64,000 nucleotides of DNA from Sphingomonas rosea. Lineage in GTDB: Bacteria; Pseudomonadota; Alphaproteobacteria; Sphingomonadales; Sphingomonadaceae. The stretch spans positions 434,001 through 498,000 of the forward strand of contig NZ_BAABBR010000001.1 in the NCBI RefSeq assembly GCF_039538065.1, written 5' to 3'. Shown here piece by piece: positions 1 through 64,000 of this stretch. The notes below the pieces were generated by a model. The model was not told the DNA's origin and did not search any database. It saw nothing but the letters and a program-made list of their open reading frames with translations. The first letter of the stretch is position 1. The number at the start of each line of letters is the position of its first letter. A program made the translations under genes and the position numbers.

Positions 1-1526
1 TCCGCGAGCGCGGAATCCAGGTCGACGAAATCACCGGCAAGACCCCCGACGAACTCGCCGCGATCATCGGCGACTATGACGGGCTCGCCATCCGTTCCTC
101 GACCAAGGCCACGCCCAAGCTCCTCGAGCATGCGACCAACCTCAAGGTCATCGGCCGCGCCGGCATCGGCGTCGACAATGTCGACATCCCCGCCGCCACG
201 GCCCGCGGCATCGTCGTCATGAACACGCCCTTCGGCAATTCGATCACCACCGCCGAACACGCCATCGCCCTGATGTTCGCGCTCGCCCGCCAGCTGCCCG
301 AGGCCGACGCCTCGACCCAGGCCGGCAAGTGGGAGAAGAACCGCTTCATGGGGGTCGAGCTGACCGCCAAGACGCTCGGCCTCATCGGCGCGGGCAACAT
401 CGGCTCGATCGTCGCCAGCCGCGCATTGGGCCTCAAGATGAAGGTCATCGCTTTCGACCCCTTCCTCTCGCCCGAGCGCGCGCTCGAACTCGGAATCGAG
501 AAGGTCGAACTCGACGAGCTGCTGAAGCGCGCCGACTTCATCACCCTCCATACGCCGCTGACCGACCAGACCCGCGGGATCCTCAGCCGCGAGGCGCTCG
601 CCAAGACCAAGAAGGGCGTTCGGATCATCAACTGCGCGCGCGGCGGCCTGATCGACGAAGCCGCGCTCAAGGACGCGCTCGATTCGGGCCAGGTCGCCGG
701 TGCCGCCCTCGACGTGTTCGAGACCGAGCCCGCCACCGACAGCCCGCTGTTCGGAACGCCGGGCTTCATCTCGACCCCGCACCTCGGCGCCTCGACCACC
801 GAAGCGCAGGTCAATGTCGCGATCCAGGTCGCCGAGCAGATGAGCGACTTCCTGCTGCTGGGCGGCGTCACCAACGCCATCAACATGCCCTCGCTCTCGG
901 CCGAGGAAGCCCCGCGCCTCAAGCCCTACATGGCGCTCGCCGACAAGCTCGGCCGCCTGCTCGGCCAGGTCCTCGGCGACCAGGTCACGGGCGTGTCGAT
1001 CGAGGTCGAGGGCGCGGCCGCGGCCCTCAACCAGAAGCCGATCACCGGCGCGGTCCTCGCTGGCCTCATGGGCACCTATTCGCAGACCGTGAACATGGTG
1101 AACGCGCCTGTCCTCGCGAAGGAGCGCGGGCTCGACGTGCGCGAGGTCCGGCACGAACGCGAGGGCGACTACCAGACCCTCGTGCGCGTCACCGCCACCA
1201 CGCCCAGCGGCGACCGCTGCGTTGCGGGCACGCTGTTCGGCAATTCGGCGCCGCGCCTCGTCGACATCTTCGGCGTGGCGGTCGAGGCCGAGCTCAACGG
1301 CAACATGCTCTACATCGTCAACAACGACGCGCCGGGCTTCATCGGCAAGCTCGGGACGACGCTCGGGTCCGCCGGCCTCAACATCGCGACCTTCAACCTC
1401 GGCCGCCGGGCCGCGGGCGGCGAAGCGGTCGCGCTGGTCGCGATCGACGATCCGGTCCCCGCGCCCGTCGTCGACCAGCTTTGTGCGCTCGAGGGCGTTC
1501 GCGAGGTGGTGCCGCTGCGCTTCTAG
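1..1526 (+). CDS. serA: D-3-phosphoglycerate dehydrogenase, 5' end outside window
   Basis: Oxidises 3-phosphoglycerate to 3-phosphohydroxypyruvate, the first step of serine synthesis in the cytoplasm. The first full codon is at base 3; 507 residues are visible and probably fewer than 25 are missing. Seen: the Rossmann glycine motif GAGNIGSIVA, the catalytic Arg segment NCARGGLIDEAAL, the catalytic His in STPHLGAST, then an intervening domain and a C-terminal ACT domain (MLYIVNNDAPGFIGKLG onward). The length fits the long two-regulatory-domain form, in which the ACT domain commonly senses serine. Its stop overlaps the convergent DedA gene by 4 bp. Confidence 0.96.
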   Translation, partial: RERGIQVDEITGKTPDELAAIIGDYDGLAIRSSTKATPKLLEHATNLKVIGRAGIGVDNVDIPAATARGIVVMNTPFGNSITTAEHAIALMFALARQLPEADASTQAGKWEKNRFMGVELTAKTLGLIGAGNIGSIVASRALGLKMKVIAFDPFLSPERALELGIEKVELDELLKRADFITLHTPLTDQTRGILSREALAKTKKGVRIINCARGGLIDEAALKDALDSGQVAGAALDVFETEPATDSPLFGTPGFISTPHLGASTTEAQVNVAIQVAEQMSDFLLLGGVTNAINMPSLSAEEAPRLKPYMALADKLGRLLGQVLGDQVTGVSIEVEGAAAALNQKPITGAVLAGLMGTYSQTVNMVNAPVLAKERGLDVREVRHEREGDYQTLVRVTATTPSGDRCVAGTLFGNSAPRLVDIFGVAVEAELNGNMLYIVNNDAPGFIGKLGTTLGSAGLNIATFNLGRRAAGGEAVALVAIDDPVPAPVVDQLCALEGVREVVPLRF

Positions 1527-2122
1527 GGTGCGGGGTCGGCGGCGCGGGCGCTTCGCCGTCCGCGCCAGCCGATCACCCCCACGAACAGGCCGAGCGCCAC
1601 CAGGCTCGCCACGATGAAGTGGGGCAGCGTCAGCCAGCTGCGCACCACATGCGCGAGTTCGGGTCCGAACAGCCAGCCAAGCCCCGCCCCGAAACTCGCC
1701 CAGACGAGCGCGGTGCCGAGGTTGAACAGGAAGAAGGTCCGGCCCGACAGGTGGCTCTGGCTGATCGCCACCGGCCCCACCACGCGCATCCCGTAGACGA
1801 AGCGATAGCCGAGGCAGAACAGGCGCGGGTGCCGGTCGATCCAGCGGATCGCGAGCGCGAAGGCGCGCTTGTCGGTGAGCTTGTGGACCCAGGCGCTGTC
1901 GCGCTGCGAGCGGCCGACGGTGAAGAACAGCTGCGCCGACACCACCGCCGCCACCCAGGCGACGAGGATGACGTGCACCCCGCTCAACTTGCCGAGATGC
2001 GCCATCGCGCCGCCCAGCACGACTCCGATCTCGCCCTCGATGAACGCCGCCAGGAACACGCCGAGCAGGCCGTAATGCTCGACCCACTGGCTCACTGCAT
2101 GACTCATTCCCGCGCCATGCAC
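1523..2122 (-). CDS. DedA family membrane protein
   Basis: A 199-residue integral membrane protein of the DedA/VTT (SNARE-associated) family, whose members are linked to lipid flipping and envelope homeostasis. Seen: an N-terminal re-entrant-type segment (GVFLAAFIEGEIGVVLGGAM), the family's central RF-YGMRVVGPVAISQSHLS stretch with conserved Arg and Gly-Pro, and a hydrophobic C-terminal helix before a basic tail. A second Met at codon 6 (2107) is an equally possible start. It converges on serA with a 4-bp overlap. The substrate cannot be told from sequence. Confidence 0.85.
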   Translation of the reverse strand: MHGAGMSHAVSQWVEHYGLLGVFLAAFIEGEIGVVLGGAMAHLGKLSGVHVILVAWVAAVVSAQLFFTVGRSQRDSAWVHKLTDKRAFALAIRWIDRHPRLFCLGYRFVYGMRVVGPVAISQSHLSGRTFFLFNLGTALVWASFGAGLGWLFGPELAHVVRSWLTLPHFIVASLVALGLFVGVIGWRGRRSARAADPAP

Positions 2123-2150
2123 CCGCCCCGACCGGCCAACAAGGTTTCGC

Positions 2151-3155
2151 TCAGCGCAGCCGCGTCAGGAACGCATCGACCGCGGCGGTCGCCGCGTCGC
2201 CGGGCGTGCCCATCTCGCGGTTGATGGTGGCGTGGCTCTTGCCTTCCTGCGGGGCGACCGTCGCCGCCGCCCCCGCTTTCCGCAGCGCCGCCGCGAGCTG
2301 CTGGCTCTGCGCGACCGAATCGGCCCGCCGCGCGACCGGCAGGATCAGCCAGTTCGCCGCATTGGGCGCGCCCGCATGGAAGGTCGGGGAAAGGGCCTGC
2401 TGGCGCCCACGATCGGTCCCGAAGGCCTGGACGTACATCGTCTCGACCGGATTGCGCGGCGCGGCCATCTGCGCGGCGATGTCGTAGCCCGCCCCATCGA
2501 GGAGCACGACCCCGCGCACCGCGCCCATCGGCACCCCGGCGGCCTTGAGATAGGTCGGGTCGGTCGCCACCAGCGCCGCGAGATGCGCGCCCGCGCTATG
2601 CCCCATGATCACGATCCGGTCGGGATCGATCCCCGGCTGCCGGCGCAGCAGCGCGATCGCCGCCGCCACGTCGGCCGCCTGCTGTTCGACGGTCGCCTGC
2701 GGCACCAAGCGGTAGTTGGTCGACGCGAAGGCCCAGCCGGCCGCCGTATAATGCTTGCCCTTGGTGTCGCCGCCGTTCCGTTTGTCGCCGATCGACCAGC
2801 CGCCGCCATGGACGAACAGGATCGCCGGCGCCTTGCCGCCCACGCTCGCGGGCATGACGAGGTCGAGCGTCTGCCGCGAGTCGCTGCCATAGCTCAGCTC
2901 GCGCCACCCTGCGGGCAGCGGTGATCGAGCGGCCGCGCCGTCGCTCATCGCCTTGCGGCAATTGTCCGGCATCTTCTGCATCGCCGCCATCAGGCAGGCC
3001 CGGCGATTGTCCCCCGCCAGAAGGCACTGGCGAAGCTCGGGCGTCCGGCACTCGGCCGGCAGCCGCCCCGCCATCTGCGCCCACGCCCCGTGGCTCGCGA
3101 TCAGCGCGCTCGTCGCCAGGATCGCCGCCCCGGCCTTTGTTCTCGAAATCCCCAT
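2151..3155 (-). CDS. Secreted alpha/beta hydrolase with Cys-rich N-terminus
   Basis: A 334-residue carboxylesterase-like enzyme with a signal peptide (residues 1-26, ending GAWA). Residues about 30-75 hold several cysteines (CRTPELRQC, RRACLMA, DNCRKAM), a small module not typical of the core fold. The hydrolase domain follows: oxyanion segment HGGGWSIGDK, nucleophile elbow GHSAGAH and a late catalytic His (GKSHATIN), as in the BD-FAE/lipase family that cleaves small esters. An AGGGG ribosome site precedes the ATG. It is divergent from purA, with about 90 bp between the starts. The substrate is unknown. Confidence 0.85.
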   Translation of the reverse strand: MGISRTKAGAAILATSALIASHGAWAQMAGRLPAECRTPELRQCLLAGDNRRACLMAAMQKMPDNCRKAMSDGAAARSPLPAGWRELSYGSDSRQTLDLVMPASVGGKAPAILFVHGGGWSIGDKRNGGDTKGKHYTAAGWAFASTNYRLVPQATVEQQAADVAAAIALLRRQPGIDPDRIVIMGHSAGAHLAALVATDPTYLKAAGVPMGAVRGVVLLDGAGYDIAAQMAAPRNPVETMYVQAFGTDRGRQQALSPTFHAGAPNAANWLILPVARRADSVAQSQQLAAALRKAGAAATVAPQEGKSHATINREMGTPGDAATAAVDAFLTRLR

Positions 3156-3247
3156 TGTCTTGACCCCTCAAGCTGGACCCCAGGCCTCGCAAACAATAGG
3201 AGCGCGGCTGAATTGCGGCTGATCGCCTCGTTCATGAAAGGTTTCGG

Positions 3248-4537
3248 ATGGGTAACGTTACCGTCATCGGTGCCCAATGGGGTGACGAGGGCAAGGGCAA
3301 GATCGTCGACTGGCTCGCCAGCCAGGCCGACTGCGTGGTCCGCTTCCAGGGCGGTCACAATGCCGGGCACACGCTCGTCGTCGGCGAGAAGGTCTACAAG
3401 CTCTCGCTCCTGCCCAGCGGAATCGTCACCGGCACCCTGTCGATCATCGGCAATGGCGTCGTCCTCGACCCCTGGTGGCTGCGCGAAGAAGTCGAGAAGC
3501 TGCGCGGTCAGGGCGTCCGGATCGAGCCCGACGTGCTGCGCCTCGCCGAGACCTGCCCGCTGATCCTCCCCATCCACCGCGACCTCGACGCGCTGCGCGA
3601 GGACGCCAGCGGCGCGGGCAAGATCGGCACCACCCGCCGCGGTATCGGCCCGGCCTACGAGGACAAGGTCGGTCGCCGCGCGATCCGCGTCTGCGACCTC
3701 GCCCATCTCGATGAGCTGGACCCCCTTCTCGATCGCCTCTGCGCGCATCACGACGCGCTCCGGGCCGGCTTCGACCAGCCGCCGGTCGACCGCGCGCGCC
3801 TCAAGGCCGACCTCGCCGACATCGCCGATTTCGTGCTGCAATTCGCGCGGCCGGTGTGGGTCGATCTCGACGAAGCTCGCCGCAAGGGCCGCCGGATCCT
3901 GTTCGAGGGCGCGCAGGGCGTGCTGCTCGACGTCGACCACGGCACCTATCCGTTCGTCACCTCGTCGAACACCGTCGCCGGCACCACCGGCAGCGGCAGC
4001 GGCATGGGCCCCGGCGCGGCGGGCTTCGTGCTCGGAATCGTCAAGGCCTACACGACCCGCGTCGGCTCGGGTCCCTTCCCGACCGAGCTCTCCGACGCAA
4101 TCGGCCAGCGCCTCGGCGAGCGCGGCCGCGAATTCGGCACCGTCACCGGGCGCCAGCGCCGCTGCGGCTGGTTCGACAGCGTGCTCGTCCGTCAGGCCGC
4201 CGCGGTCAGCGGGATTACCGGCATCGCGCTCACCAAGATCGACGTCCTTGACGGGCTCGAGACGGTGAAGATCTGCGTCGGCTACGAGGTCGGCGGCAAG
4301 CGCTTCGACTATCTGCCCCCGCACGCCGCCGACCAGGCCCGCGTCACGCCGATCTACGAGGAAATGCCCGGCTGGTCCGAGAGCACCGCGGGCGCGCGCA
4401 GCTGGGCCGATCTTCCGGCGCAGGCGATCAAGTACATCCGCCGGATCGAGGAACTCATCCGCTGCCCGGTGGCGCTCGTCTCGACCAGTCCCGAGCGCGA
4501 CGACACCATCCTCGTTCGCGATCCCTTTGCGGGCTAG
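3248..4537 (+). CDS. purA: Adenylosuccinate synthetase
   Basis: Joins IMP and aspartate using GTP to form adenylosuccinate, the first committed step to AMP. At 429 residues it is the normal bacterial length. Seen: the N-terminal signature [18 protein letters not shown] with catalytic Asp, the GGHNAGHT loop, the [14 protein letters not shown] segment, and the C-terminal GTP-binding region ending [11 protein letters not shown]. The ATG follows AAAGG at a good distance. It stands alone, converging 3 bp short of the MFS gene. Confidence 0.98.
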
Positions 4538-4540
4538 CGC

Positions 4541-5824
4541 CTAGCGCCGCGCGGGCGCCGTCTCGCGCAGCGTCAGGAAGACCGGAAGCACCCCGAGCGC
4601 GACCGCGGCGATCATGATCCCCGGCACGCTCGGGGTTCCCGTCTGCTCGACCAGCCGCTGCGCCAGCCACGGAGTCACTCCGCCGAAGATGGCGGTCGCG
4701 CCGGTCGCGCCGAAGGCGAGCCCCGTCACCCGCCCCTCGCCCGGGAACTGCTCGGCGGTGGCGACCGCGCCGACCGCGCTCATCGCGCCGGCCACGCAGG
4801 CGAGGACGAGCGCGCCCGCCAGCGCCGCCCCGTGGCTCCCGCCCGCCATGGCCGAGAAGAGCGTGATTGGAAGCACCGCCGAGGCGATCGCCACCGCGAC
4901 CAGCACCGGCTTCCTTCCGATCCGGTCCGACAGCATGCCGGTCAGCGGCGTCACGGCGATCACTGCCACGGCCGCCGCAGTCCCGAGCCACAGGCTGTCC
5001 GCCTCGCTCAGCCGCCCCGCGGTCGTCAGGAACGCGGGCACGTAGGTGATCCCGACATAATAAGTGATCGAGCCCAGCGCCGAGATGCAGAAAGCGCGGA
5101 AGATGCCGAGCTTGTGGTTCGCCAATGCGTGCCGCCAAGGGGCCTCGGGCACCGTCTCGGCCGCGACCTGCCGCTCATATTCGGGCGATTCTTCCATGTG
5201 CGAGCGCGCGATCCACACGCTGCCCGCCAGCGCCGCCCCCACGAAGAACGGAATCCGCCAGCCCCAGGCAGCGAGGTCCGCCTCGCTCATCGAGGCGACC
5301 GTCAGCGCCGACACCCCGACCGCAAGCAGCGCCCCGACCTCGCTCGCCGCCGAAGCGAGGCTCGCGACCAGCCCGCGCCGCTCAGGCCTGGCTCCCTCGA
5401 GGAGGTAGGCGACCACCCCGCTATATTCGCCGCCGACCGAGAACCCCATCACGCAGCGCAGCAGGAACAGCAGCCAGCCCGCCGCGACCCCGATGCTCGC
5501 CTGGGTCGGAAGCAATGCCGTCGCCAGCATCGCCGCGGTCATCAGCGCCACCGACCACAAGAGCATCGCGCGCCGCCCGTGCCGGTCCCCGACATGCCCG
5601 AACACCACCGCGCCCAGCGGCCGCATCAGATAGGCAAGCGCGAAGCTCCCGAGCGTGAAGGACAGCGCCGCCTCGGTGCCGCCGTAGAACAGCCGCGCCA
5701 GCACCGTCGCGAAATAGAGGTAGAGCGTGAAGTCATACCATTCGACGATCGTCGAAAAGGCCGCCACGGCAAGCGAGCGGCGCGAGATCGGACGGTGGTC
5801 GGCGGAGGGGTCGGCGTCGCTCAT
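4541..5824 (-). CDS. MFS transporter, metabolite:H+ symporter (MHS) type
   Basis: A 427-residue inner-membrane permease with about 12 predicted helices. The start ISRRSLAVAAFSTIVEWYDFTLY and the loop GHVGDRHGRRAML are typical of the MHS group (ProP, ShiA, KgtP relatives), which imports organic acids or osmolytes with protons; the matching loop between the halves is SDRIGRKPVL. I chose the ATG at 5824 because GAGGGTGGCGGC lies just before it; a longer frame upstream has no good ribosome site. The substrate cannot be assigned. The next upstream gene on the same strand is a secreted DUF2059-like protein 58 bp away. Confidence 0.88.
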   Translation of the reverse strand: MSDADPSADHRPISRRSLAVAAFSTIVEWYDFTLYLYFATVLARLFYGGTEAALSFTLGSFALAYLMRPLGAVVFGHVGDRHGRRAMLLWSVALMTAAMLATALLPTQASIGVAAGWLLFLLRCVMGFSVGGEYSGVVAYLLEGARPERRGLVASLASAASEVGALLAVGVSALTVASMSEADLAAWGWRIPFFVGAALAGSVWIARSHMEESPEYERQVAAETVPEAPWRHALANHKLGIFRAFCISALGSITYYVGITYVPAFLTTAGRLSEADSLWLGTAAAVAVIAVTPLTGMLSDRIGRKPVLVAVAIASAVLPITLFSAMAGGSHGAALAGALVLACVAGAMSAVGAVATAEQFPGEGRVTGLAFGATGATAIFGGVTPWLAQRLVEQTGTPSVPGIMIAAVALGVLPVFLTLRETAPARR

Positions 5825-5882
5825 GCCGCCACCCTCGCGGAGGGGCGGACGCCGGGCAAGACCCAAGCGTCCGCCGCGCCGG

Positions 5883-6668
5883 TCAGTCGGCCTTGGCCGG
5901 CGCTGCCGCCTTGTCGGCGGGCGCCATCTGCTTGCCGAGCTGCTCCATGTCCTTGGCCATGTCGGGCATCATCTTCAGCATTTCGGGGAAAGCCTGCATC
6001 GTCCCGCGCATCACGTCGGGCTCGAACCACATGCCGAGCATCTGCTGTCCATAGGCCGCGCCCGTCGGAGTCGCGAGGAAGGCGTTGATCTCGGCGATCT
6101 GCCGGGCATCGAACTTGCGCGCCATGCTGCGGGCCATGCCCTCGCGGAACTTGGGCTCCATCACGTCGCCGAACTTGGTGAACATCGCGCTGGCGAACGC
6201 CTTGCCCGCCGCGACCTTGGCGTCGAACGTCGGGTCCTTGGCGCTCATCGTCTGGCGCAGCGACAACGTGCTCGGCGGAGTCTTGGGCTTGTCGCCCTTC
6301 TTCGCCGCCGTCTCGGGCACGAGATCGGCGAAGTCAGCTTCGCTCATCGCCAGCACGCGGTCGGCCATGGTGTTGGCGAAGCTCGTCATCGCGCCCGCAT
6401 AAGCCCCCTTGGGGAACATCCGCAGGGTCATCTCGCGCGCCGCCGCGAGCCGCGCGGGCTCGGGCTCGGGGCCGGCCGGGAAGAACTTGTCCATGATCTT
6501 GTTCATCATCGCGAACGCGACCATCGGATCCATGTCCGGCTTGGCCACGCTGACGGTCGACTTCTTGGACGAAGAGGCCGGCGCCGGCTTCTTGGGAGTC
6601 GCAGCCGATGCGGCCGAGACAGGAACCGCGACAATGGCGCAAGCCGCCAGAAGAGCACGAAACGACAC
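5883..6668 (-). CDS. Secreted DUF2059-like protein
   Basis: A 261-residue exported protein of unknown function. I chose the GTG start at 6668: GGGGGA lies 6 bases upstream and it yields a clean signal peptide (FRALLAACAIVAVPVSAASA). An ATG 15 codons earlier would bury the signal. After a Lys/Ala/Pro-rich linker come Met- and Phe-rich helices, and the C-terminal part (REGMARSMARKFDARQIAEINAFLATPTGAAY, split here only for reading) resembles DUF2059, where partly degraded 'F..T..G' helices recur. The tail is Lys/Ala-rich. Its location is probably periplasmic. Confidence 0.75.
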   Translation of the reverse strand: MSFRALLAACAIVAVPVSAASAATPKKPAPASSSKKSTVSVAKPDMDPMVAFAMMNKIMDKFFPAGPEPEPARLAAAREMTLRMFPKGAYAGAMTSFANTMADRVLAMSEADFADLVPETAAKKGDKPKTPPSTLSLRQTMSAKDPTFDAKVAAGKAFASAMFTKFGDVMEPKFREGMARSMARKFDARQIAEINAFLATPTGAAYGQQMLGMWFEPDVMRGTMQAFPEMLKMMPDMAKDMEQLGKQMAPADKAAAPAKAD

Positions 6669-6769
6669 GAATTTTCCCCCGTTTTCGGCGGCCCCCGCGG
6701 CACGCCTCGACAAGCCCTATGCTGCCTCAGCCTTAAGCCTGGCACAATATGCGCGGTTAACGCGCACCC

Positions 6770-7714
6770 TCAGGCGCGCTGGAGCCGGGTCCTGAACTGC
6801 AGCCCCTCGGGCTGGAAGCGGAACGCGCTCCCCTGCCCCGCCCGCCCGAGCAGCCGGCTCCCGAAGCCGCGCCGGGTCGGCTCGGTCACGCTCGGGCCCC
6901 CGCGCTCGGTCCAGGTCATGGCAAGCCCGCCCTCGGGCGCTTCCTCGACCAGGAGGTGGACCAGCCCGCGATCGTTCGACCACGCCCCGTATTTCATCGC
7001 GTTGGTGGCCAGCTCGTGCAGCGCCAGCGCCATCGACACCACCTGTTCGTCGGGCAAGGGCGCCGCGACCACCTCGGTGATCAGCCGCTCGCCGACCGGG
7101 AACGGGGCGAGCGCGGCCCGCACCACTTCGCGCACGCAGGCGACCGGCCGGCTGACATGCTCGCTCAGGAGCGCGTTGGCGTCGGCCAGCGTCCGCAGCC
7201 GCTCGGCGAACTGGACCGCGCGCGGGTCCTCGTGCCCGATCGTCTGGAGGGCGATGCTCTGCACCACCGTCAGCGCATTCTTGAGCCGGTGCCCGAGCTC
7301 GCGCGCGAAGATCACCGCATCCTCGGCCGCCCTTCGCGCTTCGGCAAGCTCGCGCCGGTACCGCTGCCGCTCGCTCGCGCGATAAAGGCTCGCGGTGACG
7401 ATGATGGTGGTCGCGATGACCGTGAAGGACAAAGCGGGCACGACCATCGCTTCCCACGGCCCGCCGCCATAAATGCCTGCGAGGCTGAGCCCGCCGCCGA
7501 CCACCGCCGTCGCCAGCCCCGCCCCGGGACCCACGAAGCAGGTCACGACCGCCAGCGCCGCGACCGTCGGCAGCGTCGGGATCTGGAACGGCGCGAGCGG
7601 CAGGCTCAACCGGAGCGCGGCCGCCGCGAGGCCCACGACCGAGCCGCTGAGAAGCTGCCAGCCCAAGGTCAGGTCCGGAGAACCGCCCAACCGATCGACC
7701 AAACGCTGACGCAT
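6770..7714 (-). CDS. Membrane HWE-family sensor histidine kinase
   Basis: A 314-residue kinase. Residues about 20-112 form four hydrophobic segments resembling the DUF4118/KdpD-type membrane region and would act as sensor or anchor. The phosphoacceptor is His142 in ELGHRLKN; the N-box is LHELATNAMKYGAWS and the WTERGGP motif marks the HWE/HisKA_2 group. HWE kinases in alphaproteobacteria often feed the PhyR-EcfG general stress pathway; that role here is inference. No response regulator gene is adjacent, so it is an orphan. The ribosome site before the ATG is weak. Confidence 0.88.
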   Translation of the reverse strand: MRQRLVDRLGGSPDLTLGWQLLSGSVVGLAAAALRLSLPLAPFQIPTLPTVAALAVVTCFVGPGAGLATAVVGGGLSLAGIYGGGPWEAMVVPALSFTVIATTIIVTASLYRASERQRYRRELAEARRAAEDAVIFARELGHRLKNALTVVQSIALQTIGHEDPRAVQFAERLRTLADANALLSEHVSRPVACVREVVRAALAPFPVGERLITEVVAAPLPDEQVVSMALALHELATNAMKYGAWSNDRGLVHLLVEEAPEGGLAMTWTERGGPSVTEPTRRGFGSRLLGRAGQGSAFRFQPEGLQFRTRLQRA

Positions 7715-7828
7715 GACGACGCAACCTGTGAAACCGAGATCACTGACCTACGACAAGGAGCCAACCCCGCCAAGTCGTTCCTGCAACGTTACGGTTGCTG
7801 CCGGTCTTCGGCCCCCCGCATGGCGCCG

Positions 7829-7858
7829 AATGTCCGCCATCGACCCATTGCGGACATT
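7829..7858 (+). repeat. 30-bp hairpin repeat, copy 1
   Basis: Ends AATGTCCGC and GCGGACATT are perfect 9-base inverted arms around a 12-base loop carrying CGACCCATT. The same unit recurs in this window at 8337, 8795, 54429, 54861 and 56791, always between genes. Confidence 0.75.
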
Positions 7859-7881
7859 AGCGCGGCTAGTAAGTTAAGCCG

Positions 7882-8337
7882 ATGACTGTCGCCGTTATCA
7901 TTGCTGCACAGGTCGTTGCTGCGTCGCTGCGAGTCGGCGTAGGCGATGGCTCCGAAGCAATCGTGCGGGTCGTTGAGGACCGGAGCGCGGGCTACCTACT
8001 GAAAGTGGACTGCATCACCCGATGCGCTCGACCCATGCATTATGCCGTGCCAGTTGGCGACGCTCCAATGGGGCTGGTCGACATAGACCGCGACGGCCTC
8101 ATCTATTCAGCTTGGGCGACGGGCTGCTGCTACATGGTTCGGGTGTGGAAAGTGACGCCCGCTGGCGTTGCTAAACTCTTCGAAACCGGCAGTCGCGGAG
8201 TGCCCTCGCTGATCACGACCCCAAGTCTCAGCGTGATCACATACATGCGGCCCACAAACGCGGCCGGTCAGGAAACCAGTAGGTCGCCACAAGCAGTTCG
8301 GTGGACTTATCATCATGGGCGCTTCGAGCGCTCGTAA
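7882..8337 (+). CDS. Hypothetical exported protein
   Basis: A 151-residue protein with a short hydrophobic N-terminus (TVAVIIAAQVVAASL) that could be a signal peptide. Two cysteine pairs (CITRC and GCCY) suggest an exported, disulfide-bonded fold. I do not recognise the family. Codon use is less GC-rich than the neighbouring housekeeping genes, and the gene is flanked on both sides by the 30-bp hairpin repeat, which suggests an accessory insertion. Reality as a gene is likely but not certain. Confidence 0.5.
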   Translation: MTVAVIIAAQVVAASLRVGVGDGSEAIVRVVEDRSAGYLLKVDCITRCARPMHYAVPVGDAPMGLVDIDRDGLIYSAWATGCCYMVRVWKVTPAGVAKLFETGSRGVPSLITTPSLSVITYMRPTNAAGQETSRSPQAVRWTYHHGRFERS

Positions 8338-8366
8338 TTGTCCGCTTTCCACCCATTGCAGGCATT
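8337..8366 (+). repeat. 30-bp hairpin repeat, copy 2
   Basis: Starts with the last base of the preceding stop codon. Left arm TTGTCCGC, loop with TTTCCACCCATT, degenerate right arm GCAGGCATT. Confidence 0.7.
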
Positions 8367-8368
8367 CA

Positions 8369-8773
8369 TTAGGGCCGAGCCAGCGCTCGTTCGTCACCGA
8401 CCGGGAAAAGACCGCTGTCGCCCTTCAGACCGGCTGCCCGCCATATACGGATGACATAGCGTCCGACCTCGTCTCGGTCCTCAGTAGCGTAAAGGTCAGT
8501 CTTCTGAAGCAGTGTCGATAGGCGACTTCGAACCGCATCGGCATCAAGCGGTTCGGGAAGGCCGCTGATGTCCCTTATCGCGGAATCCACAGCATCTTGT
8601 AATGGGCGGCGGTCTTCTGGTCTGTCCGCGCCCGTGTAGTCATCGCCAACCGGGAGGAATTTCGTTTCCTTAAGAATTGCCGACAAGGCCGGACGCTTCG
8701 GTGGGGGCGGTGCGGCACTACCGCAGCTCGAAAGCGAGAGCAGGAATGCTACGGCGAGAAAGTGACGACGCAT
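8369..8773 (-). CDS. Hypothetical lipoprotein
   Basis: A 134-residue protein with a lipoprotein signal: Arg-Arg, hydrophobic core, then the lipobox LSSC followed by GSAAPPPP. The start at 8773 is preceded by CGGAG; an ATG further upstream would run through the neighbouring hairpin repeat and spoil the signal, so I rejected it. The mature part is acidic and helical with no recognised domain. It sits between repeat copies 2 and 3. Confidence 0.65.
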   Translation of the reverse strand: MRRHFLAVAFLLSLSSCGSAAPPPPKRPALSAILKETKFLPVGDDYTGADRPEDRRPLQDAVDSAIRDISGLPEPLDADAVRSRLSTLLQKTDLYATEDRDEVGRYVIRIWRAAGLKGDSGLFPVGDERALARP

Positions 8774-8794
8774 GCTCCGAAGGGTAACTGTGCA

Positions 8795-8824
8795 AGCGTC
8801 CGCTATCCACCCATTGCAGACATT
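8795..8824 (+). repeat. 30-bp hairpin repeat, copy 3
   Basis: Left arm AGCGTCCGC, loop with TATCCACCCATT, right arm GCAGACATT. Lies between two lipoprotein genes. Confidence 0.7.
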
Positions 8825-8848
8825 GCGCTCACTACCCACAGCTCACAC

Positions 8849-9238
8849 TCAGCGGGTCACCTGCCGGTAGCTGATCCGGACGCCCGAGACCTCGTCCTTT
8901 CGCGCGAACAGGCGCGACTTCGCCGCATATCGAATGCGCAGGCGGTCGGGCGCGAGCCAGCGCATCTCGGCCCATGGGCCTCCCCAATCGCCGCCCGCCG
9001 CCGCGCCGTGATCGTCATCCGCGACGAAGACATTGCCGCCGCCCTTCGGCTCGGCCCCTCGCTCCAGGATCGAGACCTGGGTGGAGAAGCCGGTGGTCGC
9101 CCCACAATCCCGCTGGAAAAGCACGGCACTGTGCCGGCCGTCCGGAGAATCGGCGCGACTGACGATCGCGTTGGCGCAGCTGTCGGCGCATCCGCTGAGG
9201 ATCAGGATGCCAACTGCAAGGAGGAAGCTCTTGGGCAA
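8849..9238 (-). CDS. Hypothetical lipoprotein
   Basis: A 129-residue lipoprotein: signal MPKSFLLAVGILILSGC with the lipobox Cys at residue 17. The mature part contains DSPDGRHSAVLFQRDCGATTGFS (read in two pieces: SPDGRHSAVLF and RDCGATTGFS), a pattern met in small exported proteins of unknown function, and ends in a beta-rich stretch (LRIRYAAKSRLF). No catalytic residues are evident. Two free cysteines near residues 21 and 45 may pair. Confidence 0.65.
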   Translation of the reverse strand: MPKSFLLAVGILILSGCADSCANAIVSRADSPDGRHSAVLFQRDCGATTGFSTQVSILERGAEPKGGGNVFVADDDHGAAAGGDWGGPWAEMRWLAPDRLRIRYAAKSRLFARKDEVSGVRISYRQVTR

Positions 9239-9503
9239 GGGACCAGTGTAGTCAGCGCCCGGTGCGGGTCAACCAAAGCATCCGCTCGCCCTTGCCAAGT
9301 AGGATTTCACCTGCTTGACTAACCGCAGCGGTTCGCCGCTTCCCGCTCTTTCGACCGTCCGTTCTTCTACCCGGGGCCGATTTTTGCCCGCGTGCACCAT
9401 GGCGCATATGCGCGATGATCGTGAAGTTCCGCGCTGCGCGGACCCCCCGGACACTGTCCACTTCGACAACGTCGCGCCCGCCCGCCCGCGCTGGGGCCGG
9501 GGC

Positions 9504-10307
9504 TCAGACCGTGGCGATGTCGGGCGCGTCCTCGGCCTTCATGCCGACCACGTTATAGCCCGCGTCGACATGGTGGATCTCGCCCGTCACGCCCGCCGCG
9601 AGGTCGCTCAGCAAGTAGAGGCCGGCGCCGCCGACGTCCTCGATGGTGACGTTGCGGCGCAGCGGGCTGTTCAGCTCGTTCCACTTCAGGATGTAGCGGA
9701 AGTCGCCGATCCCGCTCGCGGCCAGCGTCTTGATCGGGCCCGCGCTGATCGCATTGACCCGGATCCCGTCCTTGCCGAGGTCGGCGGCGAGATATTTGGT
9801 CGCGGTCTCGAGCGCGGCCTTGGCGACGCCCATGACGTTATAATGCGGGATGACCTTCTCGGCGCCGTAATAGGTCAGCGTGACGAGGCTTCCGCCGGGC
9901 TTCATCAGCCGGGCCGCGCGCTGCGACACCGCGACGAAGCTGTAGACCGAGATGTTCATGGTCAGCAGGAAGTTGTCGAGCGTGGTGTCGACGAACCGCC
10001 CGCGAAGCTCGTTCTTGTCCGAAAAGCCGATGGCGTGGACGAGGAAGTCGAGCCCGCCCCAGCGCTGCTCGATCTCGGCGAAGGTGCGGTCGAGCGCGTC
10101 CATGTCGCCGACGTCGCAGTCGACGAGGAAGTCGCTGCCGAGGCTTTCGGCGAGCGGGCGAACGCGCTTCTCGAGTGCTTCGCCCTGGTAGGAAAAGGCG
10201 AGCTCCGCGCCTTGCTCGCTCAGCTGCTTGGCGATTCCCCACGCCAGGCTGCGATCGTTGGCGAGGCCCATGATCAGCCCCTTCTTGCCCGCCATCAAAC
10301 CCGTCAT
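9504..10307 (-). CDS. fabI: Enoyl-[acyl-carrier-protein] reductase (NADH)
   Basis: Reduces enoyl-ACP in each round of fatty acid elongation; a short-chain dehydrogenase fold of 267 residues, the normal FabI length. Seen: the modified cofactor loop GLANDRSLAWGIA, YY in TLTYYGAEK and the catalytic Tyr-x6-Lys in HYNVMGVAK. The ATG overlaps the stop of the upstream YihY-family gene by 4 bases (ATGA), so the two are translationally coupled. The 265 bases downstream hold no convincing gene. Confidence 0.96.
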   Translation of the reverse strand: MTGLMAGKKGLIMGLANDRSLAWGIAKQLSEQGAELAFSYQGEALEKRVRPLAESLGSDFLVDCDVGDMDALDRTFAEIEQRWGGLDFLVHAIGFSDKNELRGRFVDTTLDNFLLTMNISVYSFVAVSQRAARLMKPGGSLVTLTYYGAEKVIPHYNVMGVAKAALETATKYLAADLGKDGIRVNAISAGPIKTLAASGIGDFRYILKWNELNSPLRRNVTIEDVGGAGLYLLSDLAAGVTGEIHHVDAGYNVVGMKAEDAPDIATV

Positions 10308-11335
10308 GCCGCCTGGCTCTCCCCGCTACTCTTGCTGACTTTTTCGCCCGGCGCCGGTTCCTCGACCTCGAGGTCGCCGGCATGCGGGCCCTTGTATTGC
10401 TCGCCCTCTAGCGCGGTCGGTCCGGTTTCCGCCAGTGCCGCATTGAGTTCGGCGCCCATCGTCACCCCCAGCCCGACGACGAAGAAGAACAGCAGGGTGA
10501 TCATGACCCCGGCGAGGCTGCCGTAGGTGAGGCTGTAGCCGCCGGCGAGCGCGATGGCCTTGGGCAGCAGCACCGCGGTCATCACCCACCAGCCGGTGAC
10601 GAGCAGCGCGCCCGGCCACTTGCGGCAGCTGATCTTGCGGTAGCGCGCCGGGGTCAGCACCGTGAAGATGAGGTAGATGGTGAAATAGAGGGTGACCGCC
10701 GGGACGAGCTTCACGAGGACGTAGCTGTCGAAGACCGGCGCGAAGGCCGGAACGAGGTGGACGATCAGCGCCTCGAGCGAGCTCAGCATGACCGTGCTGG
10801 CAAGCGCGATCATCAGGAGCAGCACCAGCCCGAGCATGAACAGGATCGAGATCAGCCGATATTCCCAGAAGGGCGCGCTATATTTGACCCCGTAGGCGCG
10901 ACGCAGGATGTCGCGGATGGTCTCGATGAAGCTCGACGCGGTCCACAGCCCGACCAGCGCGCCGAACCACAGGAGCGGGCCCTGGCGGGCGGTGAGCACC
11001 TCGTTGACCGGCGCGCGCACCACCTCGGCAATGTCGGGCGGGAGCGAGCGCAGGACGTTGAAGACCACCTGCGCCGCGCCGTCGCTCGAGCCCAGCAGCT
11101 GCGCGATGGCGGCGGCCAGGATGAAGAAGGGGAACATCGAGAGCAGGCTGAGGTAGGCGAGGTTGCCGGCGTGGATGAAGCCGTCGGTGTAGACCCCGAT
11201 CGCGACCCGCTTGAGGATCGCGAACGGGCGGGTGCCGGGACGGACCCGGTCCATCACCTGCTCGCCAAAACGCGCCTTGAGCCGGGCCAGTCGCTTGCGC
11301 CGCGCTTCCGGGCTCTGGGGTGAAATCTCCAGCAT
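10304..11335 (-). CDS. YihY/BrkB family membrane protein
   Basis: A 343-residue inner-membrane protein with about six helices, of the YihY/virulence factor BrkB family (once thought to be RNase BN; function still unclear). Seen: the family's N-terminal AYLSLLSMFPFFILAAA, the WSSFIETIRDIL-type middle (ASSFIETIRDILRRAYG) and PARYRKISCRKWPGALL before the last helices. The acidic C-terminal tail is cytoplasmic. Coupled to fabI by overlap and 8 bp from the DnaJ-like gene upstream, so the three probably form one operon. Confidence 0.88.
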   Translation of the reverse strand: MLEISPQSPEARRKRLARLKARFGEQVMDRVRPGTRPFAILKRVAIGVYTDGFIHAGNLAYLSLLSMFPFFILAAAIAQLLGSSDGAAQVVFNVLRSLPPDIAEVVRAPVNEVLTARQGPLLWFGALVGLWTASSFIETIRDILRRAYGVKYSAPFWEYRLISILFMLGLVLLLMIALASTVMLSSLEALIVHLVPAFAPVFDSYVLVKLVPAVTLYFTIYLIFTVLTPARYRKISCRKWPGALLVTGWWVMTAVLLPKAIALAGGYSLTYGSLAGVMITLLFFFVVGLGVTMGAELNAALAETGPTALEGEQYKGPHAGDLEVEEPAPGEKVSKSSGESQAA

Positions 11336-11343
11336 GCGTCCGT

Positions 11344-12309
11344 CTAGACGCCGAGTCCCGCCCTCGGGTTGCCGTCGGCACCGGACCAGGAGGACGCAAA
11401 CTGTTCGAGCGCGGGGTCGGCCGCGGGAAGATCGACCATCAGGGTGACGAGGAGATCGCCGCGGTTGCCGGCCTTGTCGCTGAAGCCGCGGCCCTTGATC
11501 CGCAAGACCTTGCCCGAGCTCGCGCCCTTGGGAACGCTGAGCATGACGGCACCGTCGGGGGTCGGCACCTTGACCTTGCCGCCGAGCACCGCCTCCTTGA
11601 GGCTGACCGGAAGGTCGAGCCGGACGTTGCTCCCGTCGCGGGTGAAGAAGCGGTGGGGTTCGAGGGCGATGGTGACGATCGCGTCGCCCGAGCCGCCCGG
11701 CCCCTTCTCGCCCTTGCCGGTGAGGCGGATCTTGGTGCCGTCCTCGACGCCCTTGGGGAGCTTGATCTCGACCGTCGCGCCATCGGCGAGCGTCACCCGC
11801 TGCGGGCTCAAGGTCGCGGCGTCGATGAAGGGTACCGTCAGGCGATAGGCGACGTCCGCGCCCTTGACCGAAGCCCGCGCGCGTCCGCCGCCCGCGAAGG
11901 ATCCCCCGCCCGGATTGGCGCCGCGGCGCGCGCCGCCGCCGCCGAATAGGCCCTCGAACAGGTCGGAGAGGTCGGGACCGCCACCGCCGCCGGCATTGCC
12001 GAAGCCCTCGAAGCCCGCCGGCCCCGCGCCCGGCCGGCCGCCGTAGCTCCCGCCACCGCCACCGAAGCCGCTCCCGAACGACATCTTGGGATTGCCGTCC
12101 TCGTCGATCTCGCCGCGGTCATAGCGGGCGCGCTTGGTGCTGTCGGACAGCAGGTCATAGGCCGCGGTCACCTGGCTGAAGCGCTCGGCGGCCTTGGGAT
12201 TGTCCTTGTTCTTGTCGGGGTGAAGTTGCTTGGCGAGGCTGCGATACGCCTTCTTGATCTCGGCGTCGCTGGCCCCCTTCTTCACTCCCAGTCGTGCGTA
12301 AAGGTCCAT
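11344..12309 (-). CDS. DnaJ-like co-chaperone without zinc finger (CbpA type)
   Basis: A 321-residue class II J-protein. The J-domain (residues 1-70) has the HPD triad in [13 protein letters not shown] Gly/Phe-rich linker (about 80-150) follows, and the rest is the DnaJ C-terminal substrate-binding domain ([37 protein letters not shown]). The four CxxCxGxG zinc motifs of DnaJ are absent, as in CbpA. It would hand substrates to DnaK. It is the first gene of the probable operon with the YihY protein and fabI, and divergent from pdxH. Confidence 0.9.
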
Positions 12310-12395
12310 GGCTCCTCATAGAGCAAAGTGGTTGGCGCGCTAGCTATGGTCGCATCGCTTGCCTGCCAAGGCGCCGAGGGGATAGAGGCGCGGCC

Positions 12396-12983
12396 ATGCC
12401 CGGCACCGACCCCTTCGCCCTGTTCGCCGAATGGATGGCCCTCGCGGAGGCGGAGGAGATCAACGATCCCGACGCCATGGCGCTTGCCACCGCGACCCCC
12501 GACGGCCGTCCCTCGGTCCGGATGGTGCTGATGCGCCGCCACGGGCCCGAGGGCTTCGGCTTCTTCACCAATCTCGAAAGCCGCAAGGGGCAGGAGATCG
12601 CCGCCAACCCGCATGGCGCGCTCTGCATTCACTGGAAGAGCTTGCGCAAGCAGGTCCGGGCCGAGGGCCCTCTGGTGCAGGTCAGCGACGCCGACGCCGA
12701 CGCCTATTTCCAGAGCCGGTCGCGCAACAGCCGGATCGGTGCGTGGGCGAGCGACCAGTCGCGCCCCCTCGACCGCCGCGAGACCTTCCTCGACCGCATC
12801 GCCGAGACCAAGGCGCGCTTCGGCGAGGAGGGCGAGGTCGGTCGCCCGCCGCATTGGTCGGGCTTCCGGCTGGTCCCCGACCGGATCGAATTCTGGGAGG
12901 ATGGAGAGTTCCGGCTCCATCACCGACGCCTGTTCGTTCGGCAGGCCGACGGCAGCTGGAACGAAGGACTGCTCTACCCGTGA
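12396..12983 (+). CDS. pdxH: Pyridoxamine/pyridoxine 5'-phosphate oxidase
   Basis: FMN-dependent oxidase that makes pyridoxal 5'-phosphate, the last step and salvage step of vitamin B6 metabolism. At 195 residues from the chosen ATG it is near family length. Seen: the FMN-binding ALATATPDGRPSVRMVLM with RHGPEGFGFFTN, the SLRKQVR segment and the C-terminal substrate loop RPPHWSGFR with QADGSWNEGLLYP. An upstream in-frame ATG adds 34 residues unlike the family and overlaps the divergent DnaJ gene, so I rejected it. The stop overlaps the GTG of the CDF gene. Confidence 0.95.
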   Translation: MPGTDPFALFAEWMALAEAEEINDPDAMALATATPDGRPSVRMVLMRRHGPEGFGFFTNLESRKGQEIAANPHGALCIHWKSLRKQVRAEGPLVQVSDADADAYFQSRSRNSRIGAWASDQSRPLDRRETFLDRIAETKARFGEEGEVGRPPHWSGFRLVPDRIEFWEDGEFRLHHRRLFVRQADGSWNEGLLYP

Positions 12984-13906
12984 GAGTGACCGGACCCGAG
13001 CGCGCACGCCTGTCGCAGCGGGCGGCCATCGCCAGCGTCGTGATGGCGCTGACCCTGCTCATCGCGAAGAGCTGGGCGGCGATCGCGACCGATTCCACGG
13101 CGATGCTCGGAAGCCTCGCCGATACCGGGCTCGACCTCATCGCAAGCATCATGACGTTGGTCGGCGTTCGGATCGCCGCGCTGCCGGCCGATCATGACCA
13201 CCGCTTCGGGCACGGCAAGGCCGAGGCCCTGGTGGCGCTTGGCCAGGTCGTGCTCATCACCATCAGCGCGCTCGGCATCGGCTGGCGCGCGATCGACCGG
13301 CTCATTCACGGCGCCGAAACCGCCAATCCGGAGATCGGCATCGGAGTCTCCATCTTCGCGATCGCCAGCACGCTCTTGCTGCTCTCGTACCAGCGCCGGG
13401 TGATCGCCCGGACCGGCTCGGTCGCGATCAAGACCGACAACCTCCACTACAGCTCCGACCTTTATCTCAACGGCGCGGTGATCGCCGCCCTGATCATCGA
13501 CCATTTCCTGCGTGTGCCCGGGGCCGATGCGGCGTTCGGTGTCGCGATCGCGGGGTGGCTGCTGTGGGGCGCCTGGCAGGCGGCGGGCGACAGTGTCGAC
13601 CAGCTGATGGACGCCGAATGGCCGGTCGAGAAGCGCGAAGCCTTCCTCGCGGCCTGCGGCGACTATCCCGAGCTCAAGGGCATTCACGACGTCCGCACTC
13701 GGACCTCGGGTGTCCACGACTTCATCCAGTTCCACGTCTGGGTACCCGAGGACTGGACCGTCCGCCAGGCGCACGACAAGCTCGACCGGGTCGAAGAGGA
13801 CCTGCAGCGGCGCTTCCCCGGCACCGAGATCCTGCTTCACCTCGATCCCGAGGGGCATACCGACCGCGAGGGCATGCTGCCCCATCATCTGACGGAGCGG
13901 CGATGA
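12980..13906 (+). CDS. Cation diffusion facilitator (FieF-like) efflux protein
   Basis: A 308-residue inner-membrane divalent cation/proton antiporter. Seen: six hydrophobic segments, the metal-site segments DHDHRFGHGKAEAL and HYSSDLYLN (HxxxD), and a C-terminal cytoplasmic domain with HFHVWVPEDWTV-type strands (FIQFHVWVPED). The metal may be Zn, Fe or Mn; sequence alone does not decide. The GTG start overlaps the pdxH stop (GTGA) and the stop overlaps the next ATG, so pdxH, this gene and the PhzF gene are coupled. Confidence 0.9.
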   Translation: MRVTGPERARLSQRAAIASVVMALTLLIAKSWAAIATDSTAMLGSLADTGLDLIASIMTLVGVRIAALPADHDHRFGHGKAEALVALGQVVLITISALGIGWRAIDRLIHGAETANPEIGIGVSIFAIASTLLLLSYQRRVIARTGSVAIKTDNLHYSSDLYLNGAVIAALIIDHFLRVPGADAAFGVAIAGWLLWGAWQAAGDSVDQLMDAEWPVEKREAFLAACGDYPELKGIHDVRTRTSGVHDFIQFHVWVPEDWTVRQAHDKLDRVEEDLQRRFPGTEILLHLDPEGHTDREGMLPHHLTERR

Positions 13907-14679
13907 TCATTCCCTTTTTCCAGGTCGATGCCTTCGCCCCTGCCCCGCTGACCGGCAATCCGGCGGCGGTGATGCCGCTGACCGATTGGCTGCCCGATGA
14001 GACGCTGCAGGCGATCGCGGCCGAGAACAACCTCAGCGAGACCGCCTTCACGGTGGCGATCGAGGATGGCGAGGCCGATTATCACCTGCGCTGGTTCACG
14101 CCCACGGTCGAAGTCGACATGTGCGGCCATGCGACGCTGGCGGCGGGTCACATCCTCCTCACCGGCGAGAAGGTCCGCTTCCAGACGCGTTCGGGCGTGC
14201 TCAGCGTCGAGCGCGCGGGAGAGCTTCTTCGCCTGAGTCTGCCCGCGGCGGACGTAGCTGAAGGCGATGGCGCCGGGGTGCTGGCCGCGCTCGGTTGCGA
14301 GGGACCGGTCTATTTCGGCAACCGCAACAATGGCGCGGCGCTGGTGCTGCTCGAGGACGAGGCGGCGGTCCGCGCGGTGCGGCCGGACTTTGCGGCGCTC
14401 AAGGCCATCGACCGGCTGGTGATGGTGACCGCCCCGGGCGACGAGACCGCGATCGCGAGCCGGGTATTCGCCGCCTATCACGGGATTGACGAGGATCCGG
14501 TGACGGGCTCGGCGCATACCGCCCTCGTGCCCTTCTGGGCCGAGCGGCTTGGGCGGACACACTTTTCGGCGGCGCAGGTAGGCAAGCGCGGCGGGCGGCT
14601 CGAATGCACGCTGGCGGGGGACCGCGTGCTCCTCGACGGCATGGGCCGAACGGTGATCGAGGGCAGCTTCCAGCTTTAG
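13903..14679 (+). CDS. PhzF family isomerase-like protein
   Basis: A 258-residue PhzF/YddE-fold protein. The start FQVDAFAPAPLTGNPAAV, the conserved catalytic Glu46 (NNLSETAF), VDMCGHATLA and the late DPVTGSAHTAL motif are all present. PhzF itself isomerises a phenazine precursor, but most family members outside phenazine clusters have no known substrate, and no phenazine genes are here. Coupled by ATGA to the CDF gene; converges with a 4-bp overlap on the NUDIX gene. Confidence 0.88.
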   Translation: MIIPFFQVDAFAPAPLTGNPAAVMPLTDWLPDETLQAIAAENNLSETAFTVAIEDGEADYHLRWFTPTVEVDMCGHATLAAGHILLTGEKVRFQTRSGVLSVERAGELLRLSLPAADVAEGDGAGVLAALGCEGPVYFGNRNNGAALVLLEDEAAVRAVRPDFAALKAIDRLVMVTAPGDETAIASRVFAAYHGIDEDPVTGSAHTALVPFWAERLGRTHFSAAQVGKRGGRLECTLAGDRVLLDGMGRTVIEGSFQL

Positions 14680-15140
14680 CCCGAGAGCATTTCGCCGAGC
14701 GCGTCGAGCAGGGGCTGCTGGCTCTTGAGGATTCGGCGGTGGGCCTCGGCGAGCTCCATCCATTCGATCCGGTCGAGTTCGGGAAAGCGCTTCATCTGCC
14801 CGGATTTCGGCGGCCACTCGAGCTCGAAATCGTTGCTGACGAGCGCGGACGGATCGAAGTCGCCTTCGAGCGCGAATACCTCGACCAGCTTGCCGCCATT
14901 CTGGCGCACGGTGTGGAGCGGTACCGGATTGCCGGGCGGGACTGGGCCGACTTCCTCGCCGAATTCACGGATCGCCGCATCGAGCGCCGCTTCGCCGCTT
15001 TCGATCGCGCCCTTCGGGACCATCCAGGCACCTTCATCCTTGCGCGCCCAATAGGGACCGCCGGGATGACCGAGCAGGACTTCGATGCGCTGACCGCGAC
15101 GGCGATAGAGCAAGACTCCGGCGCTGCGCGGCTGCGGCAC
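14676..15140 (-). CDS. NUDIX hydrolase
   Basis: A 154-residue NUDIX enzyme with a full signature: GAIESGEA, then REFGEEVG (Gx5Ex7REUxEExGU). This family hydrolyses nucleoside diphosphates linked to another group; the substrate is not clear, but the form resembles the short sphingomonad/actinobacterial DR0079-like group. I take the GTG at 15140, one base after the mnmA stop; an ATG 22 codons upstream lies inside mnmA. Co-transcription with mnmA is likely. Confidence 0.85.
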   Translation of the reverse strand: MPQPRSAGVLLYRRRGQRIEVLLGHPGGPYWARKDEGAWMVPKGAIESGEAALDAAIREFGEEVGPVPPGNPVPLHTVRQNGGKLVEVFALEGDFDPSALVSNDFELEWPPKSGQMKRFPELDRIEWMELAEAHRRILKSQQPLLDALGEMLSG

Positions 15141-15141
15141 C

Positions 15142-16281
15142 TCAGGCGACGTCGCTGTAGGGCAGATGCGCCGCGGCGACCGTCTCTTCGATCCATCCGC
15201 CGCCAAGCAGGCGATCCCCGTCGTAGAGAACCGCGGCCTGGCCGGGCGCGACCCCGAACTCGGGCTGGTGGAAGCGGATCCGGTCGCCCTCGCGGGTCGC
15301 GGGGACGGGTCGGCTGAGCGACCGCACCTTCACCTCGACCTTGCTCTGATCCTCGCCGAGCCAGTTCCAGTCCGACACGCTCGCCTCGCTCACTGCCAGC
15401 GCGGCCTTGGGCCCGACCACCAGCCGGCGCGCGTCGGGCTCGATCCGGACGACGTAGAGCGGCTCTGCCTGACCGCCGAGTTCGAGTCCGCGGCGCTGCC
15501 CGACAGTATAGTGGACGACGCCGGGATGGCGGCCGAGCAGGCGCCCGCCGAGATCGACGATGTCACCCGGCGCCTCGGTCTCGGGCCGAAGGCGCTTGAC
15601 CAGCCCGGCATAATCGCCGTCGGGCACGAAGCAGATGTCCTGGCTGTCGGGCTTGGCAGCGACGACGAGGCCGGCTTGGGCGGCGAGCGCCCGAACCTCG
15701 CTCTTGGGCAATTCGCCGATCGGGAAGCGGAGCAGGTCGAGTTGCTCGGCGGTGGTGCCGTAGAGGAAGTAGCTCTGGTCGCGGGCGGCGTCGCGGCCCT
15801 TGTGAAGCTCGGCCTTGCCGGCGCGGACGACACGGCGGACGTAGTGGCCGGTGACCAGCGCGTCGGCGCCGAGTTCCCGGGCGAAGGCGTGGAGGTCGGT
15901 GAATTTCACGCCCTGGTTGCACAGCGAACAAGGCACCGGCGTGCGGCCGCGGGCATAATCGTCGGCGAAGCGCTCGATGACGCCCGACCGGAAGCGCGAC
16001 TCATAGTCGAGCACGTAATGCGCGATGCCGAGCTTCTCGCAGACCTGCGCGGCGTCATAGATGTCCTGGCCGGCGCAGCAGGCACCCGACCGCTTCACCG
16101 CCTCGCCATGATCGTAGAGCTGGAGTGTCACTCCGACCACCTCTGCCCCGGTGCGCGCGGCGAGCATGGCGGCGACCGACGAATCCACGCCGCCGGACAT
16201 GGCGACGACGATCCTCGCCGAAGACGCCGGCTTGTCGATCTGGAACGCGGAAAAGGTCACCGGGGCATCTTTACCCGGCAT
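15142..16281 (-). CDS. mnmA: tRNA-specific 2-thiouridylase
   Basis: Adds sulfur to U34 of tRNA for Glu, Gln and Lys. At 379 residues it is normal size. Seen: the ATP PP-loop [13 protein letters not shown], the catalytic first Cys in [11 protein letters not shown], and the second in [12 protein letters not shown], followed by the beta-barrel domains ([11 protein letters not shown]). A 2-thiouridylated substrate, tRNA-Glu(UUC), is encoded at 43.5 kb. The downstream NUDIX gene follows without a gap. Confidence 0.96.
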
Positions 16282-16335
16282 TCACCCTCTTTCGCTAGTG
16301 CTGCTTCGTGGGGTCGAAACAAGGAAGGCCGGAGA

Positions 16336-16632
16336 TTGGTGGAGCATAAGGGGCATTTCATACCGGCGGCGGCCTTTCGGGCCGACGAACTCGGCGTGGT
16401 GCTTGCCACTCTCGGACCGAACGGCGGGGCGGGCGATCGCCTCGCGGCGGTCGTCGCCCTGCTGACCGGTCGCGACACGGCCGAGGCGGTTCTCGGGGGC
16501 GCGTTCGCGAGCAGTCCGGCGATGGTGACGAATCCGTTTACCAGCGGACGAAACAATTGCTTGAGAGAGGCTTCGGTAAACGAGGGCCATCACATCGACG
16601 CCACCCAGATCCGCCTGAGGAAGCAATGCTAG
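16336..16632 (+). other. Doubtful small open frame in the mnmA-sciP gap
   Basis: The 344 bases between mnmA and sciP contain a TTG/GTG-started frame of about 98 codons, with GGAG before it and a 7-base overlap into sciP. The first two thirds use GC-rich third positions like coding DNA (HFIPAAAFRADELGVVLATL, RLAAVVALLTGRDTAEAVL); the end does not. I do not recognise it. The rest of the gap shows only a GANTC site near 16533 that could be a CcrM methylation target. Confidence 0.25.
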
Positions 16633-16925
16633 AAAATCAGAAGTTCCGTCCGCATCAGGTGATCGGCCCGCTCGGCGAGCCGCTGACCTTGGACTCGCTT
16701 CCCGCGCCCTCGACCACCCGCTGGGTGGTCCGCCGCAAGGCCGAGGTCGTGGCGGCCGTCGCCGGCGGGCTGCTGAGCGTCGACGAGGCGTGCGAACGCT
16801 ATGGCCTCAGCCTCGAGGAATTCGCGTCGTGGCAGCGTGCGGTCGACCGCAGCGGCATGCCCGGGCTGCGCGTCACCCGGATCCAGCACTACCGCCAGGT
16901 CTACGAGCGCCAGCAGCGCTACTGA
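16626..16925 (+). CDS. sciP: SciP-like DUF1153 transcriptional regulator
   Basis: A 99-residue helix-turn-helix protein of the DUF1153 family. In Caulobacter SciP binds DNA and CtrA and represses CtrA-activated genes in G1. Seen: the family's opening KFRPHQVIGPLGEPLT, then RWVVRRKAEVVAAVAGGLLS, SVDEACERYGLSLEEF as the HTH and a basic tail (RVTRIQHYRQVYERQQ). GAGGAAG lies before the ATG at 16626; a longer upstream frame has no matching conservation. CtrA itself is not in the window. Confidence 0.86.
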   Translation: MLENQKFRPHQVIGPLGEPLTLDSLPAPSTTRWVVRRKAEVVAAVAGGLLSVDEACERYGLSLEEFASWQRAVDRSGMPGLRVTRIQHYRQVYERQQRY

Positions 16926-16937
16926 CCCCTTCTCAAC

Positions 16938-16962
16938 CCGCCGGTCTCAAACAGGCCGGCGG
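16938..16962 (+). terminator. Possible weak terminator after sciP
   Basis: Arms CCGCCGG and CCGGCGG form a 7-bp stem with an 11-base loop, 13 bases after the sciP stop. No T-run follows, so it may only slow transcription. Confidence 0.35.
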
Positions 16963-16972
16963 CCCTCGTTAC

Positions 16973-16997
16973 GGAACCGATACAGCAGATTGCCGTT
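16973..16997 (+). promoter_or_regulatory. EcfG-type general stress promoter (GGAAC-N16-CGTT)
   Basis: GGAAC at 16973-16977 and CGTT at 16994-16997 with exactly 16 bases between match the consensus of the alphaproteobacterial general stress sigma factor EcfG. It would start a transcript near 17005, leading about 85 bases into the GlsB-like gene. A second GGAAC follows at about 17008 with a poorer partner (CGTC). Confidence 0.7.
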
Positions 16998-17090
16998 CCC
17001 CCCTCGGAACAAGAGCGCGGTAGACGCGTCTTGTTGCCGCAAGAAACGTCCGGCAGCTTCAGCCGGAACGAAATACAGGAGGGAACGCAC

Positions 17091-17348
17091 ATGGGTCTCA
17101 TTATCTGGCTTATCGTCGGCGGCGTCTGCGGTTGGCTCGCGAGCATCGTCATGCGGACCGACGGTCAGCAGGGCATTTTCCTGAACATCATCGTCGGCAT
17201 CGTCGGCGCCGCCATCGCGGGCTTCCTGCTCGGCGGTAGCGCGAGCCTCAACAACGGCCTGACCATCGAGAGCTTCCTCTATTCGCTGCTGGGCGCCATC
17301 GTCCTGCTCGCGATCGTGAACCTCGTCCGTCGCGGCCGCGTGCGCTAA
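17091..17348 (+). CDS. GlsB/YeaQ/YmgE family stress membrane protein 1
   Basis: An 85-residue protein with three hydrophobic segments and the family pattern GLIIWLIVGGVCGWLASIVM followed by GIFLNIIVGIVGAAIAGFLL. The family (Transgly_assoc) is widespread among stress-induced inner-membrane proteins of unknown activity. A strong AGGAGGGA lies before the ATG. The EcfG-type promoter upstream and a strong terminator downstream make it a single stress-regulated unit. It is the first of three relatives in 900 bp. Confidence 0.9.
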   Translation: MGLIIWLIVGGVCGWLASIVMRTDGQQGIFLNIIVGIVGAAIAGFLLGGSASLNNGLTIESFLYSLLGAIVLLAIVNLVRRGRVR

Positions 17349-17373
17349 ACCGCACACCAAGTCACGGGCATGA

Positions 17374-17404
17374 GGGGCCGTCCGCTCTTGGAGCGGGCGG
17401 CCCC
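17374..17404 (+). terminator. Strong rho-independent type hairpin
   Basis: A 14-bp stem (GGGGCCGTCCGCTC paired with GAGCGGGCGGCCCC, one G-U pair) and a 3-base loop, followed by TTGGCTT. It ends 26 bases after the first GlsB-like gene. Confidence 0.7.
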
Positions 17405-17422
17405 TTGGCTTATGGGCGTCCC

Positions 17423-17752
17423 ATGCCCTTCACCTGGATCGCCCTGATCCTTGCCGGCGCCGTCCTCGGCTGGCTCGCAAGCGTCATTCTCCGCACCGAG
17501 ACCCCGCGCGAAATCCTCGCGATCGTCGGGCTTGGCGCCGCCGGGGCCGTGCTCGGTGCCCTGTTGATCACGCCGGTACTCGCCGGCCGCCTCGAGGCGA
17601 CCGGCTTTTCCTTCCCGGGCATGCTCCTGTCCCTCCTCGGGACCTTCTTGTGCCTCGGCGCCGCGATCGGCGTGCAGAAGCTTCAACGCCGCAAGCTCAG
17701 CGGCGGCGGAGCAGCAGGCGGTAAAGGAACAGGATCAGCACCGCGCCGATGA
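17423..17752 (+). CDS. GlsB/YeaQ/YmgE family membrane protein 2
   Basis: A 109-residue relative of the preceding protein: FTWIALILAGAVLGWLASVI, then EILAIVGLGAAGAVLGALL and a third hydrophobic segment. The ATG at 17423 directly follows the terminator and has no strong ribosome site. The last 17 residues (SGGGAAGGKG and so on) are Gly/Ala-rich and unlike the family because they lie antisense to the end of the next, convergent gene. Expression may need read-through or its own weak promoter. Confidence 0.7.
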   Translation: MPFTWIALILAGAVLGWLASVILRTETPREILAIVGLGAAGAVLGALLITPVLAGRLEATGFSFPGMLLSLLGTFLCLGAAIGVQKLQRRKLSGGGAAGGKGTGSAPRR

Positions 17753-17960
17753 TTGCGGCGACGAAGCCGGCACCATCGCCGATGTCACGGTAGAAACCGA
17801 GCGCACGGCCGAGGAAACCGGCCAGCATCGCGCCGCCGATCCCGAGCAGGATGGTGACGATGCAACCACCCGGATCCTTGCCGGGCATGAGGAACTTGGC
17901 GATCCCGCCGGCGAGGAAGCCGATGATGATCCAGGCGAACCAGCCATAATCTGCCAGCAT
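17697..17960 (-). CDS. GlsB/YeaQ/YmgE family membrane protein 3
   Basis: An 87-residue family member on the opposite strand: WFAWIIIGFLAGGIAKFLMP, GKDPGGCIVTILLGIGGAML, and GAIIGAVLILFLYRLL-type third segment. The GKDPGG loop is the best conserved family feature and is complete here. GGGAGAGAG lies 6 bases before the ATG at 17960. Its 3' end overlaps that of protein 2 by 56 bp. Confidence 0.88.
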   Translation of the reverse strand: MLADYGWFAWIIIGFLAGGIAKFLMPGKDPGGCIVTILLGIGGAMLAGFLGRALGFYRDIGDGAGFVAAIIGAVLILFLYRLLLRRR

Positions 17961-18165
17961 GAAACACTCTCTCCCGTTGTGGACGCCAAGGCTATCGCGC
18001 ATTTCGCGCTCACCGCAATCGCCTTTTGGCGGAGGCAGCAAAGCCGTTGGTCGAATGCGCCTTGCCGTTGGTCGGAAGGTCGCCTTGGGTTGCGACTGGT
18101 GACCTATTGGTCTAATACAGCTTGCCGCCGATGGACGGCCTCACGAGATGGAAAAGGTAACAGGA

Positions 18166-19359
18166 ATGAATCGCGAAACCCGGCTTGAGCGGGATGACAC
18201 GATCGTGGTGGTGGACGGTGCCCGGCGGCGCCGGAACATGATCCTGGCGATCGTCGGCATCGTGCTGGTGCTCGCGCTCGCCTGGTTCCTGTTCAACCGC
18301 GCGAACAACGAGGCGACGCCTGCGGCGGATACCGCGGCGGCTGCCGGCAAGGGTGGCGCGGGCAATGTCCCGACCGTGACCGTGATCGTCCCGGGTCAGA
18401 GCCAGGTCGCCAAGATCATCACCGCTACCGGCGCGCTCGCCGCCCGCCGCGACCAGCCGGTCGGCGCCGCGGGCCAGGGTGGCCGCGTGACTGCCGTCCT
18501 CGTCGATGCCGGCACCTGGGTCCGCCAGGGCCAGACGCTCGCGACCGTCGACCGTTCGGTCCAGGTCCAGACCAGCGCGCAGCTCGCCGCGGCGGTCGAA
18601 TCGGCCCGCGCCAATGCCGCGCTCGCGCAGAACGAATATGACCGCTCGGCGGCGCTGGTCGGCCGGGGCTTCGTCTCCAAGGCCGATCTCGACCGCAAGA
18701 AGGCCGCGCGCGACCAGGCGCAGGCGCAGGTCCGCGTCGCCCAGGCGCAGCTCGGCGCAACCCGCGCGGGCATCGGTCTCCTCGACATCCGTGCGCCGAG
18801 CGCCGGCCTGATCCTCCAGCGCAACCTCGAGGTCGGGCAGGTGATCGGCGCGGGCAGCCAGGGCCTGTTCCGCCTCGCCGCCGGTGGCGAAATGGAGATG
18901 CGCGCAGGGCTCTCGCAGCAGGACCTCGCCGCGATCCGGGTCGGCATGCCCGTCAGCGTCACCCCGATCGGCATGACCAGCAGCATCACCGGCCGCGTGT
19001 GGCAGGTGGCGCCGACCATCGATCCCCAGTCGCGCCAGGGCGAAGTGCGAATCGCCATCCCCTATTCGCAGGGCATTCGTCCGGGCGGGTTCGCCGAAGC
19101 GCGCATCTCGGCGGGCGCAACCACCGCGCCGCTGCTGCCGCAGAGCGCGGTCCAGTCGGACGGCGACGGCAATTACGTCTATGTCGTCAACGCCAAGAAC
19201 GAGGTCGAGCGCCGCGGCGTGAAGATCGGCGTGGTCGACGAGAATGGCGCGAGTATCGTTGCCGGTCTCAGCGGCCAGGAAATGGTCGTGCTTTCGGCCG
19301 GACCCTTCCTGAACCCCGGCCAGAAGATCAATCCGAAGCGGCAGGCCGCCGCCAACTAG
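18166..19359 (+). CDS. RND efflux periplasmic adaptor (membrane fusion protein)
   Basis: A 397-residue HlyD/AcrA-type adaptor linking an RND pump to an outer-membrane channel. Seen: one N-terminal membrane segment (MILAIVGIVLVLALAWFLF), the lipoyl half-motif VTAVLVDAGTWVRQGQTLA, a coiled-coil hairpin (ARANAALAQNEYDRSAALV to VRVAQAQLGATRAG), and the second lipoyl half (IRAPSAGLILQRNLEVGQVI). I chose the ATG at 18166 with AAAAGG before it; one at 18148 is possible. The permease follows after 25 bp. No regulator gene adjoins. Confidence 0.92.
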   Translation: MNRETRLERDDTIVVVDGARRRRNMILAIVGIVLVLALAWFLFNRANNEATPAADTAAAAGKGGAGNVPTVTVIVPGQSQVAKIITATGALAARRDQPVGAAGQGGRVTAVLVDAGTWVRQGQTLATVDRSVQVQTSAQLAAAVESARANAALAQNEYDRSAALVGRGFVSKADLDRKKAARDQAQAQVRVAQAQLGATRAGIGLLDIRAPSAGLILQRNLEVGQVIGAGSQGLFRLAAGGEMEMRAGLSQQDLAAIRVGMPVSVTPIGMTSSITGRVWQVAPTIDPQSRQGEVRIAIPYSQGIRPGGFAEARISAGATTAPLLPQSAVQSDGDGNYVYVVNAKNEVERRGVKIGVVDENGASIVAGLSGQEMVVLSAGPFLNPGQKINPKRQAAAN

Positions 19360-19384
19360 GCGACCCTAGGACAGGCATAGACCC

Positions 19385-22300
19385 ATGAGTTTCCGCAACA
19401 TCTCGGCCTGGTGCATCCGCAACCCGGTGCCGCCGATCGTGCTCTTCATCGCGCTGCTGCTGGTCGGCATCTACTCGTTCGCGACGATGGAAATCACGAA
19501 CAACCCGGACATCGATTTCCCGGCGGCGAACGTGAGCATCTCGCAGCCGGGCGCCGCCCCGTCCGAGATGGTCAACCAGGTCACGCAGAAGGTCGAGGCC
19601 GCGGTGCGCGGGGTCGATGGCGTCGACGAGATCAATTCGGACGTTCGTGAGGGCAACAGCAACACCTTCATCCAGTTCAAGATCGGCACGCCGACCGACC
19701 GCGCGGTCAACGACATCAAAGCCGCGGTCGACCAGATTCGCGGCGATCTTCCCGACGGCATCCTCGAGCCGCAGGTCAGCCGCGTGAATATCGGCGGCGA
19801 CGGCTTCGTGTTCATCGCGGTCGAGGCGACCGACATGAGCCTCGAGGACCTGAGCTGGTACGTCGACAGCACGGTCTCGCGCCGCTTGCTCGCCCAGAGC
19901 GGCGTTGCGCAGGTCAGCCGCGAGGGCGGCGTCGACCGCCAGATCCGCGTCATCCTCGACCCCGCGTCGTTGCAGTCGCAGGGGATCACCGCGGCGCAGG
20001 TCAACCAGCAGCTGCGTTCGATCAACGTCGATGCGCCGGGCGGACGCGCCGAGATCGCCGGCTCGGAACAGACGGTGCGCGTCCTCGGCAATGCCAAGAG
20101 CGCGGTCGCGCTTGCCAACACCAACATCTCGCTCCCCGGCGGACGCTTCGTGCGCCTCGGCGACATCGCACAGGTCCGCGACAGCTCGGCCGAACCGCGC
20201 TCGGCGACCGAGCTCGGCGGGCGTCCCGTGGTCAGCTTCAACGTCGCCCGCGCCAAGGGCGCCTCGGACGTCACCGCCTACGACAACACCTGGGCCGAAC
20301 TGCGCAAGATCGAGAAGGAGGATCCGCGGATCCGCTTCATCGAGATCAGCAACACGGTCGACTACACCAAGGGGCAGTATCACAGCTCGATCGACGCGCT
20401 GATCGAGGGCGCCGTCCTCGCGGTGCTGGTGGTGTTCCTGTTCCTTCGCGACGTGCGCGCGACCGTCATCAGCGCGATCGCGATCCCGCTCTCGGCGATC
20501 CCGGCCTTCTGGTTCATGGACCTCATGTCCATCAACCTGAACTTCCTCTCGCTGCTCGCGCTGGCGCTGGTCGCGGGCGTCCTGGTCGACGACGCGATCG
20601 TCGAGATCGAGAACATCGTCCGGCACATGCGCATGGGCAAGAGCGCCTACCAGGCCTCGATCGACGCGGCGGACGAGATCGGCCTCGCCGTGCTTGCCAC
20701 CACCATGTCGATCGTCGCGGTGTTCCTGCCCGTCGCGCTCATGCCCGGCATCTCGGGCCAGTTCTTCCGCAACTTCGGTTACACCGTCGTGCTCGCGGTC
20801 TTCATGAGCCTGCTCGTCGCGCGCATGATTACCCCGCTCATGGCCGCCTATTTCCTGCGCAGCGGCGGGATCCAGGAGCATGCCTCGGGCAAGTGGATGC
20901 ATCGCTACCTGAGCGCGCTCCGCTGGACGATCGACGACAGCAAGGTCGCGGAAGCGCGCAAGGAACGGCGCGGCTTCTTTGTGCAGCGCCTCGCCCGCTT
21001 CAAGGACCACCGCGTGTGGATGATCGGCGTCGGCTTCCTCATCATGATCGCGACCGGCTTCGGCCTCTCGACGCTGAAGATGACCTTCCAGCCGCAGCTC
21101 GACGTGCCCAACAGCACCGTCCGGATCAGCCTCGCGCCGGGCACCACGCTCGACCAGACCAAGGCGATCACCAAGCGCGTCAGCGAGATCGTCACGGCCA
21201 ATCCGAACGTCGACCGCGTTTTCCAGCGCAGCTTCACCTCGTCGGCCTTCGTCAACATCATCTACAAGAAGGACCGCACCAAGAAGAGCTTCGAGATCGA
21301 GCGCGAGCTCGCCCCGCAGCTCGGGGCGATCGCCGACGCGCGCGTCAACATCCTCAGCCAGAACAGTGGCGGCCCCGGCGGCGGCGGCCGGCCGATCACC
21401 CTTTATCTGGGCGGTGACGACCCGCTGAAGATCGCCGATGCCGCGAACCGGATTTCGGAAGAGATGCAGTCGGTCCCGGTGCTGGTCGCTCCGCGCGTCA
21501 ACGGCGACGTGGTCCGGCCGGAAATCCGGATCAAGCCGCGCTTCGATCTTGCCGCCGACCTCGGCGTGAGCACCCAGGCGCTGGCCCAGACCATCCGCAT
21601 CGCGACCATCGGCGACATCGACCAGAACAGCGCGCGCTTCTCGCTGTCCGATCGCCAGGTCCCGATCATCGTCAGCCTCGACAAGTCTCAACGCCGCGAC
21701 ATCGCAACCCTCGAGAATCTGCCGGTGCCGACCGCCAGCGGCGGCTCGGTGCCGTTGAAGTCGGTCGCCGAAATCTCGTTCGGCTCGGGCCCGGTGACGG
21801 TGAACCGCACCAACCAGATGTATCGCATCGGCATCGGCGCGGACCTCACCCCCGGCACCGTCAGCAGCGATGCCTGGAAGCAGATCGAGCAGCTGCCGTC
21901 GGTCAAGAACCTGCCGCCGGGCGTGCAGCGACTGACGCTTGGCGACCAGAAGTGGCAGAGCGAGCTCATCCAGAACTTCGTCCTCGCGGTGATGGCCGGA
22001 ATCGCGCTCGTCTTCGCGGTGCTGGTGCTGCTCTATCGCCGCTTCCTCGCGCCGCTGGTCAACCTGGGGTCGCTGTTGCTCGCGCCGCTCGGCGCGGTGA
22101 TTGCGCTCAAGGTCACGGGCCAGCCGCTCAGCCTGCCGGTGTTCATCGGCCTGCTGATGCTGTTCGGCATCGTCGCCAAGAACTCGATCCTGCTGGTCGA
22201 CTTCGCGGTCGAGATGATGGACCATGGCATGACCAAGGACGAGGCGATCATCGAGGCCGGGCACAAGCGCGCCCAGCCGATCGTCATGACCACCGTCGCC

Positions 22301-22567
22301 ATGGTTGCCGGCATGATCCCGATCGCGTTGAGCCTGACCGGTGACGGCAGCTGGCGCGCGCCGATGGGCGTCACCGTGATCGGCGGCCTCCTCATGTCGA
22401 CCTTCCTGACGCTGCTCCTTGTCCCGGCCTATTTCAGCCTCGCGATCGACATCGAGACCTGGATCGGCCGCAAGTTCGGCAAGTCGCTGCGCGCCACCGC
22501 GCACGAGGTGCCCGATGCTGTCGATGAACCGCGTGCACCCGGGGCCATGCCGCAGCCGGCGGAGTGA
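19385..22567 (+). CDS. RND multidrug efflux permease
   Basis: A 1060-residue proton-driven pump of the AcrB/MexB fold in the inner membrane. Seen: the N-terminal helix ([20 protein letters not shown]), two large periplasmic domains, the proton-relay Asp pair in [16 protein letters not shown] of helix 4, and the second-half repeat [19 protein letters not shown]. An insertion of about 60 polar residues lies in the middle ([20 protein letters not shown] onward). Paired with the adaptor; no outer-membrane factor gene is present, so it must borrow one. Substrates are not predictable. Confidence 0.95.
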
Positions 22568-22601
22568 ACCTGATCGAGGGTTCGTCTATTGAGCGGTTCG
22601 G

Positions 22602-23861
22602 ATGACACGTTCCGGACCGCTCACCCGCTTCAACCCCGCCCAGCCGGGCGCCGCCGGCATGAAGGTCGTCGCGACCGGCCTCTTGGTCGTGATGGCCGCG
22701 ACCTATCTCCTCACGCGCGCCTATGAAGCGCGCTATCCGGGGCTGTCGTTCGTCAAGGCGTTTGCCGAGGCGGCAATGGTCGGCGGCTTGGCCGACTGGT
22801 TCGCGGTCACCGCCCTCTTCCGCCACCCGCTCGGCCTGCCGATCCCGCACACCGCGATCATCCCGCGCAACAAGGACCGGATCGGGCTCACCCTCGCCAA
22901 TTTCATCCGCGACAATTTCCTCGTCGCCCGCGTGGTGGCGCGGCGGATGCGGAACATCGACGTCGCGGGCGCGGCGGGCCGGTTCCTCCGCACCCCGAGC
23001 GGCGAGGGCAACCGTATCCGGCGGGGCGCCTCGCGGCTGATCGCCGACGTTCTCGAAGGCCTTGATGACGAGCGGCTGGGCGGGATCGTCAAGGGCGCCA
23101 TCGCCCAGCGCATCGCCCGGACCGAGGTCTCGCCCCTCCTCGGCGCGGCGCTCGCCTCGGCGATCGAGGACAATCGCCACGTTCCGATGCTTGAGGCGGG
23201 AATCCGCACCCTCGCCCGCGCGCTCGAGGCGAACGAGCCGCTGATCCGCGAGATGGTCCGCAAGAAGGCGAGCTGGGTGCTCCGCCTCGCCGCGCTCGAC
23301 GAAAAGCTCGCCGACGCGATTCTCGACGGGCTGCGCAAGCTCACCGTCGACATGAGCGAGGACCCCGATCATCCGGTCCGCGCGAAGATGGCCGAGGCGC
23401 TCGCCCAGCTGGCGCAGGACCTCCAGCACAAGCCCGAGACCCGCGCCCGGGTCGAGGCCTGGAAGGAGGAGCTCCTCGCCAATCGCTCGGTCGCGCAGTG
23501 GCTCGACCGGCTGTGGCAACGGGCCCGCGCCGCCCTCATTGCCGGCGCGCGCGACCCCGACGCGGTGATGGCGGGCCGGATGGGCGAGATCATGCGCTCG
23601 GCGGGCGCCACCCTCGAGGGCGACCCCCGGATCCGCAAGGCCGTCAACCAGTTCGTCCGCCGCGCCGTCGCCGGCATGGCCGCAAGCTATGGCGGGTCGA
23701 TGGTCGGCCTCGTCAGCGAAACCATCCGCGGGTGGGACGCTCGGACGGTCACGGAACGGCTCGAATCCGCGGTCGGCCGCGACCTCCAGTACATCCGGAT
23801 CAACGGCACCATCGTCGGCGGGCTGGTGGGCCTGGTGCTCCACCTCCTCGACACGCTCTAG
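22602..23861 (+). CDS. DUF445 family membrane protein
   Basis: A 419-residue protein with a family-typical N-terminus: one membrane helix (KVVATGLLVVMAATYLLTR), then AEAAMVGGLADWFAVTALFR with HPLGLPIPHTAIIPRNKDRIG, the hallmark of DUF445 (YjiN relatives). The long middle is helical and charged. It ends with another hydrophobic segment (INGTIVGGLVGLVLHLL). Function is unknown. The gene is 34 bp downstream of the RND permease and 23 bp upstream of the pseudouridine synthase, so it may be co-transcribed. Confidence 0.88.
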   Translation: MTRSGPLTRFNPAQPGAAGMKVVATGLLVVMAATYLLTRAYEARYPGLSFVKAFAEAAMVGGLADWFAVTALFRHPLGLPIPHTAIIPRNKDRIGLTLANFIRDNFLVARVVARRMRNIDVAGAAGRFLRTPSGEGNRIRRGASRLIADVLEGLDDERLGGIVKGAIAQRIARTEVSPLLGAALASAIEDNRHVPMLEAGIRTLARALEANEPLIREMVRKKASWVLRLAALDEKLADAILDGLRKLTVDMSEDPDHPVRAKMAEALAQLAQDLQHKPETRARVEAWKEELLANRSVAQWLDRLWQRARAALIAGARDPDAVMAGRMGEIMRSAGATLEGDPRIRKAVNQFVRRAVAGMAASYGGSMVGLVSETIRGWDARTVTERLESAVGRDLQYIRINGTIVGGLVGLVLHLLDTL

Positions 23862-23884
23862 CCCGAGCGGCTAGGGGGCGGACC

Positions 23885-25027
23885 ATGTCCCCGGCCCAAA
23901 CCCGCACCTTCACCGTCGCTCCCGACGACGACGGCATTCGCCTCGATCGCTGGTTCAAGCGTCACATGGGCGAGGAAGTCAGCTTCAACCTCGTCTCGCG
24001 CTGGGCCCGCACCGGCCAGCTTCGCGTCAATGGCGAGAAGGCCACGCCGGGCGACCGGATCGAGGCCGGCCAGGTCATCCGCATTCCCTCGGCCGACGCG
24101 ACCCCGCAGCGCGCCGCCCGGCCGCAGCGCGTGCTCGAGCCGCTCACCGACGACGAGCGCAACTTCGTTCAGGAGATGGTGATCGAGACGACGCCCGACG
24201 CCTTAGTCCTCAACAAGCCCCCCGGCCTCGCGACCCAAGGCGGAACCAAGACCGATCAGCATCTCGATCGGCTCCTCGACGGGCTTGCCGACGAGGAAGG
24301 CAACCGGCCCAAACTCGTCCACCGGCTCGACAAGGACACCAGCGGGGTCCTGCTGGTTGCGCGCTCGGCGCGGTCGGCGGCCTTCTTCTCCAAAAGCTTC
24401 TCCGGCCGGACGGCGCGCAAGGTCTATTGGGCGATCGTGGTCGGCGACCTCGGCCAGGACGAGGGCCTGATCGACGCGCCGCTCGCCAAGCAGCCCGGCA
24501 CCGGCGGCGAGAAGATGCACGTCTCCGAGGAAGGGCAGGCCGCGCGGACCCGCTGGCGCGTGGTCGACCGCGCCGGCACCCGCGCCGCCTGGGTCGAGCT
24601 GCAACCGCTGACGGGTCGCACGCACCAGCTGCGCGCGCACATGGCACATCTCGGCCACCCGATCGTCGGCGACGCCAAATATGGCGGGGCCGACGCCTTC
24701 CTGACCGGTGGGATCAGCCGCAAGCTCCACCTCCACGCGCGCCGGCTCAAGATCGATGCACCGGGCGGCAAGGACATCGACGTCTCGGCCGAACTTCCCG
24801 CCCACTTCGCCGAGAGCCTCGCGACCCTCGGTTTCGAGGTGCGCGACGGCGACAATATGCCGCTCGACCGGCCCGACCCCGCCAAGGACCCGGTGGTCAA
24901 GGCCCGCCGCGTCGCGGCTGCCGCCAAGACCGCGCGCAAGGAGCGCAAGGGCGAGCGGCGTGGTCGCGGCGCCCCCGTTCCCGGCAAACCGTCGCGCGGC
25001 AAGGCGCCGCCCAAGGGCCGCCGATGA
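23885..25027 (+). CDS. RluC/RluD-family 23S rRNA pseudouridine synthase
   Basis: A 380-residue enzyme that isomerises uridines in rRNA. Seen: an N-terminal S4 RNA-binding domain (RLDRWFKRHM to GDRIEAGQVIRIP), the catalytic Asp in VHRLDKDTSGVLLVA, and TGRTHQLRAHMAHLGHPI with GDAKYG. The last 60 residues are a Lys/Arg/Gly-rich extension (KARRVAAAAKTARKERKGER), common in sphingomonad members. It is the first of four genes linked by 4-bp overlaps. Whether it acts like RluC or RluD cannot be decided. Confidence 0.92.
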   Translation: MSPAQTRTFTVAPDDDGIRLDRWFKRHMGEEVSFNLVSRWARTGQLRVNGEKATPGDRIEAGQVIRIPSADATPQRAARPQRVLEPLTDDERNFVQEMVIETTPDALVLNKPPGLATQGGTKTDQHLDRLLDGLADEEGNRPKLVHRLDKDTSGVLLVARSARSAAFFSKSFSGRTARKVYWAIVVGDLGQDEGLIDAPLAKQPGTGGEKMHVSEEGQAARTRWRVVDRAGTRAAWVELQPLTGRTHQLRAHMAHLGHPIVGDAKYGGADAFLTGGISRKLHLHARRLKIDAPGGKDIDVSAELPAHFAESLATLGFEVRDGDNMPLDRPDPAKDPVVKARRVAAAAKTARKERKGERRGRGAPVPGKPSRGKAPPKGRR

Positions 25028-25695
25028 TTCGCTGCGCCATCTTCGACTGCGACGGGACCCTCGTCGATTCGGGCGGGACCATACACCGCGCCCTCGGCAT
25101 GGCGTTCGACGCGCACGGCCTCGAGCTTCCGCCGCGCCAGCGGGCGCAGCGCGTGATCGGCCTGTCGCTGGTCGAAGCCATGGCCGAATTGGCGCCGGGG
25201 CTCGACGACGCGCAGCACAGCGCCATGGCCGAAACCTATCGCCAGTCCTTCGTCACGCTTCGCGGCCAGCAGCAGGTCGACGAGCCCCTGTTCGACGGAA
25301 TCCTGTCGTTGCTCGACCGCCTCGAAGCCGCCGGCTGGCTTCTTGCGGTGGCCACCGGCAAGTCCGACCGCGGGCTTCGGCACTGCCTCACCGCGCACGG
25401 TCTCCACGCCCGCTTTTTGTCGCTCCAGACCGCCGACCGCCATCCCTCGAAGCCGCACCCGTCGATGGCGCTCACCGCCATGGCCGACTGCGGCGCGGTA
25501 CCCGAGCAGTGCGTCGTCATCGGCGACACGGCGTGGGACATGGGCATGGCCAAGTCCGCCGGCATGCACGCGATCGGCGCGCTGTGGGGCTATCACGACC
25601 GCGACGAATTGAATGGTTCGGGTGCCGACGCGCTCGCGGCCGCACCCGCCGACGTGTTCGACATCGCCGAAAACCTCGTCAGGATTGCCGCATGA
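25024..25695 (+). CDS. HAD-family hydrolase, phosphoglycolate phosphatase-like
   Basis: A 223-residue phosphatase of the haloacid dehalogenase superfamily. Motif I is FDCDGTLVDS (nucleophile Asp), motif II VATGKSD, motif III Lys in SKPHPSM and motif IV VVIGDTAWDMGMAKSAG. The cap and length match Gph-like enzymes or the small group fused next to RluC in alphaproteobacteria. Starts at ATGA overlapping the rluC-type stop. The exact substrate is unproven. Confidence 0.88.
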   Translation: MIRCAIFDCDGTLVDSGGTIHRALGMAFDAHGLELPPRQRAQRVIGLSLVEAMAELAPGLDDAQHSAMAETYRQSFVTLRGQQQVDEPLFDGILSLLDRLEAAGWLLAVATGKSDRGLRHCLTAHGLHARFLSLQTADRHPSKPHPSMALTAMADCGAVPEQCVVIGDTAWDMGMAKSAGMHAIGALWGYHDRDELNGSGADALAAAPADVFDIAENLVRIAA

Positions 25696-25922
25696 GCCAG
25701 GAGCAGGACGCCCTCTGGGCCAAGCGTTTCCGCATCTTCGCGCTGCTTCGCCTGTCGGGCCTCGCGATGTTCCTGCTCGGCATGGGAATCGTCTTCAGCG
25801 ACCTCGTCGAGCCGGGCGGCGCGCTGGGGCTCGGCATGGTGGTGATTGGCGCGGGGCTGGTCGAAGCGCTGCTCGGGCCGGTGCTGCTGCGCCAGGCGTG
25901 GGAGAAAGGCGACCGGCGGTGA
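25692..25922 (+). CDS. Small two-helix membrane protein
   Basis: A 76-residue protein with two hydrophobic segments (LRLSGLAMFLLGMGIVFSDL and LGMVVIGAGLVEALLGPVLL) between charged ends. No recognised family. Its ATG overlaps the stop of the HAD gene and its stop overlaps the GTG of the ATP12 gene, so it sits inside a fully coupled set and is very likely real. Confidence 0.78.
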   Translation: MSQEQDALWAKRFRIFALLRLSGLAMFLLGMGIVFSDLVEPGGALGLGMVVIGAGLVEALLGPVLLRQAWEKGDRR

Positions 25923-26611
25923 AGCGCTTCTGGAAGGAGGCCCACACCGCCGAGGTGGATGGCGCGTGGCAGATCACGCTCGACGCCCGTCCCCTGCGCA
26001 CCCCGGCGCGCGAATTTCTCACCCTGCCGAACCGGCGCCTCGCCGAGGCGGTCGCGGCCGAGTGGCAGGAGGCGGGCGAGACGGTCGATCCGCGTTCCAT
26101 GCCGCTGACCGGGCTCGCCAATGCCGCGCTCGACCGCGTGGGTCCCGGGCATGACGCTTTCGCCGCCGGCCTCGCCCGCTACGCGGCGAGCGATCTCCTC
26201 TGCTATCGTGCCGAGCGGCCTGCCGCCCTCGTCGCCAGACAAGCCGAGGCGTGGGACCCGCTGCTGCAATGGGCGCGGCGGCGATACGACGTCGACTTCG
26301 TCGTGACCGAGGGCATTTCGCCGGTCGACCAGCCACCAGCGACGCTCGACCGGCTCGGCCACGCCGTCGCCGCGCTCGATCGCTTCACGCTCGCCGGCCT
26401 GTCGCCGCTGGTGACGATCGGCGGATCGCTGGTCGCCGGGCTCGCCCTGCTCGAAGGCGCGGTGTCGGTCGATGTGGCGTGGGAGGCGGTCAGCCTCGAG
26501 GACCGCTGGCAGCTTGAGCAATGGGGCAGCGACGCCGAGGCCGAAAAGGCGCTCGCCCTGCGCGAGGCCGACTTCCGCGCCGGCGCCCGTTTCCTGTCGC
26601 TCCTCGTCTAG
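25919..26611 (+). CDS. ATP12-family F1-ATPase assembly chaperone
   Basis: A 230-residue homologue of mitochondrial Atp12, which binds the F1 alpha subunit during assembly; alphaproteobacteria carry the bacterial form. Seen: KRFWKEAHTAEVDGAWQITL with LDARPLRTPAREFLTLP, the MPLTGLANAALDR segment, DLLCYRAERPAALVARQ and the C-terminal EQWGSDAEAEKALALRE, all diagnostic. The GTG start overlaps the preceding stop. Converges with a 4-bp overlap on gmk. ATP synthase genes are elsewhere. Confidence 0.93.
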   Translation: MKRFWKEAHTAEVDGAWQITLDARPLRTPAREFLTLPNRRLAEAVAAEWQEAGETVDPRSMPLTGLANAALDRVGPGHDAFAAGLARYAASDLLCYRAERPAALVARQAEAWDPLLQWARRRYDVDFVVTEGISPVDQPPATLDRLGHAVAALDRFTLAGLSPLVTIGGSLVAGLALLEGAVSVDVAWEAVSLEDRWQLEQWGSDAEAEKALALREADFRAGARFLSLLV

Positions 26612-27249
26612 TTCGGCTTCTCGACGAGGTTGCGGACGAAATCGAGGAGATAGGGCTGGCGTTCGCGCCGCAGCCGCTCGGCCGCGACGATCGCCTGCAC
26701 CTTCTTGGTGCACTGGTCGACGTCCTCATTGATGAGGACATAATCATATTCCGCCCAGTGCCCGATCTCGGCTGCCGCGCGCTTCATGCGATAGTCGATC
26801 ACGTCCTCGCCGTCGGTCCCGCGCCCAGTCAGCCGGCGCTCGAGCTCGGCCATCGAAGGCGGCAAAATGAAGATTCGCACGAGATCGGTGCGAAAGGCAT
26901 ATTCGAGCTGCTGCGTGCCCTGCCAGTCGATGTCGAAGAGCGTGTCGCGGCCCGCCTTCAGCGCATCCTTGATCGGCTCCTTGGGGCTGCCGTAGCGATA
27001 CCCGAAGACATAGGCCCATTCGGCCAGCTCGTCGGTATCGACCAGCTCCTGGAACTGCGCCTCGTCGACGAAATGATAGTCGACGTCCGCCACCTCGCCC
27101 GGCCGCATCGGCCGGGTGGTCGCGCTGATCGACATGGTGATCGTCGGATCTTCCTCCATCAGCTTGCGGCCGATGGTGGATTTGCCCGCGCCCGAGGGCG
27201 AGGAGAGCACGACGAGAAGGCCGCGGCGGGTGCGCAGAGCATGGTCCAT
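26608..27249 (-). CDS. gmk: Guanylate kinase
   Basis: Phosphorylates GMP to GDP in the cytoplasm. A 213-residue protein with the P-loop SSPSGAGKST, GMP-binding ISATTRPMRPGE, DVDYHFVD and the lid LTGRGTDGEDVIDYRM. The ATG at 27249 gives family length; the frame stays open far upstream, antisense to the phasin gene, but that extension is not coding. Divergent from the phasin with about 105 bp between starts. Confidence 0.96.
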   Translation of the reverse strand: MDHALRTRRGLLVVLSSPSGAGKSTIGRKLMEEDPTITMSISATTRPMRPGEVADVDYHFVDEAQFQELVDTDELAEWAYVFGYRYGSPKEPIKDALKAGRDTLFDIDWQGTQQLEYAFRTDLVRIFILPPSMAELERRLTGRGTDGEDVIDYRMKRAAAEIGHWAEYDYVLINEDVDQCTKKVQAIVAAERLRRERQPYLLDFVRNLVEKPN

Positions 27250-27316
27250 GCGCGCTCTTGCCGCCGAGCTGGCCGCAGCGTCAATGCTGCAAGTGCGAAG
27301 AGGTCTTGATTTATTG

Positions 27317-27342
27317 TGCATCGCACTATATTGTGCACTGCA
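27317..27342 (+). promoter_or_regulatory. Tandem TGCN3GCA sites, candidate PhaR operator
   Basis: TGCATCGCA at 27317-27325 and TGCACTGCA at 27334-27342 lie 17 bp apart and end 12 bases before the phasin ATG. PhaR, the PHA-responsive repressor of phasin genes, binds TGC/GCA-rich palindromes of this form. The regulator gene is not in the window. Confidence 0.5.
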
Positions 27343-27354
27343 ACAAGGACAGAG

Positions 27355-28044
27355 ATGATGACCGAAGAGATCGCCACGATCGAGACCGAAGTTACCGAAG
27401 CGCCTGCCGAGGCGATGGAGCCGGCGGTGCTCGAGGCCGTCATGAAGGTCAATGCGCGCCGGGTCAAGACCGAGCGCAAGCCGCGGGCCCGCAAGGCCGC
27501 CGGCACGACGAACACCAAGCGGCCCGCGCCCGTGCGCGACGAGCCGGCCATCGAACAAGGGGATAGCAACGTGAACTTCGACAACATGAACTGGACCAAC
27601 TTCCAGCCCTTCGCCGCGCTTCCGGGCGCCGACCGTTTCCAGACCATGTTCGCCGAGGCCGGCAGCCGTGGCCAGGAAGCGATCGAGAAGAGCCGCCGCG
27701 CCGCCGAAGAGCTCGCCGAGCTGACCCGCGCGAACGTCGAGGCGGTCGTCGAGGCCGGCAAGATCGCCGCCACCGGCGCCAAGAGCGTCGGCGAGGACGC
27801 CATCAGCCGGGCCCGTTCGGGCCTCGAGCAGAACGTCGCCGAGCTCAAGAACCTCGCGCAGGCCACCAGCCCGAGCGAATTCTTCCAGCTGCAGGGCGAG
27901 ATCGCCAAGCAGAACTTCGACCGTCTGGTCGCCAACTTCAGCCAGCTGACCGAAGCCTCGGTCAAGCTCGCCGGCGAAGCGATCCAGCCGCTCTCGAACC
28001 GTGCCGCCGTCGCGGCCGACAAGATCAACGAACTGACTGCCTGA
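27355..28044 (+). CDS. Phasin family protein
   Basis: A 229-residue granule-associated protein. Residues about 1-75 are acidic then Lys/Arg-rich (KTERKPRARKAAG). The phasin_2 domain follows: FAALPGADRFQTMFAEAGSR, then long amphipathic helices (SRRAAEELAELTRANVEAVV, GEIAKQNFDRLVANFSQLTE), the part that coats polyhydroxyalkanoate granules. AAGGA precedes two adjacent ATGs (27355 and 27358). The PHA synthase gene is 4 kb away, supporting a storage role. A strong terminator follows. Confidence 0.9.
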   Translation: MMTEEIATIETEVTEAPAEAMEPAVLEAVMKVNARRVKTERKPRARKAAGTTNTKRPAPVRDEPAIEQGDSNVNFDNMNWTNFQPFAALPGADRFQTMFAEAGSRGQEAIEKSRRAAEELAELTRANVEAVVEAGKIAATGAKSVGEDAISRARSGLEQNVAELKNLAQATSPSEFFQLQGEIAKQNFDRLVANFSQLTEASVKLAGEAIQPLSNRAAVAADKINELTA

Positions 28045-28070
28045 TAACCCTCCTCCTGTCAGGCTTCAGC

Positions 28071-28112
28071 GCGGCCGCCCCCTGCGTATCAGGGTGGCGG
28101 CCGCCATCGTTT
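28071..28112 (+). terminator. Strong rho-independent terminator after the phasin gene
   Basis: Outer arms GCGGCCGCC and GGCGGCCGC (9 bp), inner arms CCCTG and CAGGG, a one-base bulge and a 5-base loop, followed by CATCGTTTT. Confidence 0.85.
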
Positions 28113-28177
28113 TGAGATGGCACGTGGTCGCAGGGCCTCCTTGGCAACCCCCCGCCCCCTCCCCTATCTAGGGTCCA

Positions 28178-28537
28178 ATGATTCAACGCATCATCATGGC
28201 CGGTGAAGATGACCGCCCCGGCAAGGGCGACGGCATCGAGGAGATCGAGCGCGGGGTCGTCACCCGCACCCGGCCGCGCACCCGCAAGCCCAGCAACTAC
28301 AAGGTGCTGATGCTGAATGACGACTACACGCCGATGGAATTCGTCGTCCTGTGCCTGCAGCGCTTCTTCAACATGGGCATCGACGACGCGACTCGCGTGA
28401 TGCTGCAGGTGCACCAGCAGGGCGTGGGTGTCTGCGGCGTCTTCACCTACGAGGTCGCCGAGACCAAGGTCAGCCAGGTCACCGACTTCGCGCGCGAGAA
28501 TCAGCACCCGCTGCAGTGCACGCTCGAAAAGGCCTGA
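28178..28537 (+). CDS. clpS: ATP-dependent Clp protease adaptor
   Basis: Delivers N-degron substrates to ClpAP. A 119-residue protein with the fold's signature: [20 protein letters not shown] (binding-pocket Asn-Asp), [20 protein letters not shown] and the tail [14 protein letters not shown] Met at codon 7 (28196) is an alternative start. The basic stretch [13 protein letters not shown] before the core is typical for alphaproteobacteria, where clpS usually lies near clpA, but here murA follows instead. Confidence 0.95.
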
Positions 28538-28593
28538 CCGGCCGCCGCGCCGGCCCCACTTGCGCCGGCGGAGCGATATTCTAAACGCCGCCG

Positions 28594-29877
28594 ATGGACT
28601 CCATCCTCATCCAGGGCGGCAAGCGCCTCGAAGGCGCCATCCCCATCTCGGGCGCGAAGAACAGTGCCCTCACCTTGCTTCCGTGCGCGCTGCTCACGGC
28701 CGACAAGCTGACGCTCACCAACCTGCCGCGTCTCGCCGACGTCGACAGCTTCGGACACCTGCTCAACGGCCTTGGCGTCTCGACCAAGATCGAGGGCGTC
28801 AAGAAGGGCGAGTTCGGCCGGCGCATGACGCTCCAGGCGGGCGAGATCGCCTCGACCGTTGCACCCTACGACATGGTTCGCCGGATGCGCGCCTCCATCC
28901 TGGTACTCGGGCCCTTGCTCGCCCGCGAAGGCGAGGCGACCGTCTCGCTGCCCGGCGGCTGCGCGATCGGTGACCGGCCGATCGACCTCCACCTGCGCGC
29001 GCTCGAGGCGATGGGCGCCGAAATCGAGATTGCCGCCGGCTTTGTGAAGGCGAGCGCGCCCAAGGGCCGCATTTCGGGCGGCGACTACAGCTTCCCCGTG
29101 GTTTCCGTCGGCGCGACCGAGAACGCGCTGATGGCCGCCGCGACCGCGAACGGCCGCACCCAGTTGTTCAACGCCGCGCGCGAACCCGAGATTGTCGACC
29201 TCTGCAACCTGCTCGTCGCGATGGGCGCGAAAATCAGCGGGATCGGCTCCTCGCACCTCATCATCGACGGCGTCGATGCGCTGCACGGCTGCACCTACGC
29301 CGTCATGCCCGACCGGATCGAAGCCGGCAGCTATGCCTGCGCGGCCGGAATCACCGGCGGCAGCCTCGACCTCATTGGCGCGCGTCCCGAGGACATGCTC
29401 GCGACCACCAACGCGCTTGCCCAGTGCGGGCTCGTGATCGAGATCCACGACAAGGGCATCAAGGTCACCGCCGACGGCCCGCTGAAGCCGCTCGCCATTT
29501 CAACCGCCCCCTTCCCCGGCTTCGCCACCGACATGCAGGCGCAGTTCATGGCAATGCTCTGCCGCACCAACGGCGAGAGCTTTCTCGAGGAGACGATCTT
29601 CGAGAACCGCTACATGCACGTGCCCGAGCTTCGCCGCATGGGAGCCAACATCGACGTGCGCGGTCGCTCGGCGATCGTTCATGGCGTGCCCAAGCTGACC
29701 GGCGCCCAAGTCATGGCGACCGATCTGCGCGCTTCGATGAGCCTGGTCCTCGCCGGCCTCGCCGCCGAAGGCGAGACCGAGGTGCTTCGCGTCTACCACC
29801 TCGATCGCGGCTACGAGCGGCTCGAGGAAAAGCTGTCGGCGGTCGGCGCGACGATCGAGCGCAAGAGCGCGGGCTAG
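28594..29877 (+). CDS. murA: UDP-N-acetylglucosamine 1-carboxyvinyltransferase
   Basis: First committed step of peptidoglycan synthesis: transfers enolpyruvate from PEP to UDP-GlcNAc. At 427 residues, normal length. Seen: the N-terminal [19 protein letters not shown] with substrate-binding Lys-Asn, the catalytic loop [15 protein letters not shown] that keeps the Cys attacked by fosfomycin, and [17 protein letters not shown]. The stop overlaps the convergent small gene by 4 bp. Confidence 0.97.
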
Positions 29878-30224
29878 CGCTCGGCCCAGTAGGCGAAGGC
29901 CTGACGCTGGAGCCGGTCGATCAGCTCGCGCGCCGCGGGACCGGTCCAGTCGCCGGTGAAGCGGTGCTTCTCCCAGCTTCCGGTCCACCAGCCCTGGCCG
30001 GGCAGGCCGTCGGACTGACGCACGACCAGCACCGCCAGTTCAGGCTCGCCGCTCGCCTCGGCGTCCTCGTCGACCTTGGTCAGGGTCTGGCACAGCGCCC
30101 GCATCTTGGGCCGGGTGAACCGGTGTCCGAGGCGTTCGAGGAGTTCGGAATAGGTGAGCGGATGACCGGCCGAGGCGGCGCTCACGAGGTGCGCGCGAAC
30201 CTCCTGCCAGTCGGCGATGCTCAC
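29874..30224 (-). CDS. Hypothetical protein
   Basis: A 116-residue soluble protein without a signal. It begins with a helical segment ([16 protein letters not shown]), then a winged-helix-like stretch ([20 protein letters not shown]) and ends aromatic-rich ([18 protein letters not shown]). Similar small proteins occur in sphingomonads without assigned function; DNA binding is only a guess from the middle segment. ATGA overlap with the upstream lipoprotein gene indicates coupling. Confidence 0.7.
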
Positions 30225-30895
30225 CCCGCGGGCTGCTCCGCGACCGGCGTCAGCTCATAGATGTCGAGCTTCGAGCCCGAGCGCGACCAAGGCATGAGAA
30301 GCCGGAAGCGCATCGGTCCGATCCGTTCGAGCACCCCCGCGATGTCGCGCCGCTGATCAGTGCCGTAGGGCTTGTTCTGTGGTTCGCTGCCGAGCGCCAC
30401 GGTGCCGAGAAAGACGAGGCGACGCGGATTGTCGTCGTCCCACAGGCGCCCCGCCGGCCGTTCGGAACCGGTCTGCTTGACGAAGGTCAGCAGGTCGTTC
30501 TCGACGTCGACGTAGCAGAAGAAGGGCTTGAAGCTGACGAAGGCGGGTGAGCGGGCATCGGTCTTGCCGAGCCGCACCAAGCGGCAATTGTAGCTTCCGG
30601 GACTGGGCGCCGGGCGGGCCAGGCCGGCGGCCGGGCGAAGCAGATCGCCCTCGCCCCGGACCGCACCGGCGAAGCGCAGGCGGGCTTCCTTGAGGCCGTC
30701 GGTCCAGGCCATGGGCAGGCGGTTGAGCCGGTCGATGTCGGCCGCGCTCGCCACCCCTTGCCAGACGTCGGCCTTGGTCGGCGGCAAAGCGACCACGGCG
30801 GGACGCGGCGGCGGCTTGGGTTTGTCGAAGGTCGCGCAGCCGGTGAGACCGAGCAGAAGAAGAGTGAGCGGCAAGGTTCGCATCGTCGGCCTCAT
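30221..30895 (-). CDS. DUF4893 lipoprotein
   Basis: A 224-residue lipoprotein: Arg-rich start, hydrophobic core, lipobox GLTGC at residues 16-20, then a Pro-rich linker. The domain shows the DUF4893 pattern: ASAADIDRLNRLPMAWTDGL, GDLLRPAAGLARPAPSPGSY, CRLVRLGK, FKPFFCYVD and a C-terminal GVLERIGPMRFRLLMP. Function unknown. It is the first gene of a coupled pair and divergent from rarD. Confidence 0.85.
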   Translation of the reverse strand: MRPTMRTLPLTLLLLGLTGCATFDKPKPPPRPAVVALPPTKADVWQGVASAADIDRLNRLPMAWTDGLKEARLRFAGAVRGEGDLLRPAAGLARPAPSPGSYNCRLVRLGKTDARSPAFVSFKPFFCYVDVENDLLTFVKQTGSERPAGRLWDDDNPRRLVFLGTVALGSEPQNKPYGTDQRRDIAGVLERIGPMRFRLLMPWSRSGSKLDIYELTPVAEQPAG

Positions 30896-30990
30896 GCTAG
30901 CACAGCGTCACGCCCCGCACATCTGGACAAAGGGGGAAAGTAGTTAACAAATGGTTGCAGCCCTGGCCCTGCGCGGCCAAGGCGCGACGG

Positions 30991-31899
30991 ATGGACGCTC
31001 CCGCCGCCCCGACCGCCGACAAGACCCGCACCGGCCTCGGGCTGGGAATCGGCGCCTATGCGCTGTGGGGGCTGCTCCCGATCTACTTCAAGCTGCTGGC
31101 CGGCGTGCCGGCGGTGGCGATCGTCGCGCACCGGATCGTCTGGTCGCTCCTCATCCTCGGCGCGCTGCTCACCGTCAGCCGGGCGTGGAGCGAGGTCGGC
31201 GCGGCGCTGCGCAACCGGGCGAGCCTCAAGCTGCTGGCTGCGACCAGCGTGCTGATCGGGATCAACTGGCTGATCTACGTCTATGCGGTGAACAGCGGGC
31301 ATATCCTTGCAGGGAGCCTCGGCTATTACCTCAACCCGCTGGCGAACATCCTGCTCGGCCGCTTCGTCCTCGGCGAGCCCCTGAGCCGGCGGCAGTGGCT
31401 GGCGGTCGCCATCGCGGCGGTCGGGGTGTCGATCCTCGCGGTCGGAGCGCTGGCGCATCTGTGGATCAGCCTGACGCTGTGCGTGAGCTTCGCGCTCTAC
31501 GGCCTCCTGCGGAAAGTGGCGCATGTCGACGCGACGGCGGGGCTGACGGTCGAGACCCTGATCCTGTTCGTCCCCGCGGTTCTGTGGCTCGGCTGGGCGA
31601 GCCTCGGCACCGCGCCGGTCTGGGGCCTCGACCAGACCGACACGATCCTGCTGGTCTTCACCGGGGTCGCCTCGACTATCCCCCTCCTCTTGTTCACCGC
31701 GGCGGCGCGGCGGCTGCCTTATTCGACGCTCGGAATCCTCCAGTTCATCGCCCCGACGCTCCAGTTCCTGGTCGCGGTGTTCCTCTACGGCGAGCCGTTC
31801 ACGACGGCGCATGCCTGGGCGTTCGGGTTCATCTGGACCGCGGCGCTGCTCTACCTCAGCAGTGCCTTCAACCGGCGGGCCCCTTCGACCAACGACTGA
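30991..31899 (+). CDS. rarD: RarD-type EamA family transporter
   Basis: A 302-residue inner-membrane protein with ten helices in two EamA repeats, as in RarD/YojE-type permeases. Seen: GLGIGAYALWGLLPIYFKLL, HRIVWSLLIL, INWLIYVYAVNSGHILAGSL with GYYLNPLANILLGRFVL, and the C-terminal LGILQFIAPTLQFLVAVFLY, a pattern specific for RarD. The substrate is unknown despite the historical chloramphenicol link. I chose the ATG at 30991 after AAGGCG; an upstream frame adds nothing conserved. Confidence 0.9.
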   Translation: MDAPAAPTADKTRTGLGLGIGAYALWGLLPIYFKLLAGVPAVAIVAHRIVWSLLILGALLTVSRAWSEVGAALRNRASLKLLAATSVLIGINWLIYVYAVNSGHILAGSLGYYLNPLANILLGRFVLGEPLSRRQWLAVAIAAVGVSILAVGALAHLWISLTLCVSFALYGLLRKVAHVDATAGLTVETLILFVPAVLWLGWASLGTAPVWGLDQTDTILLVFTGVASTIPLLLFTAAARRLPYSTLGILQFIAPTLQFLVAVFLYGEPFTTAHAWAFGFIWTAALLYLSSAFNRRAPSTND

Positions 31900-31943
31900 G
31901 GCCGGCACTGGACAAGCGGGGCCCCGCTCCCGACATCCGCTTC

Positions 31944-32168
31944 ATGCTGAACCTCGTTTCGATCCTGATCGGTCTTGTCGCCCTGGTGATGACCGCCTTC
32001 GCCTTCCTGCCGCTCCTCGGCTGGGCCAACTGGCTGATCCTGCCGCTGGCCGTGATCGGTGCCGGGCTCGGCGCGATGAGCGGGACATCCAAGGCGGGTC
32101 GCAACCTGTGCATCTTCGTGATCGTGGTCGGCGCCCTCCGCCTGATGCTGGGCGGCGGGATCATCTAA
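31944..32168 (+). CDS. Small two-helix membrane protein
   Basis: A 74-residue protein, hydrophobic almost throughout: LVSILIGLVALVMTAFAFLP, LLGWANWLILPLAVIGAGLG and CIFVIVVGALRLMLGGGII. No recognised family, though the pattern is common in sphingomonads and Bacteroidetes. It lies 44 bp after rarD and converges on phaC with a 4-bp gap. Confidence 0.7.
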   Translation: MLNLVSILIGLVALVMTAFAFLPLLGWANWLILPLAVIGAGLGAMSGTSKAGRNLCIFVIVVGALRLMLGGGII

Positions 32169-32172
32169 ACCC

Positions 32173-33903
32173 CTAGCGGGTCCGGACGTAGCGGCCGGGA
32201 GCATCCTCGATCGCCTTGCGCTTGCCCTTGCCGGGCACGCGGGCGCCGGTCGCGGGGACCTCGGCCGGGGCCTGCCGGCGGAGCCAGGCGAGCCAGTCGG
32301 GCCACCAGCTTCCCTTCACTTCGGTCGCGCCCTCGACGAACTGCTCGAGGGTCTTGGGATCGCCCTCGTTGATCCAGTGCTGGTATTTGCCCGCGCTCGG
32401 CGGATTGACGACCCCGGCGATGTGCCCCGAGCCGGCGAGCACGAACCGCTTGTCGCCCGGCACGTGGTCCATGATCTTCCACACGCTTTGCGGCGGAGCG
32501 ATGTGATCCTCGCGGCCGGCCTGGATATAGAGCGGGGTCTCGATCCGGCTCAGGTCGATCGGCGTGCCGTCGACGACGATCCCGCCCGCCTCGACCAGCT
32601 TGTTCGCCTTGTAGAGCGTCTCGAGATAGTCGCGGTGCCAGCCTGCCGGCAGGTTGGTGACGTCGCCGTTCCAGTGGAGCAGGTCGAAGGGCGGCGGTTC
32701 CTTGCCCAGCAGGTAGTTGTTGACGACGTAGTTCCAGACGAGGTCGCGGCCGCGCAGCTGGTTGAAGGTCGCGGCCATGACCCGGCCGTCGATGAGGCCG
32801 GTCTCGGCCGATAGCTGGCCGAGCAGCGCCATCGTCTCGTCGCCGAGGAACAGTTTGAGGTCGCCCGCCTCGCTGAAATCGACCTGCGCGGTGAAGTAGG
32901 TGGCCGAGGCGACCTTGGCCGCCTCGCCCCGCGCCGCGAGCAGCGCCAGCGTCGCGGCAAGCGTGGTTCCGGCGACGCAATAGCCGATGGTGTGGACCGC
33001 CTCGACGCCGAGAAGGTCGCGGACGGTGTCGATCGCATCGACCTGGCCGCGCAGGACGTAATCGTCGAGCGTGATGTCGCGGAGCGTCTCGTCGGCGGAC
33101 TTCCAGCTGACCATGAACAGCGAGATGCCGTTGTCGACGCACCAGCGGACGAAGCTCTTCTCGGGCGTCAGGTCGAGGATGTAATAGCGGTTGATCCACG
33201 GCGGAAAGACGACGAGCGGCGTTTCGAGCACCGACTTCGTGGTCGGGGCATAGTGGATGAGCTGGTAGAGCGGGGTCTCGTGGACGACCTTGCCGGGCGT
33301 GGTCGCAAGGTTGCGGCCGACCTCATAGGCGCCCTTCGGCACCTGGCTGAGCTGGCCCGCCTTCATGTCGTCGAGCATGTGGCGGAGGCCGTTCAAAAGG
33401 TTCTCGCCACGCGACTCCAGCGTTGCCTTCAGGACCTCGGGATTGGTCAGCGCGAAGTTCGACGGGCTCATCGCGTCGATCACGCCTTTGGTCACGAAGC
33501 GCAGCCGCTGGCGGGCCTCCTCGTCCAGTCCGTCGGCCTGATCGACCGACTTCATCAGCTGGTCGGAGATGGCGAGGTAGGATTGGCGGATGGTGTCGTA
33601 GACCGGATGGTCGCGCCATTCGGGCGCGGCGAAGCGCTTGTCCTTCGCCAAGCCGGCCTCAGCCATGCTGCCGAGCATCTGGCCCCATGCCTCGAGCCCC
33701 TTGCTCCACGCGTCGGCGCCCGCGCTCATCAGCGCCATCGGATCGGGCGCCTGGGGCATCTTGAGGCCCGGCGCCGGAGTGCCTGCCTTCCAGCTGTCGG
33801 CCCAGCTCTCGAGCAGCATCTGCTGCGCGAGGCCCATGACGAGGGTCCAGTGCTGCCAGTCCTCGAGCGTCGGGAAGGCGGCGGTGGGGGCATCGGTGGT
33901 CAT
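32173..33903 (-). CDS. phaC: Class I polyhydroxyalkanoate synthase
   Basis: Polymerises hydroxyacyl-CoA into PHA granules. A 576-residue protein, typical of class I. The lipase-like box GYCVAGT carries the catalytic Cys309; the Asp is in YIQAGREDHIAP and the His in LAGSGHIAGVVNPP. The conserved N-terminal segment MSPSNFALTNPEVLKATLES and TPLVVFPPWINRYYILDL are also present. It stands alone: no phaA/phaB next to it. With the phasin at 27.4 kb it indicates PHA storage. Confidence 0.96.
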   Translation of the reverse strand: MTTDAPTAAFPTLEDWQHWTLVMGLAQQMLLESWADSWKAGTPAPGLKMPQAPDPMALMSAGADAWSKGLEAWGQMLGSMAEAGLAKDKRFAAPEWRDHPVYDTIRQSYLAISDQLMKSVDQADGLDEEARQRLRFVTKGVIDAMSPSNFALTNPEVLKATLESRGENLLNGLRHMLDDMKAGQLSQVPKGAYEVGRNLATTPGKVVHETPLYQLIHYAPTTKSVLETPLVVFPPWINRYYILDLTPEKSFVRWCVDNGISLFMVSWKSADETLRDITLDDYVLRGQVDAIDTVRDLLGVEAVHTIGYCVAGTTLAATLALLAARGEAAKVASATYFTAQVDFSEAGDLKLFLGDETMALLGQLSAETGLIDGRVMAATFNQLRGRDLVWNYVVNNYLLGKEPPPFDLLHWNGDVTNLPAGWHRDYLETLYKANKLVEAGGIVVDGTPIDLSRIETPLYIQAGREDHIAPPQSVWKIMDHVPGDKRFVLAGSGHIAGVVNPPSAGKYQHWINEGDPKTLEQFVEGATEVKGSWWPDWLAWLRRQAPAEVPATGARVPGKGKRKAIEDAPGRYVRTR

Positions 33904-34197
33904 GCGGACCGCGTCCGATTTTCCCCCGCGACGGTCAAAACGGTCACAGGGTCGGCGGGTCGTTTCCTGAACAAGGTCTCGAATGTCCCAGGGTCGCCGA
34001 GTCGTTCCGGCTCGCGTCCCGGGACCGCGAGCGGCAAGATGAGGCGGTCACTCGTCACGCGGGCGAGCATGGCACAAAGTGGGGGCTGTAGGACAGGGGT
34101 TGATCGACAGTGCCAGGTCCGTTCGTGCCGAGCGGCGCCCGGGCTGACCGACGTAGTGGCTCGACTTGCACGGTGGCGGCGGGGCATGAGGCGATCG

Positions 34198-34827
34198 ATG
34201 ACTCCCGACCTTCCCACTCCGACGCTGCCGATGGCGATGCAGGCGCTCGACATCTTCGGGATTGCGGTGTTCGCGGTGTCGGGCGCGCTGCTCGCGGCGG
34301 AGAAGAAGCAGACGCTGGTGACCTTTGTCTTCTTCGCGGTGGTGACGGGGGTTGGCGGCGGGACGATCCGCGACCTGCTGATCGCGGCGCCGGTCTTCTG
34401 GGTGCACAGGAACCTCGTGCTGCTGATTTGCATCGGCGCGGCGGGGCTGGTCTGGCTGACGAGCCGGCGCTGGTTCGCGGGGCAGGCGCTGCTGTGGTTC
34501 GATGCGCTGGGGCTCGGCGCTTATGCGACCTACGGGGCGGCCAAGGCGCTGGTCTATGGGATCGCGCCGGTGCCGGCCTTCGCCATGGGGGTGCTGACCG
34601 CATGCGCGGGCGGGATCATCCGCGACGTGCTGGCGGGCGAGCCGTCGATCCTGATGCGGCCCGAACTCTATGTCACCGCGGCGGCGCTGAGCGCCGGCCT
34701 GCTGGTCGGGTTCGCGATGCTCGGCCTGACCGGCTGGCCGGCGGCGCTGATCGCGGCGGTGGCAGGCTTCGCCCTGCGCGGTCTGGCGATCGCGCGCGGA
34801 TGGAGCCTGCCCGCCTATCGGGACTGA
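34198..34827 (+). CDS. TRIC-type cation channel family protein (UPF0126/YadS)
   Basis: A 209-residue membrane protein made of two repeats of three helices. The paired glycine-rich segments FFAVVTGVGGGTIRDLL and VLTACAGGIIRDVLAGE, each with GG-IRD, are the mark of the family, homologous to eukaryotic TRIC channels. GAGGCG lies just before the ATG at 34198; an in-frame ATG at 34186 is possible. The 294 bases between it and phaC show no gene or clear signal. Confidence 0.9.
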   Translation: MTPDLPTPTLPMAMQALDIFGIAVFAVSGALLAAEKKQTLVTFVFFAVVTGVGGGTIRDLLIAAPVFWVHRNLVLLICIGAAGLVWLTSRRWFAGQALLWFDALGLGAYATYGAAKALVYGIAPVPAFAMGVLTACAGGIIRDVLAGEPSILMRPELYVTAAALSAGLLVGFAMLGLTGWPAALIAAVAGFALRGLAIARGWSLPAYRD

Positions 34828-34834
34828 CGCGGGC

Positions 34835-35143
34835 TCAGCAGCCGTAGAGCTTCGAGTCGTTCAGCCACTCGCCGTAGCTGTAGTAGGTCTTGCCGACGAT
34901 CGGCCAGTTGGGGGTGAAGCCGTCGGGGTCGTTGAACAGCGCGACGAATTCGCGCTGGTCCTTGCCGAACTGCCCGGCCGCGCGGTCGCCGCCGGTGCTG
35001 TTGCGGCTGGCGCGCTCCATGGCGAGGCAGGTGTCGGCCTTGGTCGGCTGGGCGACCCCGGTGCTCGGCTTGGCGAGGCTGGCGGTGAGAGGCAGGACGA
35101 CGGTGCCGGTCAGGAGGGCCGACGCGGCAAGCAACAGACGCAT
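34835..35143 (-). CDS. Hypothetical secreted protein
   Basis: A 102-residue protein with a signal peptide (RLLLAASALLTGTVVLPLTA then SLA). The mature part has two cysteines (DTCLAME and the terminal Cys in SKLYGC), DREFVALFNDPDGFTPNWP-like polar segments and no recognised domain. I chose the ATG at 35143 with AAGGGAA before it. Converges on the TRIC gene with a 7-bp gap. Confidence 0.7.
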   Translation of the reverse strand: MRLLLAASALLTGTVVLPLTASLAKPSTGVAQPTKADTCLAMERASRNSTGGDRAAGQFGKDQREFVALFNDPDGFTPNWPIVGKTYYSYGEWLNDSKLYGC

Positions 35144-35304
35144 GATCAATTCCCTTGTCTGCCGGACGATTCGGATCCGGCAAATGGCACTATACGCCCG
35201 TTTTTCGTATTAAGTTAATGAAAAGTTAGCAATAATAACGCCGCTGGAATGATCGCGGCGAGCTTCTTGTTGCCGGTGCTGCCACGAGACGGCACAGTCG
35301 GCGC

Positions 35305-36480
35305 ATGCACACCGACTTCTATCGCATCGAGCGGCTGCCGCCCTACGTCTTCGCCGAAGTGAACGGGATGCGCGCGGCGATGCGGGCGAAGGGCGAGGAC
35401 GTGATCGACCTCGGCATGGGCAATCCCGACAGCCCGCCCCCGGCGCACGTCATCGCCAAGCTGGCGGAAGTGGCGGCCAAGCCCGATGCGCACGGCTATT
35501 CGGCCTCGAAGGGCATTCCGGGGCTGCGGAAGGCGCAGGCGGCTTATTACCAGCGGCGGTTCGGGGTGGAACTGGATCCCGAGAGCGAAATCATCGTCAC
35601 GCTGGGGTCGAAGGAAGGGCTGGCGAACCTCGCGCAGGCGATCACCGCGCCGGGCGACGTCATCCTCGCCCCCAATCCCTCCTACCCGATCCACAGCTTC
35701 GGCTTCATCATCGCGGGGGCGGCGATCCGCTCGATTCCCGCCGCGCCCGGGCCCGACTTCTTCGAGCGGCTTCGGCTGGCGATGCGCTACACGGTGCCGC
35801 GCCCCAAGGCGCTGGTGATCGGCTATCCGAGCAATCCCACCGCTTATGTCGCCGACAAGGCCTTCTACGAGCAACTCGTCGCCTTCGCGCGCGAACACCA
35901 GATCTGGATCATCTCCGACCTCGCCTATGCCGAGATCTATTTCGGCGAGGAGCCGACGCCGTCGATCCTCGCCGTCGAGGGCGCGAAGGAGGTGGCGGTC
36001 GAGTTCACCAGCATGAGCAAGACCTATTCGATGGCCGGGTGGCGAATCGGCTTCGCGGTCGGAAACCGGGAGCTGATCGCGGCGCTGACGCGGGTGAAGA
36101 GCTATCTCGATTATGGCGCGTTCACGCCGATCCAGGCGGCGGCGGTGGCGGCCTTGAACGGGCCGCAGGACTGCGTCGCGGAGACCCGCGCGCTCTACAG
36201 GAAGCGTCGCGACGTGCTGGTCGAAAGCTTCGGGCGGGCCGGCTGGGAGATCCCGGTGCCGCAAGCCAGCATGTTCGCCTGGGCGCCGATCCCCGAGCGC
36301 TTCCAGGCGATGGGCAGCATGGAATTCTCCAAGAAGCTGCTCGCCGAGGCGGGGGTCGCGGTCGCGCCGGGCGTGGGCTTCGGCGAGGAAGGCGAAGGCT
36401 TCGTCCGGATCGCGATGGTCGAGAACGAGCAGCGCCTCCGCCAGGCCGCGCGCGGGATCAAGAAGCTCCTCAAGAGCTAG
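35305..36480 (+). CDS. alaC: Pyridoxal-phosphate aminotransferase (AlaC-like)
   Basis: A 391-residue class I/II aminotransferase. The internal aldimine Lys239 is in SMSKTYSMAGWRIGF; PLP contacts include NPSYPIHSFG, GYPSNPTAY and SDLAYAEIYF. The sequence is close in form to E. coli AlaC (glutamate-pyruvate transaminase) and to the enzymes misnamed LL-diaminopimelate aminotransferase; alanine synthesis is the best guess. The stop overlaps the convergent ChaA-like gene by 4 bp. Confidence 0.88.
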   Translation: MHTDFYRIERLPPYVFAEVNGMRAAMRAKGEDVIDLGMGNPDSPPPAHVIAKLAEVAAKPDAHGYSASKGIPGLRKAQAAYYQRRFGVELDPESEIIVTLGSKEGLANLAQAITAPGDVILAPNPSYPIHSFGFIIAGAAIRSIPAAPGPDFFERLRLAMRYTVPRPKALVIGYPSNPTAYVADKAFYEQLVAFAREHQIWIISDLAYAEIYFGEEPTPSILAVEGAKEVAVEFTSMSKTYSMAGWRIGFAVGNRELIAALTRVKSYLDYGAFTPIQAAAVAALNGPQDCVAETRALYRKRRDVLVESFGRAGWEIPVPQASMFAWAPIPERFQAMGSMEFSKKLLAEAGVAVAPGVGFGEEGEGFVRIAMVENEQRLRQAARGIKKLLKS

Positions 36481-37541
36481 GGAATGATCGTCACCAGGAG
36501 GTAGGCGGCGAAGATGACGAGGTGGACGGCGCCGTGGAGCACCGTCACCCGTCCGCGCGCGAGGCTGAGGCTCGAGACGAACAGGGTCAGCGCGAGGAGC
36601 ACGATCCCCAGCGGCTGGAGGCCGAGAGCGAGCGGCAGGTCGAGGAAATAGGCGACCACCGCGACCGCGGGAATGGTGAGGCCGATGGTGGCGAGTGCCG
36701 AGCCCAGCGCGAGGTTGAGGCTGGTCTGGAGCCGGCCGAGCCGCGCGGCCTTCACCGCCGCGATGCCCTCGGGCAGGAGAACGATGCCGGCGATGACGAT
36801 GCCGACGAGGCTGCGCGGAAGGCCGGCGGCGGCGATCGTGGTCTCGAGCGGCTTCGACAGGCCCTTGGCGAGGAGCACCACCGCGACGAGGCAGACGAGC
36901 AGGAGCAGCATCGAGCGCTGCGCGGCGCGGCGCGAGGGGCCATGGTCGTCCTCTGGCGTAGCGACCTCGGGGCGGACGAAATAATCGCGGTGACGGACGG
37001 TCTGGGCGAAGACGAAGGTCAGGTAGAGGATCAGCGCGCCCGCCGCGACGAAGCCGAGCTGGGTCGCGTTATAGACCGGGCCGGGCGCGCTGGTGGTGAA
37101 GTTCGGAAGCACGAGCGTCAGGACAAGGAGCGCCGCGATGGTGCTCAAGGCGGCATTGGCCCCGGTGCGGATGAAGCGCACCTCGCTCTTGCGGCGGCCG
37201 GCGGCGACGAGGCAGAGGCCGAGCAGCAGGTTGAGGATGATCATGCTGGCCGCGATCACCGTGTCGCGGGCGAGCGCGGTCGAGGCCTCGGGCGCGGCGA
37301 GCATCAGGCTGACGATGAGGCCGGTCTCGATCACCGTCACCGACAGCGCGAGGATCAGGGTGCCGAACGGCTCCCCCACCCGCTCGGCCACCACCTCGGC
37401 ATGATGGACCGCGGCGAGCACGGTCGCGACCAGCACCAGCGCCGACAGCCCCCACCACGACATGCCCGCGAACTGGAGGGCGACGACGGCGATGGCGGCG
37501 AGAGGGGCGAAATCGCTCGCCTTTGCGGTGATGGATGACAT
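36477..37541 (-). CDS. ChaA-like calcium:proton antiporter
   Basis: A 354-residue CaCA-superfamily exchanger with about ten helices. The two alpha repeats are visible: GEPFGTLILALSVTVIETGL with the conserved Glu, and VIAGIVLLPEGIAAVKAARL, followed by LNLALGSALATIGLTIPAVA. A polar loop (about 185-205, PEVATPEDDHGPSRR) joins the halves. This resembles E. coli ChaA and rhizobial y4hA. It exports Ca or Na at alkaline pH in E. coli; ion choice here is not proven. Confidence 0.88.
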   Translation of the reverse strand: MSSITAKASDFAPLAAIAVVALQFAGMSWWGLSALVLVATVLAAVHHAEVVAERVGEPFGTLILALSVTVIETGLIVSLMLAAPEASTALARDTVIAASMIILNLLLGLCLVAAGRRKSEVRFIRTGANAALSTIAALLVLTLVLPNFTTSAPGPVYNATQLGFVAAGALILYLTFVFAQTVRHRDYFVRPEVATPEDDHGPSRRAAQRSMLLLLVCLVAVVLLAKGLSKPLETTIAAAGLPRSLVGIVIAGIVLLPEGIAAVKAARLGRLQTSLNLALGSALATIGLTIPAVAVVAYFLDLPLALGLQPLGIVLLALTLFVSSLSLARGRVTVLHGAVHLVIFAAYLLVTIIP

Positions 37542-37632
37542 GGGAAAGGACTAGGGGTGGCGGCGCCGGAATGACAAGGCCGGGTGTTCGCGCTGTTTGA
37601 CTAGCGCGGCGGCGCTACCCATGAAGGCGGCC

Positions 37633-37782
37633 ATGCCCAAGATGCGCAAGAAGGCCGACCTGCCGACCAAGACCTGCGCGAGTTGCGGGTTGCCCTTCGC
37701 GTGGCGCAAGAAGTGGGAGCGCGACTGGGAGCAGGTGAAATTCTGCTCCGACCGGTGCCGCGCGGCGGGAGCCAAGGCATGA
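37633..37782 (+). CDS. DUF2256 small zinc-ribbon-like protein
   Basis: A 49-residue protein with the DUF2256 pattern: [18 protein letters not shown] then CSDRCR, giving two Cys pairs that probably bind zinc. Three in-frame ATGs are near; GGCGG before 37633 makes that one likeliest, though 37621 is possible. The last codons overlap the DUF2721 gene by ATGA, so the two are coupled. Function is unknown; in many bacteria it neighbours deoxyribodipyrimidine-related genes, which are absent here. Confidence 0.85.
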
Positions 37783-38267
37783 TCGACACCGATGCGAGCG
37801 CGACGGCGATCGCCAAGATCATCCAGCTGGCCGTGGCGCCGGTGTTCCTGCTCGCGGGCGTCGGGGCGTTCCTCAACGTCTGCGCCTCGCGACTGGCGCG
37901 GATCGTCGACCGTGGCCGCGCGCTCGAGCCCCTGATCCTCGCCAGCCGCGGCAGCGAGCATGACCGGCTGATCCGCGAACTTCGGACGGTCGACCGGCGG
38001 ATGCGGCTGGTGAGCAGCGCGATCACCGCGACGGTCGCCTCGGCGGTGCTGGTCTGTGCGGTCGTGGTGCTGCTGTTCGCGGCGGCGCTCATCAACCTTC
38101 ATGTCGGGACCGCGATCGCGCTCCTGTTCATCGGCTCGATGGTGACGCTGGCCCTGGGGCTCGGCATCTTCCTGGTCGAGACGCGGGTCGCGGCGCGCGC
38201 CATCCGGGTGCGCAAGGCGCTGCTGGCGCACGAGGTCGAGGTCGACGAGGCCGCCGGCGACGAGTGA
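37779..38267 (+). CDS. DUF2721 membrane protein
   Basis: A 162-residue protein with an N-terminal helix ([20 protein letters not shown]), the family's cytoplasmic segment [13 protein letters not shown] followed by [16 protein letters not shown], and two further helices. This order is the DUF2721 signature. The acidic C-terminus is cytoplasmic. Starts inside the stop of the DUF2256 gene. Confidence 0.88.
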
Positions 38268-38277
38268 TGGTGGCGGG

Positions 38278-38688
38278 CTAGATCGCCGGGACGCTCGCGC
38301 CCGGGGTCTGCCATTCCTGCCAGCCGCTCCCCTTGCGGAGCGCCGCGCGGAAGGCATGTTCGCCAGGCTGGATGACGAGCCAGGCGTCGGGCGCGCGTGC
38401 GATCATCAGGTCTCCCTGACGCTCGAGCGGGCCGGCGGGCATCATCGCGTTACGGAAGGCCGCGGCGTCGCGGCCGAGGCGGGCGTTGAGGTCGACGCTG
38501 ATCGGGCTGTTGTTGTCGACAAGGCCGCTTTCGGCGGGGCGGCGGCCGACCATGCCGGCGAGCGCCGACCAGTCGCCCGGCTGCTCGGTCATCGTCGTCA
38601 GCGACGGCATCGCCTCGTTGGCGGCGACCTTGTCGTCGCCGCCACAGGCCGCGGTACCAAGGGCAAGCAGGGGAAGAATGAAGCGCAT
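38278..38688 (-). CDS. Hypothetical lipoprotein
   Basis: A 136-residue lipoprotein: signal MRFILPLLALGTAAC with the lipobox Cys at residue 15. The mature part has SALAGMVGRRPAESGLVDN, a repeated motif type in small sphingomonad lipoproteins, and ends WLVIQPGEHAFRAALRKG. No catalytic residues seen. Divergent from glpX with about 107 bp between starts. Confidence 0.7.
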   Translation of the reverse strand: MRFILPLLALGTAACGGDDKVAANEAMPSLTTMTEQPGDWSALAGMVGRRPAESGLVDNNSPISVDLNARLGRDAAAFRNAMMPAGPLERQGDLMIARAPDAWLVIQPGEHAFRAALRKGSGWQEWQTPGASVPAI

Positions 38689-38795
38689 GGGCGCGTAACG
38701 ACGCGGGGGCGCGGATCGTTGCGCGGCCTCCTTGGTTGCCCGGGTAGCCGCTCCCTTCTAGAGCCGCCTCACATCAACAACAGGAAGACACGCCC

Positions 38796-39767
38796 GTGAT
38801 CAATGCCAGCCACGTGCTCGACCGAGTGCTCGTTCTCGAGATGGTCCGGGTGACCGAGGCCGCCGCCATCGCCGCCTCCGCGCTGGTCGGGCGCGGCGAC
38901 GAGAAGGCCGCCGACGCCGCTGCCGTGGAAGCGATGCGCGCGGCGCTGAACGAGCTGCCGATGGACGGCACCGTGGTGATCGGCGAGGGCGAGCGCGACG
39001 AGGCGCCGATGCTGTTCATCGGCGAAAAGGTCGGGTCCGAGCAGGGCACGGGTCCCAAGATCGACATCGCGCTCGACCCGCTGGAAGGCACCACCATCAC
39101 CGCCAAGGCCGGCCCCAATTCGCTGGCGGTGCTGGCGATCGCGGAGGCCGGGTGCCTGCTCAACGCGCCCGACGTCTACATGCAGAAGCTGGCGATCGGG
39201 CCGGGCTATGCGCCGGGGACGGTCAGCCTCGAGCGCTCGCCGACCGAGAATGTCCGCAGCCTCGCCGCGGCCAAGGGCGTCGAACCGCACGAGATCATCG
39301 CCTGCGTCCTCGACCGGCCGCGCCACGCCGAGATCATCGCCGAGCTGCGCGCGATCGGCTGCGGCATCATGCTCATCCCCGACGGCGACGTCGCGGGCGT
39401 GATCGCGACCACCGACCCCGAGACCACGGTCGACATCTACATGGGTTCGGGCGGCGCGCCCGAGGGTGTGCTGGCGGCCGCGGCGTTGCGCTGCGTCGGC
39501 GGGCAGATCGAGGGCAAGCTCCTGTTCCGCAACGACGACGAGCGCGCCCGCGCGCACCGCTGGGGGATCGAGGACCTCGACCGGATCTACAAGCTCGACG
39601 ACATGGCCAAGGGCGACTGCATCTTCGCCGCGACCGGCGTCACCGACGGCTCGCTCTTGAAGGGCGTCAAGCGCCGCAAGAGCATGATCACCACCGAAAG
39701 CATCGTGATGCGCGCCTCGAGCGGCACCGTGCGCCGGATCTCGGGCGAGCATCGCAAGGACGTTTGA
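38796..39767 (+). CDS. glpX: Fructose-1,6-bisphosphatase, class II
   Basis: Hydrolyses fructose 1,6-bisphosphate in gluconeogenesis. A 323-residue GlpX-type enzyme: metal-site GEGERDEAPMLF and DIALDPLEGTT, then GPGYAPGTV and IYMGSGGAPEGVLAAAAL. The start is GTG with AGGA about 12 bases upstream. In other alphaproteobacteria the gene commonly follows hom and precedes recJ; here hom is absent and two PH-domain genes intervene before recJ. Confidence 0.95.
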   Translation: MINASHVLDRVLVLEMVRVTEAAAIAASALVGRGDEKAADAAAVEAMRAALNELPMDGTVVIGEGERDEAPMLFIGEKVGSEQGTGPKIDIALDPLEGTTITAKAGPNSLAVLAIAEAGCLLNAPDVYMQKLAIGPGYAPGTVSLERSPTENVRSLAAAKGVEPHEIIACVLDRPRHAEIIAELRAIGCGIMLIPDGDVAGVIATTDPETTVDIYMGSGGAPEGVLAAAALRCVGGQIEGKLLFRNDDERARAHRWGIEDLDRIYKLDDMAKGDCIFAATGVTDGSLLKGVKRRKSMITTESIVMRASSGTVRRISGEHRKDV

Positions 39768-39797
39768 CGCCGCCCGCTCCCGCTGTATTGTCTGCCT

Positions 39798-40280
39798 ATG
39801 ACAGCGGGGGATGGGATCGAGCCGGTCGAGCGCGGCTATCTGGGCGTGCTGCGCGTGCAGCGGGCGCTGGCGGCGGTGCCGCTGGTGGTGGGCGCGTTTG
39901 TGCTGTGGCTCGTGCTGTTCGAGCGCCATCCGCTGGCGGTCGTGGTGCCGGTCGTCGCGATGCTGCTCGCGGTGGTCATGGTCGGCGTGCTGCCGGGGCG
40001 GTCGTGGCGGCGGCTCGGTTTCGCGCTCGAGCCCAGGCTGTTGCGGGTGGTGCGGGGTTATCTCTTCCACACCGACACGATCGTGCCGCTGGCGCGGGTC
40101 CAGCATCTCGACGTCGCGCGCGGGCCGCTCGACCGGCTGTTCGGCACGGCGACGCTCGTCGTCCATACCGCGGGCACGCATAACAGCGTCGTCACCCTCC
40201 CCGGCCTCAGCCCCGAACGTGCGGGCGAACTGGCGGGGGTCATCCGCGGGCACATCCAGGCGGACCCCGACGCGTCGTGA
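39798..40280 (+). CDS. bPH_2 (YdbS-like) membrane protein
   Basis: A 160-residue protein with two N-terminal helices (AAVPLVVGAFVLWLVLF, LAVVVPVVAMLLAVVMVGV) and a bacterial PH domain (YLFHTDTIVPLARVQHLDVARGPLDRLFG), the form of YdbS. It is coupled by GTGA to the YdbT-like gene. In Firmicutes the pair protects against bacteriocins; function in Proteobacteria is unknown. Confidence 0.85.
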   Translation: MTAGDGIEPVERGYLGVLRVQRALAAVPLVVGAFVLWLVLFERHPLAVVVPVVAMLLAVVMVGVLPGRSWRRLGFALEPRLLRVVRGYLFHTDTIVPLARVQHLDVARGPLDRLFGTATLVVHTAGTHNSVVTLPGLSPERAGELAGVIRGHIQADPDAS

Positions 40281-41683
40281 GCGCGGACGAGGCGACCCCC
40301 GAGCATCTCCACCCGATCGCGCTCCTCAGCGGGCTCGGCAAGGCGGTCCGCAACCTGTTCGGCGGGATCGCGGCCGGTGGCTATTTCGCCTTCAAGGGGC
40401 AGACGTTCGTCGCGCTGATGATGCTCGGCGGGATCGCGGGGGTGACGCTTGCGGGGCTGCTCCTCCACTGGTGGCGTTTCTCCTTCCGGGTGGGCGCGGA
40501 CGCGATCCGGATCGACAGCGGGATCCTCAGCCGGACCCACCGGACCATTCCCTACGACCGGATCCAGGACGTCAGCATCAGCCAGTCGCCGGTGCACCGT
40601 CTGGCGGGCGTGGCGCGCGTGACGCTTGAAACGGGAAGCTCGACCGCAGGCAAGGACGAGGGCGACCTCGAGGCCATTTCCCTCGCGCGGGCCGAGGCGC
40701 TCCGCGAGCTGGTCCGGGCGCGGCGGACCGGAGCGGTCGCGGCGGTGGAAACGCAGGCGATGGCCGAGCCGCCGCCGCTGTTCGCGATGGACGCGTGCCG
40801 CGTCCTGACGCTCGGCCTCCTGAGTTTCAGCCTCGCGCTGTTCGCGGCGCTGTTCGGCGCGACGCAGACGATCGGCAACGTGATCGACTTCGACCCCTTC
40901 CGGCGCAAGTTCTGGGAGCCGATCCTGGCCGAGGGCGGATGGCTGCTCGACCACCGGATCGGCGCGATACTCGGCGGCCTCGTGATCGTCGGGGTGGCGG
41001 GGCTGGCGACGGGTGTCATTCGCACCGGGCTTCGCGAGTGGGGCTTCACGCTGACCCTGACCGGCCGCTCCTTCCGGCGGCGGCGGGGGCTTCTGACCAG
41101 GACCGATGTGTCCTTGCCGCTGCGGCGGATCCAGGCCGGGGTCATCGCGACTGGCCCGGTGCGCGAGCGGCTGGGCTGGGTCCGGCTGGCGGTAGAAAGC
41201 CTTGCGAGCGACGCCAGCGAGGGCAAGCAGCGCGAGGACCATGTGCTGGCGCCCCTTGCACGCCCCGACGAACTGGCGCCGGTGCTGCACGCGCTCGGCT
41301 GGGAGGCGCCCGGACCCGAAACCGCGTGGCGGATGGTCGACCGCGCGCATGTGACGAGCTTCTGCGTGGCGCTGCTGCCGGTCTTTCCCCTGCTCCTCCT
41401 GCTGGCACCGCTGCGCTGGCTCGACTGGAAGCGGACGGCCTATGCGCTCGAGGCCGAGCGGCTGCTGATCCGGACCGGATGGTGGCGGCGCCGGCTGCTG
41501 ATCCTCCCGCTCGCCAACATCCAGACGGTCGACCTCACCGAAAATGCGCTCGGCCGCCGGTTCGGGATCGCGGCTTTGACCATCGCCGTCGCGGGGGGCT
41601 CGGCGGGCGGGCACCATCTTCCCTCGCTCCCGCGAAATGACGCGAGTCTTTTGCATCGCCGGCTGCTATCGCCCGCACCATGA
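40277..41683 (+). CDS. bPH_2 (YdbT-like) membrane protein
   Basis: A 468-residue membrane protein with several helix pairs alternating with three bPH_2 domains: IDSGILSRTHRTIPYDRIQD with VSISQSPVHRLAGVARV, a second around RRRGLLTRTDVSLPLRRIQ, and a third at LIRTGWWRRRLLILPLANIQ. The repeated 'pattern G...R....P..RIQ' is diagnostic. GTG start overlaps the YdbS-like stop and its own stop overlaps the recJ ATG, so the three form one coupled unit. Confidence 0.88.
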   Translation: MSADEATPEHLHPIALLSGLGKAVRNLFGGIAAGGYFAFKGQTFVALMMLGGIAGVTLAGLLLHWWRFSFRVGADAIRIDSGILSRTHRTIPYDRIQDVSISQSPVHRLAGVARVTLETGSSTAGKDEGDLEAISLARAEALRELVRARRTGAVAAVETQAMAEPPPLFAMDACRVLTLGLLSFSLALFAALFGATQTIGNVIDFDPFRRKFWEPILAEGGWLLDHRIGAILGGLVIVGVAGLATGVIRTGLREWGFTLTLTGRSFRRRRGLLTRTDVSLPLRRIQAGVIATGPVRERLGWVRLAVESLASDASEGKQREDHVLAPLARPDELAPVLHALGWEAPGPETAWRMVDRAHVTSFCVALLPVFPLLLLLAPLRWLDWKRTAYALEAERLLIRTGWWRRRLLILPLANIQTVDLTENALGRRFGIAALTIAVAGGSAGGHHLPSLPRNDASLLHRRLLSPAP

Positions 41684-43431
41684 GTGCAGCGCTTGGGGTG
41701 GAACGGTCGCTGTCGGGCCAGCCGTGGCGCTGGCGCCGGCCGCAATCCGACGAGAAATGGGGCGAGGCCCTTGTCGACGAGCTGCTGCTCGGCCGCGGGG
41801 TCGCGCCGCACGAACTCGACCGCTACCGGTCGCCCACGATCCGCGACCTGCTGCCCGACCCGAGCCTGTTTCGCGACATGGACCAGGCGGCCGAGCGGGT
41901 GGCCGCGGCGGTGCTCTCGGGTGAGCGGATCGCGATCTTCGGCGACTATGACGTCGACGGGGCGACCAGCAGCGCGCTGCTGACGCTGCTGCTGCGACAG
42001 CTCGGCAGCGATCCCCTCGTCTACATCCCCGACCGCCAGGCCGAGGGTTATGGCCCCAACCTGCCCGCGCTGCTCGGCCTCAAGGCGCAGGGCGCCGGGC
42101 TGATCATCACGGTCGATTGCGGGGCGCAGGCGTTCGAGCCGCTCGCCGGGGCCAAGGCCGTGGGGCTCGACGTGGTGGTGGTCGACCATCACCAGTGCGC
42201 GGCGGCGCTTCCGCTCGCTTATGCCCTGGTCAATCCCAACCGGCTCGACGAGGGCGAGACCGGGCTGGCGCACGGCCACCTCGCGGCGGTGGGCATGGCG
42301 TTCCTGCTGGGCGTGGCGCTGGTTCGGACGCTGCGCGCGGGCGGTTTCTTCGCCGGCCGAGCCGAGCCGCGGGTGATCGACCTCCTCGACCTCGTCGCGC
42401 TTGGGACGGTGGCCGACGTGGCGAAGCTCCACGGGCTCAATCGGGCGTTTGTTGCCCAGGGACTCAAGGTCATGGCCAAGGGGCAGAACCTCGGGCTCCA
42501 GGCGCTAGCCGAGGCGGCGCGCCTCAAGACCGCACCCTCGTGCCGCGACCTGGGATTTGCACTCGGGCCGCGAATCAATGCCGGCGGCCGCGTCGGGCGC
42601 GCGGACCTTGGCGTCACGCTGCTGACGACCACCGACCCCGAGGAGGCGCGCGAAATTGCGCAGGAGCTCGACCGGCTGAACGAAGAGCGGCGGGCGATCG
42701 AGCAGGTCGTGCTCGACCAGGCGATGGAAGCGGCCGAGGCGCAGTCAGGGCAGCCGGTGATCACGGTCGCGGCCGAGGGCTGGCACCCGGGCGTGATCGG
42801 GATCGTCGCGGGCCGGCTCAAGGAACGGCACGAGCGGCCGGCGCTGGTGATCGCGATCGGCGAGGACGGGATCGGCAAGGGATCGGGGCGCTCGATCACC
42901 GGGGTCGATCTCGGCGCGGCGGTGCTCGCGGCCAAGGACGAGGGCCGGCTGGTCGGCGGCGGCGGGCATGCGATGGCGGCGGGCGTGACGGTCGCGCCGG
43001 GCGGCGTCGGGAGCTTGCGCGACTATCTGTCCGAGCGGCTGGCGGCGGACGTCGCGGCGGCGACGGCCAACCGGGCGATGATCATCGACACGCTCTGCGC
43101 GCCGCGCGGGGTGCAGGCGGGCCTGTGCGACGCGCTCGACCAGGCCGGGCCCTATGGCGTGGGCTGGCCGCAGCCGCGGGTCGCGGCGGGCGAATCGCGA
43201 CTGCTCCAGGTGGGTGTGGTCGGGAACGGTCACGTCCGCGGCATCGCCACGGGCGCGGACGGGGCGCGGTTCAAGTGGATCGCCTTCCGCGCCGCCGACA
43301 CGCCGCTCGGCCAGTCGCTGCTCGCCATGCCGGGAGATCGGGCCCTGTGGCTGGCCGGGACGGTGCATCGCGACACGTGGAACGGCGGCAACCAGGCCGA
43401 AATGCATCTCGAGGATGCCGCACTCGCTTGA
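41680..43431 (+). CDS. recJ: Single-stranded-DNA-specific exonuclease
   Basis: A 5'-3' ssDNA exonuclease for recombination and mismatch repair. A 583-residue DHH-family enzyme: motif I FGDYDVDGATSSALL, the DHH in VVVDHHQC, DLVALGTVADV, and DHHA1 motif GGGGHAMAAGVTV, then an OB-fold. Coupled to the upstream PH-domain gene. It lies 42 bp before tRNA-Glu, the last gene of the conserved chromosome segment. Confidence 0.96.
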   Translation: MSAALGVERSLSGQPWRWRRPQSDEKWGEALVDELLLGRGVAPHELDRYRSPTIRDLLPDPSLFRDMDQAAERVAAAVLSGERIAIFGDYDVDGATSSALLTLLLRQLGSDPLVYIPDRQAEGYGPNLPALLGLKAQGAGLIITVDCGAQAFEPLAGAKAVGLDVVVVDHHQCAAALPLAYALVNPNRLDEGETGLAHGHLAAVGMAFLLGVALVRTLRAGGFFAGRAEPRVIDLLDLVALGTVADVAKLHGLNRAFVAQGLKVMAKGQNLGLQALAEAARLKTAPSCRDLGFALGPRINAGGRVGRADLGVTLLTTTDPEEAREIAQELDRLNEERRAIEQVVLDQAMEAAEAQSGQPVITVAAEGWHPGVIGIVAGRLKERHERPALVIAIGEDGIGKGSGRSITGVDLGAAVLAAKDEGRLVGGGGHAMAAGVTVAPGGVGSLRDYLSERLAADVAAATANRAMIIDTLCAPRGVQAGLCDALDQAGPYGVGWPQPRVAAGESRLLQVGVVGNGHVRGIATGADGARFKWIAFRAADTPLGQSLLAMPGDRALWLAGTVHRDTWNGGNQAEMHLEDAALA

Positions 43432-43473
43432 CCCCCGCCGCCCTTTTCGCCAAAGGGACGCCGCGCCAGGCAT

Positions 43474-43548
43474 GGCCCCTTCGTCTAGTGGTTAGGACGC
43501 GGCCCTTTCACGGCTGAAACACGGGTTCGAGTCCCGTAGGGGTCACCA
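43474..43548 (+). tRNA. tRNA-Glu (anticodon UUC)
   Basis: A 75-base cloverleaf including the encoded CCA. Acceptor arms GGCCCCT and AGGGGTC pair (one G-U), the anticodon stem is CGGCC/GGCTG with loop CTTTCAC, anticodon TTC at 43507-43509, and the T arm contains GGTTCGAGTCC. A mnmA substrate. It marks the left edge of the accessory segment. Confidence 0.96.
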
Positions 43549-43737
43549 CCGACCAAGTCTCTGTAAACATTGGCTTTTTCGTTTTTGTACGTGGCGTGAC
43601 GGTGGCGGAAAAGTGCCGTTGTTCGGCGGCGATTTCCGACTTCCGACTTCGAGAGATTTTGCTGCCGGCCCTGAGCAGGCCCGACTGCCGGTTTTTTCTC
43701 CGGCGAGGCAACGGCATGTCTTGAAACTCGGTGGGGC

Positions 43738-45303
43738 TCAGTCGAGCAACATCTCTTCTTGCGCGCGCCAGCAGAGCGGCAGACCATCGAGGTTCTGCAG
43801 ATGTCGGCCGGTCAATCCAAGCGGCTGCCGTTCCTGCACGATAGTCGCGACAATCTTTGGCGAGAGATAGCTTAGCCGGATTAGACGTTTGAAGCGCTCG
43901 GACGATCTCCCAAATTTTGCAGCAAGCTGATCGAGCGGGAGCTTAGGCCTGGCCAGCGCGAACGCCTGAGCACGAGCCGCATCCTTCAGGAGGATGATGA
44001 GCTGCGGATTGCTTGCCGGGGGCGTCGAGGCTGGGATGCCGCCAATTAGGAGCTTGGCATCATTGCCGTGCCGCACGCGGTCGAGCGCACGATTTATCGT
44101 GGCACCGTCGGTCAGCTCGAGGGATAATTCAGCATCTCCGATCACGACCCGGCGAAGATGTCGAAGGAAAGTCATCTTCAGCTCTTTAGCGGGCGTGCCG
44201 CCGAGCTTGGCTGCTCCCTCACTTTCGACCGAGGTGACGTTGGCCGTAAGATGCTCCGATAGGAGGGCAGCGCAATGTTTTTCGATCGGCGCGGCAGCAA
44301 CACGGTAGGCGGCAGGCCCGCCTTTCTTGATCTGCTTGCCGTGCGTCACGTAGTAGCGAAAGCGCTGCCCATTTCGGCAGGTGTGCGCCGGTCCCATCTT
44401 GCGGCCGTGCTGATCGAAGATCATTCTCTGAAGCAAGCTGGCCGAGGCCAGCTTCGGTCGGCGCATTTTATCCGTGCTGCGGGTCGCTAGGATCGCCAAA
44501 GCACGTTCGAATAGCGCGCGATCAAGAATAGCTTCGTGCTGACCTGGGTAAACCTTACCCTTGTGCTCGACCTCGCCGATGTAGGTGCGGTTGCTCAGCA
44601 AGCAGCGCAGCGCGCCGTAGTGGAACGGCGTCCCGCCAATCGCCTCGCCGCTGCGCTGGCGGAGCTTTGTCGTGAGCCCCTGCCCTCGTGACCAGTACAC
44701 CGTCGCCTGCACGGACCCGAGCTCGACGAAGGCATCGAAGATCGCCTGAACGGTCGCGGCCTCAGCGTCGTTGATAACCAGCTTTCGATCGACGGCATCG
44801 TAGCCAAGCGGCACTGTGCCGCCCATCCACATGCCTTTGGCCTTGGACGCAGCAATCTTGTCTCGCACGCGCTCTGCGCCGACTTCCCGCTCAAACTGCG
44901 CGAATGACAGCAGGACATGAAGCATCAGCCGGCCCATGCTGGTTTTGGTGTTGAACGACTGCGTGACGCTGACGAAGCTGGCGCCATGCTTCTCCATCAC
45001 CTCGATGATGCGGGCAAAGTCAGCGAGGCTGCGCGTGAGCCGGTCGATCTTGTAGATGACGACAACATCGATCTTGCCGGCGACGATGTCGGCCAGCAGC
45101 CCCTTAAGCCCTGGACGCTCCATGCTGCCGCCTGAAAAGCCGCCATCATCGTAGCGCTCGCGGGCGACCGACCAGCCTTCATGTTTCTGGCTGAGGATGT
45201 ATGCCCTGCAGCTGTCGTACTGCGCGTCGAGGCTGTTGAACTCCTGCTCCAGCCCTTCGTCGCTCGACTTGCGGGTGTAGATTGCGCAGCGTACCTTGCT
45301 CAT
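43738..45303 (-). CDS. Large serine recombinase
   Basis: A 521-residue site-specific recombinase. The catalytic domain starts AIYTRKSSDEGLEQEFNSL with the nucleophile Ser in YTRKSS, followed by YDDGGFSGGSMERPGL, IDVVVIYKIDRLTRSLADFA and the Arg-rich FEREVGAERVRDKIAAS. A recombinase domain follows (GTVPLGYD to HYGALRCLLSNRTYIGEVE) and a Cys-poor ribbon region with MIFDQHGRKMGPAH and RYRYYV-type strands. The C-terminal 100 residues are a basic helix-rich tail. ATGA overlap with the DUF2924 gene. Ends 190 bp from tRNA-Glu, pointing towards it. Confidence 0.92.
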   Translation of the reverse strand: MSKVRCAIYTRKSSDEGLEQEFNSLDAQYDSCRAYILSQKHEGWSVARERYDDGGFSGGSMERPGLKGLLADIVAGKIDVVVIYKIDRLTRSLADFARIIEVMEKHGASFVSVTQSFNTKTSMGRLMLHVLLSFAQFEREVGAERVRDKIAASKAKGMWMGGTVPLGYDAVDRKLVINDAEAATVQAIFDAFVELGSVQATVYWSRGQGLTTKLRQRSGEAIGGTPFHYGALRCLLSNRTYIGEVEHKGKVYPGQHEAILDRALFERALAILATRSTDKMRRPKLASASLLQRMIFDQHGRKMGPAHTCRNGQRFRYYVTHGKQIKKGGPAAYRVAAAPIEKHCAALLSEHLTANVTSVESEGAAKLGGTPAKELKMTFLRHLRRVVIGDAELSLELTDGATINRALDRVRHGNDAKLLIGGIPASTPPASNPQLIILLKDAARAQAFALARPKLPLDQLAAKFGRSSERFKRLIRLSYLSPKIVATIVQERQPLGLTGRHLQNLDGLPLCWRAQEEMLLD

Positions 45304-45704
45304 TTGGGCAAGCCGAAGAAGCGTGGGCCAGACCAGCGCGTGCCTGTGATCAGGGTCGCGATCTCGCTCAGCGAGCCATAGGTCTGTTCGTCGTAGCGAT
45401 AGCCTTCTTCCACAACGTCCACGACGTAAGTGCGGCCCCGCCAGCGGCGAACGAGGCGATTGCCTGGTCGCAGCTTTGGCCGCGCGCCACCCCGGCCCTC
45501 GCCGTTTGTCTTGAGCTGCCGCGCGAGCGCTGGATCTAGTCGTCCGATAGCTTTCTCTTGTAGCCAATGCGCAATGCCGCGGGCCAGGAGGTCGGGCGTA
45601 AAGGCCGCTGGAGGCGCGCTTTTGTAGACCTCTTGCCACCGCTGCTGGAGCCCTGCCCTGCCAAGCTTGGGCAGCGCGGCGACCTGTTCATCGATACTGG
45701 TCAT
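45300..45704 (-). CDS. DUF2924 protein
   Basis: A 134-residue basic protein: ELPKLGRAGLQQRWQEVYKS-like start (ALPKLGRAGLQQRWQEVY), LLARGIAHWLQEKAIG, LRPGNRLVRRWRGRTYVVDV and SLSEIATLITGTRWSGPRFF. This is the DUF2924 pattern, found next to large serine recombinases in alphaproteobacteria. Probably an accessory DNA-binding or directionality factor, but that is inference. Coupled on both sides by 4-bp overlaps. Confidence 0.88.
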   Translation of the reverse strand: MTSIDEQVAALPKLGRAGLQQRWQEVYKSAPPAAFTPDLLARGIAHWLQEKAIGRLDPALARQLKTNGEGRGGARPKLRPGNRLVRRWRGRTYVVDVVEEGYRYDEQTYGSLSEIATLITGTRWSGPRFFGLPK

Positions 45705-45991
45705 TCTGGTGCCACCGCACGGTAGGTGCGCACCCCATCGACCTTGTCGCTGTCGATCACGTAGCCCTTTTTGCGAAGGCCCGTCATGGCAGCGCGCGTG
45801 GTGTGCGGGAGCCAGCCGGTCGTCTCGATCATCTGGTCAAGCGTGGCGCCCTCGTCGCGCAGCAAGAGCGCCGCCAAGCCCACCTGTTTTGAAAGCACCT
45901 TCGTCGGTTCATTTGTTACGATTTGGGATTTGGCACGACTTTCCGCCGGTCGGTGGCTCTGTCGGGTAGTTTGGGCCTCTGTCTTGGTCAT
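45701..45991 (-). CDS. DUF3489 protein
   Basis: A 96-residue protein whose C-terminal half fits DUF3489: SKQVGLAALLLRDEGATLDQ, MIETTGWLPHTTRAAMTGLR, KKGYVIDSDKVDGVRTYRAV, a winged-helix-like fold likely to bind DNA. The N-terminus is polar and disordered. ATG at 45991 with AAAGG before it. It is the first gene of the DUF3489-DUF2924-recombinase unit. Confidence 0.85.
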   Translation of the reverse strand: MTKTEAQTTRQSHRPAESRAKSQIVTNEPTKVLSKQVGLAALLLRDEGATLDQMIETTGWLPHTTRAAMTGLRKKGYVIDSDKVDGVRTYRAVAPE

Positions 45992-46203
45992 GTGAGTGCC
46001 TTTCGGTCCGAAGCGGCCACACGCCGCTTCCACCACTCACAGCCCCGCCGGTCAGCCGGTCAGGGCAGCGGCGCCGATCCAGCGCCGCGACTCACGCAAG
46101 CACCCATGCTCCTTTCCGACCAGCAGTCGAGTAGGTTCTGCTCGGGATGTCCGGAAAGACCCACTCCCAGACACTCAAGCTTCGATCGTCGCTGACCGTG
46201 AAC

Positions 46204-46303
46204 GGACGCTGGTTCATCGGGGTCGGTGTAGGTCCGCAAGGACCCACTCAGACGCTTAGGTGCGGATGACTGCTGCGCTAAAGCGGACGTTTGTTCATCG
46301 GGG
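46204..46303 (+). repeat. Two 19-base direct repeats
   Basis: GGACGCTGGTTCATCGGGG at 46204-46222 and GGACGTTTGTTCATCGGGG at 46285-46303 differ at two positions, with starts 81 bp apart. Origin unclear. Confidence 0.5.
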
Positions 46304-46309
46304 CGAGCT

Positions 46310-46640
46310 CGGGCCAGCAAGGCCACTGTACAGCTCTTTGCTGGTTGCCATGGCAATGCCGGTGCAGGTTGATGGAGGGCGATACTGGTCATTCTTGCTC
46401 CGGAAGGGATAATGACAAAGCACCAGCAGGTGATCGCCCGCGGCCAGCTCGGCATAGTGCGGCACGCTAGCCCAGCCGACGCTTGCAAGGTGCCGACCGC
46501 ATAACAGTTGCCGCGGATCAGATGCTTGATGCCGTGCAAGCGCTTTAGGGGAGACGACACTTCCGTCGCCCTGCGAGCGACATCTCCACGGTGCCACTCG
46601 TGGCCACTCAGACTGCCGTTGCGACCACCCGTAAGGCGAA
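46310..46640 (-). pseudogene. Frameshifted metallophosphoesterase relic
   Basis: Three frames on the minus strand together give the C-terminal half of a small metallophosphoesterase. Frame 1 reads GDVARRATEV then LKRLHGIKHLIRGN (the GN of a usual GNHD); frame 2 reads HYAELAAGDHLLVLCHYPF; frame 3 reads INLHRHCHGNQQRAV, matching the usual INLHGHSHG. At least two frameshifts and loss of the GNHD His break it. The N-terminal metal motif (DTHFGH) is not found. Probably a decayed neighbour of the recombinase island. Confidence 0.6.
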
Positions 46641-46803
46641 ATTCGTTCATTGAGGAGCGATCGTTCGCCAAGCTTTCGCGACGAAGTTTGAGGCCTAACT
46701 TTCTTTAACGCGGCGTAGAGAGAACTTGATGCTATGTAGTCGGCTCCGGCAGCCGGGGGGCTGCCTTAAACTGGGTGGGGGAGCAGCGCCGACGGAGTAG
46801 AGT

Positions 46804-52169
<5,366 letters not shown>

Positions 52170-52173
<4 letters not shown>

Positions 52174-54248
52174 ACTTGAACCTTCAGAATGCTGTAAACA
52201 GGGCCGACGCGGAAGCTACTGCGCCAAACCTAAGCGGCGACGTGGAGCGTCCGCGCGTGCTCGTCGTCGACGATGACGAGCGCAATCTGCTCGCCATCGA
52301 AACGGTGCTTGAAGACGTCGGGGACATCGTCGTTGCTCGGTCCGGTGAGGAGGCGCTCCGCCACCTTCTCAAGGGCGACTTCGCGGTCATATTGCTCGAC
52401 GTCTACATGCCCGGGATGGATGGTTACGAAACCGCCCAGATCATTCGCAGCCGCGACCAGACAAAGCGCATACCGATCGTCTTCCTGTCGGCGGTGAACA
52501 AGGAAACGGAGCACCTCCTCCGCGGCTACTCGATGGGCGCCGTCGACTATGTGTTCAAACCGGTCGATCCGATGGTGCTTCGCTCCAAGGTCGCTGTGTT
52601 CGTCGACTTGTTTGCCAAGACCCGCGAAATCGAGCGCAAGGCTCAGCAGGAACAGGAACTGCTCGACGCCAACCTGCGCGCCAATGCCGAGCTGCTTCGA
52701 GCAGAGCAGGACCTCAGGCGCGCCGAACAGCGACAGGCCGCCATTATCGAGTCTCTGCCAATCGTGCTCTATCTCGAACCGCTGACATGTGACGTGCGCT
52801 GCCCAACCTTCGTAAGCGGCAACTTTCAGACGATCACCGGCTACCCCTTCGCCGAGGTGCTCCAGGAGCCTACGCTGTGGGGCGACCGGCTGCACGAAGA
52901 AGATCGGGAGCGCGTCCTGCGCGCGCTTGAGGAGCGCGCGCACACGAGCAAGTTATCGGTGGAATATCGCTGGCGCTGCGCTAACGGCAGTTACAAGTAT
53001 TTTCACGATCAGGCCGTGCTGCTGAGTGATCCTGAAGGGGTGCCGCTTGAGTATGCCGGCACCCTGACCGATGTGACCGAGCGTCGCGCGCTCGAAAGTC
53101 AGTTGGTCCATGCCCAGAAGATGGATGCCATCGGCAAGCTCACCGGAGGCATCGCTCACGACTTCAACAACCTGCTGGCGGCAGTGCTTGGCGGCATCGG
53201 CCTCATTGAGCGGCGTGCGAACCTTAGTGAAGAGCACCTGAAGATCCTCAGCATGACGAAGCGTGCTGCAGACCAAGGATCCGAGCTTGTCCGGCGCCTG
53301 CTTGCCTTCGCCCGTCAGCAACAGCTGCAGCCTACGCCTGTCGATATTGCCTCCTTGCACAAGGAAGTGAACGACCTTCTCAGCCATACCCTTGGTGGCC
53401 TGGTCGAGCTCGACTGGCACCTGCCCGAGGACAGCTGGTGTGCCTTCGCCGACCGTTCGCAGCTTGAACTGGCGCTGATGAACCTTGTCATCAATGCCCG
53501 CGACGCCATGCCGGACGGTGGAACCATCACCATTTCAGCGGACACGCAGGACATTGCCCGTGGAAACAAGCTGAACCTTGAGCCCGGAACATACGTCAGG
53601 CTTGAAGTCGCCGATCAGGGAACCGGTATTCCGGCGGAGATCGCGGACAAGGTGCTGGAACCTTTCTTCACAACCAAGCCTGTCGGCAAGGGCACGGGTC
53701 TGGGCCTCAGCATGGTTTATGGCTTTGCACGGCAATCCGGAGGCACCTTCTCGATCGCAAGCGAAGGGAAGTCAGGAACGAAGGCCACCGTATGGCTACC
53801 GCAAACATCATCGATCGAAGAAGATACCGCCACCTCCAAGCCGCCCAAGATGGTCGAAGACAGGCGCAAGCTTTCGATACTGCTTGTCGATGATCACCCC
53901 GAGGTGCGTGAGACCACGGCAGCGCTGCTGCGCGAGCTTGGTCATGACATCAAGGAAGCGTCGACCGGAGCGGAAGCCCTCATGATCTTGGCTGCTGACG
54001 GACAGACGATTGATGTTCTGCTGAGCGATTATGCCATGCCGCAGCTCAGCGGCACGGACTTGCTGGTAAAGGCCCGGCAATTGCTGCCAAACCTGCCCGC
54101 CGTCCTGATAACGGGCTATGCAGATGCCGAAGAGATCAAGGAACGGCCGACGGACGTTGCCATCTTGAATAAGCCCTTCAATCCCGAAGACCTTGCCGCC
54201 ACGTTGCGCAACTCGGTTCAGCGGGCTGAGATCTCACAAGAGCAGTAG
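52170..54248 (+). CDS. Hybrid histidine kinase REC-PAS-HisKA-HATPase-REC
   Basis: A 692-residue soluble hybrid kinase. Receiver 1 with Asp77 ([14 protein letters not shown]), coiled linker, PAS (about 185-310, [36 protein letters not shown]), HisKA His330 in [13 protein letters not shown], HATPase ([29 protein letters not shown]) and receiver 2 with Asp620 ([12 protein letters not shown]). Its GTG start overlaps the stop of the giant kinase, so the two are made in a set ratio and probably exchange phosphate. No DNA-binding output domain is present in either. Confidence 0.92.
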
Positions 54249-54428
54249 GGTCTGGGCTGTTTCTTTACTTCGTTTCTCCAAACCCGGTGAAGCGACAAAA
54301 CGACCTTTGAGGGTGCGCTGAGCCAGCGCCAAGCGAATACCTCAAACGTCCGCTGTTCGCCGGTGCTCACCTGCAAGCTGTCTTTCCGCTTTCCACCACC
54401 TGCGGTCGCCCAGGGCCGCAACCAGCGG

Positions 54429-54458
54429 AATGTCTGACATGGGTGGAAAGCGGACGTT
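54429..54458 (-). repeat. 30-bp hairpin repeat, copy 4
   Basis: Inverted orientation: AATGTCTGA then GGGTGGAAAGCGGACGTT. Lies just before the lipoprotein gene's stop, in a 220-base gap that also holds a degraded piece near 54345. Confidence 0.65.
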
Positions 54459-54468
54459 CGCAGAGCCG

Positions 54469-54837
54469 CTACAGACACGGCTTACCAAGGGACACACTTT
54501 CGTCCCCGTAGGCGGTCCAATGCATCTCCACGGTGGGAACGGCAGTGCCCGCTTTCATCGAAAGTGGAGGTGCATCGGGGAAGGCAACTGCTTGGGACGG
54601 GCCTTCACCCCTGCCGTCGAACAGCATTCCCGGCGAGAAGGTCACCCTCCCGTTCCCGTGCCGAACGATCTTGAAGGTCTTGATGTTACCGGGAATGAGG
54701 ACTCGCCCCCTCTCACCACTCACTGTGAAAACGGGTCTGCCACGCGCATAATAGCAGCCGTCAGCAAGTTGGTTGTTTGATTTGCACGCGGGTGTCAGCA
54801 CGATCAAACAAAGCACAAAGAGCCGCCGCAACCGCAT
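54469..54837 (-). CDS. Hypothetical lipoprotein
   Basis: A 122-residue lipoprotein: RLRRLFVLCLIVLTPAC with lipobox Cys at residue 18. The mature part reads LADGCYYARGRPVFTVSGER, then GRVLIPGNIKTFKIVRH and VTFSPGMLFDG, beta-rich with one further Cys. Recurring in sphingomonads, function unknown. Flanked by hairpin repeats on both sides. Confidence 0.7.
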   Translation of the reverse strand: MRLRRLFVLCLIVLTPACKSNNQLADGCYYARGRPVFTVSGERGRVLIPGNIKTFKIVRHGNGRVTFSPGMLFDGRGEGPSQAVAFPDAPPLSMKAGTAVPTVEMHWTAYGDESVSLGKPCL

Positions 54838-54860
54838 GTCGCAAGCTTACTGTCCTGCGG

Positions 54861-54890
54861 AATGTCCGCAATGGGTCGAAAGCGGACGTT
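54861..54890 (-). repeat. 30-bp hairpin repeat, copy 5
   Basis: AATGTCCGC, ATGGGTCGAAA, GCGGACGTT: near-perfect. A partial third copy (GAATGCGGACGTT) follows at about 54913. Confidence 0.75.
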
Positions 54891-54961
54891 GGGCCGAACT
54901 CCACAGCAGGTCGAATGCGGACGTTCGGCGAAATCTGCGCTTGGTGGGGCGGAATTCGCAG

Positions 54962-55363
54962 TCAAGACGGCTGCGTGGGAGATACGAGCATCTGCTGTGG
55001 TGTGGCCGAGTTCAGGAGTGAGGAGATGGCCGTAATGACCTGCGCCAGCACGAATGGCTTTTGAAGCATCACACTCTGCGGGACGCCCTTACTCGTATGT
55101 TCGTGAGCACTGTCTCCAGACATGTAAACGACTGGCACATCGGGGATGAGTTCTCGGGCATGGCGCGCGACGTCCCAGCCATCAATCTCGCTGCCAAGGC
55201 GAATATCAGTGATTATGCCGCGGAAGTCGGCGTGTTCTGCGTCTAGGACCGCTACTGCTTCTTCACCGCTCGACACGGATCTTACGGAAAAACCCGCGTC
55301 TTCAAGCGCCTTCTGCACGGATATAGACACTAGGGCTTCGTCCTCCGTCAGGAGGATGAGCAT
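54962..55363 (-). CDS. Single-domain response regulator
   Basis: A 133-residue receiver without an output domain. Acidic pocket LLTEDEALVS, phosphoacceptor Asp in GIITDIRLGSEIDGWDVA, Thr/Ser in YMSGDSAHEH and Lys in LQKPFVLAQVI. GAGG lies 6 bases before the ATG at 55363. Divergent from the GAF-HWE kinase 258 bp away, its likely partner. Single-domain receivers of this kind relay phosphate to the PhyR stress pathway in sphingomonads; that link is inference. Confidence 0.85.
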   Translation of the reverse strand: MLILLTEDEALVSISVQKALEDAGFSVRSVSSGEEAVAVLDAEHADFRGIITDIRLGSEIDGWDVARHARELIPDVPVVYMSGDSAHEHTSKGVPQSVMLQKPFVLAQVITAISSLLNSATPQQMLVSPTQPS

Positions 55364-55621
55364 TGATAACCTCACGCGCTTCTCCACAAGGCTGTGAGTA
55401 GGAAACCTTCTGACAGGTCACCTCGCGCGAGCAAAGCCAAGGAAAGCGGGCGTTGTAAGTCGCGTAGCAGACCTTGAAGGGCCGAGCCAAGCCATCTCCT
55501 AATCTGAGTTATTTGATTCGTATGTCTACATCTGTTAGTGTAGGAGGGCGTATCGGCCTCGATCTGCCCATGCGCGGTGCCGACTGAGAGACTTAGCGCT
55601 CCCGCATGCCGAGGCGCTCGA

Positions 55622-56752
55622 ATGTCACAGCAGGACAGAACTCTAAGGCTTGCTGCCGCAATTGAGCAGTTGGCGGCAAGTCGCACGACCGAGTCACTTG
55701 TTTCGGTGCTAAGGTCGCTCACGCGAGACCTCATCGAAGCTGACGGAGTTGCGATCATCCTTCGTGATGGTGAATCCTGCCGCTACGTTGCGGAGGACGC
55801 AATTTCACCTTTATGGCAAGGCCGCGAGTTCTCCCTACACGAGTGCCTTTCTGGCTGGGTCATGATGCGGGGCCAAACAGCGATCGTTCCGGACGTCTTT
55901 GTAGATTCTCGTATACCGAAAGAAGCTTACGCAGAAACGTTCGTCCGGAGCGCCGTCATGGTTCCAATCGGCAAGCCGGAAGCGATTGCGGCCTTAGGAG
56001 CGTATTGGCGCAACACCGATGCTCCTAAGCCCGACAAAGTTGCAATTCTGGAAGCGCTCGGGAGAGCTGCGTCCACGGCCTTTGAGAATCTCAGGCTTAT
56101 CCATTCGCTTCAGGAATCACGTGAGCACGAAAAGTTGCTCGCAAATGAGTCAAGCCACCGGCTGAAGAATACCTTCACCGTGGTTTCTGCCCTGATCAAC
56201 CTAACTCTTTCCGGACGCGAAAGAGACGTTGAGACCGCCCGCTTGCAGCTGGTAGGTCGCATCAGCGCGTTGGCGGCAGCGCACCAGCGGCTCTTGAACG
56301 AGGTCCAGAGCGCAGACCTAAGCGACTTGATCTCCTCAACTCTTTACCCTCTTGCCCCGCAGGCGGATCAAATCACTTTACACGGCCCATCCGTCACGCT
56401 TCGCTCACAGACGACGACCTCTCTTACGCTTGGACTGCATGAGCTCGCGACCAACGCATTGAAATACGGCGCTTTGTCTGTGCCCGGCGGCACAGTTGAG
56501 GTGCGTTGGACTGTAGAGCCAAGTGAAAAGGGCAAGGTGCTAAAGCTGATATGGCGCGAGCGCGGTGGCCCGTTTGTCGCGAAGCCGCGTAGACGTGGCT
56601 TCGGCACCCGTATGATCGAAGGTAGTCTCGCCCATGAATTAGGAGCAGCGGTCTCCCTAATCTTCGATCCGGCTGGCGTCGTAGCGCATCTTTCAGCGGA
56701 ACTTATCGAAGGGGCTACAGCCGCTGACACCCTGACGGCTCAAGTCGCCTGA
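55622..56752 (+). CDS. GAF-HWE sensor histidine kinase
   Basis: A 376-residue soluble kinase. GAF domain about residues 20-170 (FSLHECLSGWVMMRGQTAIV, FVRSAVMVPIG). His179 in ESSHRLKNTFTVV is the phosphoacceptor; LHELATNALKYGALS and WRERGGPF mark the HWE group. GAGGCG lies before the ATG at 55622; an in-frame ATG 45 bases earlier is possible. The GAF domain may bind a small ligand or bilin-like cofactor, but no ligand Cys is obvious. Confidence 0.88.
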   Translation: MSQQDRTLRLAAAIEQLAASRTTESLVSVLRSLTRDLIEADGVAIILRDGESCRYVAEDAISPLWQGREFSLHECLSGWVMMRGQTAIVPDVFVDSRIPKEAYAETFVRSAVMVPIGKPEAIAALGAYWRNTDAPKPDKVAILEALGRAASTAFENLRLIHSLQESREHEKLLANESSHRLKNTFTVVSALINLTLSGRERDVETARLQLVGRISALAAAHQRLLNEVQSADLSDLISSTLYPLAPQADQITLHGPSVTLRSQTTTSLTLGLHELATNALKYGALSVPGGTVEVRWTVEPSEKGKVLKLIWRERGGPFVAKPRRRGFGTRMIEGSLAHELGAAVSLIFDPAGVVAHLSAELIEGATAADTLTAQVA

Positions 56753-56790
56753 GCACCATACAGGCATTAATGGGATAAGCTCGTAAGCGG

Positions 56791-56820
56791 AACGTCTGCT
56801 TAGGGCGGAAAGCGGACATT
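56791..56820 (-). repeat. 30-bp hairpin repeat, copy 6
   Basis: AACGTCTGC, TTAGGGCGGAAA, GCGGACATT. Lies between the GAF-HWE kinase and the lasso-type precursor gene. Confidence 0.65.
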
Positions 56821-56917
56821 GGCGATTGCCGAGTTTGCGTCAGATTGATCGGAAGTTATTGGCGTCGAACTTATGTCACGCTATCCTCGCGAACTGGGAG
56901 TGAACGATAAGCACGAC

Positions 56918-56922
56918 GGAGG
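56918..56922 (+). promoter_or_regulatory. Ribosome site that sets the precursor start
   Basis: GGAGG with 8 bases before the TTG at 56931. No other start in the frame has a comparable site; the next, ATG 56946, is 15 bases further. Confidence 0.7.
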
Positions 56923-56930
56923 CACAGGCG

Positions 56931-57080
56931 TTGACCAATGAGAAGATGCGTTCGAGCGTAACTGGACTGAATAGGCGGTTGCCGTGGGTGAAGCCGACCT
57001 TGCGTCGAATGATTGCCGGGGGCGCGGAAGCTGGGCCGAACCCGAATGCGCCCGAAGGCCAATTCGCTAAGGGCAGCTAG
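56931..57080 (+). CDS. Putative lasso-peptide precursor
   Basis: A 49-residue RiPP precursor, too short for usual gene finders and with a TTG start. The leader (1-34) holds RLPWVKPTLRRM: W19, P22 and L24 keep the spacing of the Y-x-x-P-x-L motif read by the RRE domain of lasso B proteins. The predicted core is GPNPNAPEGQFAKGS: Gly1 and Glu8 would close an 8-residue macrolactam ring, leaving the tail GQFAKGS. The usual leader Thr at -2 is Glu here, which is atypical. The cyclase gene starts 28 bp later. A 9-membered ring from Ala34 is a poorer alternative. The call rests on pattern and position, not on homology search. Confidence 0.62.
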   Translation: MTNEKMRSSVTGLNRRLPWVKPTLRRMIAGGAEAGPNPNAPEGQFAKGS

Positions 57081-57108
57081 ACTTTCAACTCCAGTCTACC
57101 TTTCAGGA

Positions 57109-58785
57109 ATGATCGGAGCAGTCACCTGGACCCGCCAGCGGGCCGAGGCTGTAGCCCGAAAACTCGTTGCGAATGAGCCTTCATATGGTGTTTTGGTTCG
57201 CTCCGGCTCGGGCATGTGTGCCATGGCCTGCTCGACGCTCTGGTCGCGGATCGTAGAGCAGCGAGGAGATCTTGCGGGAATAAGCGGTGATCTTTCGCTC
57301 AGCGACCGACTTATCGCCCACTGGGCCGCTCACGGGCCCGCGGTTCTCAATCTTGCGCAAGTCGCGAGCGCCATCGCTGTGTGGGACGATGAGGCCCGTG
57401 AGCTGTCGCTCGTCCGCGATCCGCTTGGCTTCGAGCCGCTTTATTTCGTGCGCGGCGCGGAGGGAGCGGCCTTCGCCACGCGAAGCGACGTCTTCGGGCG
57501 GCTCGATGAGGCCTATCGTCGGCCGGATCTTGAAGCACTAGTCGCAGACCTCTCGTTCCGGACTAACCTCGGAAGGTCCTTTTTCCAGGGCGTCGAGCAG
57601 GTTCGGCCGGGTGAGATCGTCACGATCGCCGAAGGGCAGGTGAGCCACTACCGCTGGTGGAACCCGGACCAAACGCCGCTTCGCTTTACCTCCGCCAAGG
57701 CGATGGTTCGCGAGTACCGAAGCCTCCTCGAACAGTCCGTTGTCGCGGCCATGGCGGGCGGCGGTCGGGTGTTAGCGACCCACTTGTCGGCAGGCCTCGA
57801 CAGCAGTGTTGTAACGGCAATCGCAGCGAATGTTCGGGCCGCGGGAAGTCGGCACGTCGCACTGACGGGCGTGCCCGACCCTGCGCTGCTTCCCGTAGGC
57901 GACATCAGGCTGGTCAACGAAGGGGTCCTCGCCGCGGCCGTGGCGGGCTCGCTTCGTGCGGTCGAACATCGCTGCGTTCGCGCTCGCGGAGACCCTGTCG
58001 CGGCCATGATCGGAGCGCCAAGCCGTTATCACCAGCCCCTGCCTAACCCCCACAACCAGGGCCTTTTTGCGTCCCTCCAAGATGAGGCGAGTGTTGTAGG
58101 CGCCGACCGGCTATTGATCGCTCAAACCGGCAATTACACCTTCAGCATGTCAGCAAGCGCGCGATCGCTCGCGCGTGGTCCATGGCGACGATTGCGGGCA
58201 TTGGTGAGTGGGCAGTCCCGCCCGGCAAAGTGGTTCCTGCGGGACGACGCCGCACTGCCAGACCCGGCCGGGCCCGTTCCGGCCGACGGCCCGGCACGCC
58301 GGCTTTATCATCTGCGGGGCATGAACCCGGGTGCCTTATTGCACGGCGTGCGCGAACATTGGCGGCTGCGGCCGGTCGATCCCTTCGCTGATCGCCGACT
58401 GGTCGAATTCTCGCTTCGATTGCCGGAGGATCAGCTCGCCGCGCTCGGTCCGCGTGGCTTGGCACGGTCCATAGCAGGGGACCTCCTCCCGCTGGCGGTG
58501 ATGAGGGAGCGCCGCCGAGGCTATCAGAGCGCCGACTGGATCAGCCGGTGCCAGCGACACGCAGACGGCTTTGCGGCGCTGATTGCCGGGTGCCGCGATC
58601 ATGATGAGCTCAGTGCGGTCCTCGATATCGATGCGCTCGACGATGCGCTGAGGCGCCTCCGCGCGATCACCAGACCCACCGCGGCGGACGAGCGGCTTTA
58701 CCGGATCGAATGGCCGCGGGCGGTCGCTCTTGCTGCATTCGTGCTTGCCTGCGACGGCTGGACGCTCGCTGCCGAAACCTCATAA
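57109..58785 (+). CDS. Asparagine-synthetase-like lasso peptide cyclase (C protein)
   Basis: A 558-residue AsnB-fold protein. The N-terminal domain resembles the glutaminase half (LVRDPLGFEPLYFVR) but has no Cys2, as in McjC-type cyclases. The synthetase half has the ATP PP-loop HLSAGLDSSVVTAIAA (Ser227-Ser233), TGVPDP, the helical middle and the late RERRRGYQSADWISR, typical of alphaproteobacterial lasso cyclases. It would adenylate the core Glu and form the isopeptide bond. I take ATG 57109; an earlier frame overlaps the precursor gene. No B protease, ABC transporter or isopeptidase gene adjoins. Confidence 0.82.
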   Translation: MIGAVTWTRQRAEAVARKLVANEPSYGVLVRSGSGMCAMACSTLWSRIVEQRGDLAGISGDLSLSDRLIAHWAAHGPAVLNLAQVASAIAVWDDEARELSLVRDPLGFEPLYFVRGAEGAAFATRSDVFGRLDEAYRRPDLEALVADLSFRTNLGRSFFQGVEQVRPGEIVTIAEGQVSHYRWWNPDQTPLRFTSAKAMVREYRSLLEQSVVAAMAGGGRVLATHLSAGLDSSVVTAIAANVRAAGSRHVALTGVPDPALLPVGDIRLVNEGVLAAAVAGSLRAVEHRCVRARGDPVAAMIGAPSRYHQPLPNPHNQGLFASLQDEASVVGADRLLIAQTGNYTFSMSASARSLARGPWRRLRALVSGQSRPAKWFLRDDAALPDPAGPVPADGPARRLYHLRGMNPGALLHGVREHWRLRPVDPFADRRLVEFSLRLPEDQLAALGPRGLARSIAGDLLPLAVMRERRRGYQSADWISRCQRHADGFAALIAGCRDHDELSAVLDIDALDDALRRLRAITRPTAADERLYRIEWPRAVALAAFVLACDGWTLAAETS

Positions 58786-58968
58786 GCGTTGCGCCAATCC
58801 CACAATTGTCTGGAAAAGAGCGTAAACTTGAGATTACCCAAGACGCTTCATTGCTCTGCAACTGCCAGAAATTAATCTGCCGTCTCTGAATCAAGTCAAT
58901 GGATGTTCGTGGCATGTGGCTGTGTGGCGCTGAAGGATCGTCCCAGCATGAGCGAAAGGGGGGATCGC

Positions 58969-61900
58969 ATGGTTAAGCGCACATTGTTCACCGCCAACGA
59001 TGGCGCGTCGGGTCCGGTCCTCTACATCACCGACGGGACACAGGCCGGGACCAAGGCGATCCTCGACCTGCCCGGGACGCTCGATCCGCAGCTCGGCCTT
59101 TACGTCAGCCTCGGCAACCTCGTCGTCTTCATGGCGAACGACGGCACGAACGGCCGCGAACTTTGGGTTACCGACGGGACGCCGGAGGGTACGCGGCTCC
59201 TCAAGGACATTTATACGGGCAGCAACAGTTCCAACCCAAGCTATCTCTACACCTACGGCAACAAGGTGCTGTTCTGGGCGTTGGACGCCACGAACGGGCG
59301 GGAATTGTGGTCGACCGACGGGACCGAAGCGGGAACCGTGCTGGTCAAGGACACCGTCAGCGGGTCGGGGTATCCGGGCAGCATCACCAATTTCGAGCCG
59401 TTCGGATCGAAACTCCTGTTCATCGCCGACAACCAGCTGTGGATCACCGACGGCACCACGTCCGGGACCCAGGCCCTGTCGACGACGATCAGCGGCTTCG
59501 GCTTCTACACCGAGCCGATGGTCATCGGCACCAAGGCCGTCTTCGCGGTCTCGAGTGCGACCAGCGGCTACGAGCTGTGGGTTTCGGACGGGACGGTGGC
59601 CGGAACCGGGATTCTCAAGGACATCAACGCCGGGACGGCCAGCTCCTACCCGAACGATTTCTTCAAGTTCGGCAACAAGATCCTGTTCAAGGCGGCCACC
59701 GCCACGCAGGGCGAGGAACTGTGGATCACCGACGGCACCGCGGCCGGGACCATCCTCCTCAAGGACATCTACGCGGGCACCTCGTCTTCCTATGCCAACG
59801 ACTTCCTGATCATGGGGTCCAAGGTCCTGTTCGTCGCCAACAACGGGACGAACGCCGAGGAATTGTGGGTCACCGACGGTACCGCCGCCGGCACCGTGCT
59901 CCTCAAGGACATTTCGCCGGGAGCGGCCTCGTCCGTCGCCAACTACCTGACCCCGCTGGGTTCGAAGGCGGTATTTGCGGCGTCGGACGGCACCAACGGA
60001 ATCGAGCTGTGGATCACCGACGGCACCGCCGCCGGGACGGTCCTGCTCAAAAACATCAACACCGCCGCCGGTGGCTCGTCCGAGCCCAAGGGCTTTATCC
60101 AGCTCGGCACCAAGCTTCTCTTCACCGCCTACGAGCCGACCATCGGGGTCGAAATCTGGGCGACCGACGGAACGGCCGCCGGGACGGTCCGGCTGAAGGA
60201 TTTGGCGAGCGGGGACGACAGCCCCTATTCCGACATTTCCCCGATCACCGTCGTCGGCTCCAAGGCCTATTTCTTCAACCAGGGCAGCGACGGCGCCTGG
60301 GACCTGTGGAGCACGGACGGGACGGCCGCCGGCACGGTCTTCCTCAAGGACTTCGCGCGGACGAACGGAACGAATACGACCCCGGTCCCCGAACTGTCGG
60401 TGATGGACGGCAAGATCCTGTTCACGGCCGACGACGGGCTTCAGGGTCCGGAACTGTGGATCTCGGACGGCACGGTCGCGGGCACGTCCATCGTCGACCT
60501 TAACAAGACGACCGACATCGGCTCCAATCCCCGGGCGGGCGGACAGATCGGCAATATCTACCTCTTCACCGCGACCTTCGGGACCGCGGCTGAGCTGTGG
60601 GCGACGGACGGCACACCGGGCGGAAGCGTCCGCCTGGTCGACCGCATGTACGGCCAGAACAGCTCGGCGAACCTCAACGGCGCGCTGCTGCCGGGCACGA
60701 ACAAGTTCGTCTTCGAGCGCGAGGAAGCGGCGACCGGCCGCGAGCTCTGGATCACCGACGGGACGGTCGCGGGCACCAAGCTCGTCAAGGATATGGTTCC
60801 GGGCGCCGGCAGTGCGAACCTGTCGAACTTCAAGGTATTCGGTTCGGAACTGATCTTCCTGTCGCGGCCGAACACGCTGACCGACCTGTGGAAGACCGAC
60901 GGAACGGCGGCGGGCACGGTGATGCTCAAGGCCAATGTCGGGACGCAGATCGTCCAATTCGGGTCGAAGCTGGTATTCGCGGCGACGGATGCGGCGAGCG
61001 GCAGCGAAATCTGGATCTCCGACGGAACGCTCGCCGGCACCAGCCTGCTCAAGGACACGCTGGCGGGGGCCGGGAACGGCAATCCCGCCAATTTTACCGT
61101 GTGGGGAAGCAAGCTCGCCTTCACCGCCACCAATGCGGCGAACGGCACCGACCTTTGGCTGACCGACGGGACCAGCGCCGGAACCAGCATCCTGAAGACG
61201 CTTCCCGGTACCTACGCCTATGTCGGGACGCCGCCGCGCGTGCTTGGCGACAAACTGGTGTTCGAGTTCCAGGACCAGTCCGGCAACTACCAGCTGTGGA
61301 GCAGCGACGGGACCGGCGCCGGAACCGTGCTCCTGAAGTCGTTCGTCTATGCGAACACCAACCAGGGCGTGCTCAATTCCGCCGCGACCCTGAATGGCAA
61401 GATCCTGTTCGGCGCGAGCGACGGGACCACGGGCAAGGAATTGTGGATCACCGACGGCACGGTCGCCGGCACGACCCTGCTCAAGGACATTAACGTCGGG
61501 ACGGGAAGCTCCAATCCGGTCGATTTCCTTCAGGTCGGCAACCTCGTCGTGTTCCGCGCGGCCCAGGGCTCCGGTTCGGCACTGTGGGCGACGGACGGGA
61601 CGGCGGCCGGAACCGTGCTGCTCGCCAGCTTCAGCAATTCCCTCTCGACCTTCGGCAACCCGAACTGGGCGATCCCATCGGAGGGGAAGATTTACTTCTC
61701 CGGGACGACCGTGAGCGGCGGATCGGAATTGTGGGTTACCGACGGGACCGCGGCGGGCACGCAGATGGTCCTCGACATCAACCGAAACACGGCCAGTGGC
61801 TATTTCACCAACGGCATCACCTTCCAGGGCAAGTTCTACTTCAACGCGACTGACAGCGCCTCGGGGTCGGAACTGTGGGTGACCGACGGCACCACCGCCG

Positions 61901-63822
61901 GAACGGTCAAGCTCAAGGAAATCAATCCCGGGATCGACAGCGCTTCGCCCTACAATTTCTACATCGTCGGCAACCAGCTCTACTTCGGCGCCAATAACGG
62001 CGTTGTCGGGACCGAGACCTGGGTCACCGACGGAACCCCCGGCGGGACCCGCCTCGTCGTCAACACCAATCCGATCGGGGTCGGCTCGGATCCGAAGAAC
62101 TTCTTCGTCTTCGACTATGCGCCAAACCTCTACAACAGCGTTCCCGGCGCACAGAACGGGGTCGAGGACACCTACCTCTATTTCTCGTCGGGAAGCGCCA
62201 ACGGCCTTCGGGTAACCGATCCCGGGGTCACCATGACGGTGACCCTGTCGGTGACCTCGGGCACGCTGACGCTGACGAACACGAGCGGCCTGACCTTTGT
62301 CGGCGGCGCCAACGGCACCGGCTCGCTGTCGGTCAGCGGATCGGGCGCCGCCATCAACGCCGCGCTCGACAGCCTCGCCTATCGCGGCAACCTCAACTTT
62401 AACGGCACCGACACGCTGACGATCACCAGCCAGTATGCGGCGAAGTCCGACACCGACACGGTCACCATCACCCTGGCGCCCGACGGCAGGATCACCGGCA
62501 GCAGCGGCAACGACACGATCACCGGGACGGACGGAAGTGACTTCTTCGACCTGACCCGGGGCGGCGACGACAATGTCGCGGGCGGGACCGGGAACGACGG
62601 TTTCCTGTTCGGCGCGGCCTATACCGGTGCCGACACCGTCGACGGCGGCGACGGCGTGCTCGACCAGATCGGGCTGCAGGGCAATTATGCCGGCGGGGTG
62701 ACGCTCGGCGGCCTGAGCGGGGTCGAGCTCGTCGTGCTCCTGTCGGGCAGCGACACGCGCTTCGGCGACACGGCGAACAACCTCTACGACTACACCATCA
62801 CCGCGCCCGACACGGCGGTCGCGGCCGGCAAGAACCTGATCTTCCAGGCGAACGAGCTCCGGGCTGGAGAGGATTTCACCTTCAACGGCTCGGCCGAGAC
62901 CGACGGCACCTTCACCCTCTACGGCGGCTTCGGCGTCGACACGCTGACCGGCGGGTCGGGTCCGGGCGGGGACGGCTTCTTCTTCGGCCAGAACCGCTTC
63001 GGCGCATCCGACACGGTGAACGGCGGCGGCAGCCTGTTCGACCAGATCGGCTTCCAGGGGAATTTCACCGGCGGCAGTTCGCTGGTGTTCGGCGCGGCGC
63101 AGATGACCAATGTCGAGTTCATCGTCCTGCTGAGCGCTTCGGACAACCGCTTCGGTGCCGCCGGCGGAGTGGCCGGCTACGACCTCACCATGAACGACGG
63201 CAACGTCGCCGCCGGTCAGAGGCTGGTCGTGTCGGCCAACACGCTGCAGGCGGGCGAAACGCTGGTTTTCGACGGCTCGGCAGAAGCCGACGGTCGCTTC
63301 CGCATCTTCTCAGGCGCAGGCGACGATCGGATCCTCGGCAGCCAGAATGGTGACGAGGTCTACGGCGGGCTTGGCAACGACACCTTCGTTTACACGTCGC
63401 TCAACCAATCGGCGGTGGACGACCGCGACAGCCTCCGCGATTTCCGTTTGGGCGACCGGATCGACTTCAGCGCGCTTGGAAGTTTCACTTTCGTTGGCAC
63501 CGACGCGGCCAGCGGCGCCCACCAAGTCCGCGCGGTCCAGACCGGCAACAATGCGCTCGTCGAACTCTACTTCGACGGCGATGCGACGGCGGACCTTGCG
63601 ATCAACGTGACGGTTGCGGACGGTCACCTTCTCGATGTTACCGACTTTGTGTTCGCGGTCAGCGGACAGGGCTCGATCATGGGCAGGGCGATCACCGCGG
63701 AAGGCTGGGAAGAACAATCGCTGCCGTCGCAGCAGACCTGGCCTGGTGGGCATCTGCCGCGCTACGAATTCAACACTTACGAGCACGACTGGCTGATCCC
63801 TCGGACGGATTACTTGATCTGA
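58969..63822 (+). CDS. Giant ELWxTDGTxxGT-repeat / RTX secreted protein
   Basis: A 1617-residue protein without a signal peptide, expected to leave by type I secretion. Residues about 10-1045 hold 22 copies of ELWxTDGTxxGT (for example ELWITDGTAAGT) about 45-50 residues apart, probably beta-propeller blades. A cadherin-like module follows (NGVEDTYLYFSSGSA; DSLAYRGNLNFNGTDTLTI), then RTX-type Ca sites (GSSGNDTITGTDGSD, GAGDDRILGSQNGDEVYGGL, GNDTFVY) and a serralysin-type C-terminal domain (GDRIDFSALGSFTFVGTDA). It ends with a 50-residue aromatic-rich tail. AAGGGGGG before ATG 58969 fixes the start. No transporter genes are in view. Adhesin or ligand-binding surface role is inferred. Confidence 0.93.
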   Translation: MVKRTLFTANDGASGPVLYITDGTQAGTKAILDLPGTLDPQLGLYVSLGNLVVFMANDGTNGRELWVTDGTPEGTRLLKDIYTGSNSSNPSYLYTYGNKVLFWALDATNGRELWSTDGTEAGTVLVKDTVSGSGYPGSITNFEPFGSKLLFIADNQLWITDGTTSGTQALSTTISGFGFYTEPMVIGTKAVFAVSSATSGYELWVSDGTVAGTGILKDINAGTASSYPNDFFKFGNKILFKAATATQGEELWITDGTAAGTILLKDIYAGTSSSYANDFLIMGSKVLFVANNGTNAEELWVTDGTAAGTVLLKDISPGAASSVANYLTPLGSKAVFAASDGTNGIELWITDGTAAGTVLLKNINTAAGGSSEPKGFIQLGTKLLFTAYEPTIGVEIWATDGTAAGTVRLKDLASGDDSPYSDISPITVVGSKAYFFNQGSDGAWDLWSTDGTAAGTVFLKDFARTNGTNTTPVPELSVMDGKILFTADDGLQGPELWISDGTVAGTSIVDLNKTTDIGSNPRAGGQIGNIYLFTATFGTAAELWATDGTPGGSVRLVDRMYGQNSSANLNGALLPGTNKFVFEREEAATGRELWITDGTVAGTKLVKDMVPGAGSANLSNFKVFGSELIFLSRPNTLTDLWKTDGTAAGTVMLKANVGTQIVQFGSKLVFAATDAASGSEIWISDGTLAGTSLLKDTLAGAGNGNPANFTVWGSKLAFTATNAANGTDLWLTDGTSAGTSILKTLPGTYAYVGTPPRVLGDKLVFEFQDQSGNYQLWSSDGTGAGTVLLKSFVYANTNQGVLNSAATLNGKILFGASDGTTGKELWITDGTVAGTTLLKDINVGTGSSNPVDFLQVGNLVVFRAAQGSGSALWATDGTAAGTVLLASFSNSLSTFGNPNWAIPSEGKIYFSGTTVSGGSELWVTDGTAAGTQMVLDINRNTASGYFTNGITFQGKFYFNATDSASGSELWVTDGTTAGTVKLKEINPGIDSASPYNFYIVGNQLYFGANNGVVGTETWVTDGTPGGTRLVVNTNPIGVGSDPKNFFVFDYAPNLYNSVPGAQNGVEDTYLYFSSGSANGLRVTDPGVTMTVTLSVTSGTLTLTNTSGLTFVGGANGTGSLSVSGSGAAINAALDSLAYRGNLNFNGTDTLTITSQYAAKSDTDTVTITLAPDGRITGSSGNDTITGTDGSDFFDLTRGGDDNVAGGTGNDGFLFGAAYTGADTVDGGDGVLDQIGLQGNYAGGVTLGGLSGVELVVLLSGSDTRFGDTANNLYDYTITAPDTAVAAGKNLIFQANELRAGEDFTFNGSAETDGTFTLYGGFGVDTLTGGSGPGGDGFFFGQNRFGASDTVNGGGSLFDQIGFQGNFTGGSSLVFGAAQMTNVEFIVLLSASDNRFGAAGGVAGYDLTMNDGNVAAGQRLVVSANTLQAGETLVFDGSAEADGRFRIFSGAGDDRILGSQNGDEVYGGLGNDTFVYTSLNQSAVDDRDSLRDFRLGDRIDFSALGSFTFVGTDAASGAHQVRAVQTGNNALVELYFDGDATADLAINVTVADGHLLDVTDFVFAVSGQGSIMGRAITAEGWEEQSLPSQQTWPGGHLPRYEFNTYEHDWLIPRTDYLI

Positions 63823-63843
63823 TACGATGGCTTCGCGCCTCCG

Positions 63844-64000
63844 ATGAACCGCTCTGTGTGGCGGCATTTTGGCGGCGATGACATCAAGGTCGAGCGCCTG
63901 ACTCTATCCTCCCTCATCTCGCGCAACCTCTGTCCGGCCAATCGTCCGACGCGGGCTGAGGCTAACCGCGCCCAGGTGCGGAAGTCGGGTTGTAACCCCG
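63844..64000 (+). other. Doubtful open frame running off the window
   Basis: After the RTX gene a frame from ATG 63844 (NRSVWRHFGGDDIKVERLTL) stays open to the end. No ribosome site and no recognised domain; could be the start of a real gene or chance. Confidence 0.2.

Follow-up and report, generated by a model that had tools for sequence, protein, structure and literature searches.

The 64,000-nucleotide stretch of Sphingomonas rosea DNA analyzed here (the window; C1:434001 - 498000, from a genome with a completeness score of 99.96%) probably contains a two-gene A-C cassette of a lasso-type system, which is related to the phosphorylated lasso peptides and would be matured in trans by a shared hub elsewhere in the genome. 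The cassette consists of the genes for a precursor (A) and an AsnB-like cyclase (C; Table 1). The single copies of B1 and B2, the matching leaders, the conserved core, and the co-occurrence of precursor and B genes within the genus count for a trans-matured cassette. The unreached cut-offs of the lasso cyclase, PqqD, and HprK-related models, the Trp at leader position -16, and the varied first residue of the core count against it. Of the original prediction for this locus, the lasso-type nature of precursor and cyclase and a B protein encoded elsewhere were retained, whereas the idea that a missing Thr at -2 implies an uncleaved or differently cleaved precursor found no support.

Table 1. Features of the cassette and its right-hand neighbour, with positions counted from the first letter of the window
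Feature	Position	Strand	Description
RBS of precursor A (GGAGG)	56918..56922	+	Read from the sequence; 8 nt before TTG at 56931
Precursor gene A	56931..57080	+	49 aa, TTG start, TAG stop; conserved in LY29 and S. donggukensis
Leader of precursor A	56931..57032	+	With W-V-K-P-T-L-R-R and AGGAEA
Core GPNPNAPEGQFAKGS	57033..57077	+	Putative boundary; may begin one codon earlier (Ala)
Cyclase gene C	57109..58785	+	558 aa, AsnB-like, ATG start; first ~60 residues degenerate
SAGLDS, ATP-binding loop of the cyclase	57787..57804	+	Residues 227-232
RTX/serralysin-C-type protein gene	58903..63822	+	1639 aa as listed; PF08548, 35.2 bits; next to the cyclase gene

The 49-codon TTG gene with its GGAGG site, the W-x-x-P-x-L leader, and the gap of 28 bp between precursor and cyclase genes, all part of the original prediction, were read again in the sequence. 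An in-frame ATG at 56946 (codon 6) is an alternative start that leaves the core unaffected, and the gene scored 52.6 bits against the precursor profile. Its product ends in GGAEA-GPNPNAPEGQFAKGS, with Ser15 as the C-terminal residue. If the core begins at Gly35, leader position -2 is occupied by Glu, the Thr usually found there indeed being absent as noted earlier, and the acid residue is Glu8 (codon 57054-57056), from which a Gly1-Glu8 ring is predicted. In this register, the W-x-x-P-x-L motif lies at -16 to -11, versus -17 to -12 for Y-x-x-P-x-L, the Tyr of lasso leaders being placed at -17 (PMC10368454). The register was chosen because two members of the precursor family with Thr at -2 (L024 and L031) then display the canonical Gly1 and Glu8. 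A core starting one residue earlier, at Ala34, is clearly the less probable choice; it would turn the acid residue into Glu9 and, across the 37 precursors described below, give ring sizes of 8 and 9 with Ala (13), Ser (9), or Asn (6) as the most frequent first residues. Both Glu8 and Glu9 fall within residues 7-9, where lasso cores carry Asp or Glu.

The cyclase starts with MIGAV and hence lacks Cys2, in line with the original prediction, as is its AsnB-like nature, for which a Pfam Asn_synthase match of 52.6 bits (cut-off 21) was obtained. The GATase_7 match covered only the later part of that domain (positions 65 - 118 of 123), indicating that the glutaminase-like domain is largely lost. In the predicted structural model (mean pLDDT 79.6), the first ~60 residues mostly scored under 60, and the fold matched TsnB9, beta-lactam synthetase, and AsnB (E 3e-19 to 1e-14). 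No lasso cyclase of the PDB was found by sequence (three matches) or among the best 50 fold matches listed. The NCBIfam lasso cyclase models remained below their cut-offs (NF033535, 74.8 of 525; NF033561, 73.1 of 300), and the best NCBIfam match, TIGR01536 for asparagine synthase, did so too (84 of 267). This best match and the AsnB fold would suit an ordinary glutamine-dependent asparagine synthetase, or a related amidotransferase, standing next to a small frame by coincidence. Such an identity is extremely improbable given the missing Cys2 and the true AsnB encoded elsewhere in the genome, and it was rejected on the position of the cyclase in the tree. Indeed, in a tree of 41 rows, from which McjC and CauC are absent and which holds no biochemically proven lasso cyclase, 38 lasso-type rows including that of the window formed a group (100/100) apart from two outside proteins and the AsnB encoded in the same genome. 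The window cyclase first joined that of Sphingomonas sp. LY29 (100/99) and then the rows P0003-P0009 (100/99); the S. donggukensis cyclase joined next, although not firmly (93/78). Thus, the grouping with true asparagine synthetases that the original prediction had named as its refutation was not seen, the window cyclase standing with 37 other precursor-linked or lasso-type cyclases. Similarly, precursor-profile matches occurred beside such cyclases, and Asn342 (Asp in AsnB), Asp424, and Arg449 were conserved in 37, 37, and 36 of the 37 lasso-type rows of the alignment, respectively; Gly229, Asp231, and Ser232 were present in all 37. In addition, Arg470 (35/37) and Gln473 (36/37) replace Ala and Gly of the true AsnB row in a part where the alignment is uncertain; we take them to lie near the catalytic Lys region of AsnB.

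A B gene within the A-C cluster and Thr at -2 are usual for lasso peptides, although clustering does not define them. Unclustered proteases are known for lanthipeptides (PMC8960859). No B1- or B2-like gene was found near the pair, as originally stated; the right flank was covered up to position 64000 (5.2 kb past the cyclase gene) within the window and by genome-wide searches beyond it. A hidden B gene was sought inside the window and rejected. The whole-genome search substantiated the suggestion that B is encoded elsewhere, since B1 and B2 were each retrieved once in the same genome. The only B2 match (C1:2217676 - 2217933, in the gene C1:2217532 - 2217945) scored 59.8 bits against the lasso B2 model NF033537 (cut-off 33). 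The only B1 (RRE) protein above the cut-off was encoded near C1:2204499 - 2204765, by a gene overlapping an ABC transporter gene by 4 bp, and scored 60.7 bits against PF05402 (cut-off 23.4), with the lasso PqqD model remaining under its cut-off (46.1 of 80). A gene for an HprK-like kinase begins within the B2 gene, and the latter faces one for a PF14907 nucleotidyltransferase. The kinase, an HprK-like homologue of 312 aa encoded 1.7 Mb from the pair, is 30-59% alike to the kinases of clustered relatives and falls below the cut-off of the HprK-related family models (33.6 of 200). This trio (C1:2216459 - 2218805) is part of an exopolysaccharide-type locus, flanked by an O-antigen-ligase-like gene and an MFS-like gene; the genome G068 possesses the same trio (55-59% identity). 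By contig coordinates, 1.71 and 1.73 Mb separate the window pair from the B genes, or ~0.95 Mb the short way if the contig is a closed circle. Besides three weaker matches, the genome encodes three full-type Asn_synthase proteins, namely the true AsnB, the window cyclase, and a second Cys2-less cyclase at 2.086 Mb. The latter belongs to a second precursor-cyclase pair (C1:2085751 - 2087848; precursor MKKTWNKPELKRMVAGGAENGANPGNKDGNPGSRRS), likewise without local B1 or B2. The precursor profile retrieved exactly these two precursors, both with W-x-KP-x-L-[RK]-R-M-x-AGGAE leaders. Hence, two A-C pairs, at 0.49 and 2.09 Mb, have a single B1 and a single B2 at their disposal.

A cyclase search of 71 genomes of the genus yielded matches at E 1e-20 or better in 24 of them, but the only close one was that of Sphingomonas sp. 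LY29 (53%), directly preceded by the precursor GPNPVSPEGQFARGS. Among 397 genomes of the family, only the window's own cyclase and that of S. donggukensis (38%; precursor GANPVIPEGQFGKGS) matched at E 1e-45 or better. A fourth precursor of the same type, GPNPNAPEGQFAFGS, again ending in Ser, came from a metagenome protein. The core consensus is G[PA]NPxxPEGQF[AG]xGS. A three-row precursor alignment found this core in no further genome among 396 of the order, the other four of the six matched genomes showing different cores or weak matches; among 5.8 billion proteins it found two homologues and the lone precursor none. A contig scan with a two-sequence cyclase alignment returned 15 far relatives, none above 35% identity, and a plasmid search gave nothing above 60% identity, only lower matches. 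The recurrence of a precursor with an orthologous cyclase in LY29 and S. donggukensis removes the doubt, raised with the original prediction, that the frame might not be conserved. The 49-codon frame is a real gene and not a product of chance, as almost the same core stands ahead of an orthologous cyclase in two more genomes and its codons are under purifying selection. Over the 15 codons of the core, dN was 0.18-0.24, with dS at 1.70 for one pair and at saturation for two, rough values given ~11 synonymous sites; these indicate that the core is under purifying selection. The dN of the leader towards S. donggukensis was 0.83, equally rough because of few synonymous sites.

The isolation of the pair and the degenerate first ~60 residues of its cyclase may recall what is left of a formerly complete, decaying cluster. 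This reading is highly improbable and was rejected on the core dN/dS: both frames are open, the core has been kept across two genera while synonymous sites became saturated, and the arrangement without B occurs three times. LY29 keeps its only B1 and its only B2 together with A, a kinase, a nucleotidyltransferase, and a cyclase in a cluster 142 kb from its B-less pair. In S. donggukensis, B2 matched three times and B1 twice, no closer than 170 kb to the pair. The assembly shows the clustered LY29 cyclase gene (L121:8581-10472) as two frames, owing to either a true break or a sequencing error. The recurrent lack of a local B in all three genomes would also fit a cyclase that needs no B, either because a general protease cleaves the precursor before ring closure or because the enzyme works independently of the leader; according to the title of a study cited in PMC9266682, pseudomycoidin arises in vivo in the absence of both leader and leader peptidase. 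This alternative is decidedly unlikely, as the leaders of all four members kept W-x-x-P and AGxAE, the common leader part of the family, and as all three genomes encode B1 and B2 elsewhere.

Maturation in trans, the favoured reading, is consistent with the distribution of these genes over the genus. Among the 71 genus genomes, B2 was found in 49, B1 in 45, and precursors in 37. All 37 genomes with a precursor had one B1 and 36 had B2, the exception being G058 (79% complete), versus B1 in 8 and B2 in 13 of the 34 genomes without a precursor (Fisher p of 1e-12 for B1 and 4e-8 for B2, not corrected for kinship). Of 49 precursor matches, one of them doubtful (G029:C1:1427106; E 0.007, with an internal stop), 20 lay within 10 kb of both B1 and B2, 18 lay on the same contig but more than 10 kb from both, and 11 had mixed distances or were on other contigs. 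Dispersal of precursors away from B is thus a habit of the genus, and it accounts for the absence of B beside the window pair. To characterize the family, 37 distinct precursors were read (34 from the genus and three from other genera). Their selection relied on a W-x-x-P-x-[LIVM] filter together with a profile derived from earlier members; the constant Trp is therefore built into the set, and more divergent leaders would escape. Position -2 was Glu in 33, Thr in two, Gly in one, and Arg in one. The acid stood at core residue 7 or 8 in 35 precursors and at 6 and 7 in the other two; the last residue was Ser in 36. Core residue 1 was Gly in only 16, the remainder having N, S, K, Q, R, V, P, I, or H, a variety that is odd for lasso peptides. 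Among the 20 precursors within 10 kb of both B genes, ten were read, with seven Glu, two Thr, and one Gly at -2. Seven Glu(-2) precursors beside both B genes imply that such leaders belong with B1 and B2, dissolving the anomaly. A defect through loss of Thr(-2) was ruled out, Glu being the family rule, and these same counts do not support the original reading of the missing Thr as a sign of absent or different cleavage.

Maturation of the window peptide, as predicted from these sequences, may proceed as follows. Firstly, B1, the RRE protein, would bind the W-x-x-P-x-L leader. Secondly, B2 would cut the precursor after A-E-x, the exact cleavage residue being uncertain by one. Thirdly, the local cyclase would adenylate Glu8 and join it to the new N-terminus, giving a ring of eight residues and a tail of seven, which may be threaded. 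Finally, Ser15 may be modified, possibly by phosphorylation, through the two enzymes encoded next to B2, the HprK-like kinase and the nucleotidyltransferase. The second A-C pair, at 2.086 Mb, would depend on the same hub. Alternatively, a macrolactam made in the same way may remain unthreaded, as a branched-cyclic peptide. The tail of only seven residues, with a single bulky residue, Phe11, early in it, is compatible with this, but the relationship of the cyclase to lasso-type cyclases in the tree and a 15-residue core inside the 13-33 aa reported for lasso cores (PMC13352647) make an unthreaded product unlikely.

An RTX gene adjoins the pair in all three loci, on the opposite strand in LY29 (L037 4599-7547) and S. 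donggukensis (L120 26-6628), and in none of 12 other cyclase loci with flanks of 7-8 kb. Since these genomes contain only nine (window), five (LY29), and four (S. donggukensis) RTX frames, chance adjacency is below 1% in each. The window protein has many ELWxTDGTxAGT repeats and an RTX/serralysin C-terminal part. What the neighbours have in common is the C-terminal domain only (about 400 aa), and the neighbour is the sole RTX protein carrying it among the nine of the window's genome and the five of LY29; in S. donggukensis, three of four carry it. The neighbours are not simple orthologues. That of S. donggukensis is less similar to the window protein (41%) than are a further two of its genome's RTX proteins (46%), and over its initial ~1,700 residues it matches (66%) an RTX protein of LY29 encoded away from any cassette. 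Three sensor-kinase genes lie upstream of the window pair (46804-52173, 52170-54248, and 55577-56752). Close relatives of the first two (84% and 64%) also precede the LY29 pair, so that the loci of the window and LY29 are not independent; no such relatives were found in the S. donggukensis stretch examined. The RTX protein is a possible functional partner of the pair. Conservation of the core across genera, unlike the variable sister cores, suggests a fixed target, for which the adjacent RTX protein is a concrete candidate. A wider and tentative model has a hub-and-spoke layout, in which one set of B1, B2, kinase, and nucleotidyltransferase per genome would serve several dispersed cassettes through a new Glu(-2) signal, and in which a signal-like GxNPxxPEGQFxxGS peptide would work with the adjacent RTX surface or secreted protein.

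Lasso clusters are recognized by genome-mining tools through adjacent B and C genes and through Thr(-2); of the 49 precursors of the genus, 18 (one doubtful) would escape these tools or count as incomplete. Should B act in trans, several products would come from a single pair of leader peptidases, and leader recognition by the RRE could be tested directly within one cell. The new points are the Glu(-2) leaders, the proposed hub-and-spoke layout, the conserved core, and the adjacent RTX gene; the literature searched, subscription papers excepted, yielded no account of leaders with Glu(-2), of a remote B acting for lasso cassettes, or of the RTX link.

Among known systems, asparagine synthetase B, beta-lactam synthetase, and TsnB9 (PDB 1ct9, 1mc1, and 7ylz) have the fold of the predicted cyclase model, but the window cyclase differs from them by lacking Cys2, by other conserved residues, and by its link to a precursor. 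Sphingocin (spgABC) of Sphingomonas BPH likewise represents a sphingomonad lasso-type cluster without exporter, although the available text describes another precursor, a Thr(-2)-type leader end, B2 in the operon, and an isopeptidase and a TonB receptor nearby (PMC11006600). Metanodin, the first lasso peptide with Asn1, shows that residues other than Gly, Cys, Ser, and Ala are possible at position 1, but, as far as its available description goes, it retains Thr(-2) and a clustered B (PMC12670498). Thr(-2) has been the rule for lasso leaders, with Ile(-2) as the first validated exception and Ile or Val(-2) in Sphingomonadales (PMC10368454). That exception, bsf of Bradymonas sediminis, combines A, B1, B2, C, a kinase, and a nucleotidyltransferase with a non-Thr(-2) leader and a reported Gly1-Asp8 ring; it differs from the window system, in the part of the source available, by Ile(-2) (and Ile or Val in Sphingomonadales) instead of Glu, by clustered genes, and by W/Y at -17 instead of -16 (PMC10368454). 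Closest are the phosphorylated lasso clusters of paeninodin (Pade), syanodin of Sphingobium yanoikuyae (Syan), and pseudomycoidin (Psm), which, according to the text available, also have split B1/B2, an HprK-like kinase (putative in S. rosea), a nucleotidyltransferase, a C-terminal precursor Ser, and an AsnB-like cyclase, the C-terminal Ser being phosphorylated by PadeK, ThcoK, SyanK, and PsmK, with PsmN described as well (PMC9266682). Unlike in these clusters, more than 1.7 Mb of contig separates A and C of S. rosea from B1, B2, the kinase, and the nucleotidyltransferase, and the window precursor combines Glu instead of Thr at -2 and Trp instead of Tyr with a short, hydrophilic core.
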